Part shown: one piece after another, positions 1 through 34,230 of the stretch
Layout of the letters: every line of letters begins with the position of its first letter
How positions within the stretch are numbered: the stretch's first letter is position 1
Source of the DNA: Cyclobacteriaceae bacterium
Lineage (GTDB): Bacteria > Bacteroidota > Bacteroidia > Cytophagales > Cyclobacteriaceae
NCBI GenBank assembly: GCA_003565295.1
Contig: PXCO01000340.1
Location: 1-34,230, forward strand
DNA length: 34,230 nt
Direction of reading: 5' to 3'
Notes under the pieces: generated by a model
The model's database searches: none
Seen by the model: the letters and a program-made list of their open reading frames with translations, nothing else
What the model was told of the DNA's origin: nothing
Program-made: the position numbers and the translations under genes

Positions 1-1503
1 AACCGCTTAGCTGTAAAATCAGTGTTTCAAGGAGGTGATTGGGTGGATGCTGCCGGCACCGTATTGATCTACCACAGCGGAAGACCAAATCTAGGTCCCG
101 GGGACGTGATTTTGGTGAAAGGTTTTCCCTCCATAATTAGTCCTCCCGAAAACCCTTATGAATTCGATTACCAACAATTCATGCGGCGCCAACAGGTATT
201 TCACAGGCATTTTTTTCGGGAAGAACCCATGGTGATCAAAGAGGGCAGAGGCGATGGCTTTTTGAAACCTATACTATCTCTAAGAAGAAAACTACATACA
301 CACATTCAAGAATTTATTCCTGACCCCCAATCTCGACAAATAGCCCAGGCCTTGTTGCTGGGGCAAAAGGAAGATATGGATGGCGACCTTAAAGAGGCTT
401 ACAGTACCGCAGGGGCCATGCATATTCTGGCAGTTTCCGGCTTGCATGTGGGGATCATTTACGGTTTTTTCCTGCTTTTTATTAAACCTCACAAACTACC
501 GGTTTACAAAAGGGTGCCCTATTTAATACTTGTGATCTTTTTAATTTGGTTTTATGCAATACTCACGGGTATGTCTCCTTCGGTGCTCAGGTCGGCTACT
601 ATGTTTTCCTTTATTTCGCTGGCACAAATGAGGTCTACTAGCCCCTCCATTTTTAATCCTTTGGCAATTTCTGCATTGGTTTTGTTGCTTTATGACCCTT
701 TTATTATTTATGCTGTGGGTTTCCAGCTCTCCTATGCAGCATTGACAGGCATCCTTCTTTTTCAACCCTTTATCCTAAGTTTATGGACGCCCAAGTATAA
801 GATTCTGGATTACTTCTGGCAGATCACCTCGGTGAGTTTAGCAGCACAATTGGCCACTTTCCCTATTTCTGCCTATTATTTCCATCTGTTTCCAACGTAT
901 TTTCTAATCTCTAACTTGGTGGCTATTCCTGGTGCTTTCGTAATGATGAGCACGGGGTTGCCCTTCTTAATGAGTATGTTCATTCCTTTTGTGTCCTCAC
1001 TTTTGGGGGAGCTTTTGAATGCGGTGGTGCAGGCACTAAACACTGTGATTTTCTTCATCAATGATTTACCGGGAGCCAGGGTATCCCATATTCATTTAGA
1101 ATGGTATGAAATGTTGGCATACTGGGGGTTTTTGGTCTGTGGAATAATTGCATTTCAGCATAAGGTGCGAGGGGCACTGAAGGCGGCTTTGGTATGCTTT
1201 GCCGTTTTAATGCTTTGCCAATGGCAATGGTTGTTTTTCAGTCAATTTCACAACAAGACCACGGTGTATGCACTTAAAGAGGGCGTTGCTGTGGATTATT
1301 TTCACAGGGGTCAACTATTTAGTTTTATGGACGGAGTCACTGAGGATGAATATAATTATAAAATTTTACCCAATAGAATTCGCCTGGGCAGGGTGAAGCA
1401 TTTGAACATGGCCGGGGTGAAAATGCAGGACGAAACCCTGTTGATTCTTTTGCCCTCCGGTAACTCCCTTAGGCTGGGGAAAGATAAGCATACCCTGCTT
1501 TGA
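1..1503 (+). CDS. comEC: ComEC/Rec2-family DNA uptake channel protein, 5' end missing
   Basis: The reading frame is open from base 1 with no stop, so the first codon shown is internal; a GTG at 22 is only an in-frame valine. About 500 residues are visible. The competence core carries LLLGQ followed by AYSTAGAMHILAVSGLHVG, the typical ComEC signature, and is followed by many hydrophobic segments (roughly 8-10 helices between nt 420 and 1250). ComEC forms the inner-membrane channel that takes single-stranded DNA into the cytoplasm during natural transformation. The visible C-terminus is a short soluble tail of about 80 residues, with no metallo-beta-lactamase domain of the kind found in many Gram-positive ComEC proteins. 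The family identity is firm. Whether the strain is competent cannot be told from here. Confidence 0.93.
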   Translation, partial: NRLAVKSVFQGGDWVDAAGTVLIYHSGRPNLGPGDVILVKGFPSIISPPENPYEFDYQQFMRRQQVFHRHFFREEPMVIKEGRGDGFLKPILSLRRKLHTHIQEFIPDPQSRQIAQALLLGQKEDMDGDLKEAYSTAGAMHILAVSGLHVGIIYGFFLLFIKPHKLPVYKRVPYLILVIFLIWFYAILTGMSPSVLRSATMFSFISLAQMRSTSPSIFNPLAISALVLLLYDPFIIYAVGFQLSYAALTGILLFQPFILSLWTPKYKILDYFWQITSVSLAAQLATFPISAYYFHLFPTYFLISNLVAIPGAFVMMSTGLPFLMSMFIPFVSSLLGELLNAVVQALNTVIFFINDLPGARVSHIHLEWYEMLAYWGFLVCGIIAFQHKVRGALKAALVCFAVLMLCQWQWLFFSQFHNKTTVYALKEGVAVDYFHRGQLFSFMDGVTEDEYNYKILPNRIRLGRVKHLNMAGVKMQDETLLILLPSGNSLRLGKDKHTLL

Positions 1504-1707
1504 TAGGGACATGGCTTACCGCAGATGTTTCTTTCTTTCGCGATAAAATTCACTTTTGAACCTTTTCTTTATTCCTACTTTGTTATATTTCAGAAAAAGG
1601 CATACACCTGTCCGATTTTGGCCGGAGGTTGCTAACATTTAGAAAAAAAACACCAACACATACAGAATTAAAGATGACCTAACACCTAAAAAATAAGGTT
1701 TAACAAA

Positions 1708-2487
1708 ATGAAAATTTCCCCAATAATTACTGAGATCAGGGATAGAGTAGGGCATGTGGTGCTGAGCCGACCGGAAAAGCGTAATGCACTCAATCCCGAA
1801 ATGGTGGAGGAGCTGAAAAACTCCCTTTCCAAGATGATAGAAAATGAGGAGATTAGGGTAATTCTCATACGCTCGGAAGGAAACGTTTTCTGCTCTGGTG
1901 CGGACTTGCAGCATTTGGAACAGATGCGTGACAACTCCTATGCCGAAAACCTGGAAGATAGCAAGTCATTAAAAGGGCTTTTTGAATTGATTTACCGCTA
2001 CCCAAAACCGGTGGTGGCAGCTGTACAAGGGCATGCTTTGGCAGGTGGATGTGGATTGGTAAATGTTTGTGACTTTGCTTTTTCAGTCCCGGAGGCCAAA
2101 TTTGGTTTTACAGAAGTCAGCATTGGGTTTGTTCCAGCCATAGTTGCCTATTTTGTGATCGAGAAAATAGGTGCAGGAAAAGCTAGGGAACTGCTTTTGA
2201 GTGGCAGGCTGATTGCAGCTGAGGAAGCCTTGCGTATTGGCATGTTGGCTGGAGTGGTGGAGGCTTCCAGGCTTCTGGGACATGCCGAGGCATTTTGCAT
2301 TCAATTGGCAACATCGAATTCGGCTCAGGCAATTGCTCAAACCAAGAAATTGTTGGCAGAATTTAAAGGGCTTGATCTTACGGCATCCTTGGAACAAGCT
2401 GCTGTTGTAAATGCAAAGGCGAGGGAAACCCGGGATTGTAAGGAGGGGATTGCAGCGTTTTTAAAAAAGGAAAAAAAGGAATGGTAG
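1708..2487 (+). CDS. enoyl-CoA hydratase/isomerase family protein, methylglutaconyl-CoA hydratase-like
   Basis: A 259-residue crotonase-fold protein of normal family length. The CoA-binding and oxyanion-hole segment is HALAGGCGLVNVCDF (about residues 109-123), followed by FGFTEVSIGFVPAIVAYFV. Of the two catalytic glutamates of rat crotonase (E144 and E164), the first is Gly116 here and the second is kept as Glu136, exactly 20 residues on. This GGxGL plus FGxxEVxxGxxPAxI pattern is the one I associate with bacterial methylglutaconyl-CoA hydratases (LiuC type) of leucine breakdown, so that is the best guess; the substrate is not proven. A near-match to a Bacteroidota promoter (TTTG at 1555, TACTTTG at 1576, one base short of TAnnTTTG) lies upstream. 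recQ begins one base after its stop, so the two are probably co-transcribed. Confidence 0.85.
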   Translation: MKISPIITEIRDRVGHVVLSRPEKRNALNPEMVEELKNSLSKMIENEEIRVILIRSEGNVFCSGADLQHLEQMRDNSYAENLEDSKSLKGLFELIYRYPKPVVAAVQGHALAGGCGLVNVCDFAFSVPEAKFGFTEVSIGFVPAIVAYFVIEKIGAGKARELLLSGRLIAAEEALRIGMLAGVVEASRLLGHAEAFCIQLATSNSAQAIAQTKKLLAEFKGLDLTASLEQAAVVNAKARETRDCKEGIAAFLKKEKKEW

Positions 2488-2488
2488 G

Positions 2489-4417
2489 GTGAAAGGGAAG
2501 GCACTTGAGGTATTAAAAAAGGTTTTTGGCTATCAGGATTTCAGGCCCATGCAGGAAGAAATCGTGTTGTCCGTTGCCGAGGGGAAAGATACCCTAGCGC
2601 TTTTGCCCACCGGTGGGGGCAAGTCCTTGTGCTTCCAGGTGCCAGGGTTGATGCAAGAGGGGGTTTGCTTGGTAATCAGTCCTTTGATCGCTTTGATGAG
2701 GGATCAGGTGGATAATCTGAAAAAGAAGGGGATAAATGCCGTGGCCGTCTATTCGGGAATGCGGAAAAGGGAAATAGACACCCTGCTGGACAATTGCGTG
2801 TATGGGGATGTCAAGTTTCTTTATGTGTCACCCGAACGCTTGCAAACTGAGCTTTTTATTGCCCGATTCAAAAAGATGAAGGTGAGTTTCATAGCTGTGG
2901 ATGAGGCGCATTGTATATCCCAATGGGGCTATGACTTCAGGCCTCCCTATCTACAAATCGCCAAATTGAGGGAAATTCATCCCGACCTGTCTTTTGTTGC
3001 CCTCACCGCATCTGCAACACTTGAGGTGAGAAAGGACATCCTCGAGAAACTGGAGTTAAAGAAACCGCAGGTTTTCGTACAATCATTTGCCCGCCCTAAC
3101 CTTTCATTTGTAGTAAGGGAGGCAGAGAATAAGTTGGAAAAGGCCGTGGACATCCTAAAGAAAGTTCCGGGTGCTGCGATTATCTACGCAAGGAACAGGA
3201 AGGGGACAAAGGACATCTCAGATCATCTCAACCGGTTGGGTATTTCGGCTACCTTTTACCATGCTGGTCTTGAGGGGAACGTACGGGCTTCCCGGCAGGC
3301 GGATTGGATTACAGGTAGGCAAAGGGTGATCGTAGCCACCAATGCCTTTGGCATGGGGATAGACAAACCGGATGTAAGACTGGTGTTGCATGTAGACTTG
3401 CCGGAAAACTTGGAGAATTATTACCAAGAGGCGGGAAGGGCAGGAAGAGATGGCAAGAAATCATACGCTGTGCTTATTCATCAGGTGATAGACAGGCAGC
3501 GTTTATTGGAAAAAGCCGAAAAGTCATATCCTCCCATTGAATTGATCAAGCGTGTTTATCAGTGTTTGGCCAATTTTTTCAGGCTGGCTGTAGGAAGCAG
3601 TCAAATGAGCAGCTTCGATTTTGACATTCACGCATTTGCCAAGACCTATCAATTAGACCCCTTGCTCACTTACAATGCCCTGAAGGTGCTGGAGGAAGAG
3701 TCCTTAATCTTACTAAGCGAGAGTATACATAGCCCATCTTCTCTTCATATTCTGGTGCAAACCACACAACTTTATGATACCCAAATCAGGTACGAGCGCC
3801 TGGATCCCCTTATCAAACTGCTGCTTCGCATGTACGGGGGAGAGCTATTTGCTTCCTACGTGACCATTTCCGAGTCCAAGCTGGCCAGTGTATTGGGATT
3901 GACTGAGCTGGCAGTGGAAAAACTGTTGTTGCAGTTGGATGAATTGGGAGTGATGGCCTATCATCCCAGAAAAAACAAACCACAGGTCACGTTTCTTACG
4001 GCCAGAATGGATGCCGGTAAACTTCCCCTTGACATCAAAAGGATAGCCTCACGTAGGGAGCAGGCTATTCAAAAGGCCAAGCATATGGTGGAATATGCTA
4101 TAAACGGCCAACTTTGCCGTACCTTACAATTGCTGTGTTACTTTGGTGAAGATAGTGAGCAGACATGCGGGAATTGTGATGTTTGCTTGAAAAACAAGAA
4201 ACTTGGCGGGGAATTTGAGAGAAGAAAGGTGATCAGAGAAAAGTTTTTGAAAACTTTAGATGGGGGTATGGCGTTTTCAATGATGAAACTACTGGAAGTT
4301 GCCGGACTGAAACAAGATCTTGATACGGTGGAAGAACTTCGCTGCATGGAAGATGAGGATTTGATCGAAACGGGTAAAGATGGCCTAATAAAGAAGAAAC
4401 TGAATGAGCTTCATTGA
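2489..4417 (+). CDS. recQ: RecQ-family ATP-dependent DNA helicase
   Basis: A 642-residue 3'-5' DNA helicase of the RecQ family, used in recombination and fork repair. Walker A is PTGGGKS (about 41-47), Walker B is DEAHCISQWGYDFR (about 138-151), and motif VI is QEAGRAGRDG. A zinc site has C543, C560, C563 and C566, the C-x16-C-x2-C-x2-C spacing of E. coli RecQ. In E. coli the zinc site directly follows the helicase core; here about 190 residues with winged-helix character separate them, and only about 75 residues follow, so a normal HRDC domain appears to be absent. I believe this layout is common among Bacteroidota RecQ proteins. The start is GTG at 2489, one base after the preceding stop; no in-frame ATG fits better. 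The 3' end overlaps the next gene by 14 bases. Confidence 0.93.
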   Translation: MKGKALEVLKKVFGYQDFRPMQEEIVLSVAEGKDTLALLPTGGGKSLCFQVPGLMQEGVCLVISPLIALMRDQVDNLKKKGINAVAVYSGMRKREIDTLLDNCVYGDVKFLYVSPERLQTELFIARFKKMKVSFIAVDEAHCISQWGYDFRPPYLQIAKLREIHPDLSFVALTASATLEVRKDILEKLELKKPQVFVQSFARPNLSFVVREAENKLEKAVDILKKVPGAAIIYARNRKGTKDISDHLNRLGISATFYHAGLEGNVRASRQADWITGRQRVIVATNAFGMGIDKPDVRLVLHVDLPENLENYYQEAGRAGRDGKKSYAVLIHQVIDRQRLLEKAEKSYPPIELIKRVYQCLANFFRLAVGSSQMSSFDFDIHAFAKTYQLDPLLTYNALKVLEEESLILLSESIHSPSSLHILVQTTQLYDTQIRYERLDPLIKLLLRMYGGELFASYVTISESKLASVLGLTELAVEKLLLQLDELGVMAYHPRKNKPQVTFLTARMDAGKLPLDIKRIASRREQAIQKAKHMVEYAINGQLCRTLQLLCYFGEDSEQTCGNCDVCLKNKKLGGEFERRKVIREKFLKTLDGGMAFSMMKLLEVAGLKQDLDTVEELRCMEDEDLIETGKDGLIKKKLNELH

Positions 4418-4985
4418 TGATATATTTGGAAAGTTGTTTTCCGATAAAGGGCAAAACTTGAGCTACAAGGAGAATTTCATTCAAACCGCTGAGGAGGAAA
4501 ATGAGGTGAGCGAATGGGTCAAATCTACAGAAGGTAAAGAGGCTATTGAAAAGGTTTATAGGAACTTTCACCTCAAAAAAGCAGGTATTAAGGATAATCC
4601 TGAGGTGCATATCCTGAATTCTCCGTATGCAAATGGGTTTGCAGTTTCCTTTGAAAAGCCCTTTGATGAAAAAATTTTTTCCAGGCTTTTCTTTGCTTTT
4701 GGCCAGCGATTGCTAGATTTGGGTTATAGAAGGGTGAGTTTAGACAGGAAAATGCAAGAGATAAACGACATGGTCAAAATCACCGAAAAACTTTACTATA
4801 AGCCCCCGATTTCCGCCAGTGAGGTCAGTGAAAAGATCGATCAGCTTTTTGGGAATGTGAGTATTGAAAAAGTTTCAGTGAACAATAAGCCCAGTTTTCT
4901 TAAGGTATTGGTCACCATCTATTCCGATCATTTGTATAGGGAAGCCAAGCCTTTTGATCAATTTGTTGAAGGTTTGTTAACGTAA
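4404..4985 (+). CDS. conserved protein of unknown function downstream of recQ
   Basis: A 193-residue acidic, soluble protein with no signal peptide, membrane segment or motif I recognise. It begins MSFIDDIFGKLFSDKG and is predicted mixed alpha/beta. The aromatic-rich centre (FAVSFEKPFDEKIFSRLFF, about residues 73-91) and the repeated Lys-Ile/Val-Glu-Lys patterns suggest a compact fold. It overlaps the last 14 bases of recQ in another frame and ends 10 bases before the Nudix gene, so translational coupling with recQ is likely. That position suggests, but does not show, a link to DNA or nucleotide metabolism. The coding call rests on the overlap arrangement, codon use like its neighbours and uninterrupted length. 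Confidence 0.8.
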   Translation: MSFIDDIFGKLFSDKGQNLSYKENFIQTAEEENEVSEWVKSTEGKEAIEKVYRNFHLKKAGIKDNPEVHILNSPYANGFAVSFEKPFDEKIFSRLFFAFGQRLLDLGYRRVSLDRKMQEINDMVKITEKLYYKPPISASEVSEKIDQLFGNVSIEKVSVNNKPSFLKVLVTIYSDHLYREAKPFDQFVEGLLT

Positions 4986-4995
4986 AGTAAAAGCC

Positions 4996-5547
4996 ATGGA
5001 TAGACATCGATTAAAAGTGTTATTAGAAAACTATCGCACCCCATTTGAGGAAGAAGAGGCTTTTGTAAAAGACTTTGTCGTCCTTACAGACGAACCTTTG
5101 GCCTATAGCCGCCTTAGGACCACCGGGCATTTTACAGGGTCTGCCTGGGTTGTCAACAAGAATAGAACACATACCTTACTGACCCTGCACAGAAAGCTAA
5201 ATAAATGGCTGCAATTGGGGGGACATGCGGACGATAATGAAAACCTGTTGGATGTGGCGATGACCGAAGCCAGGGAGGAGAGTGGCCTTCATACGCTACA
5301 GTTTGTGGACAAATCCATTTTCGATATAGACCGCCACGTGATTCCTGCCAGGGGTGATGAGCCAAGGCATTTCCACTATGATGTAAGGTTTCTGCTTGAG
5401 GCTGAAATTGACGAACCGCTCACGGTAAGTTCGGAAAGCAAAGATTTGGCCTGGGTGAGTTATGAAGTAGTGGAAGAATTAGTAATGGGCAACACCTCAA
5501 TCATGCGAATGCTCGAAAAAACCAGTAAATCAGAGGTGTTTTTGTGA
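4996..5547 (+). CDS. Nudix hydrolase
   Basis: A 183-residue Nudix-fold pyrophosphohydrolase. The Nudix box (G-x5-E-x7-R-E-U-x-E-E-x-G-U) lies at residues 76-98: G76, E82, then TEAREESGL at 90-98. The metal-binding Glu residues E91, E94 and E95 are present, but the usual Arg is Thr90. The preceding strand reads KLNKWLQLGGHAD. Nudix enzymes split nucleoside diphosphates linked to another group; the substrate here cannot be read from sequence. The extra 60 N-terminal residues and the GGHAD motif resemble a subgroup of stand-alone Nudix proteins common in Bacteroidota and Actinobacteria. It is probably the last gene of the run that begins at 1708, because a promoter element follows at 5609. Confidence 0.9.
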   Translation: MDRHRLKVLLENYRTPFEEEEAFVKDFVVLTDEPLAYSRLRTTGHFTGSAWVVNKNRTHTLLTLHRKLNKWLQLGGHADDNENLLDVAMTEAREESGLHTLQFVDKSIFDIDRHVIPARGDEPRHFHYDVRFLLEAEIDEPLTVSSESKDLAWVSYEVVEELVMGNTSIMRMLEKTSKSEVFL

Positions 5548-5608
5548 TTATGAGTCCTCACGCCCTTGGATTGCTGGTGTTTTTCGATAAATTTTCTTCC
5601 CAAATCCT

Positions 5609-5616
5609 TACCTTTG
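5609..5616 (+). promoter_or_regulatory. Bacteroidota -7 promoter element TACCTTTG
   Basis: TACCTTTG is an exact match to the Bacteroidota -7 consensus TAnnTTTG, 16 bases before the ATG of the TPR lipoprotein. I see no clear TTTG at -33. A start about 7 bases downstream would give a leader of roughly 10 bases, which is usual in this phylum. Confidence 0.5.
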
Positions 5617-5632
5617 CGGAAATTTAATCCTT

Positions 5633-6352
5633 ATGCGTTTATACAGGGGTTGTTTCCTACCCGTTTTATTGATTGTTTTCTTGAATGCTTGCTCCCCTTC
5701 CACAGAAGAACTGTTGGATGCAGGGGCAGAATCCTTAATGGCAGGCGAGTATGACAAGGCCAAGGAGCTCTTTCAACGGGCGGCTGAAAGTTCCCCCGAG
5801 GAGCCGAGAGCATACAATGGCCTGGGTGTGGCCTATTTCGAGAAACAAGAATTTGAAAATGCCATTGATGCCTTCGATAAGTCCATCCAACTGGACAGTG
5901 CCAACTATAAGCCTTTTTTCAATAGAGGGAATGCAAAATTTGAATTAAAGCGATTCAAGGAGGCGGTAGCGGACTACAATATAGCAAATGCGCTGGACGC
6001 AGGAGTGGTGGACATCTATTACAACAGGGGTTTGGCACTGCTGGGGATGGAACAATATGAAGATGCCCTTTTTGACTTTGAACTTGCCACTGAGGGTAAC
6101 CCACAAAGTGCCCCAGCTCATTTCAATAAGGCAAAGGCCCATTTAGGGAACAATGACCCTATAAGTGCCATATCCGCATTAAATGAGGTCATTGCCATTG
6201 ATAAGAGAAACGCGGCTGCTTTTTATTTACTTGGGGTCACTGAGATGAGCGCTTTGGGGAAGAGGGATGAGGGGTGTACCAACCTTAAAATGGCTATGAG
6301 TTTAGGATATACAGCCGCTAAAGAATGGATTGATGACTTCTGTGAAGAATAA
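5633..6352 (+). CDS. TPR-repeat lipoprotein
   Basis: A 239-residue lipoprotein made almost wholly of tetratricopeptide repeats. The signal peptide ends in the lipobox LNAC, with lipidation at Cys20. Repeats follow from about residue 28, for example AGEYDKAKELFQRAAE, then QEFENAIDAFDKSIQLD, then KRFKEAVADYNIANALD, with about five units in all. The residues right after the Cys (SPSTEE) do not form a strong surface-export signal, so it may face the periplasm. TPR lipoproteins of this type act as protein scaffolds; the partner is unknown. The start is set by the ATG right after the -7 element. The 3' end overlaps tsaC by 20 bases, pointing to one transcript. Confidence 0.85.
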   Translation: MRLYRGCFLPVLLIVFLNACSPSTEELLDAGAESLMAGEYDKAKELFQRAAESSPEEPRAYNGLGVAYFEKQEFENAIDAFDKSIQLDSANYKPFFNRGNAKFELKRFKEAVADYNIANALDAGVVDIYYNRGLALLGMEQYEDALFDFELATEGNPQSAPAHFNKAKAHLGNNDPISAISALNEVIAIDKRNAAAFYLLGVTEMSALGKRDEGCTNLKMAMSLGYTAAKEWIDDFCEE

Positions 6353-7319
6353 AGTTAATACCGAAGTGGGTCAGGACCTGGCGAAAGCTGCTGCCTTTCT
6401 CCGGGATGGCGAACTAGTGGCTATACCAACCGAGACGGTATATGGTTTGGCGGGTAACGCTTTGAATACCGATGCCGTTCTTAAAATTTATGAGACAAAA
6501 AAAAGGCCTAGTTTCGACCCTTTGATCGTGCATGTTGGAGAGTTGGAGCAAGCCTATGCCTTAGTCAAGGAGTTTCCGGAAGAATTGAAGAAACTGGCCC
6601 TGGAGTTTTGGCCTGGGCCTTTGACCCTATTATTGCCTAAGCAATCACTAGTGCCTGATTTGGTTACCAGTGGACTGGACACGGTAGGCATTAGGGTTCC
6701 CAATCATCCTTTAACCCGCGAATTACTGCTGAATATAAATTTACCCCTTGCCGCACCTTCGGCCAATCCTTTTGGCTATATCAGCCCAACCAAGGCTTCC
6801 CATGTATTGGATCAATTGGGGGGGGAAATCCCTTATGTGTTGGACGGGGGAGATTGCCAGGTGGGACTGGAAAGCACCATCGTGGGATTGGAACAGGGTC
6901 AGGTAATTGTTTATAGACTGGGGGGGATTCCTATACAGGAAGTGGAGAAGTTGGCGGGGCCCTTGCTGATTTTGCCCCAGTCCAGCAGCAATCCCAAAGC
7001 ACCGGGTATGCTAAAAAGTCATTATGCCCCCAAGACCCCCATACTTCTTGGGAACTTGGACGATATGGCGAGGAATTACTCATCAAAGGGCATTCCCTTC
7101 GGGGTACTTTCTTTTTGTGCCAGCTATGAGGAATACTCACCTCATCGCCAAATACTATTAAGCCAGAAAGGGGATTTTAGCGAAGCCGCAAGGAATTTGT
7201 TTGCAGCCATGAGGGAACTTGATAATGCTGGCTTACAGGTGATTTTGGCAGAGGAATTGCCGGAAGAAAACCTGGGCAAGGCCATAAATGACCGCCTAAG
7301 AAGGGCAGCGGCAAAATAA
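6333..7319 (+). CDS. tsaC: L-threonylcarbamoyladenylate synthase (Sua5/YwlC type)
   Basis: This enzyme makes threonylcarbamoyl-AMP from threonine, bicarbonate and ATP for the t6A37 modification of ANN-decoding tRNAs. The YrdC domain shows [43 protein letters not shown] and [19 protein letters not shown] linker, [13 protein letters not shown], then leads to a C-terminal Sua5 domain, giving 328 residues: the long Sua5/YwlC form rather than the short TsaC form. I chose ATG 6333; a TTG directly before it at 6330 and a GTG at 6342 are alternatives. It overlaps the TPR lipoprotein gene by 20 bases and is probably translated by coupling. pgk follows after 37 bases, with its own -7 element. Confidence 0.93.
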
Positions 7320-7325
7320 ATTGTT

Positions 7326-7333
7326 TATTTTTG
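7326..7333 (+). promoter_or_regulatory. -7 promoter element TATTTTTG before pgk
   Basis: TATTTTTG matches TAnnTTTG exactly and lies 23 bases before the pgk ATG in the short gap after tsaC. No TTTG is seen at the -33 position, so it may be a weak or internal promoter. AT-rich spacers can produce this match by chance. Confidence 0.35.
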
Positions 7334-7356
7334 AACAACCAATTAAATTTTCAACC

Positions 7357-8556
7357 ATGAATAGAAGAATAAAAACGGTAGATAATCTAGATTTTAAGGG
7401 AAAAAGAGCACTCATACGAGTGGATTTCAATGTGCCTTTGGATGAGCATGGCAATGTGACCGACAATACCCGGATCACAGCTGCCGCTCCTACCATTAAA
7501 AAAATACTCCAAGACGGTGGGGCAGTTATTTTAATGTCGCATTTGGGCAGACCCAAGGATGGCCCTGAGGATAAATTTTCTTTGCGTCATGTGAAAACCG
7601 AACTGGGTAAGGAATTGGATACCCAAATTAAGTTTGTGGAGGATTGCATAGGGAACGAGGTAAGCCAACTGGCAAAAAGCCTTAACCCCGGGGAGGTGCT
7701 CTTATTGGAAAACCTGAGGTTTTATAAGGAAGAAACCAAAGGGGACAGGGAGTTTGCGAAAAAATTGAGCCAATTGGGCGATGTCTATGTCAATGACGCC
7801 TTTGGCACCGCCCACAGGGCACATGCTTCTACAGCTGTGATTGCAGAATTTTTCAATGATAAAGCGGCCGGATACCTTATGGAAGCCGAGCTCAAAAATG
7901 CTGATAAGGTAATGAGCAGTGCAGCCAAACCCTTTACCGCCATAATGGGTGGAGCCAAGATTTCTGATAAAATCCTGATCATAGAGCGGTTGCTGGACAA
8001 GGTGAATACCTTGATCATAGGGGGAGGAATGTCCTACACCTTTGCTAAGGCCCAGGGGGGTAAAATTGGGGATTCTTTGCTAGAGGAGGATAAGCTGGAC
8101 CTTGCATTAGACCTGATAGAAAAGGCAAAAAGCAAAGGTGTGAACCTGGTGTTTCCGGTTGATTCTGTGACCAGTAAAGCCTTTGCCAACGATGCCGAAC
8201 AAGGCATTGCCAAAAAAGGCGAAATCCCCGATGGCTGGATGGGGCTGGACATTGGACCGGAGTCCAGGGTTATTTTTGCAAAGGAAATTGAATCTGCCAA
8301 GACCATCTTATGGAACGGCCCTATGGGGGTGTTTGAAATGAGTAGCTTTGAGCATGGTACTAAGGTAGTGGCAGAGGCAATAGTGGCAGCTACACAAAAA
8401 GGTGCGTTCTCCATGATTGGAGGGGGAGATTCCGCTGCGGCCATCAATAAATTTGGTTATGGGGATAAAGTTTCCTTTGTATCCACAGGTGGGGGAGCCC
8501 TGCTTGAATTGATGGAAGGCAAAGAACTTCCGGGAGTGAAGGCACTGGAGCCATAA
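7357..8556 (+). CDS. pgk: phosphoglycerate kinase
   Basis: A 399-residue cytoplasmic glycolytic enzyme that transfers phosphate between 1,3-bisphosphoglycerate and ADP. The N-terminal substrate domain has [33 protein letters not shown] and [13 protein letters not shown]. The nucleotide domain has [22 protein letters not shown] and the C-terminal GGGDSAAA and STGGGALLE motifs. I chose ATG 7357, giving [19 protein letters not shown]; the longer frame from TTG 7321 would add 12 residues that run across the -7 element. Length and motifs are wholly typical. A hairpin terminator follows. Confidence 0.97.
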
Positions 8557-8577
8557 ATAAAGCATGCATATTATGGT

Positions 8578-8612
8578 GAAGTCCCTGATGTTTTTCATTC
8601 GGGACTTCTTTC
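8578..8612 (+). terminator. intrinsic terminator after pgk
   Basis: A perfect 8-bp stem, GAAGTCCC (8578-8585) with GGGACTTC (8601-8608), has a 15-base loop and is followed by a T-rich stretch (TTTCATTTT). It lies 22 bases after the pgk stop and separates pgk from gldA. Confidence 0.7.
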
Positions 8613-8727
8613 ATTTTATCTCCAAATTTTTAGGGTACGAAAGAGGAAATCAAGAGATTTTTCGTTAATTTATTGAATAAAGCTCAAATGGTTAAGGGCA
8701 AAATTTTTGTCCGGTATTTTCCAGTTC

Positions 8728-9645
8728 ATGTCTATAGAAGTCAATCAACTTACCAAATATTTCGGCTATCAAAAAGCACTGAGCAAGGTGGAATTCCAGG
8801 CCAAGCCAGGTCAGATTTTGGGGTTTTTGGGGCCAAATGGGGCGGGTAAATCCACGACCATGAAGATTGCCACAGGTTTTCTTTTGCCGGATGGAGGAGA
8901 TGTACTCGTAAAAGGGGTGTCGGTGGTGAAACATCCTAAGGTGGTGAGTAGGATGATTGGGTACCTGCCAGAACACAACCCCCTTTATTTAGACATGTAT
9001 ATCCCCGAATTCCTTTCTTTTATAGGCGGGATGTATCAATTGAAGCCAGATGTCCTAAAGAGTAACATACAAAAGGTAATGGAGCAATGCGGATTAATGG
9101 CTGAGAAAAATAAAATGATTGGCCAGCTCTCCAAGGGATACAGGCAAAGGGTTGGGCTGGCAAAGACCATGGTGCATGACCCGGAAATCATTATTCTGGA
9201 TGAACCCACAACAGGTCTGGATCCAAATCAACTCGTGGAAATAAGGGCACTGATCAAATCCATCAGCCAGGAAAAAACCTTGATCCTGAGCACTCATATT
9301 ATGCAGGAAGTGGAGGCCATATGTGAGAAAGTCGTCATCATACACCAAGGTAAAATTGTGGCGCAAGACATGCTCCAACGCCTTAAAAGTAGCCAAGGGG
9401 GAAGGTTCAGCCTTGTGCTGCAAACTGAAGAACCTTTACAAAAGGAGTGGTTTGAGCACATGAACCCTCAAAAAATCAGGCAAGATGATCCCTGTAGGAT
9501 CACCCTTACCACCTCCCAGCCCAAAGAAATGCGCAAAATGATTATGGCATTTGTACAGGAAAAGGGGCTAAGTCTAGTGGAATTGAAGCAGGAAGCGCAA
9601 GACCTGGAAACCATTTTTCACCAGCTAACCCAAAACCGACCCTAG
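8728..9645 (+). CDS. gldA: gliding motility ABC transporter ATP-binding protein GldA
   Basis: A 305-residue ABC ATPase. Walker A is GPNGAGKST (35-43), the signature is LSKGYRQRVGLAKTM, Walker B is IIILDEPTTGLDP, and the switch is STHIMQEVEAICE. The N-terminus MSIEVNQLTKYFG matches the usual GldA start, so ATG 8728 is preferred over the in-frame TTG at 8707. GldA pairs with GldF and GldG in an ABC-2-type complex required for gliding in Flavobacterium johnsoniae, although many gliding relatives lack it. gldF starts 2 bases after the stop. The large C-terminal extension (about residues 220-305) is normal for this subfamily. Confidence 0.92.
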   Translation: MSIEVNQLTKYFGYQKALSKVEFQAKPGQILGFLGPNGAGKSTTMKIATGFLLPDGGDVLVKGVSVVKHPKVVSRMIGYLPEHNPLYLDMYIPEFLSFIGGMYQLKPDVLKSNIQKVMEQCGLMAEKNKMIGQLSKGYRQRVGLAKTMVHDPEIIILDEPTTGLDPNQLVEIRALIKSISQEKTLILSTHIMQEVEAICEKVVIIHQGKIVAQDMLQRLKSSQGGRFSLVLQTEEPLQKEWFEHMNPQKIRQDDPCRITLTTSQPKEMRKMIMAFVQEKGLSLVELKQEAQDLETIFHQLTQNRP

Positions 9646-9646
9646 T

Positions 9647-10366
9647 ATGCTAAGTCTATATCAAAAGGAACTTAAAGGTTTTTTTCATACCCTTACGGGT
9701 TACATCATCCTTATTGTCTTTTTGGTGGCTTTGGGATTGATCGTATGGGTATTTCCCGGTACAAGTGTACTGGAATATGGATTTGCAGAGCTTGACACTT
9801 TTTTTTCTCATACGCCCTTGGTATTTGTCTTTTTGGTTCCCGCCATTACCATGAGGATGATGGCGGAAGAAAAAAAATCGGGGACCTGGGAGTTACTGAT
9901 GACGTCTCCCTTATCTGCATTTCAAATTGTGAGCAGTAAATACCTGGCGACCTTGACGCTGATCATTTTTGCATTATTGCCTACCCTGGTATATTACTTC
10001 AGTGTGGTGCAGTTAGGAGATCCCCCCGGAAATATTGATAGTGCCGGTTTTTTTGGCGCCTATATCGGCTTGTTCCTGGTTGGGGCTGCCTTTGCCTCCA
10101 TAGGTTTGTTTACCAGTGCGCTTACGGACAACCAAATCGTGGCTTTCGTGCTAGGGGTGTTTTTGGGTTTTTTCCTATATTCAGGACTCTCTGCATTGGC
10201 AGGCCTGCAGATGGGGGTATTGGCCATGTGGATGGAGGAACTCAGCATTAGCTATCATTACGATAGTTTGGGCAGGGGAGTAATAGAATCAAAGAACCTA
10301 TACTACTTTTTGGCTTTTATTGGAACGATGTTAACAATGACATGGGGGGTCATTTCCAGGAAATGA
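9647..10366 (+). CDS. gldF: gliding motility ABC transporter permease GldF
   Basis: A 239-residue integral membrane protein of the ABC-2 permease type with about six hydrophobic segments. It opens with MLSLYQKELKGFFHTLTGYI and carries PAITMRMMAEEKKSGTWELL, the conserved loop of ABC-2 and GldF/NosY-type permeases. It would form the membrane part of the GldA-GldF-GldG complex. Its TGA overlaps the ATG of gldG (ATGA), and it sits 2 bases after gldA, so the three are translationally linked. Confidence 0.92.
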   Translation: MLSLYQKELKGFFHTLTGYIILIVFLVALGLIVWVFPGTSVLEYGFAELDTFFSHTPLVFVFLVPAITMRMMAEEKKSGTWELLMTSPLSAFQIVSSKYLATLTLIIFALLPTLVYYFSVVQLGDPPGNIDSAGFFGAYIGLFLVGAAFASIGLFTSALTDNQIVAFVLGVFLGFFLYSGLSALAGLQMGVLAMWMEELSISYHYDSLGRGVIESKNLYYFLAFIGTMLTMTWGVISRK

Positions 10367-12066
10367 AATACAATACGGTCATTTTGTGGAAGGCTTTGTT
10401 TATCGTTCTCGGCATTTGGGTATTGGCCATACTTGCGGATGAATTTACCTTGTTTCGGTGGGACCTCACCGAGGAGGGCAGGTATAGCGTAAGTGAGTCC
10501 ACGAAGGAAGTACTAAGGACATTGGAAGAGCCTTTGGAGGTGGAAATCCTCCTTACCGGCAACCTGCCGGGAGGCATGCGTAGGTTTCAAAAGTCCATAG
10601 AAGAAACCATCAAGACATTTAACGCCTACAGCTCCCAACCCATCAGGTTTTTTTATCAGGATCCACTTGCCCTTCCGGAAGATATCCGGGAAGAATACAT
10701 TTTCACCTTATCCGACTATGGCATTAACCCTACTAATTTGCATGCTGCTGAGGGAGGAGGTCAGACCACCCGGTTGATTTTTCCGGGGATTGTGGTGAGA
10801 AATGAGGTCTACGAGGTAGGAACCCTCCTGCTGAAAGGCGAAAAGGGGATGTCCCCGGACCAAATCCTCAATAATTCCATAGAAAACCTGGAATACGAGA
10901 TTAGCTCGGCGATAAAACGCTTGACTAGCAGGCACCAAAGGGCCATAGGGATGATCATAGGCCATGGGGAAATGGACGAAGATGATGGGTTTGGGGTGGT
11001 GGAGGCTTTGCATGGGGATTATGAAATTTATAAAATACCCATGGAGCAGGCTGAAAAAGTGGAGGATTTATTGGAATTTGAAGTGCTCATTGTTGCAGGC
11101 CCTAAGGAACCATTTAATGAACGAGAGAAATTCCTGCTCGATCAATACCTCATGTACGGGGGCAATCTTCTGGTGTTTTTGGATCAATTGGCTTTTGACC
11201 TTAAAGAAGCGGGAGGCGAAGGTACGGTGGCCATGCCCTTTGACACCGGGCTAGATGACTTGTTATTCAGATATGGCATTCGTATCAATAAGGATTTGAT
11301 TCAAGACTTGAATTTCGGCCATCATCCCGTGGTTGCAGGTGATTTTGGGGACCAACCACAAATTGTGCCCCTGCCCTGGCCGTTTTATGTGATGGCGGGG
11401 AGAATGGCCACGCACCCCATCACCAAAGGGCTGGATCAGCTTCAGTTCAGGTTTGTGAGCACTTTAGATACCATCAAGGCAGATGGCATTCAAAAAACCC
11501 CCCTGGTCTTTTCCAGTGATTATAGCAAGGTTTTAACCGCTCCACTCCGGCTGGCCTTTGAAGATATGGCGGTGCAGCCGGATATGGAAACTTTTGGTAG
11601 TCAGCGCCTTCCTTTGGTGTACCTTTTGGAAGGGGAATTTAACTCTTATTTTAAAAACAGGTTTCTACCAGATGGCTTTGACAAGAACTTGTTCAGGGAA
11701 AGTGGCACCGATGGTAAAATATTAGTGGCAGGTGATGGCAGCTTGGTAAAGAGTAGTTTGGACCCCAAGAGCGGAGAACCCCTTCCATTAGGTGAGGACC
11801 CCTTTGGGGACGTAGTGACCGCAAACAGGGATTTTCTACAAAATGCCGTACAGTACATGATCGATCCAGATGGGCTGATAAGCACCAGAACCAAACAATA
11901 CCAAATCAGGCCCCTTAATAGGGTGAAAATCCGAAACCAAAAGGCTTTTTGGCAAATGGTGAACGTGGCGTTGCCAGTAGGTTTCATACTATTGATAGGC
12001 TTGGTGATTAAGCTCTCCAGAAAGAAACGGTATGAGGGTAAGCGTACTGGGTATTTAAAGAAATAA
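10363..12066 (+). CDS. gldG: gliding motility ABC transporter auxiliary protein GldG
   Basis: A 567-residue protein with an N-terminal membrane segment (about residues 7-26), a large extracytoplasmic ABC-auxiliary domain and a C-terminal membrane segment just before a basic tail (KLSRKKRYEGKR). The conserved opening is DLTEEGRYSVSESTKEVLRT, typical of GldG. I chose ATG 10363 because it forms the ATGA overlap with gldF and has AGGA just upstream; an in-frame ATG at 10342 would add seven residues. It likely supports the GldA/GldF transporter at the cell envelope. No hairpin terminator is evident after it. Confidence 0.92.
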   Translation: MKYNTVILWKALFIVLGIWVLAILADEFTLFRWDLTEEGRYSVSESTKEVLRTLEEPLEVEILLTGNLPGGMRRFQKSIEETIKTFNAYSSQPIRFFYQDPLALPEDIREEYIFTLSDYGINPTNLHAAEGGGQTTRLIFPGIVVRNEVYEVGTLLLKGEKGMSPDQILNNSIENLEYEISSAIKRLTSRHQRAIGMIIGHGEMDEDDGFGVVEALHGDYEIYKIPMEQAEKVEDLLEFEVLIVAGPKEPFNEREKFLLDQYLMYGGNLLVFLDQLAFDLKEAGGEGTVAMPFDTGLDDLLFRYGIRINKDLIQDLNFGHHPVVAGDFGDQPQIVPLPWPFYVMAGRMATHPITKGLDQLQFRFVSTLDTIKADGIQKTPLVFSSDYSKVLTAPLRLAFEDMAVQPDMETFGSQRLPLVYLLEGEFNSYFKNRFLPDGFDKNLFRESGTDGKILVAGDGSLVKSSLDPKSGEPLPLGEDPFGDVVTANRDFLQNAVQYMIDPDGLISTRTKQYQIRPLNRVKIRNQKAFWQMVNVALPVGFILLIGLVIKLSRKKRYEGKRTGYLKK

Positions 12067-12379
12067 AAGAAGGATTGCAGACAAATATTTTAGAGAATAT
12101 GCAAGCTAATGGGTGCTTTTATGATTTTATTTCTAAATTTACCCTGTTAACAACCAATCTTAACAAAAAGTCCATACCTGCTAGCTGTGCCTACCTATAT
12201 ATACCGCTGATTATGTATGGTTTAGACGCAGATAATAAGGACGAAATTTAACAATTGAGATCAAATGAAATCGAGCATGAGGGATTCGTCACTCGGAGGG
12301 ATGATATAATCATGCGAGATTCCACCCCGACCTGCGGTACGGGGCAAGTTATGGTCATTGAAAAGCAAATTATAAACAT
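12067..12379. other. gldG-dnaN intergenic region
   Basis: This 313-base gap has no convincing gene. The first 190 bases are AT-rich, with no exact TAnnTTTG element and no DnaA-box cluster that I can see, so there is no sign of an origin next to dnaN. The last 123 bases are repeat element copy A, which runs up to the dnaN start codon. Confidence 0.6.
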
Positions 12380-12384
12380 ATGAA
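12257..12384 (+). repeat. dispersed hairpin (REP-like) element, copy A
   Basis: The copy begins with TGAAATCGAGCATGA (12266-12280), continues through a hairpin in which CCCCG and CGGGG pair around CTGCGGT (12325-12344), and ends at AAACATATGAAA, which contains the dnaN start codon. The 41-base core 12316-12356 matches 35 of 41 bases with the reverse complement of copy B at 13768-13808. The 15-base head also occurs exactly at 29428 (copy C). Confidence 0.8.
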
Positions 12385-13504
12385 ATTTATTGTTTCCTCT
12401 TCTTCCCTTCTTAAGCACCTATCTTCCATCAATGGAGTGGTAACTACCAATCCTGTGGTGCCCATTTTGGAAAACTTTCTTTTTGAGATCAAGGACAGTA
12501 ACCTTACCGTTACCGCATCCGATTTGCAGACTTCTATGATTACTGAAATAGAAGTAGAGGCAAAGGAGGATGGCAGTATAGCAGTTCCTGCCAAAATTTT
12601 AATTGAAACCCTAAAAAACCTTCCCGAGCAGCCAGTAACCTTTAGTATAGATAAGGAGACCTACAGTGTGGAGATCAGTTCGGATAACGGACGCTATAAG
12701 TTAGCCGGAGAAAATGCCACAGATTTCCCGAAAATTCCAACGGTAACGAATGCCACTACAGTGGACATGTCTACAGCCGTGCTCAGCCAGGCAATCAACA
12801 ACACTATTTTTGCCACCAGTAACGATGAACTAAGACCCGCCATGACGGGGGTTTATATCAACCTGAGCGATACCAACACCACATTTGTGGCCACGGATGG
12901 TCATAGGCTTATCCGGTATCGAAGGGTGGATATAGCTTCTCCCGAGTCTGCCAGTATCATTGTGCCCAGGAAAGCCCTTAACCTGTTGAAGGCTACCCTT
13001 CCCACGGAAAATGTACCCGTGGCAGTAGAGTTCAATAATAGCAACGCCTATTTTAAGTTTCACAACATCAAAATGATATGTAGGCTTATCGATGAGCGTT
13101 TCCCGGATTACGAAAATGTAATCCCACTGGACAATAACAACGATATGACCATAGACCGCCTCGAATTCCTTAGTTCACTAAGAAGGATAGCGATCTATGC
13201 TAACAAGACTACCCATCAGGTAAGGCTTAAACTCACTGGAAGCGAACTTCAGATTTCCGCAGAAGACCTTGATTTCTCTAACGAGGCGAATGAAAGGCTA
13301 TCCTGCGATCACGAAGGCGAAGATATTGAGATAGGCTTCAACGCAAAGTTTTTGGTGGAAATGCTCAACAACATTACAGCACCACAGGTCACCATGAAGT
13401 TCAGTGCCCCTAATAGGGCAGGGCTAATACAACCTTCTGATCTGAATGAAAATGAGGATATCCTCATGCTGGTGATGCCGGTGATGCTCAGCAACTACGT
13501 TTAA
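12380..13504 (+). CDS. dnaN: DNA polymerase III subunit beta (sliding clamp)
   Basis: A 374-residue clamp of standard length. The ring-forming protein tethers the replicative polymerase to DNA. It opens MKFIVSSSSLLKHLSSINGV, contains NPVVPILENFLFEI and FVATDGHRLIRY, and ends LMLVMPVMLSNYV, the conserved C-terminus near the binding groove. The start codon lies at the very end of repeat copy A. It is not next to dnaA or recF in this window, which is usual in Bacteroidota. A strong terminator follows 4 bases after the stop. Confidence 0.97.
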   Translation: MKFIVSSSSLLKHLSSINGVVTTNPVVPILENFLFEIKDSNLTVTASDLQTSMITEIEVEAKEDGSIAVPAKILIETLKNLPEQPVTFSIDKETYSVEISSDNGRYKLAGENATDFPKIPTVTNATTVDMSTAVLSQAINNTIFATSNDELRPAMTGVYINLSDTNTTFVATDGHRLIRYRRVDIASPESASIIVPRKALNLLKATLPTENVPVAVEFNNSNAYFKFHNIKMICRLIDERFPDYENVIPLDNNNDMTIDRLEFLSSLRRIAIYANKTTHQVRLKLTGSELQISAEDLDFSNEANERLSCDHEGEDIEIGFNAKFLVEMLNNITAPQVTMKFSAPNRAGLIQPSDLNENEDILMLVMPVMLSNYV

Positions 13505-13508
13505 TGTG

Positions 13509-13533
13509 AAGGCTCCAAAGGGAGCCTTTTTTT
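13509..13533 (+). terminator. intrinsic terminator after dnaN
   Basis: AAGGCTCC (13509-13516) pairs with GGAGCCTT (13521-13528) across a 4-base loop (AAAG), followed by an unbroken run of T. It starts 4 bases after the dnaN stop. Confidence 0.92.
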
Positions 13534-14062
13534 ATCCTAGGCTACTAGCCATCCAAACCGATACTACCCCATAGTTTACCTAGTGTTATGTTAACCAAAC
13601 TATGGACAATTATCTCCCGCAGATACCTAAGGGGCCTGAGGTATTGGCTGGGTTTCATACAGATTTCAGCCATTATGAATATCCAGGTGTAAGTCATTGG
13701 ATTGGGGATATCGGCGTGGTTTGGGATCCATTGTTTGATTTTCATATGTTTAAAATTTTTCTGTGGCGGTCATAATCTGCCCCGTACCGTAGTTCGGGGT
13801 GGAATCTCCCCATTATAATCATTCCTATGTGTGTCGCTTGTTGCGTCATGGTCGATTTCATGGCATGATCTGAAAACCGGATAGCGTTTCTCATAAGATC
13901 AATTTTTCCATAACCAGTACTGCCATTTCTTCCGCACAAATTTAAATCGGCTTCAAATCTCTTTTGGCATGCGTATAGGATAATGGATAATAATTAGGGA
14001 GATAGTAATTAATTTGTAAATTGAACTCGTAATCCGGTATGTTTTAACCCTATTCTGTACCA
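13534..14062. other. dnaN-AraC intergenic region with a repeat copy and decayed-looking frames
   Basis: This 529-base gap carries repeat copy B (13741-13873, inverted). A plus-strand frame from ATG 13602 to the TAA at 13775 codes for 57 residues (MDNYLPQIPKGPEVLAGFHT and onward), has protein-like composition, and runs into copy B; it may be a gene remnant. On the minus strand a 66-codon frame begins at 13745, right at the end of copy B. I do not recognise either, and neither is well supported. The rest (13874-14062) is AT-rich with no clear signal. Confidence 0.5.
13741..13873 (-). repeat. dispersed hairpin (REP-like) element, copy B (inverted)
   Basis: Read on the minus strand, it has the same order as copy A: TGAAATCGACCATGA (14 of 15 bases, at 13860-13846), the core at 13808-13768, then AAACATATGAAA ending at 13741. 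The distance from head to ATG is 115 bases, against 114 in copy A. It therefore forms an inverted pair with copy A around dnaN. Similarity stops just past the ATGAAA. Confidence 0.78.
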
Positions 14063-14926
14063 ATGGTGCCAAATTCCGAGAAATATAAACAGTTTGACGA
14101 GACCAGAAAAGAGCTCAGGCCTTACGGGACCACCTGTGAACTTTGGCTCCCCAAGATCATGCAAAAGGCAGATCGGCATAATGAAATAGAGCTCAATTTT
14201 CTACCGGAGGGGAGGATGACCTATATTGTAAATAGCAGGAAGGTATGCATCCCGACAAAAAAACTTGCCATCTTTTGGGCCCTGACTCCACATCAGATTA
14301 TCCATTTTGACAAAGAAACCCCCTACTATGTTTGCACCATTCCCTTTGTGCAATTCCTGGACTGGGGGCTTCCGGGTAGGTTTGTGGACCGGGTGCTGAA
14401 AGGGGAGGTCATTGTTTCTGAAAGCAGTGGGGACGGTACTCTGGATCAACTGTTATTTGAGCATTGGATCAGTGATTTCCAGCAAGGGGACAGGGAGGCC
14501 ATGGAGGTTTCCATGCAGGAGATCCGGGGCAGGTTGGGTAGGTTGGCGCTATCCACCAAAAAAGTACCAAAAATAGAAGAATCGACCCGAATGCCCCAGG
14601 CCGCCAATCTAGTGGAAAAAATGGTATTGTTTATCGCTGATAATTATACTGACCCTATTAAGACTGCGGACATAGGGAGAGCTGTGGGTCTTCACCCTGA
14701 TTATGCCAACTCCCTATTCAAAAAGACCTTTGGCACCACGCTAAGTGATTACCTGGTGGAGCAACGTCTTTTCCATGCACAGCGAAGACTTTCCCTAAGT
14801 GGGGAAACCGTGACCAATATAGCCTTTGATTCTGGATTTAATTCCATTAGCAGGTTTAATGCTGCCTTTGTAAAGCACTGTGGATGCAGCCCCAGGGAAT
14901 ATAGGAAAAAGTATAGCTATTTGTAG
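14063..14926 (+). CDS. AraC-family transcriptional regulator
   Basis: A 287-residue regulator. The N-terminal half (about 1-165) looks like a cupin-type sensor: HNEIELNFLPEGRMTYIV followed by beta-rich sequence, as in MelR-like members that sense sugars. The C-terminal half has two helix-turn-helix motifs, IGRAVGLHPDYANSLFKKTF and ETVTNIAFDSGFNSISRFNA, ending with the family signature CGCSPREYRKKY. It converges on the giant T9SS gene with only 5 bases between the stops. Its target is unknown; sugar- or polysaccharide-responsive control is a guess from the N-terminal type. No exact -7 element is present; TTAATTTG at 14009 is one base off. Confidence 0.92.
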   Translation: MVPNSEKYKQFDETRKELRPYGTTCELWLPKIMQKADRHNEIELNFLPEGRMTYIVNSRKVCIPTKKLAIFWALTPHQIIHFDKETPYYVCTIPFVQFLDWGLPGRFVDRVLKGEVIVSESSGDGTLDQLLFEHWISDFQQGDREAMEVSMQEIRGRLGRLALSTKKVPKIEESTRMPQAANLVEKMVLFIADNYTDPIKTADIGRAVGLHPDYANSLFKKTFGTTLSDYLVEQRLFHAQRRLSLSGETVTNIAFDSGFNSISRFNAAFVKHCGCSPREYRKKYSYL

Positions 14927-14931
14927 ACTGC

Positions 14932-17900
14932 TCATTTCAATACCCAAACTTTTTTGGTGTCCTTGAAATCCCTGGTCAACACCCTGCAAAAGTAGAGACC
15001 TGCCGCTCCCGGGGGCAGTTGCACTTCTATGTTGTAAATGCCGGGACTCAGGGATTCGTTATGCAATAGTAGAGATTGCTGACCTGTGGCCGTACCGAGA
15101 TCAATGCTTACCCTGCTGGTCTCTGGAATATGTACCTCAAACATGAAAGTTCCCTGGTTGGGATTAGGGTAAGGTGCCCCCATATAGAATTCTTCCGGGA
15201 TACGACTGCCTACCTTTTGAATGCCCGTGATGGGATCAACGGTAAATGATAGGGGCGTGGACCACTCGCTTTCACCCGTCACATTATACGCCGAAACCCT
15301 CCAATAATATGGCTCACTCTGAGGGGTGGCATTCCAAAGGAAAAGGGTGTCGATGGTGTATTCATCTGCCGCAACAGATTGAAACAAGCTATCCCTGGCT
15401 ACCTGTATGCGATAACCATCGGCCTCCCTGGAGGGGTTCCAGTGGAATTGTTCTGATTTCACCAAAATCCCTGTTGGAAATACGGGATCAGGCATAGGGG
15501 GCAAAGGTGGCACAAAGGTCCAGGCTTCCACAGTGTCTGCTTTAAGCTCTTGATTTCCTGTTTTATCCTCTGCAATACTGTAAAAGGCATATAGGCTTCC
15601 TTCTTCAGCGCGGAATACACTTAGGGTGTCGGTGTTTTGGGTAAGCCAAGGCACAAACTCAGTACTGTCCTTTGACACATAAACCGTATATTGGGCCACT
15701 CCGCTACCATCATCTTCCCCAGTCCACGTAACCTCAAAGGAGGGGGGCAAGCGATGGGGAAGGGGATTTACCATGGAAACGGGAGGAACCTGATCTATTG
15801 TATTGGTATAGGGGCCATAGGGCGGAGCAGGTCCCCAAGGGCCTACTCCATCAAAATTCACATGGGCCTGGTTTTGGAACAGCGTATTATGGCCAAGGCT
15901 GTCCAAGGGTTCCACTGTAAAACTTACCCAACCTATGTTATAACCTGCCGTGTCAATTGGGGGAAGGTATCCGGCCATAGGGTCATCAGGAAGCTCCATG
16001 GTTTCGGGATCAAGAGAACGGTGAACCCAGTAGATTTCCCTGCTCTCAGAATCCACCGTGCCAGTCACCTGCACGAGGAGGTTTTTATCCGGCCGCATGT
16101 CCACCATCACGTCAAAATATTGCCCCCCTTCCAGGGGCATCTTCCATCTAAGGAAGCCTATTTCTGTAAAGTTCACAGTGTTGATGTCAAAATTGGTGTC
16201 CAAGGTGTCACGGATAAACACCTCTGCCGCAGGCGCGGTGGCATCTTCCTTATTCCAATAGTCAATCTGATAGCTGAATAGCTCTCCTTCTGCGATATAC
16301 CGCTGCTTTTCTGAGAGGGGAAGCTCAGGACCCTGGTCAAAACCAATGGGGCCGTATTTGTCTTCAGGGGTCACGGAGGAGATGCTGGCAATTGTCTTTA
16401 TGGTCTTTTTGATATCCTGTTCACAATTGGCCGAAAGGGAAAGCCCAATATCCATTCCTTCCACTGTACTGCCCACCATTGTGCCTACGATATCCCCAAC
16501 TTTTTGCCAATTTCTAATGTTTTCTAACCTTTGATCCAAGTCCCTACGGCTCTGGTTAAACTTCCTTATCCTTCTGGCTACGGCCCTTGAAGTCCGCGTT
16601 CCCATAGTCCTGGCCAAAAATCTAATGCCTCCAACTGGCGTGATAGGTGTATTAAGAAAGGCATTGACACAATTTAAACCCGAATTGAAAACATTAAAAT
16701 AAAGGTCTGGCTGGGAAAATATGGTTTTGGCTGTATTCCACATTCCCCTTTCCCTTCTGTTGGAAAAAGGATCCCATAGGTTGTCCTTTATGGTGTTTGC
16801 ACTTGAGTAAAGGCATTTTCCCCAATCGGCCATCAGGCCTTTGAATGCGGTGTTTAGGAATTTCTCTTTATTTGCCTCATAGTAGGCTTTCGTGGCCGTG
16901 GTGGCAATACTACCCACTGATCTACCCATAGCGCTTGCACAATCATCAGAAATACCAGATAACCTAGGGTCGTTGAAATAGGCATATATCCTCTCTGTGG
17001 TTTCTTTGACTTGATCTTGGATAATATCCAGTCTTCTGGCTGATGCGGCTTCCAGATGCCATTGTTGAAGGAGATGCAGCATGGAATCCAACTCGGATAT
17101 TGCCATCATGTAATCAAATAAATCTTCTTCAGATAGAAACTCAAATTGATCTGCAAAACCTTCGTCCACGGTGACATCGAGCTCGAAATCCTTCATCTCT
17201 GGCAGATAAATACTCAGCTCTATGTCCAAAAACTCTCCAGCAGGCAGATTATTAATGAATAGTGGAAGGTGAATTTCTCCGTCAATCACTTCATAAAGGC
17301 TGTTTTCCTCCAAATCTGCGTGATCGCCTACTGCCTCAATGGTGTTGTCTATCCTAAAAGTCCCCGATTCTGGGATCCCTGAAATTAAAATTCCAATAAA
17401 GTTTTTATCCACCAAGCCTGTATTCTTCACCCTAACCACATATTTCTGAAACCTTCCTATTCGTAATTGATCCCTTCCTATAATATCCACTACTATTTCC
17501 TGACGGTCTGAGGCAATAAGCGCTATGGGGGTTTCATGAAACAAGAATGGACTCCCAAAAAGGCCCACACTATATGCTCCCGGGGCCAAATCACTGAAGT
17601 CATGGGTGAATTCCAACAGGCCGGCGTTTACCCATCGGGTGCTTAGGCCAATCAAGGTAGAATCTTCCACATTCATTAAAACCAATGAGTCCAATGCCGT
17701 GAACCCAAACCCATGGACTTCAAAGGTGCTGATGCCCTGGCCGGTTTCATAGGCAGAGAGCTCCAGGATCTCTTGGTTGCCATTTGAATGGGGAGGGGTG
17801 GCCAAAGTGCCGGCATGGATAAGGTAATCCCTTCTCTGATTCCCATCAAGCGTATGTTGGAGCACAGCGGAGTCCATGTACTTCAGGTAGTACCTCCCAG

Positions 17901-19911
17901 GCTTAGGAGAAGGGACATGGCCTGATAGCGCATATCCTCTTCCCCTTCTTGAAAACCTCCAATGTGAGTCCGGCTTCTCCATTTGCTGATAAAACACCTC
18001 CAATTGACTCCACATGCCATATCCCTCCGTTTGGAAAAAAAGAGTATCTATACCCGAACCAATGTCAATGTATTTCCAATCATTGCCGTATGGCCGTAGG
18101 ATCTCGCCCTTTATCCACTGGTTGAGGGGCATCCATTCAGGTGACTCGCTGACCATGAGCATTCCTGTGACGGCACGGTGGCTATTAGGGAGAATTTCCA
18201 ACTCGTATAAGCCTGCTTGTGGGGCTGGGAACTCCATATTATAATCCGAATTTCCTCTAAGAATGCCAAGGACCTCTTCCCCTTGCTTCAGCCTGAGTTC
18301 TCCTGACCAGGTACCGCTATATCCCAGTCGGTCTGCTTTTTTGAGGAAAACCTGAAATTTCTCCAGTTCAGGTACTTGCACTTGAGCCTGGAAGCTTTCC
18401 CCTGGAGGGATTTCAAAAGACACCCATTCTCCAAAGGGGAAATCTCCTCCTTCAAAAAGTTGAATAGGGTGGGCAAAAGTATAGTTATCTTCTGCCCTTA
18501 CTTCCAGCCTGTAAGCACCCAATGCTGCCTGGCTAAGGTCAAACCTCACAAAATAGCTCAGGGAATCCACCTGAACAACATCCAAAGGAAGCAACTCCTG
18601 TCCTGCTTCATCAATTAATTTGATTTGCTCGAGGTTTTCAATACCTAGAACTTCCACTCTGAACCTGGCTTCCTCCTGCAGTATGCTGGCCACTTTTGGA
18701 GAGACGTTTATTATACCCGGAAGGATTATGGAACTATGTAAGGTGTCCAACCCACAAATGTTCCCTGCCACTAGGGATATTTCATAGCTACCGGGTCCTT
18801 GGGTGGGAAGCTCGATTTCACTTCCATGGAATACTTCCTCCCCGAAAAGCCACTGAAGGCTATCGGCTGAAGTGGAATTACTTTTCAAAAGCAAGCGGTT
18901 TTCAAGCAACTGATATTCGAAATCGGCTTTTGGGGGATCCCCGCTGCAAATGGTTACCGGCCTTTGCTCCACCATACTACGAACGCCGTTTTCATTAACA
19001 GCATAAATACTTAATTGGTAGGCCCGGTTGATCTCTGGCAAAAATGAAAGGTCAAACTGTAAATCCAAATCTAGCAGTGGCGCTGGCTCCACTTCATGAA
19101 CTTTCGTGCCTGAATGATAATTCTCAGCTTCCAAAAAATACTCAAACCGGGATATGGGGGACAGGTCCATGCTGCCCTCTTGAAGGAAAAAAACCCGTTT
19201 CTGGGTCATGGACCAATTACCCTGTTCATCCTTGACCCTTAAGAAAAACAAATGAAATCCCGGTTCAAGGGATTTTTCTTGCAAATCGGCACTAAAGTCC
19301 AAAACCAGGTTGGAACTGGCATTAAAGGGGATGGATGTACCATTCCCAAAACCCGGGTCTTCATCCACAAAATATTCCATGGCTTGTAGATGCTTTTGCT
19401 CGGCATCAAGCGGCTGAAGAAAAAATATTCTGGAGCTGCTCATTGACCAACTGCCGTCATTGTTCAAAGCCCTGATAAACAATTGATGGAAACCGGGGTT
19501 TAATCCAGAAAGGGGTAACTGAAGATCCAAAACCACCTGCTGATCCTGACCTACTGGGATCTTGGTGCCCCTGCCAAATCCCGGATCCTCATTAAAGAAA
19601 TATTCCAACCCGTGCAAAGTTTGCGACAGTGCAGGCCTAGGAGCCAGGAAGAAAACCCTGGACTGGGTCATGGACCAAATCCCTTCCTCGGTTTGTGCAC
19701 GGATAAAAAATTGATGCATGCCCGGCTCTAACTCCCCTACAGTGATGGATTCATCCAGGGTAAGTTGGGAATTGGGGCTAAGGCTCCAGGAAATCCCATT
19801 ACCGTAGCCGGGGTCAACGTCAAAAAAATATTCCACCCTCCCAAGCCGCTGTGCCGCAGCTAGGTGGTGTAAGAAAAAGAGGGCTAAAACCAGGAATACC
19901 CGCTGGTTCAT
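14932..19911 (-). CDS. giant secreted T9SS type A sorting-domain protein with 76-residue repeats
   Basis: 1,659 residues. A signal peptide (about 1-20, ending HHLAAAQ) is followed by three clear repeats with exact 76-residue spacing, marked by EYFF at 27 and 103 and EYFV at 179 (each followed by D/E-DPG[YF]G-x-G and later W-S-M), and a diverged fourth at 257. Next come a PKD-like domain, further beta-rich domains, a predicted helical region (about 935-1175), a segment like the DUF11-type beta domains of surface proteins, FN3-like domains, and a C-terminal sorting domain (about 1575-1659) with YPNPNQGTF and a final KKVWVLK. T9SS should export it and the sorting domain be removed on anchoring. 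No catalytic motif is seen. It is the last gene of a three-gene cluster, 3 bases after the beta-helix gene. The name describes architecture only. Confidence 0.9.
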   Translation of the reverse strand: MNQRVFLVLALFFLHHLAAAQRLGRVEYFFDVDPGYGNGISWSLSPNSQLTLDESITVGELEPGMHQFFIRAQTEEGIWSMTQSRVFFLAPRPALSQTLHGLEYFFNEDPGFGRGTKIPVGQDQQVVLDLQLPLSGLNPGFHQLFIRALNNDGSWSMSSSRIFFLQPLDAEQKHLQAMEYFVDEDPGFGNGTSIPFNASSNLVLDFSADLQEKSLEPGFHLFFLRVKDEQGNWSMTQKRVFFLQEGSMDLSPISRFEYFLEAENYHSGTKVHEVEPAPLLDLDLQFDLSFLPEINRAYQLSIYAVNENGVRSMVEQRPVTICSGDPPKADFEYQLLENRLLLKSNSTSADSLQWLFGEEVFHGSEIELPTQGPGSYEISLVAGNICGLDTLHSSIILPGIINVSPKVASILQEEARFRVEVLGIENLEQIKLIDEAGQELLPLDVVQVDSLSYFVRFDLSQAALGAYRLEVRAEDNYTFAHPIQLFEGGDFPFGEWVSFEIPPGESFQAQVQVPELEKFQVFLKKADRLGYSGTWSGELRLKQGEEVLGILRGNSDYNMEFPAPQAGLYELEILPNSHRAVTGMLMVSESPEWMPLNQWIKGEILRPYGNDWKYIDIGSGIDTLFFQTEGYGMWSQLEVFYQQMEKPDSHWRFSRRGRGYALSGHVPSPKPGRYYLKYMDSAVLQHTLDGNQRRDYLIHAGTLATPPHSNGNQEILELSAYETGQGISTFEVHGFGFTALDSLVLMNVEDSTLIGLSTRWVNAGLLEFTHDFSDLAPGAYSVGLFGSPFLFHETPIALIASDRQEIVVDIIGRDQLRIGRFQKYVVRVKNTGLVDKNFIGILISGIPESGTFRIDNTIEAVGDHADLEENSLYEVIDGEIHLPLFINNLPAGEFLDIELSIYLPEMKDFELDVTVDEGFADQFEFLSEEDLFDYMMAISELDSMLHLLQQWHLEAASARRLDIIQDQVKETTERIYAYFNDPRLSGISDDCASAMGRSVGSIATTATKAYYEANKEKFLNTAFKGLMADWGKCLYSSANTIKDNLWDPFSNRRERGMWNTAKTIFSQPDLYFNVFNSGLNCVNAFLNTPITPVGGIRFLARTMGTRTSRAVARRIRKFNQSRRDLDQRLENIRNWQKVGDIVGTMVGSTVEGMDIGLSLSANCEQDIKKTIKTIASISSVTPEDKYGPIGFDQGPELPLSEKQRYIAEGELFSYQIDYWNKEDATAPAAEVFIRDTLDTNFDINTVNFTEIGFLRWKMPLEGGQYFDVMVDMRPDKNLLVQVTGTVDSESREIYWVHRSLDPETMELPDDPMAGYLPPIDTAGYNIGWVSFTVEPLDSLGHNTLFQNQAHVNFDGVGPWGPAPPYGPYTNTIDQVPPVSMVNPLPHRLPPSFEVTWTGEDDGSGVAQYTVYVSKDSTEFVPWLTQNTDTLSVFRAEEGSLYAFYSIAEDKTGNQELKADTVEAWTFVPPLPPMPDPVFPTGILVKSEQFHWNPSREADGYRIQVARDSLFQSVAADEYTIDTLFLWNATPQSEPYYWRVSAYNVTGESEWSTPLSFTVDPITGIQKVGSRIPEEFYMGAPYPNPNQGTFMFEVHIPETSRVSIDLGTATGQQSLLLHNESLSPGIYNIEVQLPPGAAGLYFCRVLTRDFKDTKKVWVLK

Positions 19912-19914
19912 TTT

Positions 19915-20907
19915 CTAATTGGACTTGGCCTTTACCTGTACCCGTACACCGGTTTGCAGATTTCCAGAATCTCCCACCCTAAGATCAAAAATCAAGGGGA
20001 TAGGTGGCAACCCGGATAACGTATAATTACCATCACCGCCAAATGCGCCGGCATCTGTACCCTCTGTTCCAGCACCCTTGGCAGGGGAGTTTTCAGCCAA
20101 TTGCCACATTCCATCTGTACTTGGCCCTTCCAAAAACAACCCACTCAGGCTTACGGACCGGTTTCCATTCTCAGTGCCAAATTGCCCATTGGTGGCCAAG
20201 TTGTTACTCATGTTTCCTGAGGTGATCTGTGCCGTGGCGTTGTTATTGGACAAAATATTGTTTTTGAACGAGGAGGCGTTAATGATGAGTGAGTTTCCCG
20301 TGAACACATTGTTTTCGCAAATGGAAAAAAAGCCCCCATACGTATTGAATGAAGCATTTATAAAGAGGTTGTTCCTCACGATGATATCCCCAAAAACAGT
20401 GTTGGAAGTCGCTCCCCTTACACTGGACTGGGAATAACACTCAATGACCCGTGCACCGGTAATATTGCTCAAACTTACCCCGCCCCGCAGATAGCAGCGT
20501 TGCACGGTGATGTTATTGGTCTGTATGCTGATGCCACTGTTGGAGGTGACGTCAAAGGAGACCCCCATTATGATGGAGCCTTCGGACCCATTCTGGAAGG
20601 TTACACTTCCAATGCTTGCAGGAATTGCCCTGGCCTGAGTTTCGGGGTTTTCCGTGAGGAAATAACCGGGGCCTAAGATGACCAGTCTTTTGGAGCAGCT
20701 GAAACTGCTGTAGGTATTGGGGGACCCTTCCAGGTGAATGGTATCCCCAGGCAGCACATCCGGGTCGGAATTTAATGGGGCAAGTTGTTCAAATATACCC
20801 TGCCCCTTGTCTGCTTCCAGTTGATTGTTCACCCTCCATATTTTGGCATAAATTGATGGGGATAGGCACAGCAGCAAGGCCAATCCGGTAATGATGGCTT
20901 TTGTCAT
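19915..20907 (-). CDS. secreted parallel beta-helix protein
   Basis: 330 residues with a signal peptide (MTKAIITGLALLLCLSPSIYA). The body has short Asn/Ser/Gly-rich turns typical of a right-handed parallel beta-helix: NITVQRCYLRGGVSLSNI, VRNNLFINASFN, CENNVFTGNSLII and ASSFKNNILSNNNA. The end (SPAKGAGTEGTDAGAFGG, then YTLSGLPPIPLIFDL) matches the tail of many Bacteroidota beta-helix surface proteins. There is no T9SS sorting domain and no catalytic motif of pectate lyases that I can place, so binding or structure is as likely as enzymatic activity. It lies between the CsgG-domain gene (22 bases upstream) and the giant T9SS gene (3 bases downstream). Confidence 0.8.
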   Translation of the reverse strand: MTKAIITGLALLLCLSPSIYAKIWRVNNQLEADKGQGIFEQLAPLNSDPDVLPGDTIHLEGSPNTYSSFSCSKRLVILGPGYFLTENPETQARAIPASIGSVTFQNGSEGSIIMGVSFDVTSNSGISIQTNNITVQRCYLRGGVSLSNITGARVIECYSQSSVRGATSNTVFGDIIVRNNLFINASFNTYGGFFSICENNVFTGNSLIINASSFKNNILSNNNATAQITSGNMSNNLATNGQFGTENGNRSVSLSGLFLEGPSTDGMWQLAENSPAKGAGTEGTDAGAFGGDGNYTLSGLPPIPLIFDLRVGDSGNLQTGVRVQVKAKSN

Positions 20908-20929
20908 TTTAAAATACCGTTAAATTTAA

Positions 20930-21901
20930 TTAATTACCTAAAAGGATATCCTGAAGGGATTTTTTCTCCGGATCCAGACTCCCCTGATATTCGAACACCA
21001 AACTTTCATCCCCATTGTTGATCAATTCCAAAATCGCTCCTCCGTTCCTCCGTGCTTGGTAAAGCCTGCAAGTGGAAGTGGACCCACTGTTGATTTCCGT
21101 GATGGAGGCTTCGCCCAGAAGTTTCTTTTCCTCCACGGTTTCTTGGGTGTTTGGATTGGTGAGGAGGGTGACTTGGTAAATCTGAAGTACGTCTCCCTGC
21201 TGAAGCCCATTTTCTGAGCCGGCCCAAATTTTGAAAGTTTCCAGAAATTCCTCACCTTTTCTTTCATTGGTGGACTCCACGGACATCAGGGCAAAGCGCT
21301 GTGGCATATACATGCCCACATGTGCCCGGGCCAGGCGGTCAATTTCTTGATAAGCCGCCTGTGTGGCCGCAGCTGTGGTTTGATCAATGCCCCGGCCATT
21401 AATGGTCTCACTCATTTCTATGGCACCGGTTTCCACATCTATGATCTTAAAAGAAACACTTACATCTGTAAACAACCTACCCGTGGGTCTTCGGCGGGAA
21501 TCCAGCATACGGCCCTCTGAAACGCCTACGACATGCCCTGTCACTATAATATTAGCCCCCAAACGCTTCGCCTGATTGATGATTTCAGTTGCACTGGCTT
21601 CCTGAAACATATCTTCCTCAGATAAGGCTTCAAATTGGTTACGCTCTACCACGACAAACCGACCTGACCTTACAAATCCCGCTTCTACCGCATTTCCCAA
21701 TCCAGCTGCGTGCTCGTAACGGTAAGATCTGTGACTGGTAAAGGGATAGATGGCCACAACCGTCTTTTTGGCATCATCTTGAAAATTCGCAGTGAGGGGA
21801 TGATTGGATAAACCGTTGGCAGAAAATGAAAAGCCAAGGGTCAAGACAATTACCAAGAGTCTGACTGGTAATTTTGGAAGGATAAAGTAAATTTTTTTCA
21901 T
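20930..21901 (-). CDS. CsgG/HfaB-domain protein
   Basis: 323 residues. An N-terminal signal peptide or hydrophobic segment (about 12-30) is followed by a CsgG domain: VVAIYPFTSHRSYRYEHAAG, then FVRSGRFVVVERNQFEAL, ASATEIINQAKRLGANIIVTGHV, and a later strand VSVSFKIIDVETGAIEMSE. CsgG forms the curli export pore in the outer membrane; related proteins have other envelope roles. Unlike curli CsgG there is no lipobox Cys after the signal, so it is probably periplasmic or an atypical member. It is first of three co-directional genes, which suggests a shared role in building or exporting the two following surface proteins. That link is inference. Confidence 0.85.
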   Translation of the reverse strand: MKKIYFILPKLPVRLLVIVLTLGFSFSANGLSNHPLTANFQDDAKKTVVAIYPFTSHRSYRYEHAAGLGNAVEAGFVRSGRFVVVERNQFEALSEEDMFQEASATEIINQAKRLGANIIVTGHVVGVSEGRMLDSRRRPTGRLFTDVSVSFKIIDVETGAIEMSETINGRGIDQTTAAATQAAYQEIDRLARAHVGMYMPQRFALMSVESTNERKGEEFLETFKIWAGSENGLQQGDVLQIYQVTLLTNPNTQETVEEKKLLGEASITEINSGSTSTCRLYQARRNGGAILELINNGDESLVFEYQGSLDPEKKSLQDILLGN

Positions 21902-22211
21902 GATTGCATGAGTTTTTAGAATTATTACCTATATGTATTAATTATCGCTTTCGCATACAAGTAGCCGGATCCTGATTCATGCTGTAATTACAAGAATAAT
22001 ATTAGGGTTTAATATTTAAAAAGCAAAAAAAAGAGTGTAAAAAACTAAAAAATAATTTTATAATTCAATACAATAGTAAGAACCACAATTATATATTGAC
22101 GCGATTTGCCGGTATGTTTGTTTGCGGTTCGATTTTTTAACACTACTTCAACCTTATAACGGGTACTCATTCCAAACCTTCCATCAAAATTGAAAACCCA
22201 TAGAAAATATC

Positions 22212-22225
22212 AATTAATATTAATT
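22212..22225. promoter_or_regulatory. 14-bp palindrome over the -33 element of the haem operon
   Basis: AATTAATATTAATT is a perfect palindrome that ends inside the TTTG of the -33 element. It is a candidate operator for an iron- or haem-responsive repressor; the regulator is unknown. In such AT-rich DNA a chance palindrome is possible. Confidence 0.35.
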
Positions 22226-22254
22226 TGGATTAAATCTACATAAGTATAAATTTG
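22224..22254 (+). promoter_or_regulatory. haem-operon promoter, TTTG-N19-TAAATTTG
   Basis: TTTG (22224-22227), a 19-base spacer and TAAATTTG (22247-22254) match the full Bacteroidota -33/-7 consensus. Transcription would begin near 22261, about 19 bases before the hmuT ATG. This is the best promoter in the window. Confidence 0.7.
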
Positions 22255-22255
22255 C

Positions 22256-22267
22256 ATTATTAATAAT
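22256..22267. promoter_or_regulatory. 12-bp palindrome at the predicted haem-operon transcription start
   Basis: ATTATTAATAAT is a perfect palindrome spanning the predicted +1. Together with the palindrome over -33 it could let a repressor block the promoter. The binding protein is not identifiable from sequence. Confidence 0.35.
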
Positions 22268-22279
22268 TGATCTAAATAA

Positions 22280-23143
22280 ATGAAGTGGTATAAAAATTTT
22301 ATGGTTTGTTTCTTCTGGATATGGCTCACCCAGTCCTGTAATCCTCCATCAGGAGGGGATAGCGCCTTCACTGAGGACAAGCGCCTCATCACTGCCGGGG
22401 GAACTATCTCTGAGATCGTGCATGAACTAGGGTTTGGGGACCAAATCATTGCTACGGACATCACCTCTACCTATCCAGGGAGCATGCAAGAGCTTCCCTC
22501 CATAGGATATCGCAATCAGATCAAAAGTGAGGGTATCCTCAGTATGGGAGCGGATGTGGTACTGGCAGAGGAGGGATACCTCAATGAGGAGGTGGTGGAA
22601 CAATTAAAGCTTTCCGGTGTGGAAGTAAGGCTATTCAAAAAACCCAAAAAAGTAGAAGAAACCTACTCGCTGATCCGGGAATTAGCGGAATATCTTGGGG
22701 TAGAGGAAAAGGGGCAGGAATTAGTGGGGGAGGTACAGAATGATATGCAAGCTCTGGAAAATTATTTAAATGGGAGGCAGCATTCCCCAAAAATGGCTTT
22801 TATTATGGCCAGGGGGAGTGAGACTGTTTTCCTGGCAGGTGAGGATACATTTGCTGACGCTCTTTTTGAGCTGGTGGGTGCGGACCATGTTTCCCGGGGA
22901 TTCAAGGATTTTATACCGCTTACCCCTGAGGCCATAGTTTCTATGGATCCGGAGTACCTCTTATTGTTTGAGTCAAGCATGGCCACTTTGGGAGGGCAGA
23001 AGGGATTGTCCGCTATACGAGGAATTGAACAGACGAAAGCATTTCGGGAAGGAAAGGTATTGGCCATGGACGGCCTCTATCTTTCCGGGTTTGGCCCCAG
23101 AGTGGGGAAGGCCGCATTGGAACTAGCCAAAGCCATTTACTGA
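22280..23143 (+). CDS. hmuT: haem ABC transporter substrate-binding lipoprotein (HmuT-like)
   Basis: 287 residues, class III periplasmic binding-protein fold. The hydrophobic leader ends WLTQSC, an imperfect lipobox with Cys20, and CNPPSGGD lacks the acidic surface-export signal, so it should stay in the periplasm. The opening RLITAGGTISEIVHELGFGDQIIATD matches the HmuT/BtuF family. Tyr100 in AEEGYLNEE sits where the haem-ligand Tyr of ShuT/HmuT is found, so it is a candidate axial ligand. It would receive haem from the TonB receptor and pass it to HmuUV. B12 or siderophore transport is the alternative, but the HemS-type and HmuY-type neighbours favour haem. Its TGA overlaps the permease start (TGATG). 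Confidence 0.85.
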   Translation: MKWYKNFMVCFFWIWLTQSCNPPSGGDSAFTEDKRLITAGGTISEIVHELGFGDQIIATDITSTYPGSMQELPSIGYRNQIKSEGILSMGADVVLAEEGYLNEEVVEQLKLSGVEVRLFKKPKKVEETYSLIRELAEYLGVEEKGQELVGEVQNDMQALENYLNGRQHSPKMAFIMARGSETVFLAGEDTFADALFELVGADHVSRGFKDFIPLTPEAIVSMDPEYLLLFESSMATLGGQKGLSAIRGIEQTKAFREGKVLAMDGLYLSGFGPRVGKAALELAKAIY

Positions 23144-24210
23144 TGCTAGCTGTTAACCCCACCATAGAAAAAAGAAAACTTCATGTGCTGTTATTGTTCA
23201 GCCTGACCGTTGGAGTGATGGGTGTAGGCCTATTATCTGCTACCATGGGAGCCTATGCAATTCCGTTTTCGGCAGTGCTGAGTATTCTATTAGATCAGAT
23301 AGGGGTGCAATGGGGGGAGTTTGAACCCCGGCAGGCTACCGTGTTTTTGCAATTGCGATTACCCAGGATATTGCTGGCCATGTTGGTGGGGGCCGGCCTA
23401 GGCATTTCCGGTGCTGCTTTGCAAGGGTTGTTTAGAAATCCATTGGTGGAACCAGGGCTTATAGGCGTGAGCAGTGGAGGGGCTTTGTTTGCGGTCCTGT
23501 TCATCGTATTTGGAGATCAGGTTCCCTGGTTGGTGGAATTGACCGGGAGTTTTGGGCTTCCCTTGTTTGCCTTTTTGGGTGGTTTGATCAACGTCCTGTT
23601 AGTATACAGGCTGGCCAGCATGGCCGGAAAAACAGATATTGCCTTACTTATTTTAGCAGGTGTGGCATTGAATGCCCTTTGTGGTGCCTTGATAGGGTTA
23701 TCCATTTTTTACGCCGATGATGCCGCTCTAAGGAATTTTACTTTCTGGAGTCTTGGGGATGTGGGGGGCGCCAACTGGACAAAAGTGAGTATTGGCAGTT
23801 TGCTGATAGGTATACCTGCCTTGGTGTTAAGTAGTCAATATAAGCAGTTAAATGCCTTGGCCATAGGCGAAAGTGAAGCGTTTCATATTGGGGTGTCCGT
23901 GCAAAGGGTGAAATACATTGTATTGATGCTTAGTGCATTGATGGTGGGTGTGGGAGTTTCCATGACGGGGACGATTGGTTTTGTAGGGTTGGTAGTGCCC
24001 CATCTGATACGGCTGCTTTTTGGTGCGGATCACCGTTTGGTATTGCCTGCCTCCATTTTGGTGGGATCCTTGCTGCTGTCCTTTGCCGACTTACTGGCCA
24101 GGGTGATGGTGATGCCTGCAGAAATGCCCATAGGGATCATTACGGCAATTATAGGGTCGCCTTTCTTTATTTGGCTTATAATGAATGTGAAAACCATAAA
24201 CAATAGATAA
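23143..24210 (+). CDS. hmuU: haem ABC transporter permease (FecCD family, HmuU-like)
   Basis: 355 residues with about ten membrane helices. The FecCD motifs are RLPRILLAMLVGAGLGISGA, ALQGLFRNPLVEPGLIGVSSG, TFWSLGDVGGANW and the coupling region GTIGFVGLVVPHLIRLLFG. It forms the inner-membrane channel of the haem importer. The ATG at 23143 overlaps the hmuT stop, and hmuV starts 5 bases after its end. Confidence 0.9.
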   Translation: MLAVNPTIEKRKLHVLLLFSLTVGVMGVGLLSATMGAYAIPFSAVLSILLDQIGVQWGEFEPRQATVFLQLRLPRILLAMLVGAGLGISGAALQGLFRNPLVEPGLIGVSSGGALFAVLFIVFGDQVPWLVELTGSFGLPLFAFLGGLINVLLVYRLASMAGKTDIALLILAGVALNALCGALIGLSIFYADDAALRNFTFWSLGDVGGANWTKVSIGSLLIGIPALVLSSQYKQLNALAIGESEAFHIGVSVQRVKYIVLMLSALMVGVGVSMTGTIGFVGLVVPHLIRLLFGADHRLVLPASILVGSLLLSFADLLARVMVMPAEMPIGIITAIIGSPFFIWLIMNVKTINNR

Positions 24211-24215
24211 TAGCT

Positions 24216-25019
24216 ATGTTAGAAGCCTCCCATCTCCATTATTGCATTGGACCACGTAGCATCGTAAAGCAGGCATGTTTCCGGGTGAAACCCGGGGAAC
24301 TGGTGGCATTGCTGGGCCCTAACGGTGCCGGCAAATCCACCTTATTCAGACTATTGAGCGGAGAGGTAATAGGTAAGCAAGGGGAGGTTTGTTACAATGG
24401 CAAACCCATTCCATCCTTCTCCAGTGCAGCCTTGTCCAAGGTTAGGGCTGTTATGCCTCAATCCAGCCACCTTAACTTTCCCTTTTCTGCGAGGGAGATC
24501 GTGGAAATGGGCCTGTCCATGGTGCAAACCAGGAGAAAGGATCTTGTGGTAGAAGAAGTAATGGAACTTACCCATACATTGGAATATAAAAACCGGATGT
24601 ACCACCATCTTTCCGGTGGGGAAAAGCAGCGTGTGCAATTGGCAAGGGTGCTCACCCAGATTTGGGAAAAGCAGCCCTATGCCAGGTATTTACTACTGGA
24701 TGAGCCTACCTCCAGCATGGACATTGCCCAGCAGCAGCACGTGTTGAAAATTGTAAGAGAACTGAAAAGCAGGAATATCGGCATTTTGGCGATTTTGCAT
24801 GATTTGAACCTGGCCGCCAGCTATGCCGACCGGGTGATGCTGTTGAAAAACGGAGACGTCCGTCATCAAGGCCCTACGCATGAAGTAATGACTTCAGCAA
24901 AACTGGAGGAGGTTTTTGATCACCCCATACAGGTGATAAAGGACAAGGAAAGAGGAAATATAATGATACATCCGGTTCCGCATCAAAAAGAAAATCAATT
25001 ACATTATCATACCGCATAA
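24216..25019 (+). CDS. hmuV: haem ABC transporter ATP-binding protein (HmuV-like)
   Basis: 267 residues. Walker A is GPNGAGKST (34-42), the signature LSGGEKQRVQLARVL, Walker B RYLLLDEPTSSMD, and the H-loop LHDLNLAASYADR. The insertion IWEKQPYARYLLLDEPTSSM just before and through Walker B is a feature of HmuV/HemV-type haem ATPases, which supports haem over siderophore. It powers import through HmuU. The gap to the next gene is 3 bases. Confidence 0.9.
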   Translation: MLEASHLHYCIGPRSIVKQACFRVKPGELVALLGPNGAGKSTLFRLLSGEVIGKQGEVCYNGKPIPSFSSAALSKVRAVMPQSSHLNFPFSAREIVEMGLSMVQTRRKDLVVEEVMELTHTLEYKNRMYHHLSGGEKQRVQLARVLTQIWEKQPYARYLLLDEPTSSMDIAQQQHVLKIVRELKSRNIGILAILHDLNLAASYADRVMLLKNGDVRHQGPTHEVMTSAKLEEVFDHPIQVIKDKERGNIMIHPVPHQKENQLHYHTA

Positions 25020-25022
25020 ACT

Positions 25023-26069
25023 ATGGAAATCGCAACCAAACCAATGGACATCACCACTTTGAAAAACAGGTGGGAAACTTTGAAAGCCGAAAACAAAGCG
25101 TTAAGAATCAGGGATGCCGCTAAGAAACTCGGCGTGTCTGAAGCCACCCTTCTGGCCACAAATATTGGCAATGGGGTGACCCGCCTGGAAGGACAATGGT
25201 CTGAGTTACTCCTGGCATGCAAAGGGCTGGGCAAGGTCATGTCATTGACCCGAAGTGAAGGCTGCGTGCTTGAGCACAAGGGTACCTTCCAGAAAATCAA
25301 TGTACACGGTAGAGCTCCCCAACAAATTGCCACGGTGATTGGCCCCATAGAGCAACGGGTCTTTTTTAAGGGGTGGAAATTCGGCTTTGCCGTTACCCAA
25401 TCTACCCCAAGGGGAATCATGGAAAGCCTACAGTTCTTTGACCAGGAGGGTACCGCGGTGATGAAGATCTTTCTTCAAGAAAAAAGTAACAGGGATGTTT
25501 ACCAGCAAATTGTGGATACCTACAAGCATCCCACGCAGTCACCCTATCTGGAGGAAGTCCCCTTTGAAAAAGAGGAATATGCAGAGACCATAGATCAAGA
25601 AGCTTTTGTTGCAGAATGGGAGCAAATGAAGGATACCCATGACTTTTTTGGGATGCTTAAAAAGCATAAGCTTCATCGCCTGGAGGCATTGAAAAGGATA
25701 GGGGAGAAGTGGGCCTATCAGGTGGATAAAACCTGTGTTCAAAAGATACTGAACATGGCCTCTGAAACCAAACTGCCCATTATGATTTTTGCAGGCAACA
25801 AAGGGAACATACAAATTCACCAAGGGAAAGTTCGAACCATCCGGCAAATGGGAAACTGGATCAACGTGATGGATCCGGAATTCAATATGCACCTCAACGA
25901 AGAAGTAGTGGATGCTGCCTGGGTAGTTCACAAGAACACCAACGATGGAATTGTCTCGGCCGTGGAACTATTCGATAAAGATGGAGAAATGGTAGCCCAG
26001 TTCTTTGGGCTGAGAAAACCGGGTATTCCACAGAAAGAAGAATGGAAAGTCCTGGTCGATAGCCTCTAG
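25023..26069 (+). CDS. hmuS: haem-handling protein, HemS/ChuS/HmuS type
   Basis: 348 residues, the normal length of the two-lobed HemS family, which binds and in some members degrades haem in the cytoplasm. It has no signal peptide. The N-terminal lobe contains LRIRDAAKKLGVSEATLL and IGPIEQRVFFKGWKFGFAV; the second lobe begins near residue 185 with MKDTHDFFGMLKKHKLHRLE, where His206 is the likely equivalent of the proximal haem His of HemS/ChuS. This is not the CobN-like protein that bears the name HmuS in Porphyromonas gingivalis. It is tightly packed after hmuV, so imported haem would meet it first. Confidence 0.88.
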   Translation: MEIATKPMDITTLKNRWETLKAENKALRIRDAAKKLGVSEATLLATNIGNGVTRLEGQWSELLLACKGLGKVMSLTRSEGCVLEHKGTFQKINVHGRAPQQIATVIGPIEQRVFFKGWKFGFAVTQSTPRGIMESLQFFDQEGTAVMKIFLQEKSNRDVYQQIVDTYKHPTQSPYLEEVPFEKEEYAETIDQEAFVAEWEQMKDTHDFFGMLKKHKLHRLEALKRIGEKWAYQVDKTCVQKILNMASETKLPIMIFAGNKGNIQIHQGKVRTIRQMGNWINVMDPEFNMHLNEEVVDAAWVVHKNTNDGIVSAVELFDKDGEMVAQFFGLRKPGIPQKEEWKVLVDSL

Positions 26070-26086
26070 TAGCTCAAGACATCCTT

Positions 26087-26111
26087 TTAGGAATCAGCCT
26101 AACCCTTTTTT
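26087..26111 (+). terminator. weak hairpin with T-run between hmuS and the TonB receptor
   Basis: TTAGG (26087-26091) pairs with CCTAA (26098-26102), followed by CCC and six T. The 5-bp stem is weak, so at most it would partly end transcription ahead of the receptor gene. It ends 3 bases before the start codon. Confidence 0.25.
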
Positions 26112-26114
26112 GTC

Positions 26115-28433
26115 ATGAAGATTAGAATTAATCCAATTAAAGTTAATATACTTTTGCTGCCCTTCATTTTGGCGGCATTCGTAGTATGGGCAGGAAGACC
26201 GGGAGACGAATTATCAGTTAAGGATGCCAGGGGATTTCCCATTCCCCATGCGATTGTCAAGTGGGGAGAGGAGAATTTTGCCACGGTAGATGAGAATGGG
26301 GTCTTTCGCATTCCTGAGAGCATGGGAGAGGCAGAGGAAATTGAGATCTTGGCCCTGGGTTATGCGTCTAGGAAGGTCCAGCTTTCTCACCTGAACCCCG
26401 GGCAGGATATTTTGCTAAAGGAACATTTGGGACAGCTCAACGAGGTAGTTATAGCTGCCACCCGAACCAACCGCAGTGTGGCAGATCTTCCCATGCCCGT
26501 GCAAGTGATCAATCAGGAAAAAATCCAGGAAACCGGGGGCATGCGCCTCTCCGAGGTGCTCAGGGAGCAGACCGGGCTTCAAGTGGTGTCCAATCATGGT
26601 GCAGGTCTTCAGATGCAGGGGCTTTCTTCGGATTACATCCTTATTCTATTAGACGGAGAACCCATGATTGGCCGCACCGCAGGGACCTTTGACCTGGATC
26701 GTATTTCGGTGAGTAATATAGAGCGGATTGAGGTGCTGAGGGGGCCTTCATCCGCCATTTATGGAAGTGAGGCCATGGCCGGGGTCATCAATATCATTAC
26801 AAAAGAGAGTACTGAACCCGCTCATGGCACCGTTCAAGGCCGATACAGGAGTTTTAACACCATGGACCTGACAGCGGAAGGGGGAGTAAACCAAAATGGT
26901 TGGAATATTTATGGTTTCTATAACCGTTTTTCTACGGATGGGTTTGACCTCAATCCCTCCGTGCTGGGCAATACCCAATCCCCTTACCATGCCCATACCG
27001 GGCAATTGAAGGTAGGTAAGAAATTGGGGCAAAAGTGGGAGATGAAGACCTTCCTACGAGGTTACGCCGAGGACTCAGAGGACATGATGGGGATTAGAGA
27101 AGGAGGCGAGACACTGGCAGCAGGAATGAGGGGTAAAAGAAGAGAGCTTAATATAAACCCCACCCTTATTTTCAGACCAAACGAGGATTGGCTTTTGACT
27201 TTGAGGGGCATGACTTCACTATTCAGCACCCGTAGCAGCAGCTGGTTTATGGAATCCGGGGAAAGCATAGATATTCAGGATTTTGATCAGGTGTATCACC
27301 GTACAGAATTCCAGGTGGACCATCAATTGACCAAGGATCAACTACTCACCTTTGGCATGGGACAGCTTTTGGAGACGGTAGATGCGACACGGTATGATGA
27401 ATTAAACCGCTTCGATGCAGGGTACCTGTTTTTGCAACATCAATGGGAGGCAGGTAAGAAGTGGAACCTGGTAAGCGGGATGCGGGCAGACCTTCACAGC
27501 CAATACGGTGGGCAGGTAAGTCCCAAGGTATCCGCAATGTATCAGTTTTCAGATACTTTCAGTTGGCAGGCTTCCCTGGGTGCAGGCTTCAAGGCACCCG
27601 ATTTCAGGCAGCTCCTACTAAACTTCAACAATGCCGCGGCGGGATATTATGTGTTTGGGGCGAATTTGGTACAAGAGGGTATTGCCAACTTGCAAGCACA
27701 AGGTCTGGTACGGCAGATATTGATCGACCCCACTCAATTTGGAGAACTGAAAGCGGAAAGTAGCTGGGCAATCAATACCGGAGGCAGATGGCAAGCCCAT
27801 GAGGATGTGCTGGTGCAGGTTAACTTCTTCAGGAATCATATTGAAAACCTGATAGAAACCGCACCGGTGGCCAGATTATCTACAGGACAGAATGCCTTTT
27901 CCTACTTTAATATCTCTTCTGTGATTACCCAGGGAGGGGAGCTGGATGTCCTGTACAGGATCAACGAGCGTCTTCAGCTATCATTGGGTTACATGTATTT
28001 GGACAGCAGGGACAGGGATGTGCTGGCGGCCATAGACGTGGGAGATATTTTCAGAAGGGACAGCCAAAATCGAACCCGTCAGGTCACCCGCTCCGACTAT
28101 GGTGGGCTGTTTAACCGTAGCCGTCACAGCGGTAACATTAAATTGAACTATTATGAGCCATTTACGGGAATTTGTACTGCCCTTAGGGGCATTTACCGGG
28201 GACCTTTTGGATTTGGGGATGTGAACGGGAACCTTATCCTCGATGATCCCAGGGAATATGCACCCGGAATTTTTCAGACCAATCTCACCCTTTCCAAGAC
28301 CTTCGAAAGGGGACTGATGTTCGAGGTTGGAGGCTTCAACCTCTTGAACCAACTCAATATTTATGATCCCACCAACCCTGGCAGGACCTATTTTATAGGG
28401 GCAAAAGTCCCTCTGCACAGGTATTTTAACTAG
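26115..28433 (+). CDS. hmuR: TonB-dependent outer-membrane haem receptor (HmuR-like)
   Basis: 772 residues. After the leader comes a carboxypeptidase-regulatory-like domain (DARGFPIPHAIVKWGEENFA, about 35-110), then the plug (LNEVVIAATRTNRSVADLPM; IERIEVLRGPSSAIYGSEAM; GVINIITK), then a 22-strand-type barrel. FKAPD at 492-496 corresponds to the FRAP-box of haem receptors. It would move haem across the outer membrane using TonB energy. Its place between a HemS-type gene and a HmuY-like lipoprotein supports haem as cargo. It is shorter than SusC-type receptors and has no SusD partner, which argues against glycan transport. Confidence 0.88.
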   Translation: MKIRINPIKVNILLLPFILAAFVVWAGRPGDELSVKDARGFPIPHAIVKWGEENFATVDENGVFRIPESMGEAEEIEILALGYASRKVQLSHLNPGQDILLKEHLGQLNEVVIAATRTNRSVADLPMPVQVINQEKIQETGGMRLSEVLREQTGLQVVSNHGAGLQMQGLSSDYILILLDGEPMIGRTAGTFDLDRISVSNIERIEVLRGPSSAIYGSEAMAGVINIITKESTEPAHGTVQGRYRSFNTMDLTAEGGVNQNGWNIYGFYNRFSTDGFDLNPSVLGNTQSPYHAHTGQLKVGKKLGQKWEMKTFLRGYAEDSEDMMGIREGGETLAAGMRGKRRELNINPTLIFRPNEDWLLTLRGMTSLFSTRSSSWFMESGESIDIQDFDQVYHRTEFQVDHQLTKDQLLTFGMGQLLETVDATRYDELNRFDAGYLFLQHQWEAGKKWNLVSGMRADLHSQYGGQVSPKVSAMYQFSDTFSWQASLGAGFKAPDFRQLLLNFNNAAAGYYVFGANLVQEGIANLQAQGLVRQILIDPTQFGELKAESSWAINTGGRWQAHEDVLVQVNFFRNHIENLIETAPVARLSTGQNAFSYFNISSVITQGGELDVLYRINERLQLSLGYMYLDSRDRDVLAAIDVGDIFRRDSQNRTRQVTRSDYGGLFNRSRHSGNIKLNYYEPFTGICTALRGIYRGPFGFGDVNGNLILDDPREYAPGIFQTNLTLSKTFERGLMFEVGGFNLLNQLNIYDPTNPGRTYFIGAKVPLHRYFN

Positions 28434-28467
28434 TAATTAAAAATCAAAATTAAAACCATAATAAAAA

Positions 28468-29091
28468 ATGAAAAAGCAATTCTGTTTTTATAGTGTGGCC
28501 CTTTTGTGCCTTCCTTTTCTAATGGCTTGCAGCGAGGATGAATCGCCGGTAGTCGTTACTCCATTGGAGGTGGAAACGGTGGAAAACCTGCATGCACCCA
28601 ATGATGTGGTTAACAGGCAGACAGGAGAGGTAATTCAGGAAAACCCCTTTCAATACTTCAGTTTTGAGCAAAATGGCCTGGTGGAATCTGTGGATGGGGA
28701 CTGGGACATCGGTTTCAAGGGTACCACCATTATCGTGAATAGCGGCATCAGTGGGCCGGGAAATGCCAGGGGTATGGTGATGCAGGGGCTATTCTCGGAA
28801 ATGTCCGAAGTGCCTTCCGATGCTTCTTTAAGAGTGGATACCGAGGACGTGTTGGCAATACCTCATGGCTCTGGGAATGGCTGGTATAACTACAATAACA
28901 CCACCCACCTGATAAGCCCAATTCCTGGTAGGTTCTTGGTCTTCCAAACGAATGCGGGTAATTATGTAAAGATGGAGATTTTGAGTTATTACAGGGATAA
29001 TCCTCCAATGGACGAGGCGGATTTTACTACGGGGGGGTACTATACCTTCGAATACGTTTTGCAGCTTAATGGTAGCAGAGTATTTGAGTGA
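28468..29091 (+). CDS. hmuY: HmuY-family haem-binding lipoprotein
   Basis: 207 residues. The lipobox LMAC gives lipidation at Cys21, and the next residues SEDES form the acidic surface-export signal of Bacteroidota, so it should sit on the outer face of the outer membrane. The all-beta body contains YFSFEQNGLVES, DWDIGFKGTTIIVNSG, GNGWYNYNNTTHLISPIPGR and NYVKMEILSYYRD, the order seen in HmuY proteins. HmuY captures haem for the HmuR receptor, encoded just upstream (34-base gap). Haem ligands differ between HmuY homologues (His-His or Met-Met), and I cannot assign them here; His in AIPHGSG and the Met residues near GMVMQG are candidates. Confidence 0.82.
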   Translation: MKKQFCFYSVALLCLPFLMACSEDESPVVVTPLEVETVENLHAPNDVVNRQTGEVIQENPFQYFSFEQNGLVESVDGDWDIGFKGTTIIVNSGISGPGNARGMVMQGLFSEMSEVPSDASLRVDTEDVLAIPHGSGNGWYNYNNTTHLISPIPGRFLVFQTNAGNYVKMEILSYYRDNPPMDEADFTTGGYYTFEYVLQLNGSRVFE

Positions 29092-29100
29092 TTTGGCTGT

Positions 29101-29247
29101 TAGCTTTTAGCCTTTAGCTTTTAGCCTCGAGCTGTTAGCTTTTAGCTTCGAGCTTTTAGCTTTTAGCCTTTAGCTTTTAGCCTCGAGCTGTTAGCTTTTA
29201 GCTTTTAGCCTCTAGCTTTTAGCTTTGAGCTTTTGGCTTTGAGATTT
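29101..29247 (+). repeat. tandem heptamer array 1 (TAGCTTT type), 21 units
   Basis: Twenty-one consecutive 7-base units with no insertion or deletion, consensus [T/G]AGC[T/C]T[T/C]. Units 1-6 are identical to units 9-14, giving a 56-base higher-order period with 48 identical bases (from 29101 and from 29157). It begins 9 bases after the hmuY stop. The last three units are diverged. Two stray units (GAGCTTG, TAGCTGA) occur near 29390-29403. Confidence 0.95.
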
Positions 29248-29427
29248 TAGGTGCTGGATGAATGGGTTGTGGGTGATGTGTATGGTTTTTTCGGGTAATT
29301 GAGGGGGGAGGTTTTAAGCTGTTTGCATTAGTAGGGTTTTTTGTGTAACTAACTAAGTTTATGTATAATTAAATGAATGTAAATGGCTTGAGCTTGTAGC
29401 TGAAAGTTTAACAAACCATATCCCCTT
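29248..29427. other. G/T-rich spacer between array 1 and repeat copy C
   Basis: 180 bases with no convincing coding frame. The left part is strongly G and T biased on the plus strand, including GGGGGGAGG near 29306; the right part is AT-rich and could hold the promoter of the four-helix-bundle gene, but no exact TAnnTTTG is present. Confidence 0.5.
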
Positions 29428-29511
29428 TGAAATCGAGCATGATACAAACGACCCACTGAGGGATGCCCCCCGATAGCCATCAGGATGACCACTGAAAAAA
29501 ATAAACACATG
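29428..29511 (+). repeat. dispersed hairpin (REP-like) element, copy C
   Basis: TGAAATCGAGCATGA (29428-29442) is identical to the head of copy A. It is followed by CACTGAGGGATG (CACTCGGAGGGATG in copy A), a shorter degenerate hairpin CCCGATAGCCATCAGG, and GATGACCACTGAAA leading into ATAAACACATGAAA. The last bases contain the chosen start codon of the four-helix-bundle gene. It is about 33 bases shorter than copies A and B. Confidence 0.65.
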
Positions 29512-29853
29512 AAAAACTTCAAAAAAATGAAAATCTGGCAAAAAGGAATGGAAATAGCCGAGGAAACGTATAAGGTCACTCGTCAACTTCCAAGAGCAGA
29601 ATTATATGCCTTGGCGAGTCAAATGAATCGGTGCAGTGTTTCCATTCCTTCTAACATTGCAGAAGGGGCTTCCAGGAGATCTGAAAAGGACCAAGCGCGT
29701 TTTATTCAATTTAGTATGGGATCTAGCTTTGAATTAGAGACGCAATTGATCCTTTCTTCTAGGTTGTACCCTGAAATTTCTGTGGAGGGGCTTTTGGCGT
29801 TGCTGGAGGAGGAGCAGAAGATGTTGGCGGGGTATTATAGTAAGTTGGGGTAG
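29509..29853 (+). CDS. stand-alone four-helix-bundle protein (S23/bAvd-like family)
   Basis: 114 residues, all alpha. The family motif is CSVSIPSNIAEGASRRSEKD, then FIQFSMGSSFELETQLILSS, matching the four-helix-bundle proteins first known from 23S rRNA intervening sequences (S23) and later as the Avd accessory protein of diversity-generating retroelements. No rRNA or reverse transcriptase is nearby, so this is a free-standing copy whose role is unknown; such copies are frequent in Bacteroidota. I chose ATG 29509 (MKNFKKMKIWQKGMEIAEET), the usual start of the family; ATG 29485 would add eight residues encoded by repeat copy C. The gene lies between two heptamer arrays and behind copy C, which makes mobility or recombination-related spread plausible. 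Confidence 0.88.
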   Translation: MKNFKKMKIWQKGMEIAEETYKVTRQLPRAELYALASQMNRCSVSIPSNIAEGASRRSEKDQARFIQFSMGSSFELETQLILSSRLYPEISVEGLLALLEEEQKMLAGYYSKLG

Positions 29854-29860
29854 GGGTTTG

Positions 29861-30023
29861 GGTGGTTGGTTGTTAGCTTTTAGCTTCGAGCTTTTAGCTT
29901 CAAGCTTCGAGCTGTTAGCTGTTTGCTTTTAGCTTCAAGCTTTTAGCTGTTTGCTTTTAGCTTCAAGCTGTTAGCTTCAGGCTTCGAGGCTTTTAGCCTC
30001 TGGCTATTAGCTGGTGGTTGGTT
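29861..30023 (+). repeat. 11-bp direct repeats bracketing array 2
   Basis: GGTGGTTGGTT occurs at 29861-29871 and again at 30013-30023, immediately on either side of heptamer array 2. It could be a duplicated target site or a by-product of array growth. Confidence 0.7.
29874..30014 (+). repeat. tandem heptamer array 2 (TAGCTTT type), about 20 units
   Basis: About twenty 7-base units in the same direction as array 1, more diverged (AAGCTTC, TTGCTTT and TAGCTGT units), with one 8-base unit at 29986-29993. A 28-base period is visible between units 7-10 and 11-14. The stretch 29871-29900 is identical over 30 bases to 29133-29162 in array 1. The array begins about 20 bases after the four-helix-bundle stop. 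Confidence 0.93.
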
Positions 30024-30093
30024 ATGTTTTGATTATTGTAGAGAAAGGCTAACAATTAATTATCTATAGGCTGCAGCATAGAGGTGATTGCAC

Positions 30094-33000
30094 TTAAAAG
30101 GAATTTACTTCTAGCTCGATGAGATTAATTCCGGGGGATAGGCGGATGGATTCAAATTGTGTATTTACTTTCTTTCCGTTTAGGGAAATGGCATCGTTGG
30201 GGCCATATGAAAGGTAAAGCTCTGCAGACATGTTGGAGGGGAGCTCAATGGTATATTTCTGCAGCCTGTTGGAGACTTTCTGAAAGGATGCTTTGACCTT
30301 GCCGGGTAAAAAAGGCACGGTAATTTGGGTCTCTGTGAGTTTGCCAAACCGGGGGCGGATTTCCAAGAGTTTCGCTCCCGGTACTTTGGGCATCATCCCC
30401 CACATTCTCCTAGCAATAATGTTACCGGGAACAGCTCCCCAGGCGTGGTTCCAGTCCGCATTTGGCTTGTATTTCATGTCCCAGGCCTCCAGGGTCATGG
30501 TGGAACCCAGAGCAATCATGTTCCACCAACTTCTGTCATGGGTAGCGGTCATCAGTTCCAGCGCATAGTCTGCCTCACCGGCATTGTACAATCCATCCAA
30601 CAGGTACTGAGAACCATAAACGCTACAGGCCATGCCCCGAGATTTGATGAATTCCACCACTGATTCCAAGTTTTTTTCAGGAACCAAGCCGAAGGCCAAA
30701 GGCATCATGTTCGCATGAAGGGAGGAATGACCGGCCCCTTCTCCATCTAAGTAGATACCCTTTGATGTGTCCATTAATTTTTGATTGAAGGATTTTCTCA
30801 CTTTTGCGGCCATCATTTCATATTCCATAGCCTCATCTTCTTTGTGGAGAAGGCGGGCAAATTCCCCCATTATCTCAAGGTTGCGGTAATAAAGCGCATT
30901 GATAACGGTATTAATGGGGGTGAAGACAAACCCGTCCCTTTCCCCTTCGGCGGTGGCCAACTCCCACCCGGTATCTTTTTGGGCCGGGGGCCAATCCACA
31001 ATATCCCTTAATTCAATCTCAGGATCTTTAAACCCCAATTTCTTCATGAATTCCGGTGTGGCCTTTTCAGAGCTTATCAAGCCATCTTCCCTGGCCAGTT
31101 CCATCAGGGTTTTATGCTTGAGGTCTTCGTAATAATGTGCAATAAGTTGGGTATTGCCTGTATAGAGATAATCCTCATAAAACATAAGTGCCACATGGAG
31201 CTGCCATTCGGTGGGCCAGGTAGGGTAACGCATAAAGTACTCCATACTCCTGCGGGCTATATTGTACTCCCAGTCCACCGCATAATGGCTGAGCTGGTTG
31301 ATATAGGCATCTGCCTCATAGGGAATTCTTTCCCGGTCACCGTCCACATAAACACCGGCGAAGGAGGTTGCCTTCATGGTGTATTTACAGATATCCCAGA
31401 TTTGGTTAAGAATCGTATCCGAACTGCTAAAACTACTTTGATCTTCTTCAAAATACCCAAAAAAAGCCTGCTGTTTTAGATTATCGGGCTTATTTGGTGC
31501 TTCTATCTCGGCATACCGGAATGGAAGCAAAACTGGGAAGGAATCAGGAAGGGCCACTGCCGCTGGGCCGGTATTCCGTTCATCTGGGGGCAAATTCAGC
31601 ACATACATCTTTTGGTCGGGGGAAACCGGTACTTTCATCTCCTGAAAGCGGATATGCCCCTGAGGGTTCCTTTGAATGCGATTGCCTTCAAGTTGTTCTC
31701 CCAGTCTGACGATAAGCGTGTCCGGGTTTTCACTTGAATAATCGAAGGCCAGGTTGGCAAAGGCAGCTTTTCCAAAGTCTGCAAACCAGGTATCTCCTTC
31801 TACACGGTTTAGGGATTTTGGAGACAGGTTTTCTTGGATAAAGTGATTACTTGTGGTTAGGTAGTCCGTTTTAATGCCTGTTTCAAAGGATTGACTATCA
31901 GCGTATCTGCTGGTGCGGTTATCCTGGTCCCAGATCCTGACTTTCCAGAAGTAGCGGGTGTTTTCTTGTAATTCCCCTCCTTCAAAGGGGATTTGGGTGG
32001 AAGCGTTGGCCACCTTTTTACCACTGTCCCAGACATCCCCAATATTCCTGTTGCTGTTTTCCTGGGAACTGCTGACCAATAGCTGATAGGCGGACTGAAA
32101 TTGGATGCCCTCGGGGACCTGCCATCCAAAATTTGGGGTTAGGGTAGATAATTGAAGCCCAGCCGGGTTCCGGATCAACTCCACATGAAGCCCCTTAGGG
32201 GCGGATGTGCTTTTGTCGGATAAGGACTCGGTCATGGCGTCCAGTTTCTCCCTGAATTTTTCAAGTTTTTCGGAAAAATTGGGATCCTTGATCAAATTGT
32301 TGGTTTCCAATGGATCACTTTCCAGGTGGTACAATTCTTCTATGGACTTGTCATTGATGTACCGGAAGTATTTCCATTCGGCAGTTCTGAGTCCTTCGCT
32401 GGGTGGGATGTTTTCGAATTCCCAGAGATGTTCTATCAAAATGGTGTCCCTACCAATGTTCTCTCCTTTTAATGAGGGGACCAGGCTTTTGCCCTGGTAG
32501 CTACCTGGGATTTCCACTCCTGCCAGGTCCAGAATGGTGGCAGGGATATCTACATTTGCGGCCATCTCTTTTGAGTCCCGATGCTTGGCTACCCTGGGGT
32601 CAAATATCATCAATGGCACCCTTAAGGAGTTGTCGTACATCAGCCATTTTCCGGCAAGTTGTCTTTCTCCGGTGAAATACCCATTATCCCCCATTAGGAT
32701 GATCACTGTATTTTGATCCATCCCTTTTTCCTTGAGTTTTTCACGGATTTTAGCAATCTCCAGGTCAATGCCGGCGATCATCCTGTAGTAACCTTTCATG
32801 CTGTGCTGGTACTTCTCCGGAGTGTCATATCTCCAGGTCCAGCGCAGCCGGTTGAATCCGGCTTTTACCACTTCGGGCAAGGCTTCAAAAAAGCTGTCGT
32901 CCGAAAGTTCCGGGTCTGGGATGGTGACATCTTGTAACAGGTGATCTACCTCTTCCTGCCAAAAATACTGGAGCTCTGCACCATCGTGCGCATGAGGGGC

Positions 33001-33594
33001 ACTGAAGGAAAGGGACAGGCAAAACGGAGTGTTTTCATCGGCATCATCAATAAATTCTAAAGCCTGGTGTCCAGTATACCGTGTAAGATGGACTGTGTCC
33101 TCATGGATGGTTTTGTAAAAGTATCCCCTATGGTCTTTAAACTGGTTGTTGCGGTCGTAGGAGTCATGGGTATCGAACTGTCCCTGCATGTCTTTATGAT
33201 TTACCCCGAATTTCCCAAAAAATCCGACCTGATAGCCAGCCTCCTTTAGCAGCTTTGGATAAGCCACTTCCATGTATTCCCCCCGAATAGGGCCGGATTG
33301 AAAATTGTAGGCATGGGTTCTTTCGTACAGCCCTGTAAAAATGGTGGCTCTACTGCCGGCACAGATAGGGGTGGTCACCAGGGCATGGCTAAAATAACTG
33401 CCTTCCTCCGCCAGGCGATCCATCTCCGGTGTATGAACATAAGGATTGCCCACGTGCCCCAGCGCATCCCAACGTTGGTCATCAGTGAGAATGAAGATGA
33501 TATTGGGTTTTTGGGTTACTTGGTTTTTGGTTTGTCCAAATGAGGTGAGTACGTGAGGAAGTATTAAAAATAAGAAGAGTAGAATTTTCTGCAT
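30094..33594 (-). CDS. secreted bimodular sulfatase / GH78 alpha-L-rhamnosidase
   Basis: 1,166 residues with a signal peptide (MQKILLFLFLILPHVLTSFG). Residues about 28-465 are a type I sulfatase: metal ligands D38-D39, formylglycine motif C78-A-G-S-R82, then HAHDG at 203, GDNG at 302-305 and K316. From about 468 an Ig-like domain of the rhamnosidase N-terminus follows (PAGLQLSTLTPNFGW; TRYFWKVRIWDQDNR), then the GH78 catalytic barrel with VDGDRERIPYEADAYI (about 748-763) and the C-terminal WNHAWGAVPGNIIARRMWG. The same pairing (S1 sulfatase plus GH78) is known from the ulvan locus of Formosa agariphila, so sulfated rhamnose in ulvan-like algal polysaccharide is the likely target. The third motif position is Gly instead of the usual Pro or Ala. 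It stands alone, with no SusC/SusD pair in the window. Confidence 0.92.
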   Translation of the reverse strand: MQKILLFLFLILPHVLTSFGQTKNQVTQKPNIIFILTDDQRWDALGHVGNPYVHTPEMDRLAEEGSYFSHALVTTPICAGSRATIFTGLYERTHAYNFQSGPIRGEYMEVAYPKLLKEAGYQVGFFGKFGVNHKDMQGQFDTHDSYDRNNQFKDHRGYFYKTIHEDTVHLTRYTGHQALEFIDDADENTPFCLSLSFSAPHAHDGAELQYFWQEEVDHLLQDVTIPDPELSDDSFFEALPEVVKAGFNRLRWTWRYDTPEKYQHSMKGYYRMIAGIDLEIAKIREKLKEKGMDQNTVIILMGDNGYFTGERQLAGKWLMYDNSLRVPLMIFDPRVAKHRDSKEMAANVDIPATILDLAGVEIPGSYQGKSLVPSLKGENIGRDTILIEHLWEFENIPPSEGLRTAEWKYFRYINDKSIEELYHLESDPLETNNLIKDPNFSEKLEKFREKLDAMTESLSDKSTSAPKGLHVELIRNPAGLQLSTLTPNFGWQVPEGIQFQSAYQLLVSSSQENSNRNIGDVWDSGKKVANASTQIPFEGGELQENTRYFWKVRIWDQDNRTSRYADSQSFETGIKTDYLTTSNHFIQENLSPKSLNRVEGDTWFADFGKAAFANLAFDYSSENPDTLIVRLGEQLEGNRIQRNPQGHIRFQEMKVPVSPDQKMYVLNLPPDERNTGPAAVALPDSFPVLLPFRYAEIEAPNKPDNLKQQAFFGYFEEDQSSFSSSDTILNQIWDICKYTMKATSFAGVYVDGDRERIPYEADAYINQLSHYAVDWEYNIARRSMEYFMRYPTWPTEWQLHVALMFYEDYLYTGNTQLIAHYYEDLKHKTLMELAREDGLISSEKATPEFMKKLGFKDPEIELRDIVDWPPAQKDTGWELATAEGERDGFVFTPINTVINALYYRNLEIMGEFARLLHKEDEAMEYEMMAAKVRKSFNQKLMDTSKGIYLDGEGAGHSSLHANMMPLAFGLVPEKNLESVVEFIKSRGMACSVYGSQYLLDGLYNAGEADYALELMTATHDRSWWNMIALGSTMTLEAWDMKYKPNADWNHAWGAVPGNIIARRMWGMMPKVPGAKLLEIRPRFGKLTETQITVPFLPGKVKASFQKVSNRLQKYTIELPSNMSAELYLSYGPNDAISLNGKKVNTQFESIRLSPGINLIELEVNSF

Positions 33595-34012
33595 TATTGG
33601 GTTTTTTAGGTGAGCAAGTGGGGCAAATTAACTAATTGTAAGGGAATAGGCAACTTATCACTTTCGATTTGTTCATAATCGACTGTGTTGGATACGGGGA
33701 AATTTTAAGATAAGTATAGGAGAGCATTGCCCTGTTTTGGTAAGGGTTGAAATAGGATTTCAAGTTTTGTTAGTAGGTAAACTTATTTCCTTATTGTTCA
33801 TGGAGTAACTTGGTAAACATGCAGTCCTAATCTATAACCATAAACACAAAAATTTAAATAAAAGAAAGAACTGCCTTTCAAACCGAAAAAAAGTTGACCG
33901 ATAATTTTAAAAATATAAATTATTGCGATACATTTGAAAAAATGTATTTCAAATATATAAAAATGCATATCAAAATTTTGAAAGAAGAAAGGTAGTAAGG
34001 AGTGATAAATAA
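33595..34012. other. divergent intergenic region before the response regulator
   Basis: 418 bases, AT-rich towards the right. It holds one exact -7 element and two overlapping inverted repeats (33928-33954). I see no gene or stable RNA in the left 330 bases, and no clear minus-strand promoter for the sulfatase/rhamnosidase gene. Confidence 0.6.
33928..33954 (+). promoter_or_regulatory. -7 element TACATTTG inside overlapping inverted repeats
   Basis: TACATTTG (33929-33936) matches TAnnTTTG, with TTTT instead of TTTG at the -33 position (33905-33908, 20-base spacer). It lies inside ATACATTT-N4-AAATGTAT (33928-33947), which overlaps ATTTGAAA-N7-TTTCAAAT (33932-33954 and flanking base). These arms may form an operator. 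The leader to the ATG at 34013 would be about 70 bases. Confidence 0.4.
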
Positions 34013-34230
34013 ATGAAAAACAACCCTTTCAATTTTTATGTGGATTTCGCAAGTGTAGACAAGATGAAGGATAAAGTTAAGATTTTATTGGTGGATGATG
34101 ACCCCATTGTCATTCTTTTGCAAAAGAAGTTGATGGAGAAGGCGGGGCTCACCGATGAGGTGGAAACCTTCAGCAATGGGGAGGATGCCATTGCCTACTT
34201 GATCAAAAATGTGGGCAAACACGAGGACTA
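34013..34230 (+). CDS. response regulator receiver-domain protein, 3' end outside window
   Basis: 72 codons are visible before the window edge. From the internal Met the sequence reads MKDKVKILLVDDDPIVILLQ, the first beta strand and acidic pocket (DDD) of a CheY-like receiver; the phosphorylated Asp would lie just past the edge. Two in-frame starts are possible: ATG 34013, with AAGGAG about 10 bases upstream, and ATG 34064, which gives the usual family start but has no ribosome site. I chose 34013 for its ribosome site; the extra 17 residues are not conserved-looking. Whether an output domain follows is unknown. Confidence 0.8.
   Translation, partial: MKNNPFNFYVDFASVDKMKDKVKILLVDDDPIVILLQKKLMEKAGLTDEVETFSNGEDAIAYLIKNVGKHED

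What the first reader, a model, noticed from the sequence alone, without database searches (positions are those of the whole stretch)
29101..30014. Four-helix-bundle gene bracketed by two same-direction heptamer arrays
A free-standing S23/bAvd-like gene sits between a 21-unit and a roughly 20-unit array of TAGCTTT-type heptamers, both in one direction and both within about 260-410 bases of the start or 20 bases of the stop. Heptamer arrays are known elsewhere (STRR repeats of cyanobacteria), but I know of no described unit formed by this gene plus arrays. It could be a non-autonomous mobile unit, a target for the helix-bundle protein, or a recombination-prone site that tolerates such genes.
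Basis: partly seen in the sequence, partly recalled or inferred. Interest (0 to 1): 0.75.

Follow-up and report, generated by a model that had tools for sequence, protein, structure and literature searches.

The report
Operon-nested IVP gene in heptamer arms
The gene belongs to a protein family first known from insertions in ribosomal RNA genes, and in many bacteria this gene sits between genes of ordinary operons, wrapped in 7-base repeats whose two sides are usually complementary, so it looks like a little-noticed kind of genetic passenger.

Summary
A PF05635/TIGR02436 gene (IVP, 'S23', four-helix bundle; 29485-29853) lies between two period-7 arrays (29092-29250; 29873 to about 30005), the only period-7 arrays TRF finds in the window. 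The link is general. In 156 IVP loci, mostly Bacteroidota, left and right flanks are inverted copies of each other more often than chance allows (111 of 156 above the 95th percentile of cross-locus pairs). Units differ between loci, the G-rich arm lies 5' of the gene (93 of 99), and the cassette usually fills an operon junction from stop codon to start codon. Empty junctions in relatives are mostly short and array-free; three hold a gene-less hairpin. Seven of 14 cyanobacterial plasmid loci show the same layout. It resembles the 23S rRNA intervening sequence (IVP gene, terminal stem, heptamers in Coxiella), but sits between protein genes. The window is atypical: its arrays run in the same direction and it fails the inverted-arm test. 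RNA pairing is plausible (93 of 115 cassettes fold arm to arm), but two tests for it (G:U excess, compensatory changes) were negative. Many arrays lack an IVP gene, and 31 of 156 IVP loci lack clear arms.

The parts
29092..29250 (+). Array A: about 22 degenerate heptamers of TTTTAGC type, beginning right after the hmuY stop codon
   Evidence: TRF score 178; sequence; 13 of the 26 genome-wide pattern hits lie here
29391..29406 (+). Short weak left arm (AGCTTGTAGCTGAAAG) partly complementary to array B
   Evidence: inverted local score 11.6, p_off 0.119, so not significant
29485..29853 (+). IVP (23S rRNA intervening-sequence protein / S23 / four helix bundle) gene, 122 aa; probable start ATG at 29509
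   Evidence: PF05635 106.4 bits; TIGR02436; AlphaFold2 pLDDT 94.5, four helices; closest solved folds 2gsc and 2rld
29873..30005 (+). Array B: about 19 heptamers of TTTTAGC/TTCAAGC type with a 28-base higher-order period, same direction as array A
   Evidence: TRF rows 29873-29977, 29889-29976 and 29925-30005; 6 of the 26 pattern hits
28468..29091 (+). Upstream co-directional gene, HmuY-like, last of a haem-uptake gene cluster (context)
   Evidence: PF14064; the stop codon abuts array A
30094..33594 (-). Downstream convergent gene, sulfatase fused to alpha-L-rhamnosidase (context)
   Evidence: PF00884, PF16347, PF17389

Best explanation
The window holds an atypical member of a widespread cassette: an IVP gene inside two arms of 7-base repeats, placed between the genes of a protein-coding transcription unit. 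It is the same kind of object as the 23S rRNA intervening sequence (IVS), but living among mRNA operons. Shown here for the class: the gene family, the period-7 arms, their inversion, the G-rich/C-rich polarity, the filling of stop-to-start junctions, co-orientation with the neighbours, short and mostly array-free empty sites, and strong purifying selection on the protein. Inferred: the cassette is read with the operon, the arms pair in the transcript into a long stem, and the stem keeps the insert harmless (perhaps cut out by RNase III as in rRNA IVS) while the IVP protein, a likely nucleic-acid-binding pentamer, helps the cassette to persist. In the window the two arrays run in the same direction; pairing would have to use the self-complementary AGCT core and is weaker.
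For: Inverted left/right flanks in 111 of 156 loci above p95 and 55 of 156 above p99 of cross-locus pairs. In the first 74 loci, score >=15 in 46 of 74 against 10 of 276 control genes from the same loci, 3 of those 10 being IVP genes themselves. Lags 7, 14 and 21 alone exceed intergenic controls by more than 0.03 in the 100-base flanks. 137 of 156 IVP genes have both neighbours co-directional against 299 of 565 control genes. Outer arm edges lie a median 2 bases from the upstream stop and 4 bases from the next start, n=90 loci with clear arms and co-directional neighbours. Arm-to-arm stem of >=15 bp in the minimum-energy fold in 93 of 115 cassettes, 29 of 113 after swapping right arms. fadB-fadA junctions: 11 of 50 with IVP, 12 unresolved, 27 without it, of which 15 gaps are under 40 bases. 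dN/dS 0.04-0.13 in 8 of 10 close pairs, dS saturated in 2. Coxiella 23S IVS: IVP ORF, 28-bp terminal stem, tandem GACAGAT heptamers, RNase III excision (PMC4990558, passages).
Against: No excess of G:U over A:C mismatches in the arms (141 against 172, 111 loci), and no excess of double changes in close pairs (2 observed, 1.8 expected): neither supports selection on an RNA stem. Polarity follows the IVP gene even where the upstream neighbour is antisense (6 of 6), and the Nostoc plasmid case L160 is antisense to both neighbours. The window itself fails the inverted-arm test and its RNA fold is not better than its shuffled controls (59 ORF-spanning pairs against 0-88 in 12 shuffles). Its downstream neighbour is convergent. 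31 of 156 loci score below 12. No transcript data.
Confidence: 0.55

Rival explanations
1. DNA-level mobile element. The arms are terminal inverted repeats recognised as DNA, by IVP or by a recombinase in trans; co-orientation with operons reflects survival of harmless insertions, and pairing of the RNA has no role.
For: G-rich arm 5' of the gene in 93 against 6 loci, also when the upstream neighbour is antisense (6 of 6); no G:U or compensation signal; same-junction pairs whose arms match better within each locus than between species in 100 of 124 non-independent pairs; gene-less hairpins at the same junction.
Against: No second Pfam family, so no known recombinase domain, in the window's IVP; units differ widely between loci, unlike normal terminal repeats; no target-site duplication was noticed by eye and none was tested; 137 of 156 co-directional on both sides.
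Confidence: 0.22
2. Repeat hot spot. Degenerate heptamer hairpins arise by slippage and fold-back copying at loosely constrained junctions, and IVP genes merely land or survive in them.
For: Arrays without IVP are common in array-rich genomes; gene-less hairpins at fadB-fadA in L182, L194, L198; Nostoc trnL P6b stems of 7-base repeats, with no such gene mentioned in the passages read (PMC4476775); far arrays in L044, L045, L075; control intergenic regions of these loci show a small lag-7 excess of their own (0.324 against about 0.29 at neighbouring lags).
Against: About 30-fold enrichment of arrays beside IVP genes; arms hug the gene and share its polarity; none of 12 IVP-free genomes has the TRAGANN array against 16 of 47 with IVP (Fisher p 0.025), and with the reversed pattern counted as well 0 of 12 against 23 of 47 (p 0.0018, a post hoc union); 24 of 27 resolved gene-less fadB-fadA junctions have no heptamer hairpin above shuffles (15 too short to test).
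Confidence: 0.15
3. Host regulatory gene. IVP is an RNA- or DNA-binding regulator that acts on the surrounding operon through its own flanking repeats.
For: Strong purifying selection; recurrent junctions fadB-fadA, fadA-acyl-CoA dehydrogenase, metH-metF, panB-rlu and sucB-lpd in many genera; fold similar to DGR Avd at weak E-values; site labels cluster on the IVP tree (29 changes, shuffled mean 46.1).
Against: Patchy presence: 11 of 50 fadB-fadA junctions; the same protein family sits at many unrelated operons; well-supported branches force at least three gains or losses for each of the two main junctions.
Confidence: 0.08

Closest known systems
23S rRNA intervening sequence (IVS) with IVP/S23p ORF (Coxiella, Leptospira and others)
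   Same: IVP ORF; terminal inverted repeats forming a stem (28 bp in Coxiella); tandem heptamers next to the ORF with copy number varying among strains; sporadic distribution (PMC4990558, passages)
   Different: Lies between protein-coding genes, not in 23S rRNA; arms are made of degenerate heptamers that differ from locus to locus; RNase III processing not shown
Heptanucleotide-repeat stems of the Nostoc trnL intron P6b (class I TDNGATT, class II NNTGAGT)
   Same: Stem built of degenerate 7-base repeats on both sides; motif replaced while a similar structure is kept (PMC4476775, passages); class II resembles the TRAGWNN-like units seen here (by eye)
   Different: Inside a group I intron; no IVP gene mentioned in the passages read
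TAACTGA heptamer arrays of Beggiatoaceae, cyanobacteria and some Bacteroidetes; STRR repeats of cyanobacteria (the latter recalled)
   Same: 7-base tandem, mostly intergenic arrays, in places mixed units (PMC4679880, passages)
   Different: Described as direct repeats; the words 'intervening sequence', 'S23' and 'four helix bundle' do not occur in that paper's main text
Bacterial tandem repeats of constant size but variable sequence (20-21 and 52 nt)
   Same: Constant period with unit sequence differing between families (PMC8161180, passages)
   Different: Other periods, no link to IVP genes in the passages read
DGR accessory protein Avd
   Same: Similar fold (8ube, 4dwl at Foldseek E 0.1-0.3, probability 1.00); the resemblance of PF05635 to Avd is in print (PMC10053308, passages)
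   Different: No reverse transcriptase near the window; the only RVT_1 hit of the genome is on another contig
RAYT/REP elements (REPtrons)
   Same: Single gene flanked by short palindromic repeats, intergenic (recalled)
   Different: IVP does not match the Y1 transposase family; arms are period-7 and locus-specific

Membership tests
PF05635 / TIGR02436 (IVP, S23, four helix bundle) | Profile match over the curated cut-off | tested here: met
   106.4 bits against 33.8; 106 against 24
PF05635 / TIGR02436 (IVP, S23, four helix bundle) | Four-helix bundle fold | tested here: met
   AlphaFold2 pLDDT 94.5, four helices; 2gsc_B TM 0.76 by query length
PF05635 / TIGR02436 (IVP, S23, four helix bundle) | Homopentamer, as in the Xanthomonas structure | not tested
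   only a monomer was predicted; the pentamer is reported for the Xanthomonas protein (PMC4990558, passage)
rRNA IVS | Located inside rRNA | tested here: not met
   no Rfam match at the gathering score in the window; neighbours are an hmuY-like and a sulfatase gene
rRNA IVS | IVP ORF inside the element | tested here: met
rRNA IVS | Terminal inverted repeats forming a stem, in the window | tested here: not met
   inverted score 11.6, p_off 0.119; direct score 40
rRNA IVS | Terminal inverted repeats forming a stem, in relatives | tested here: met
   111 of 156 above p95; 93 of 115 fold arm to arm, 29 of 113 with swapped arms
rRNA IVS | Heptamer repeats 5' of the ORF (as in Coxiella) | tested here: met
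   array A
rRNA IVS | Excision by RNase III | not testable with these tools
   no RNA data
Intercistronic IVP cassette (as described here) | Arm begins at the upstream stop codon, upstream gene co-directional | tested here: met
   array A starts at the base after the hmuY stop
Intercistronic IVP cassette (as described here) | Downstream gene co-directional | tested here: not met
   30094-33594 is on the - strand; 10 of 156 loci are of this upstream-only type
Diversity-generating retroelement | Reverse transcriptase next to the Avd-like gene | tested here: not met
   single RVT_1 hit on contig C185, the window is C95
RAYT/REP | Y1 transposase | tested here: not met
   only PF05635 matches at E 0.001
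Known anti-phage defence proteins | PADLOC match | tested here: not met
   0 families for the window's IVP and for L015's

The most novel reading that the evidence does not exclude
A large class of IVS-type elements lives outside rRNA. Each is an IVP gene that plugs a stop-to-start gap of an operon with self-renewing complementary heptamer arms; arm sequence turns over between species while complementarity and the 7-base period persist, so the element carries a rule for making its stem rather than a fixed end sequence. The 7-base stems of cyanobacterial introns, gene-less hairpins and solo heptamer arrays would be its precursors or remains.
Probability: 0.35. Interest if true: 0.88.

Novelty: new variant of a known kind. 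Interest (0 to 1): 0.72.

Why it matters
IVP/S23 proteins are common (47 of 59 related genomes), have solved structures, and have no known function; IVS elements are described only from rRNA in the papers seen here. If IVP genes are generally cassettes between operon genes with complementary heptamer arms, three loose ends come together: the function of the family, the origin of 7-base repeats in Bacteroidota and cyanobacteria, and how IVS elements spread. It also gives testable places (fadB-fadA and fadA-acyl-CoA dehydrogenase in culturable Flavobacterium or Pedobacter) with empty and occupied versions in related genera.

Tried and rejected
A G:U against A:C mismatch test for RNA-level pairing was negative. 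A compensatory-change test in 12 close pairs showed no excess. Folding the window cassette was inconclusive because shuffled flanks reach as many ORF-spanning pairs. Rfam had no match at gathering scores for the window and seven loci. PADLOC had no match. Searching for other cargo between inverted arm pairs gave a long noisy list whose printout was cut; only L045, L075, L041 and L053 were followed by eye. A search of array loci for inverted partners found few: L262 16.4, L259 14.4, L254 12.4 among the 30 loci L247-L276; several of these 30 overlap, and L257, L261 and L270, near contig ends, were not centred on their array. In G001, of the same genus, the hmuY orthologue (75% identity) is followed by neither gene nor clear array, but the sulfatase orthologue is about 318 kb away, so this is no clean empty site for the window. 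DGR was rejected: no reverse transcriptase nearby. One run timed out and was replaced by a faster aligner.

Limits: neighbour genes were called by longest ORF of at least 100 aa, not by a gene finder. The tree is the quick one; its careful search did not finish. Rows dropped: L005-L009 (pattern loci) and L078 (a 501-base mis-specified stretch); 9 of 165 IVP genes had no called neighbour on one side and were dropped (156 left); L004 gave no ORF; 12 of 50 fadB-fadA loci were unresolved, and 6 of 56 listed fadA orthologues were not fetched.

Full report
What is there. The window (contig C95 of a 5.62 Mb draft genome) has a 122-codon ORF at 29485-29853 that matches PF05635 at 106.4 bits and TIGR02436 at 106 bits. 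AlphaFold2 gives four helices with mean pLDDT 94.5, closest to 2gsc (Xanthomonas XCC0516) and 2rld (Bacteroides BT_0352), with the DGR protein Avd further down. Period-7 arrays lie at 29092-29250 and 29873 to about 30005, both TTTTAGC-like on the + strand. Array A starts at the base after the stop codon of an HmuY-like gene; the gene after array B is convergent. In the whole genome this unit family occurs at three places: 19 of 26 hits in the window's arrays, 6 on C224, 1 on C252.

The association is general. I collected PF05635 loci from related genomes (47 of 59 searched have matches), surroundings of up to 20 kb for 39 loci, 80 named loci from GTDB species (best 80 of 583) and 14 cyanobacterial plasmid loci (14 of the 40 plasmid records with a hit). 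In the 39 large loci, lag-7 arrays occur at 0.99 per kb within 150 bases of an IVP gene, 0.21 at 150-300, and 0.025-0.036 beyond 2 kb; lag 8 shows a similar peak (10 arrays within 150 bases against 14 at lag 7), and lags 4-6 and 9-13 are nearly absent. In 100-base flanks of 156 loci only lags 7, 14 and 21 exceed intergenic controls by more than 0.03 (0.390 against 0.324 at lag 7; the controls themselves have a small lag-7 excess).

The arms are inverted. For 74 loci, the left flank aligned with the reverse complement of its own right flank beats the 95th percentile of cross-locus pairs in 55, the 99th in 39 and the 99.9th in 17; direct similarity beats its 99th percentile in 13. A score of 15 or more is reached by 46 of 74 IVP genes and 10 of 276 other genes of the same loci, of which three are IVP genes duplicated between loci, two look like REP-associated transposases and one is a false ORF inside an array. 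For 156 loci the inverted counts are 111, 55 and 14; there the cross pairs include loci with similar units, which makes the test strict. Units differ: GAGTAGT, AGAAGCG, TTGGTAC, GGTTCAT, GATGACA, TGAGATN and more. Among 102 loci scoring 15 or more the G-rich arm is 5' of the gene in 93 and 3' in 6 (three undecided), and all six with an antisense upstream neighbour keep this polarity. So the arms seem to belong to the gene, not to the operon.

The cassette fills operon junctions. Both neighbours are co-directional for 137 of 156 IVP genes against 299 of 565 control genes (p 7e-17); the upstream neighbour is co-directional for 147 of 156 against 406 of 565. In 90 loci with clear arms and co-directional neighbours the outer edge of the left arm lies a median 2 bases from the upstream stop codon and that of the right arm 4 bases before the next start codon. 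Recurrent junctions by sequence clusters of neighbours are fadB-fadA (35 upstream, 36 downstream members), fadA-acyl-CoA dehydrogenase (27 and 26), panB-rlu (7 and 6), metH-metF (6 and 5), sucB-lpd (4 and 4) and others (gene names are my reading of the sequences). A quick tree of 149 IVP proteins clusters the site labels (29 changes, shuffled mean 46.1); its well-supported branches force at least three gains or losses for each of the two main junctions, so one origin with losses is not excluded.

Empty sites. At fadB-fadA in 50 loci (of 56 listed fadA orthologues), 11 hold an IVP gene, 12 were unresolved and 27 were resolved without it. Fifteen of the 27 gaps are under 40 bases. Three of the remaining 12 are gene-less hairpins above 40 mononucleotide shuffles: L182 (15.4, shuffles mean 7.4; lag 7 0.51, lag 8 0.46), L198 (13.6, mean 6.5; lag 7 0.62) and L194 (12.4, mean 6.6; lag 8 0.53). 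L210 is a different palindrome (16.2); L165 ends in what looks like a right-arm remnant but scores like its shuffles. Gene and arms thus mostly come and go together, with hairpin-only states.

How the arms change. In 124 same-junction pairs with IVP identity of at least 55%, pairing within a locus exceeds arm similarity between species in 100 (pairs are not independent). Close pairs keep alignable arms; more distant ones, such as Pontibacter L104 and L115 (within 18.6 and 21.0, between 8.0 and 7.0), have unrelated arms that each still match themselves. In 12 close pairs, 262 base pairs show 44 one-sided changes and 2 double changes, both compensatory, with 1.8 double changes expected. Arms have 141 G:U-type and 172 A:C-type mismatches, much the same ratio as cross-locus alignments (0.82 and 0.78). 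Turnover therefore looks like replacement or copying of repeats rather than base-by-base compensation, and selection on an RNA stem is not demonstrated. Yet in full-length folds arm-to-arm stems of 15 bp or more form in 93 of 115 cassettes against 29 of 113 with swapped right arms. The protein is under strong purifying selection: dN/dS 0.04-0.13 in eight of ten close pairs, dS saturated in the other two.

Cyanobacteria. Of 14 plasmid loci, seven have inverted arms with p at or below 0.022 against cross pairs (L160, L161, L214, L216, L217, L221, L223), for example GGGAGTA/TACTCCC in L160 and AGGGAAC/GTTCCCT in L214; the other seven do not reach that level. L162, between cas6 and cas4 of a Pseudanabaena CRISPR operon, has same-direction AAAAGCT and AAAAGCC arrays, the same layout and nearly the same unit (on the other strand) as the window. 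Same-direction loci that I noticed (window AGCT, L162 AGCT, L058 AATT, L057 TCGA) carry a 4-base palindrome in the unit, which would let same-direction arrays pair in part; with four cases picked by eye this may be chance. In the window the two arrays form a better duplex than shuffled arrays (-116.6 against -84.9, sd 5.3; shuffling only the order of units gives -110.3), but the folded cassette does not beat shuffled flanks.

Limits of the association. Arrays of the TRAGANN type occur in 16 of 59 genomes, all 16 with IVP genes, and in none of 12 genomes without IVP (p 0.025). The reversed pattern, meant as a control, is itself a heptamer pattern and hits in 12 genomes, again none without IVP; either pattern: 23 of 47 against 0 of 12 (p 0.0018, post hoc). 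Relatedness of genomes is not corrected for. In array-rich genomes many arrays are solitary: of 30 array loci fetched, some overlapping, one has an IVP hit. And 31 of 156 IVP loci score below 12. The window's own locus is one of these.

Comparison with the known. The Coxiella 23S rRNA IVS holds an IVP ORF, a 28-bp terminal stem and tandem GACAGAT heptamers of strain-variable number upstream of the ORF, and is cut out by RNase III (PMC4990558, passages). IVP ORFs also occur in 16S and 23S insertions of CPR bacteria (PMC11270868, one passage). Nostoc trnL P6b stems consist of 7-base repeats, with motif replacement (PMC4476775, passages). The Avd resemblance of PF05635 is in print (PMC10053308, passages). 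I found no description of IVP genes with flanking heptamer arms between operon genes in searches of the open-access library. Of the 14 papers that name the family I saw passages of three (PMC10053308, PMC11270868, PMC11637426) and only the listing of the rest; one search listed 15 of 845. Subscription papers and preprints are not covered.

Verdict. The unit is broader than described, usually inverted, operon-nested and IVS-like. I found no description of the class; the window is an atypical member with same-direction arrays; the mechanism at the RNA level is an inference.

Noticed in passing
G000:C224 11253-11396 (locus L008, 1422-1668): The only other cluster of the window's heptamer family found in the genome: a 109-base unit in 2.3 copies containing short AAGCTAA arrays; no TIGR02436 hit on that contig.
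   Followed up: partly
window 25023-29091: Haem-uptake gene cluster: HemS/ChuX-type protein, TonB-dependent receptor and HmuY-like protein directly before array A.
   Followed up: no
window 30094-33594: 1166-aa fusion of a sulfatase with an alpha-L-rhamnosidase; a match of 76% identity exists in G001.
   Followed up: no
L162, L216, L219: On cyanobacterial plasmids IVP genes sit inside CRISPR operons: between cas6 and cas4 in two type I-D loci, and between cas10 and a cmr3-family gene of type III-B in one.
   Followed up: partly
L041 9431-9746 and 10205-10520; L053 9668-9714 and 10102-10159: Both flanks of the IVP gene contain palindromes with a shared loop sequence, so a hairpin copy stands on each side of the gene.
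   Followed up: partly
L045 6756-7292; L075 8713-15169: Long heptamer hairpin without an IVP hit (L045), and a region crowded with arrays, one inverted pair of which encloses a non-IVP ORF (L075).
   Followed up: partly
L210, fadB-fadA junction: A different palindromic repeat (GTCATGCTGACGAAGGAGGCATC type) fills the same operon junction.
   Followed up: no
L002 (G000:C126 5873-6196): Second IVP copy of the genome has an internal stop codon and inverted AATTGAA/TTTCAAC arms; L042 in G001 has the same left arm.
   Followed up: partly
L053 6844-7438 (- strand), L076 12501-13050: REP-associated-transposase-like genes (MPNHFHF-type motif, recalled, not scanned) with their own inverted flanks, found among the control genes.
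   Followed up: no
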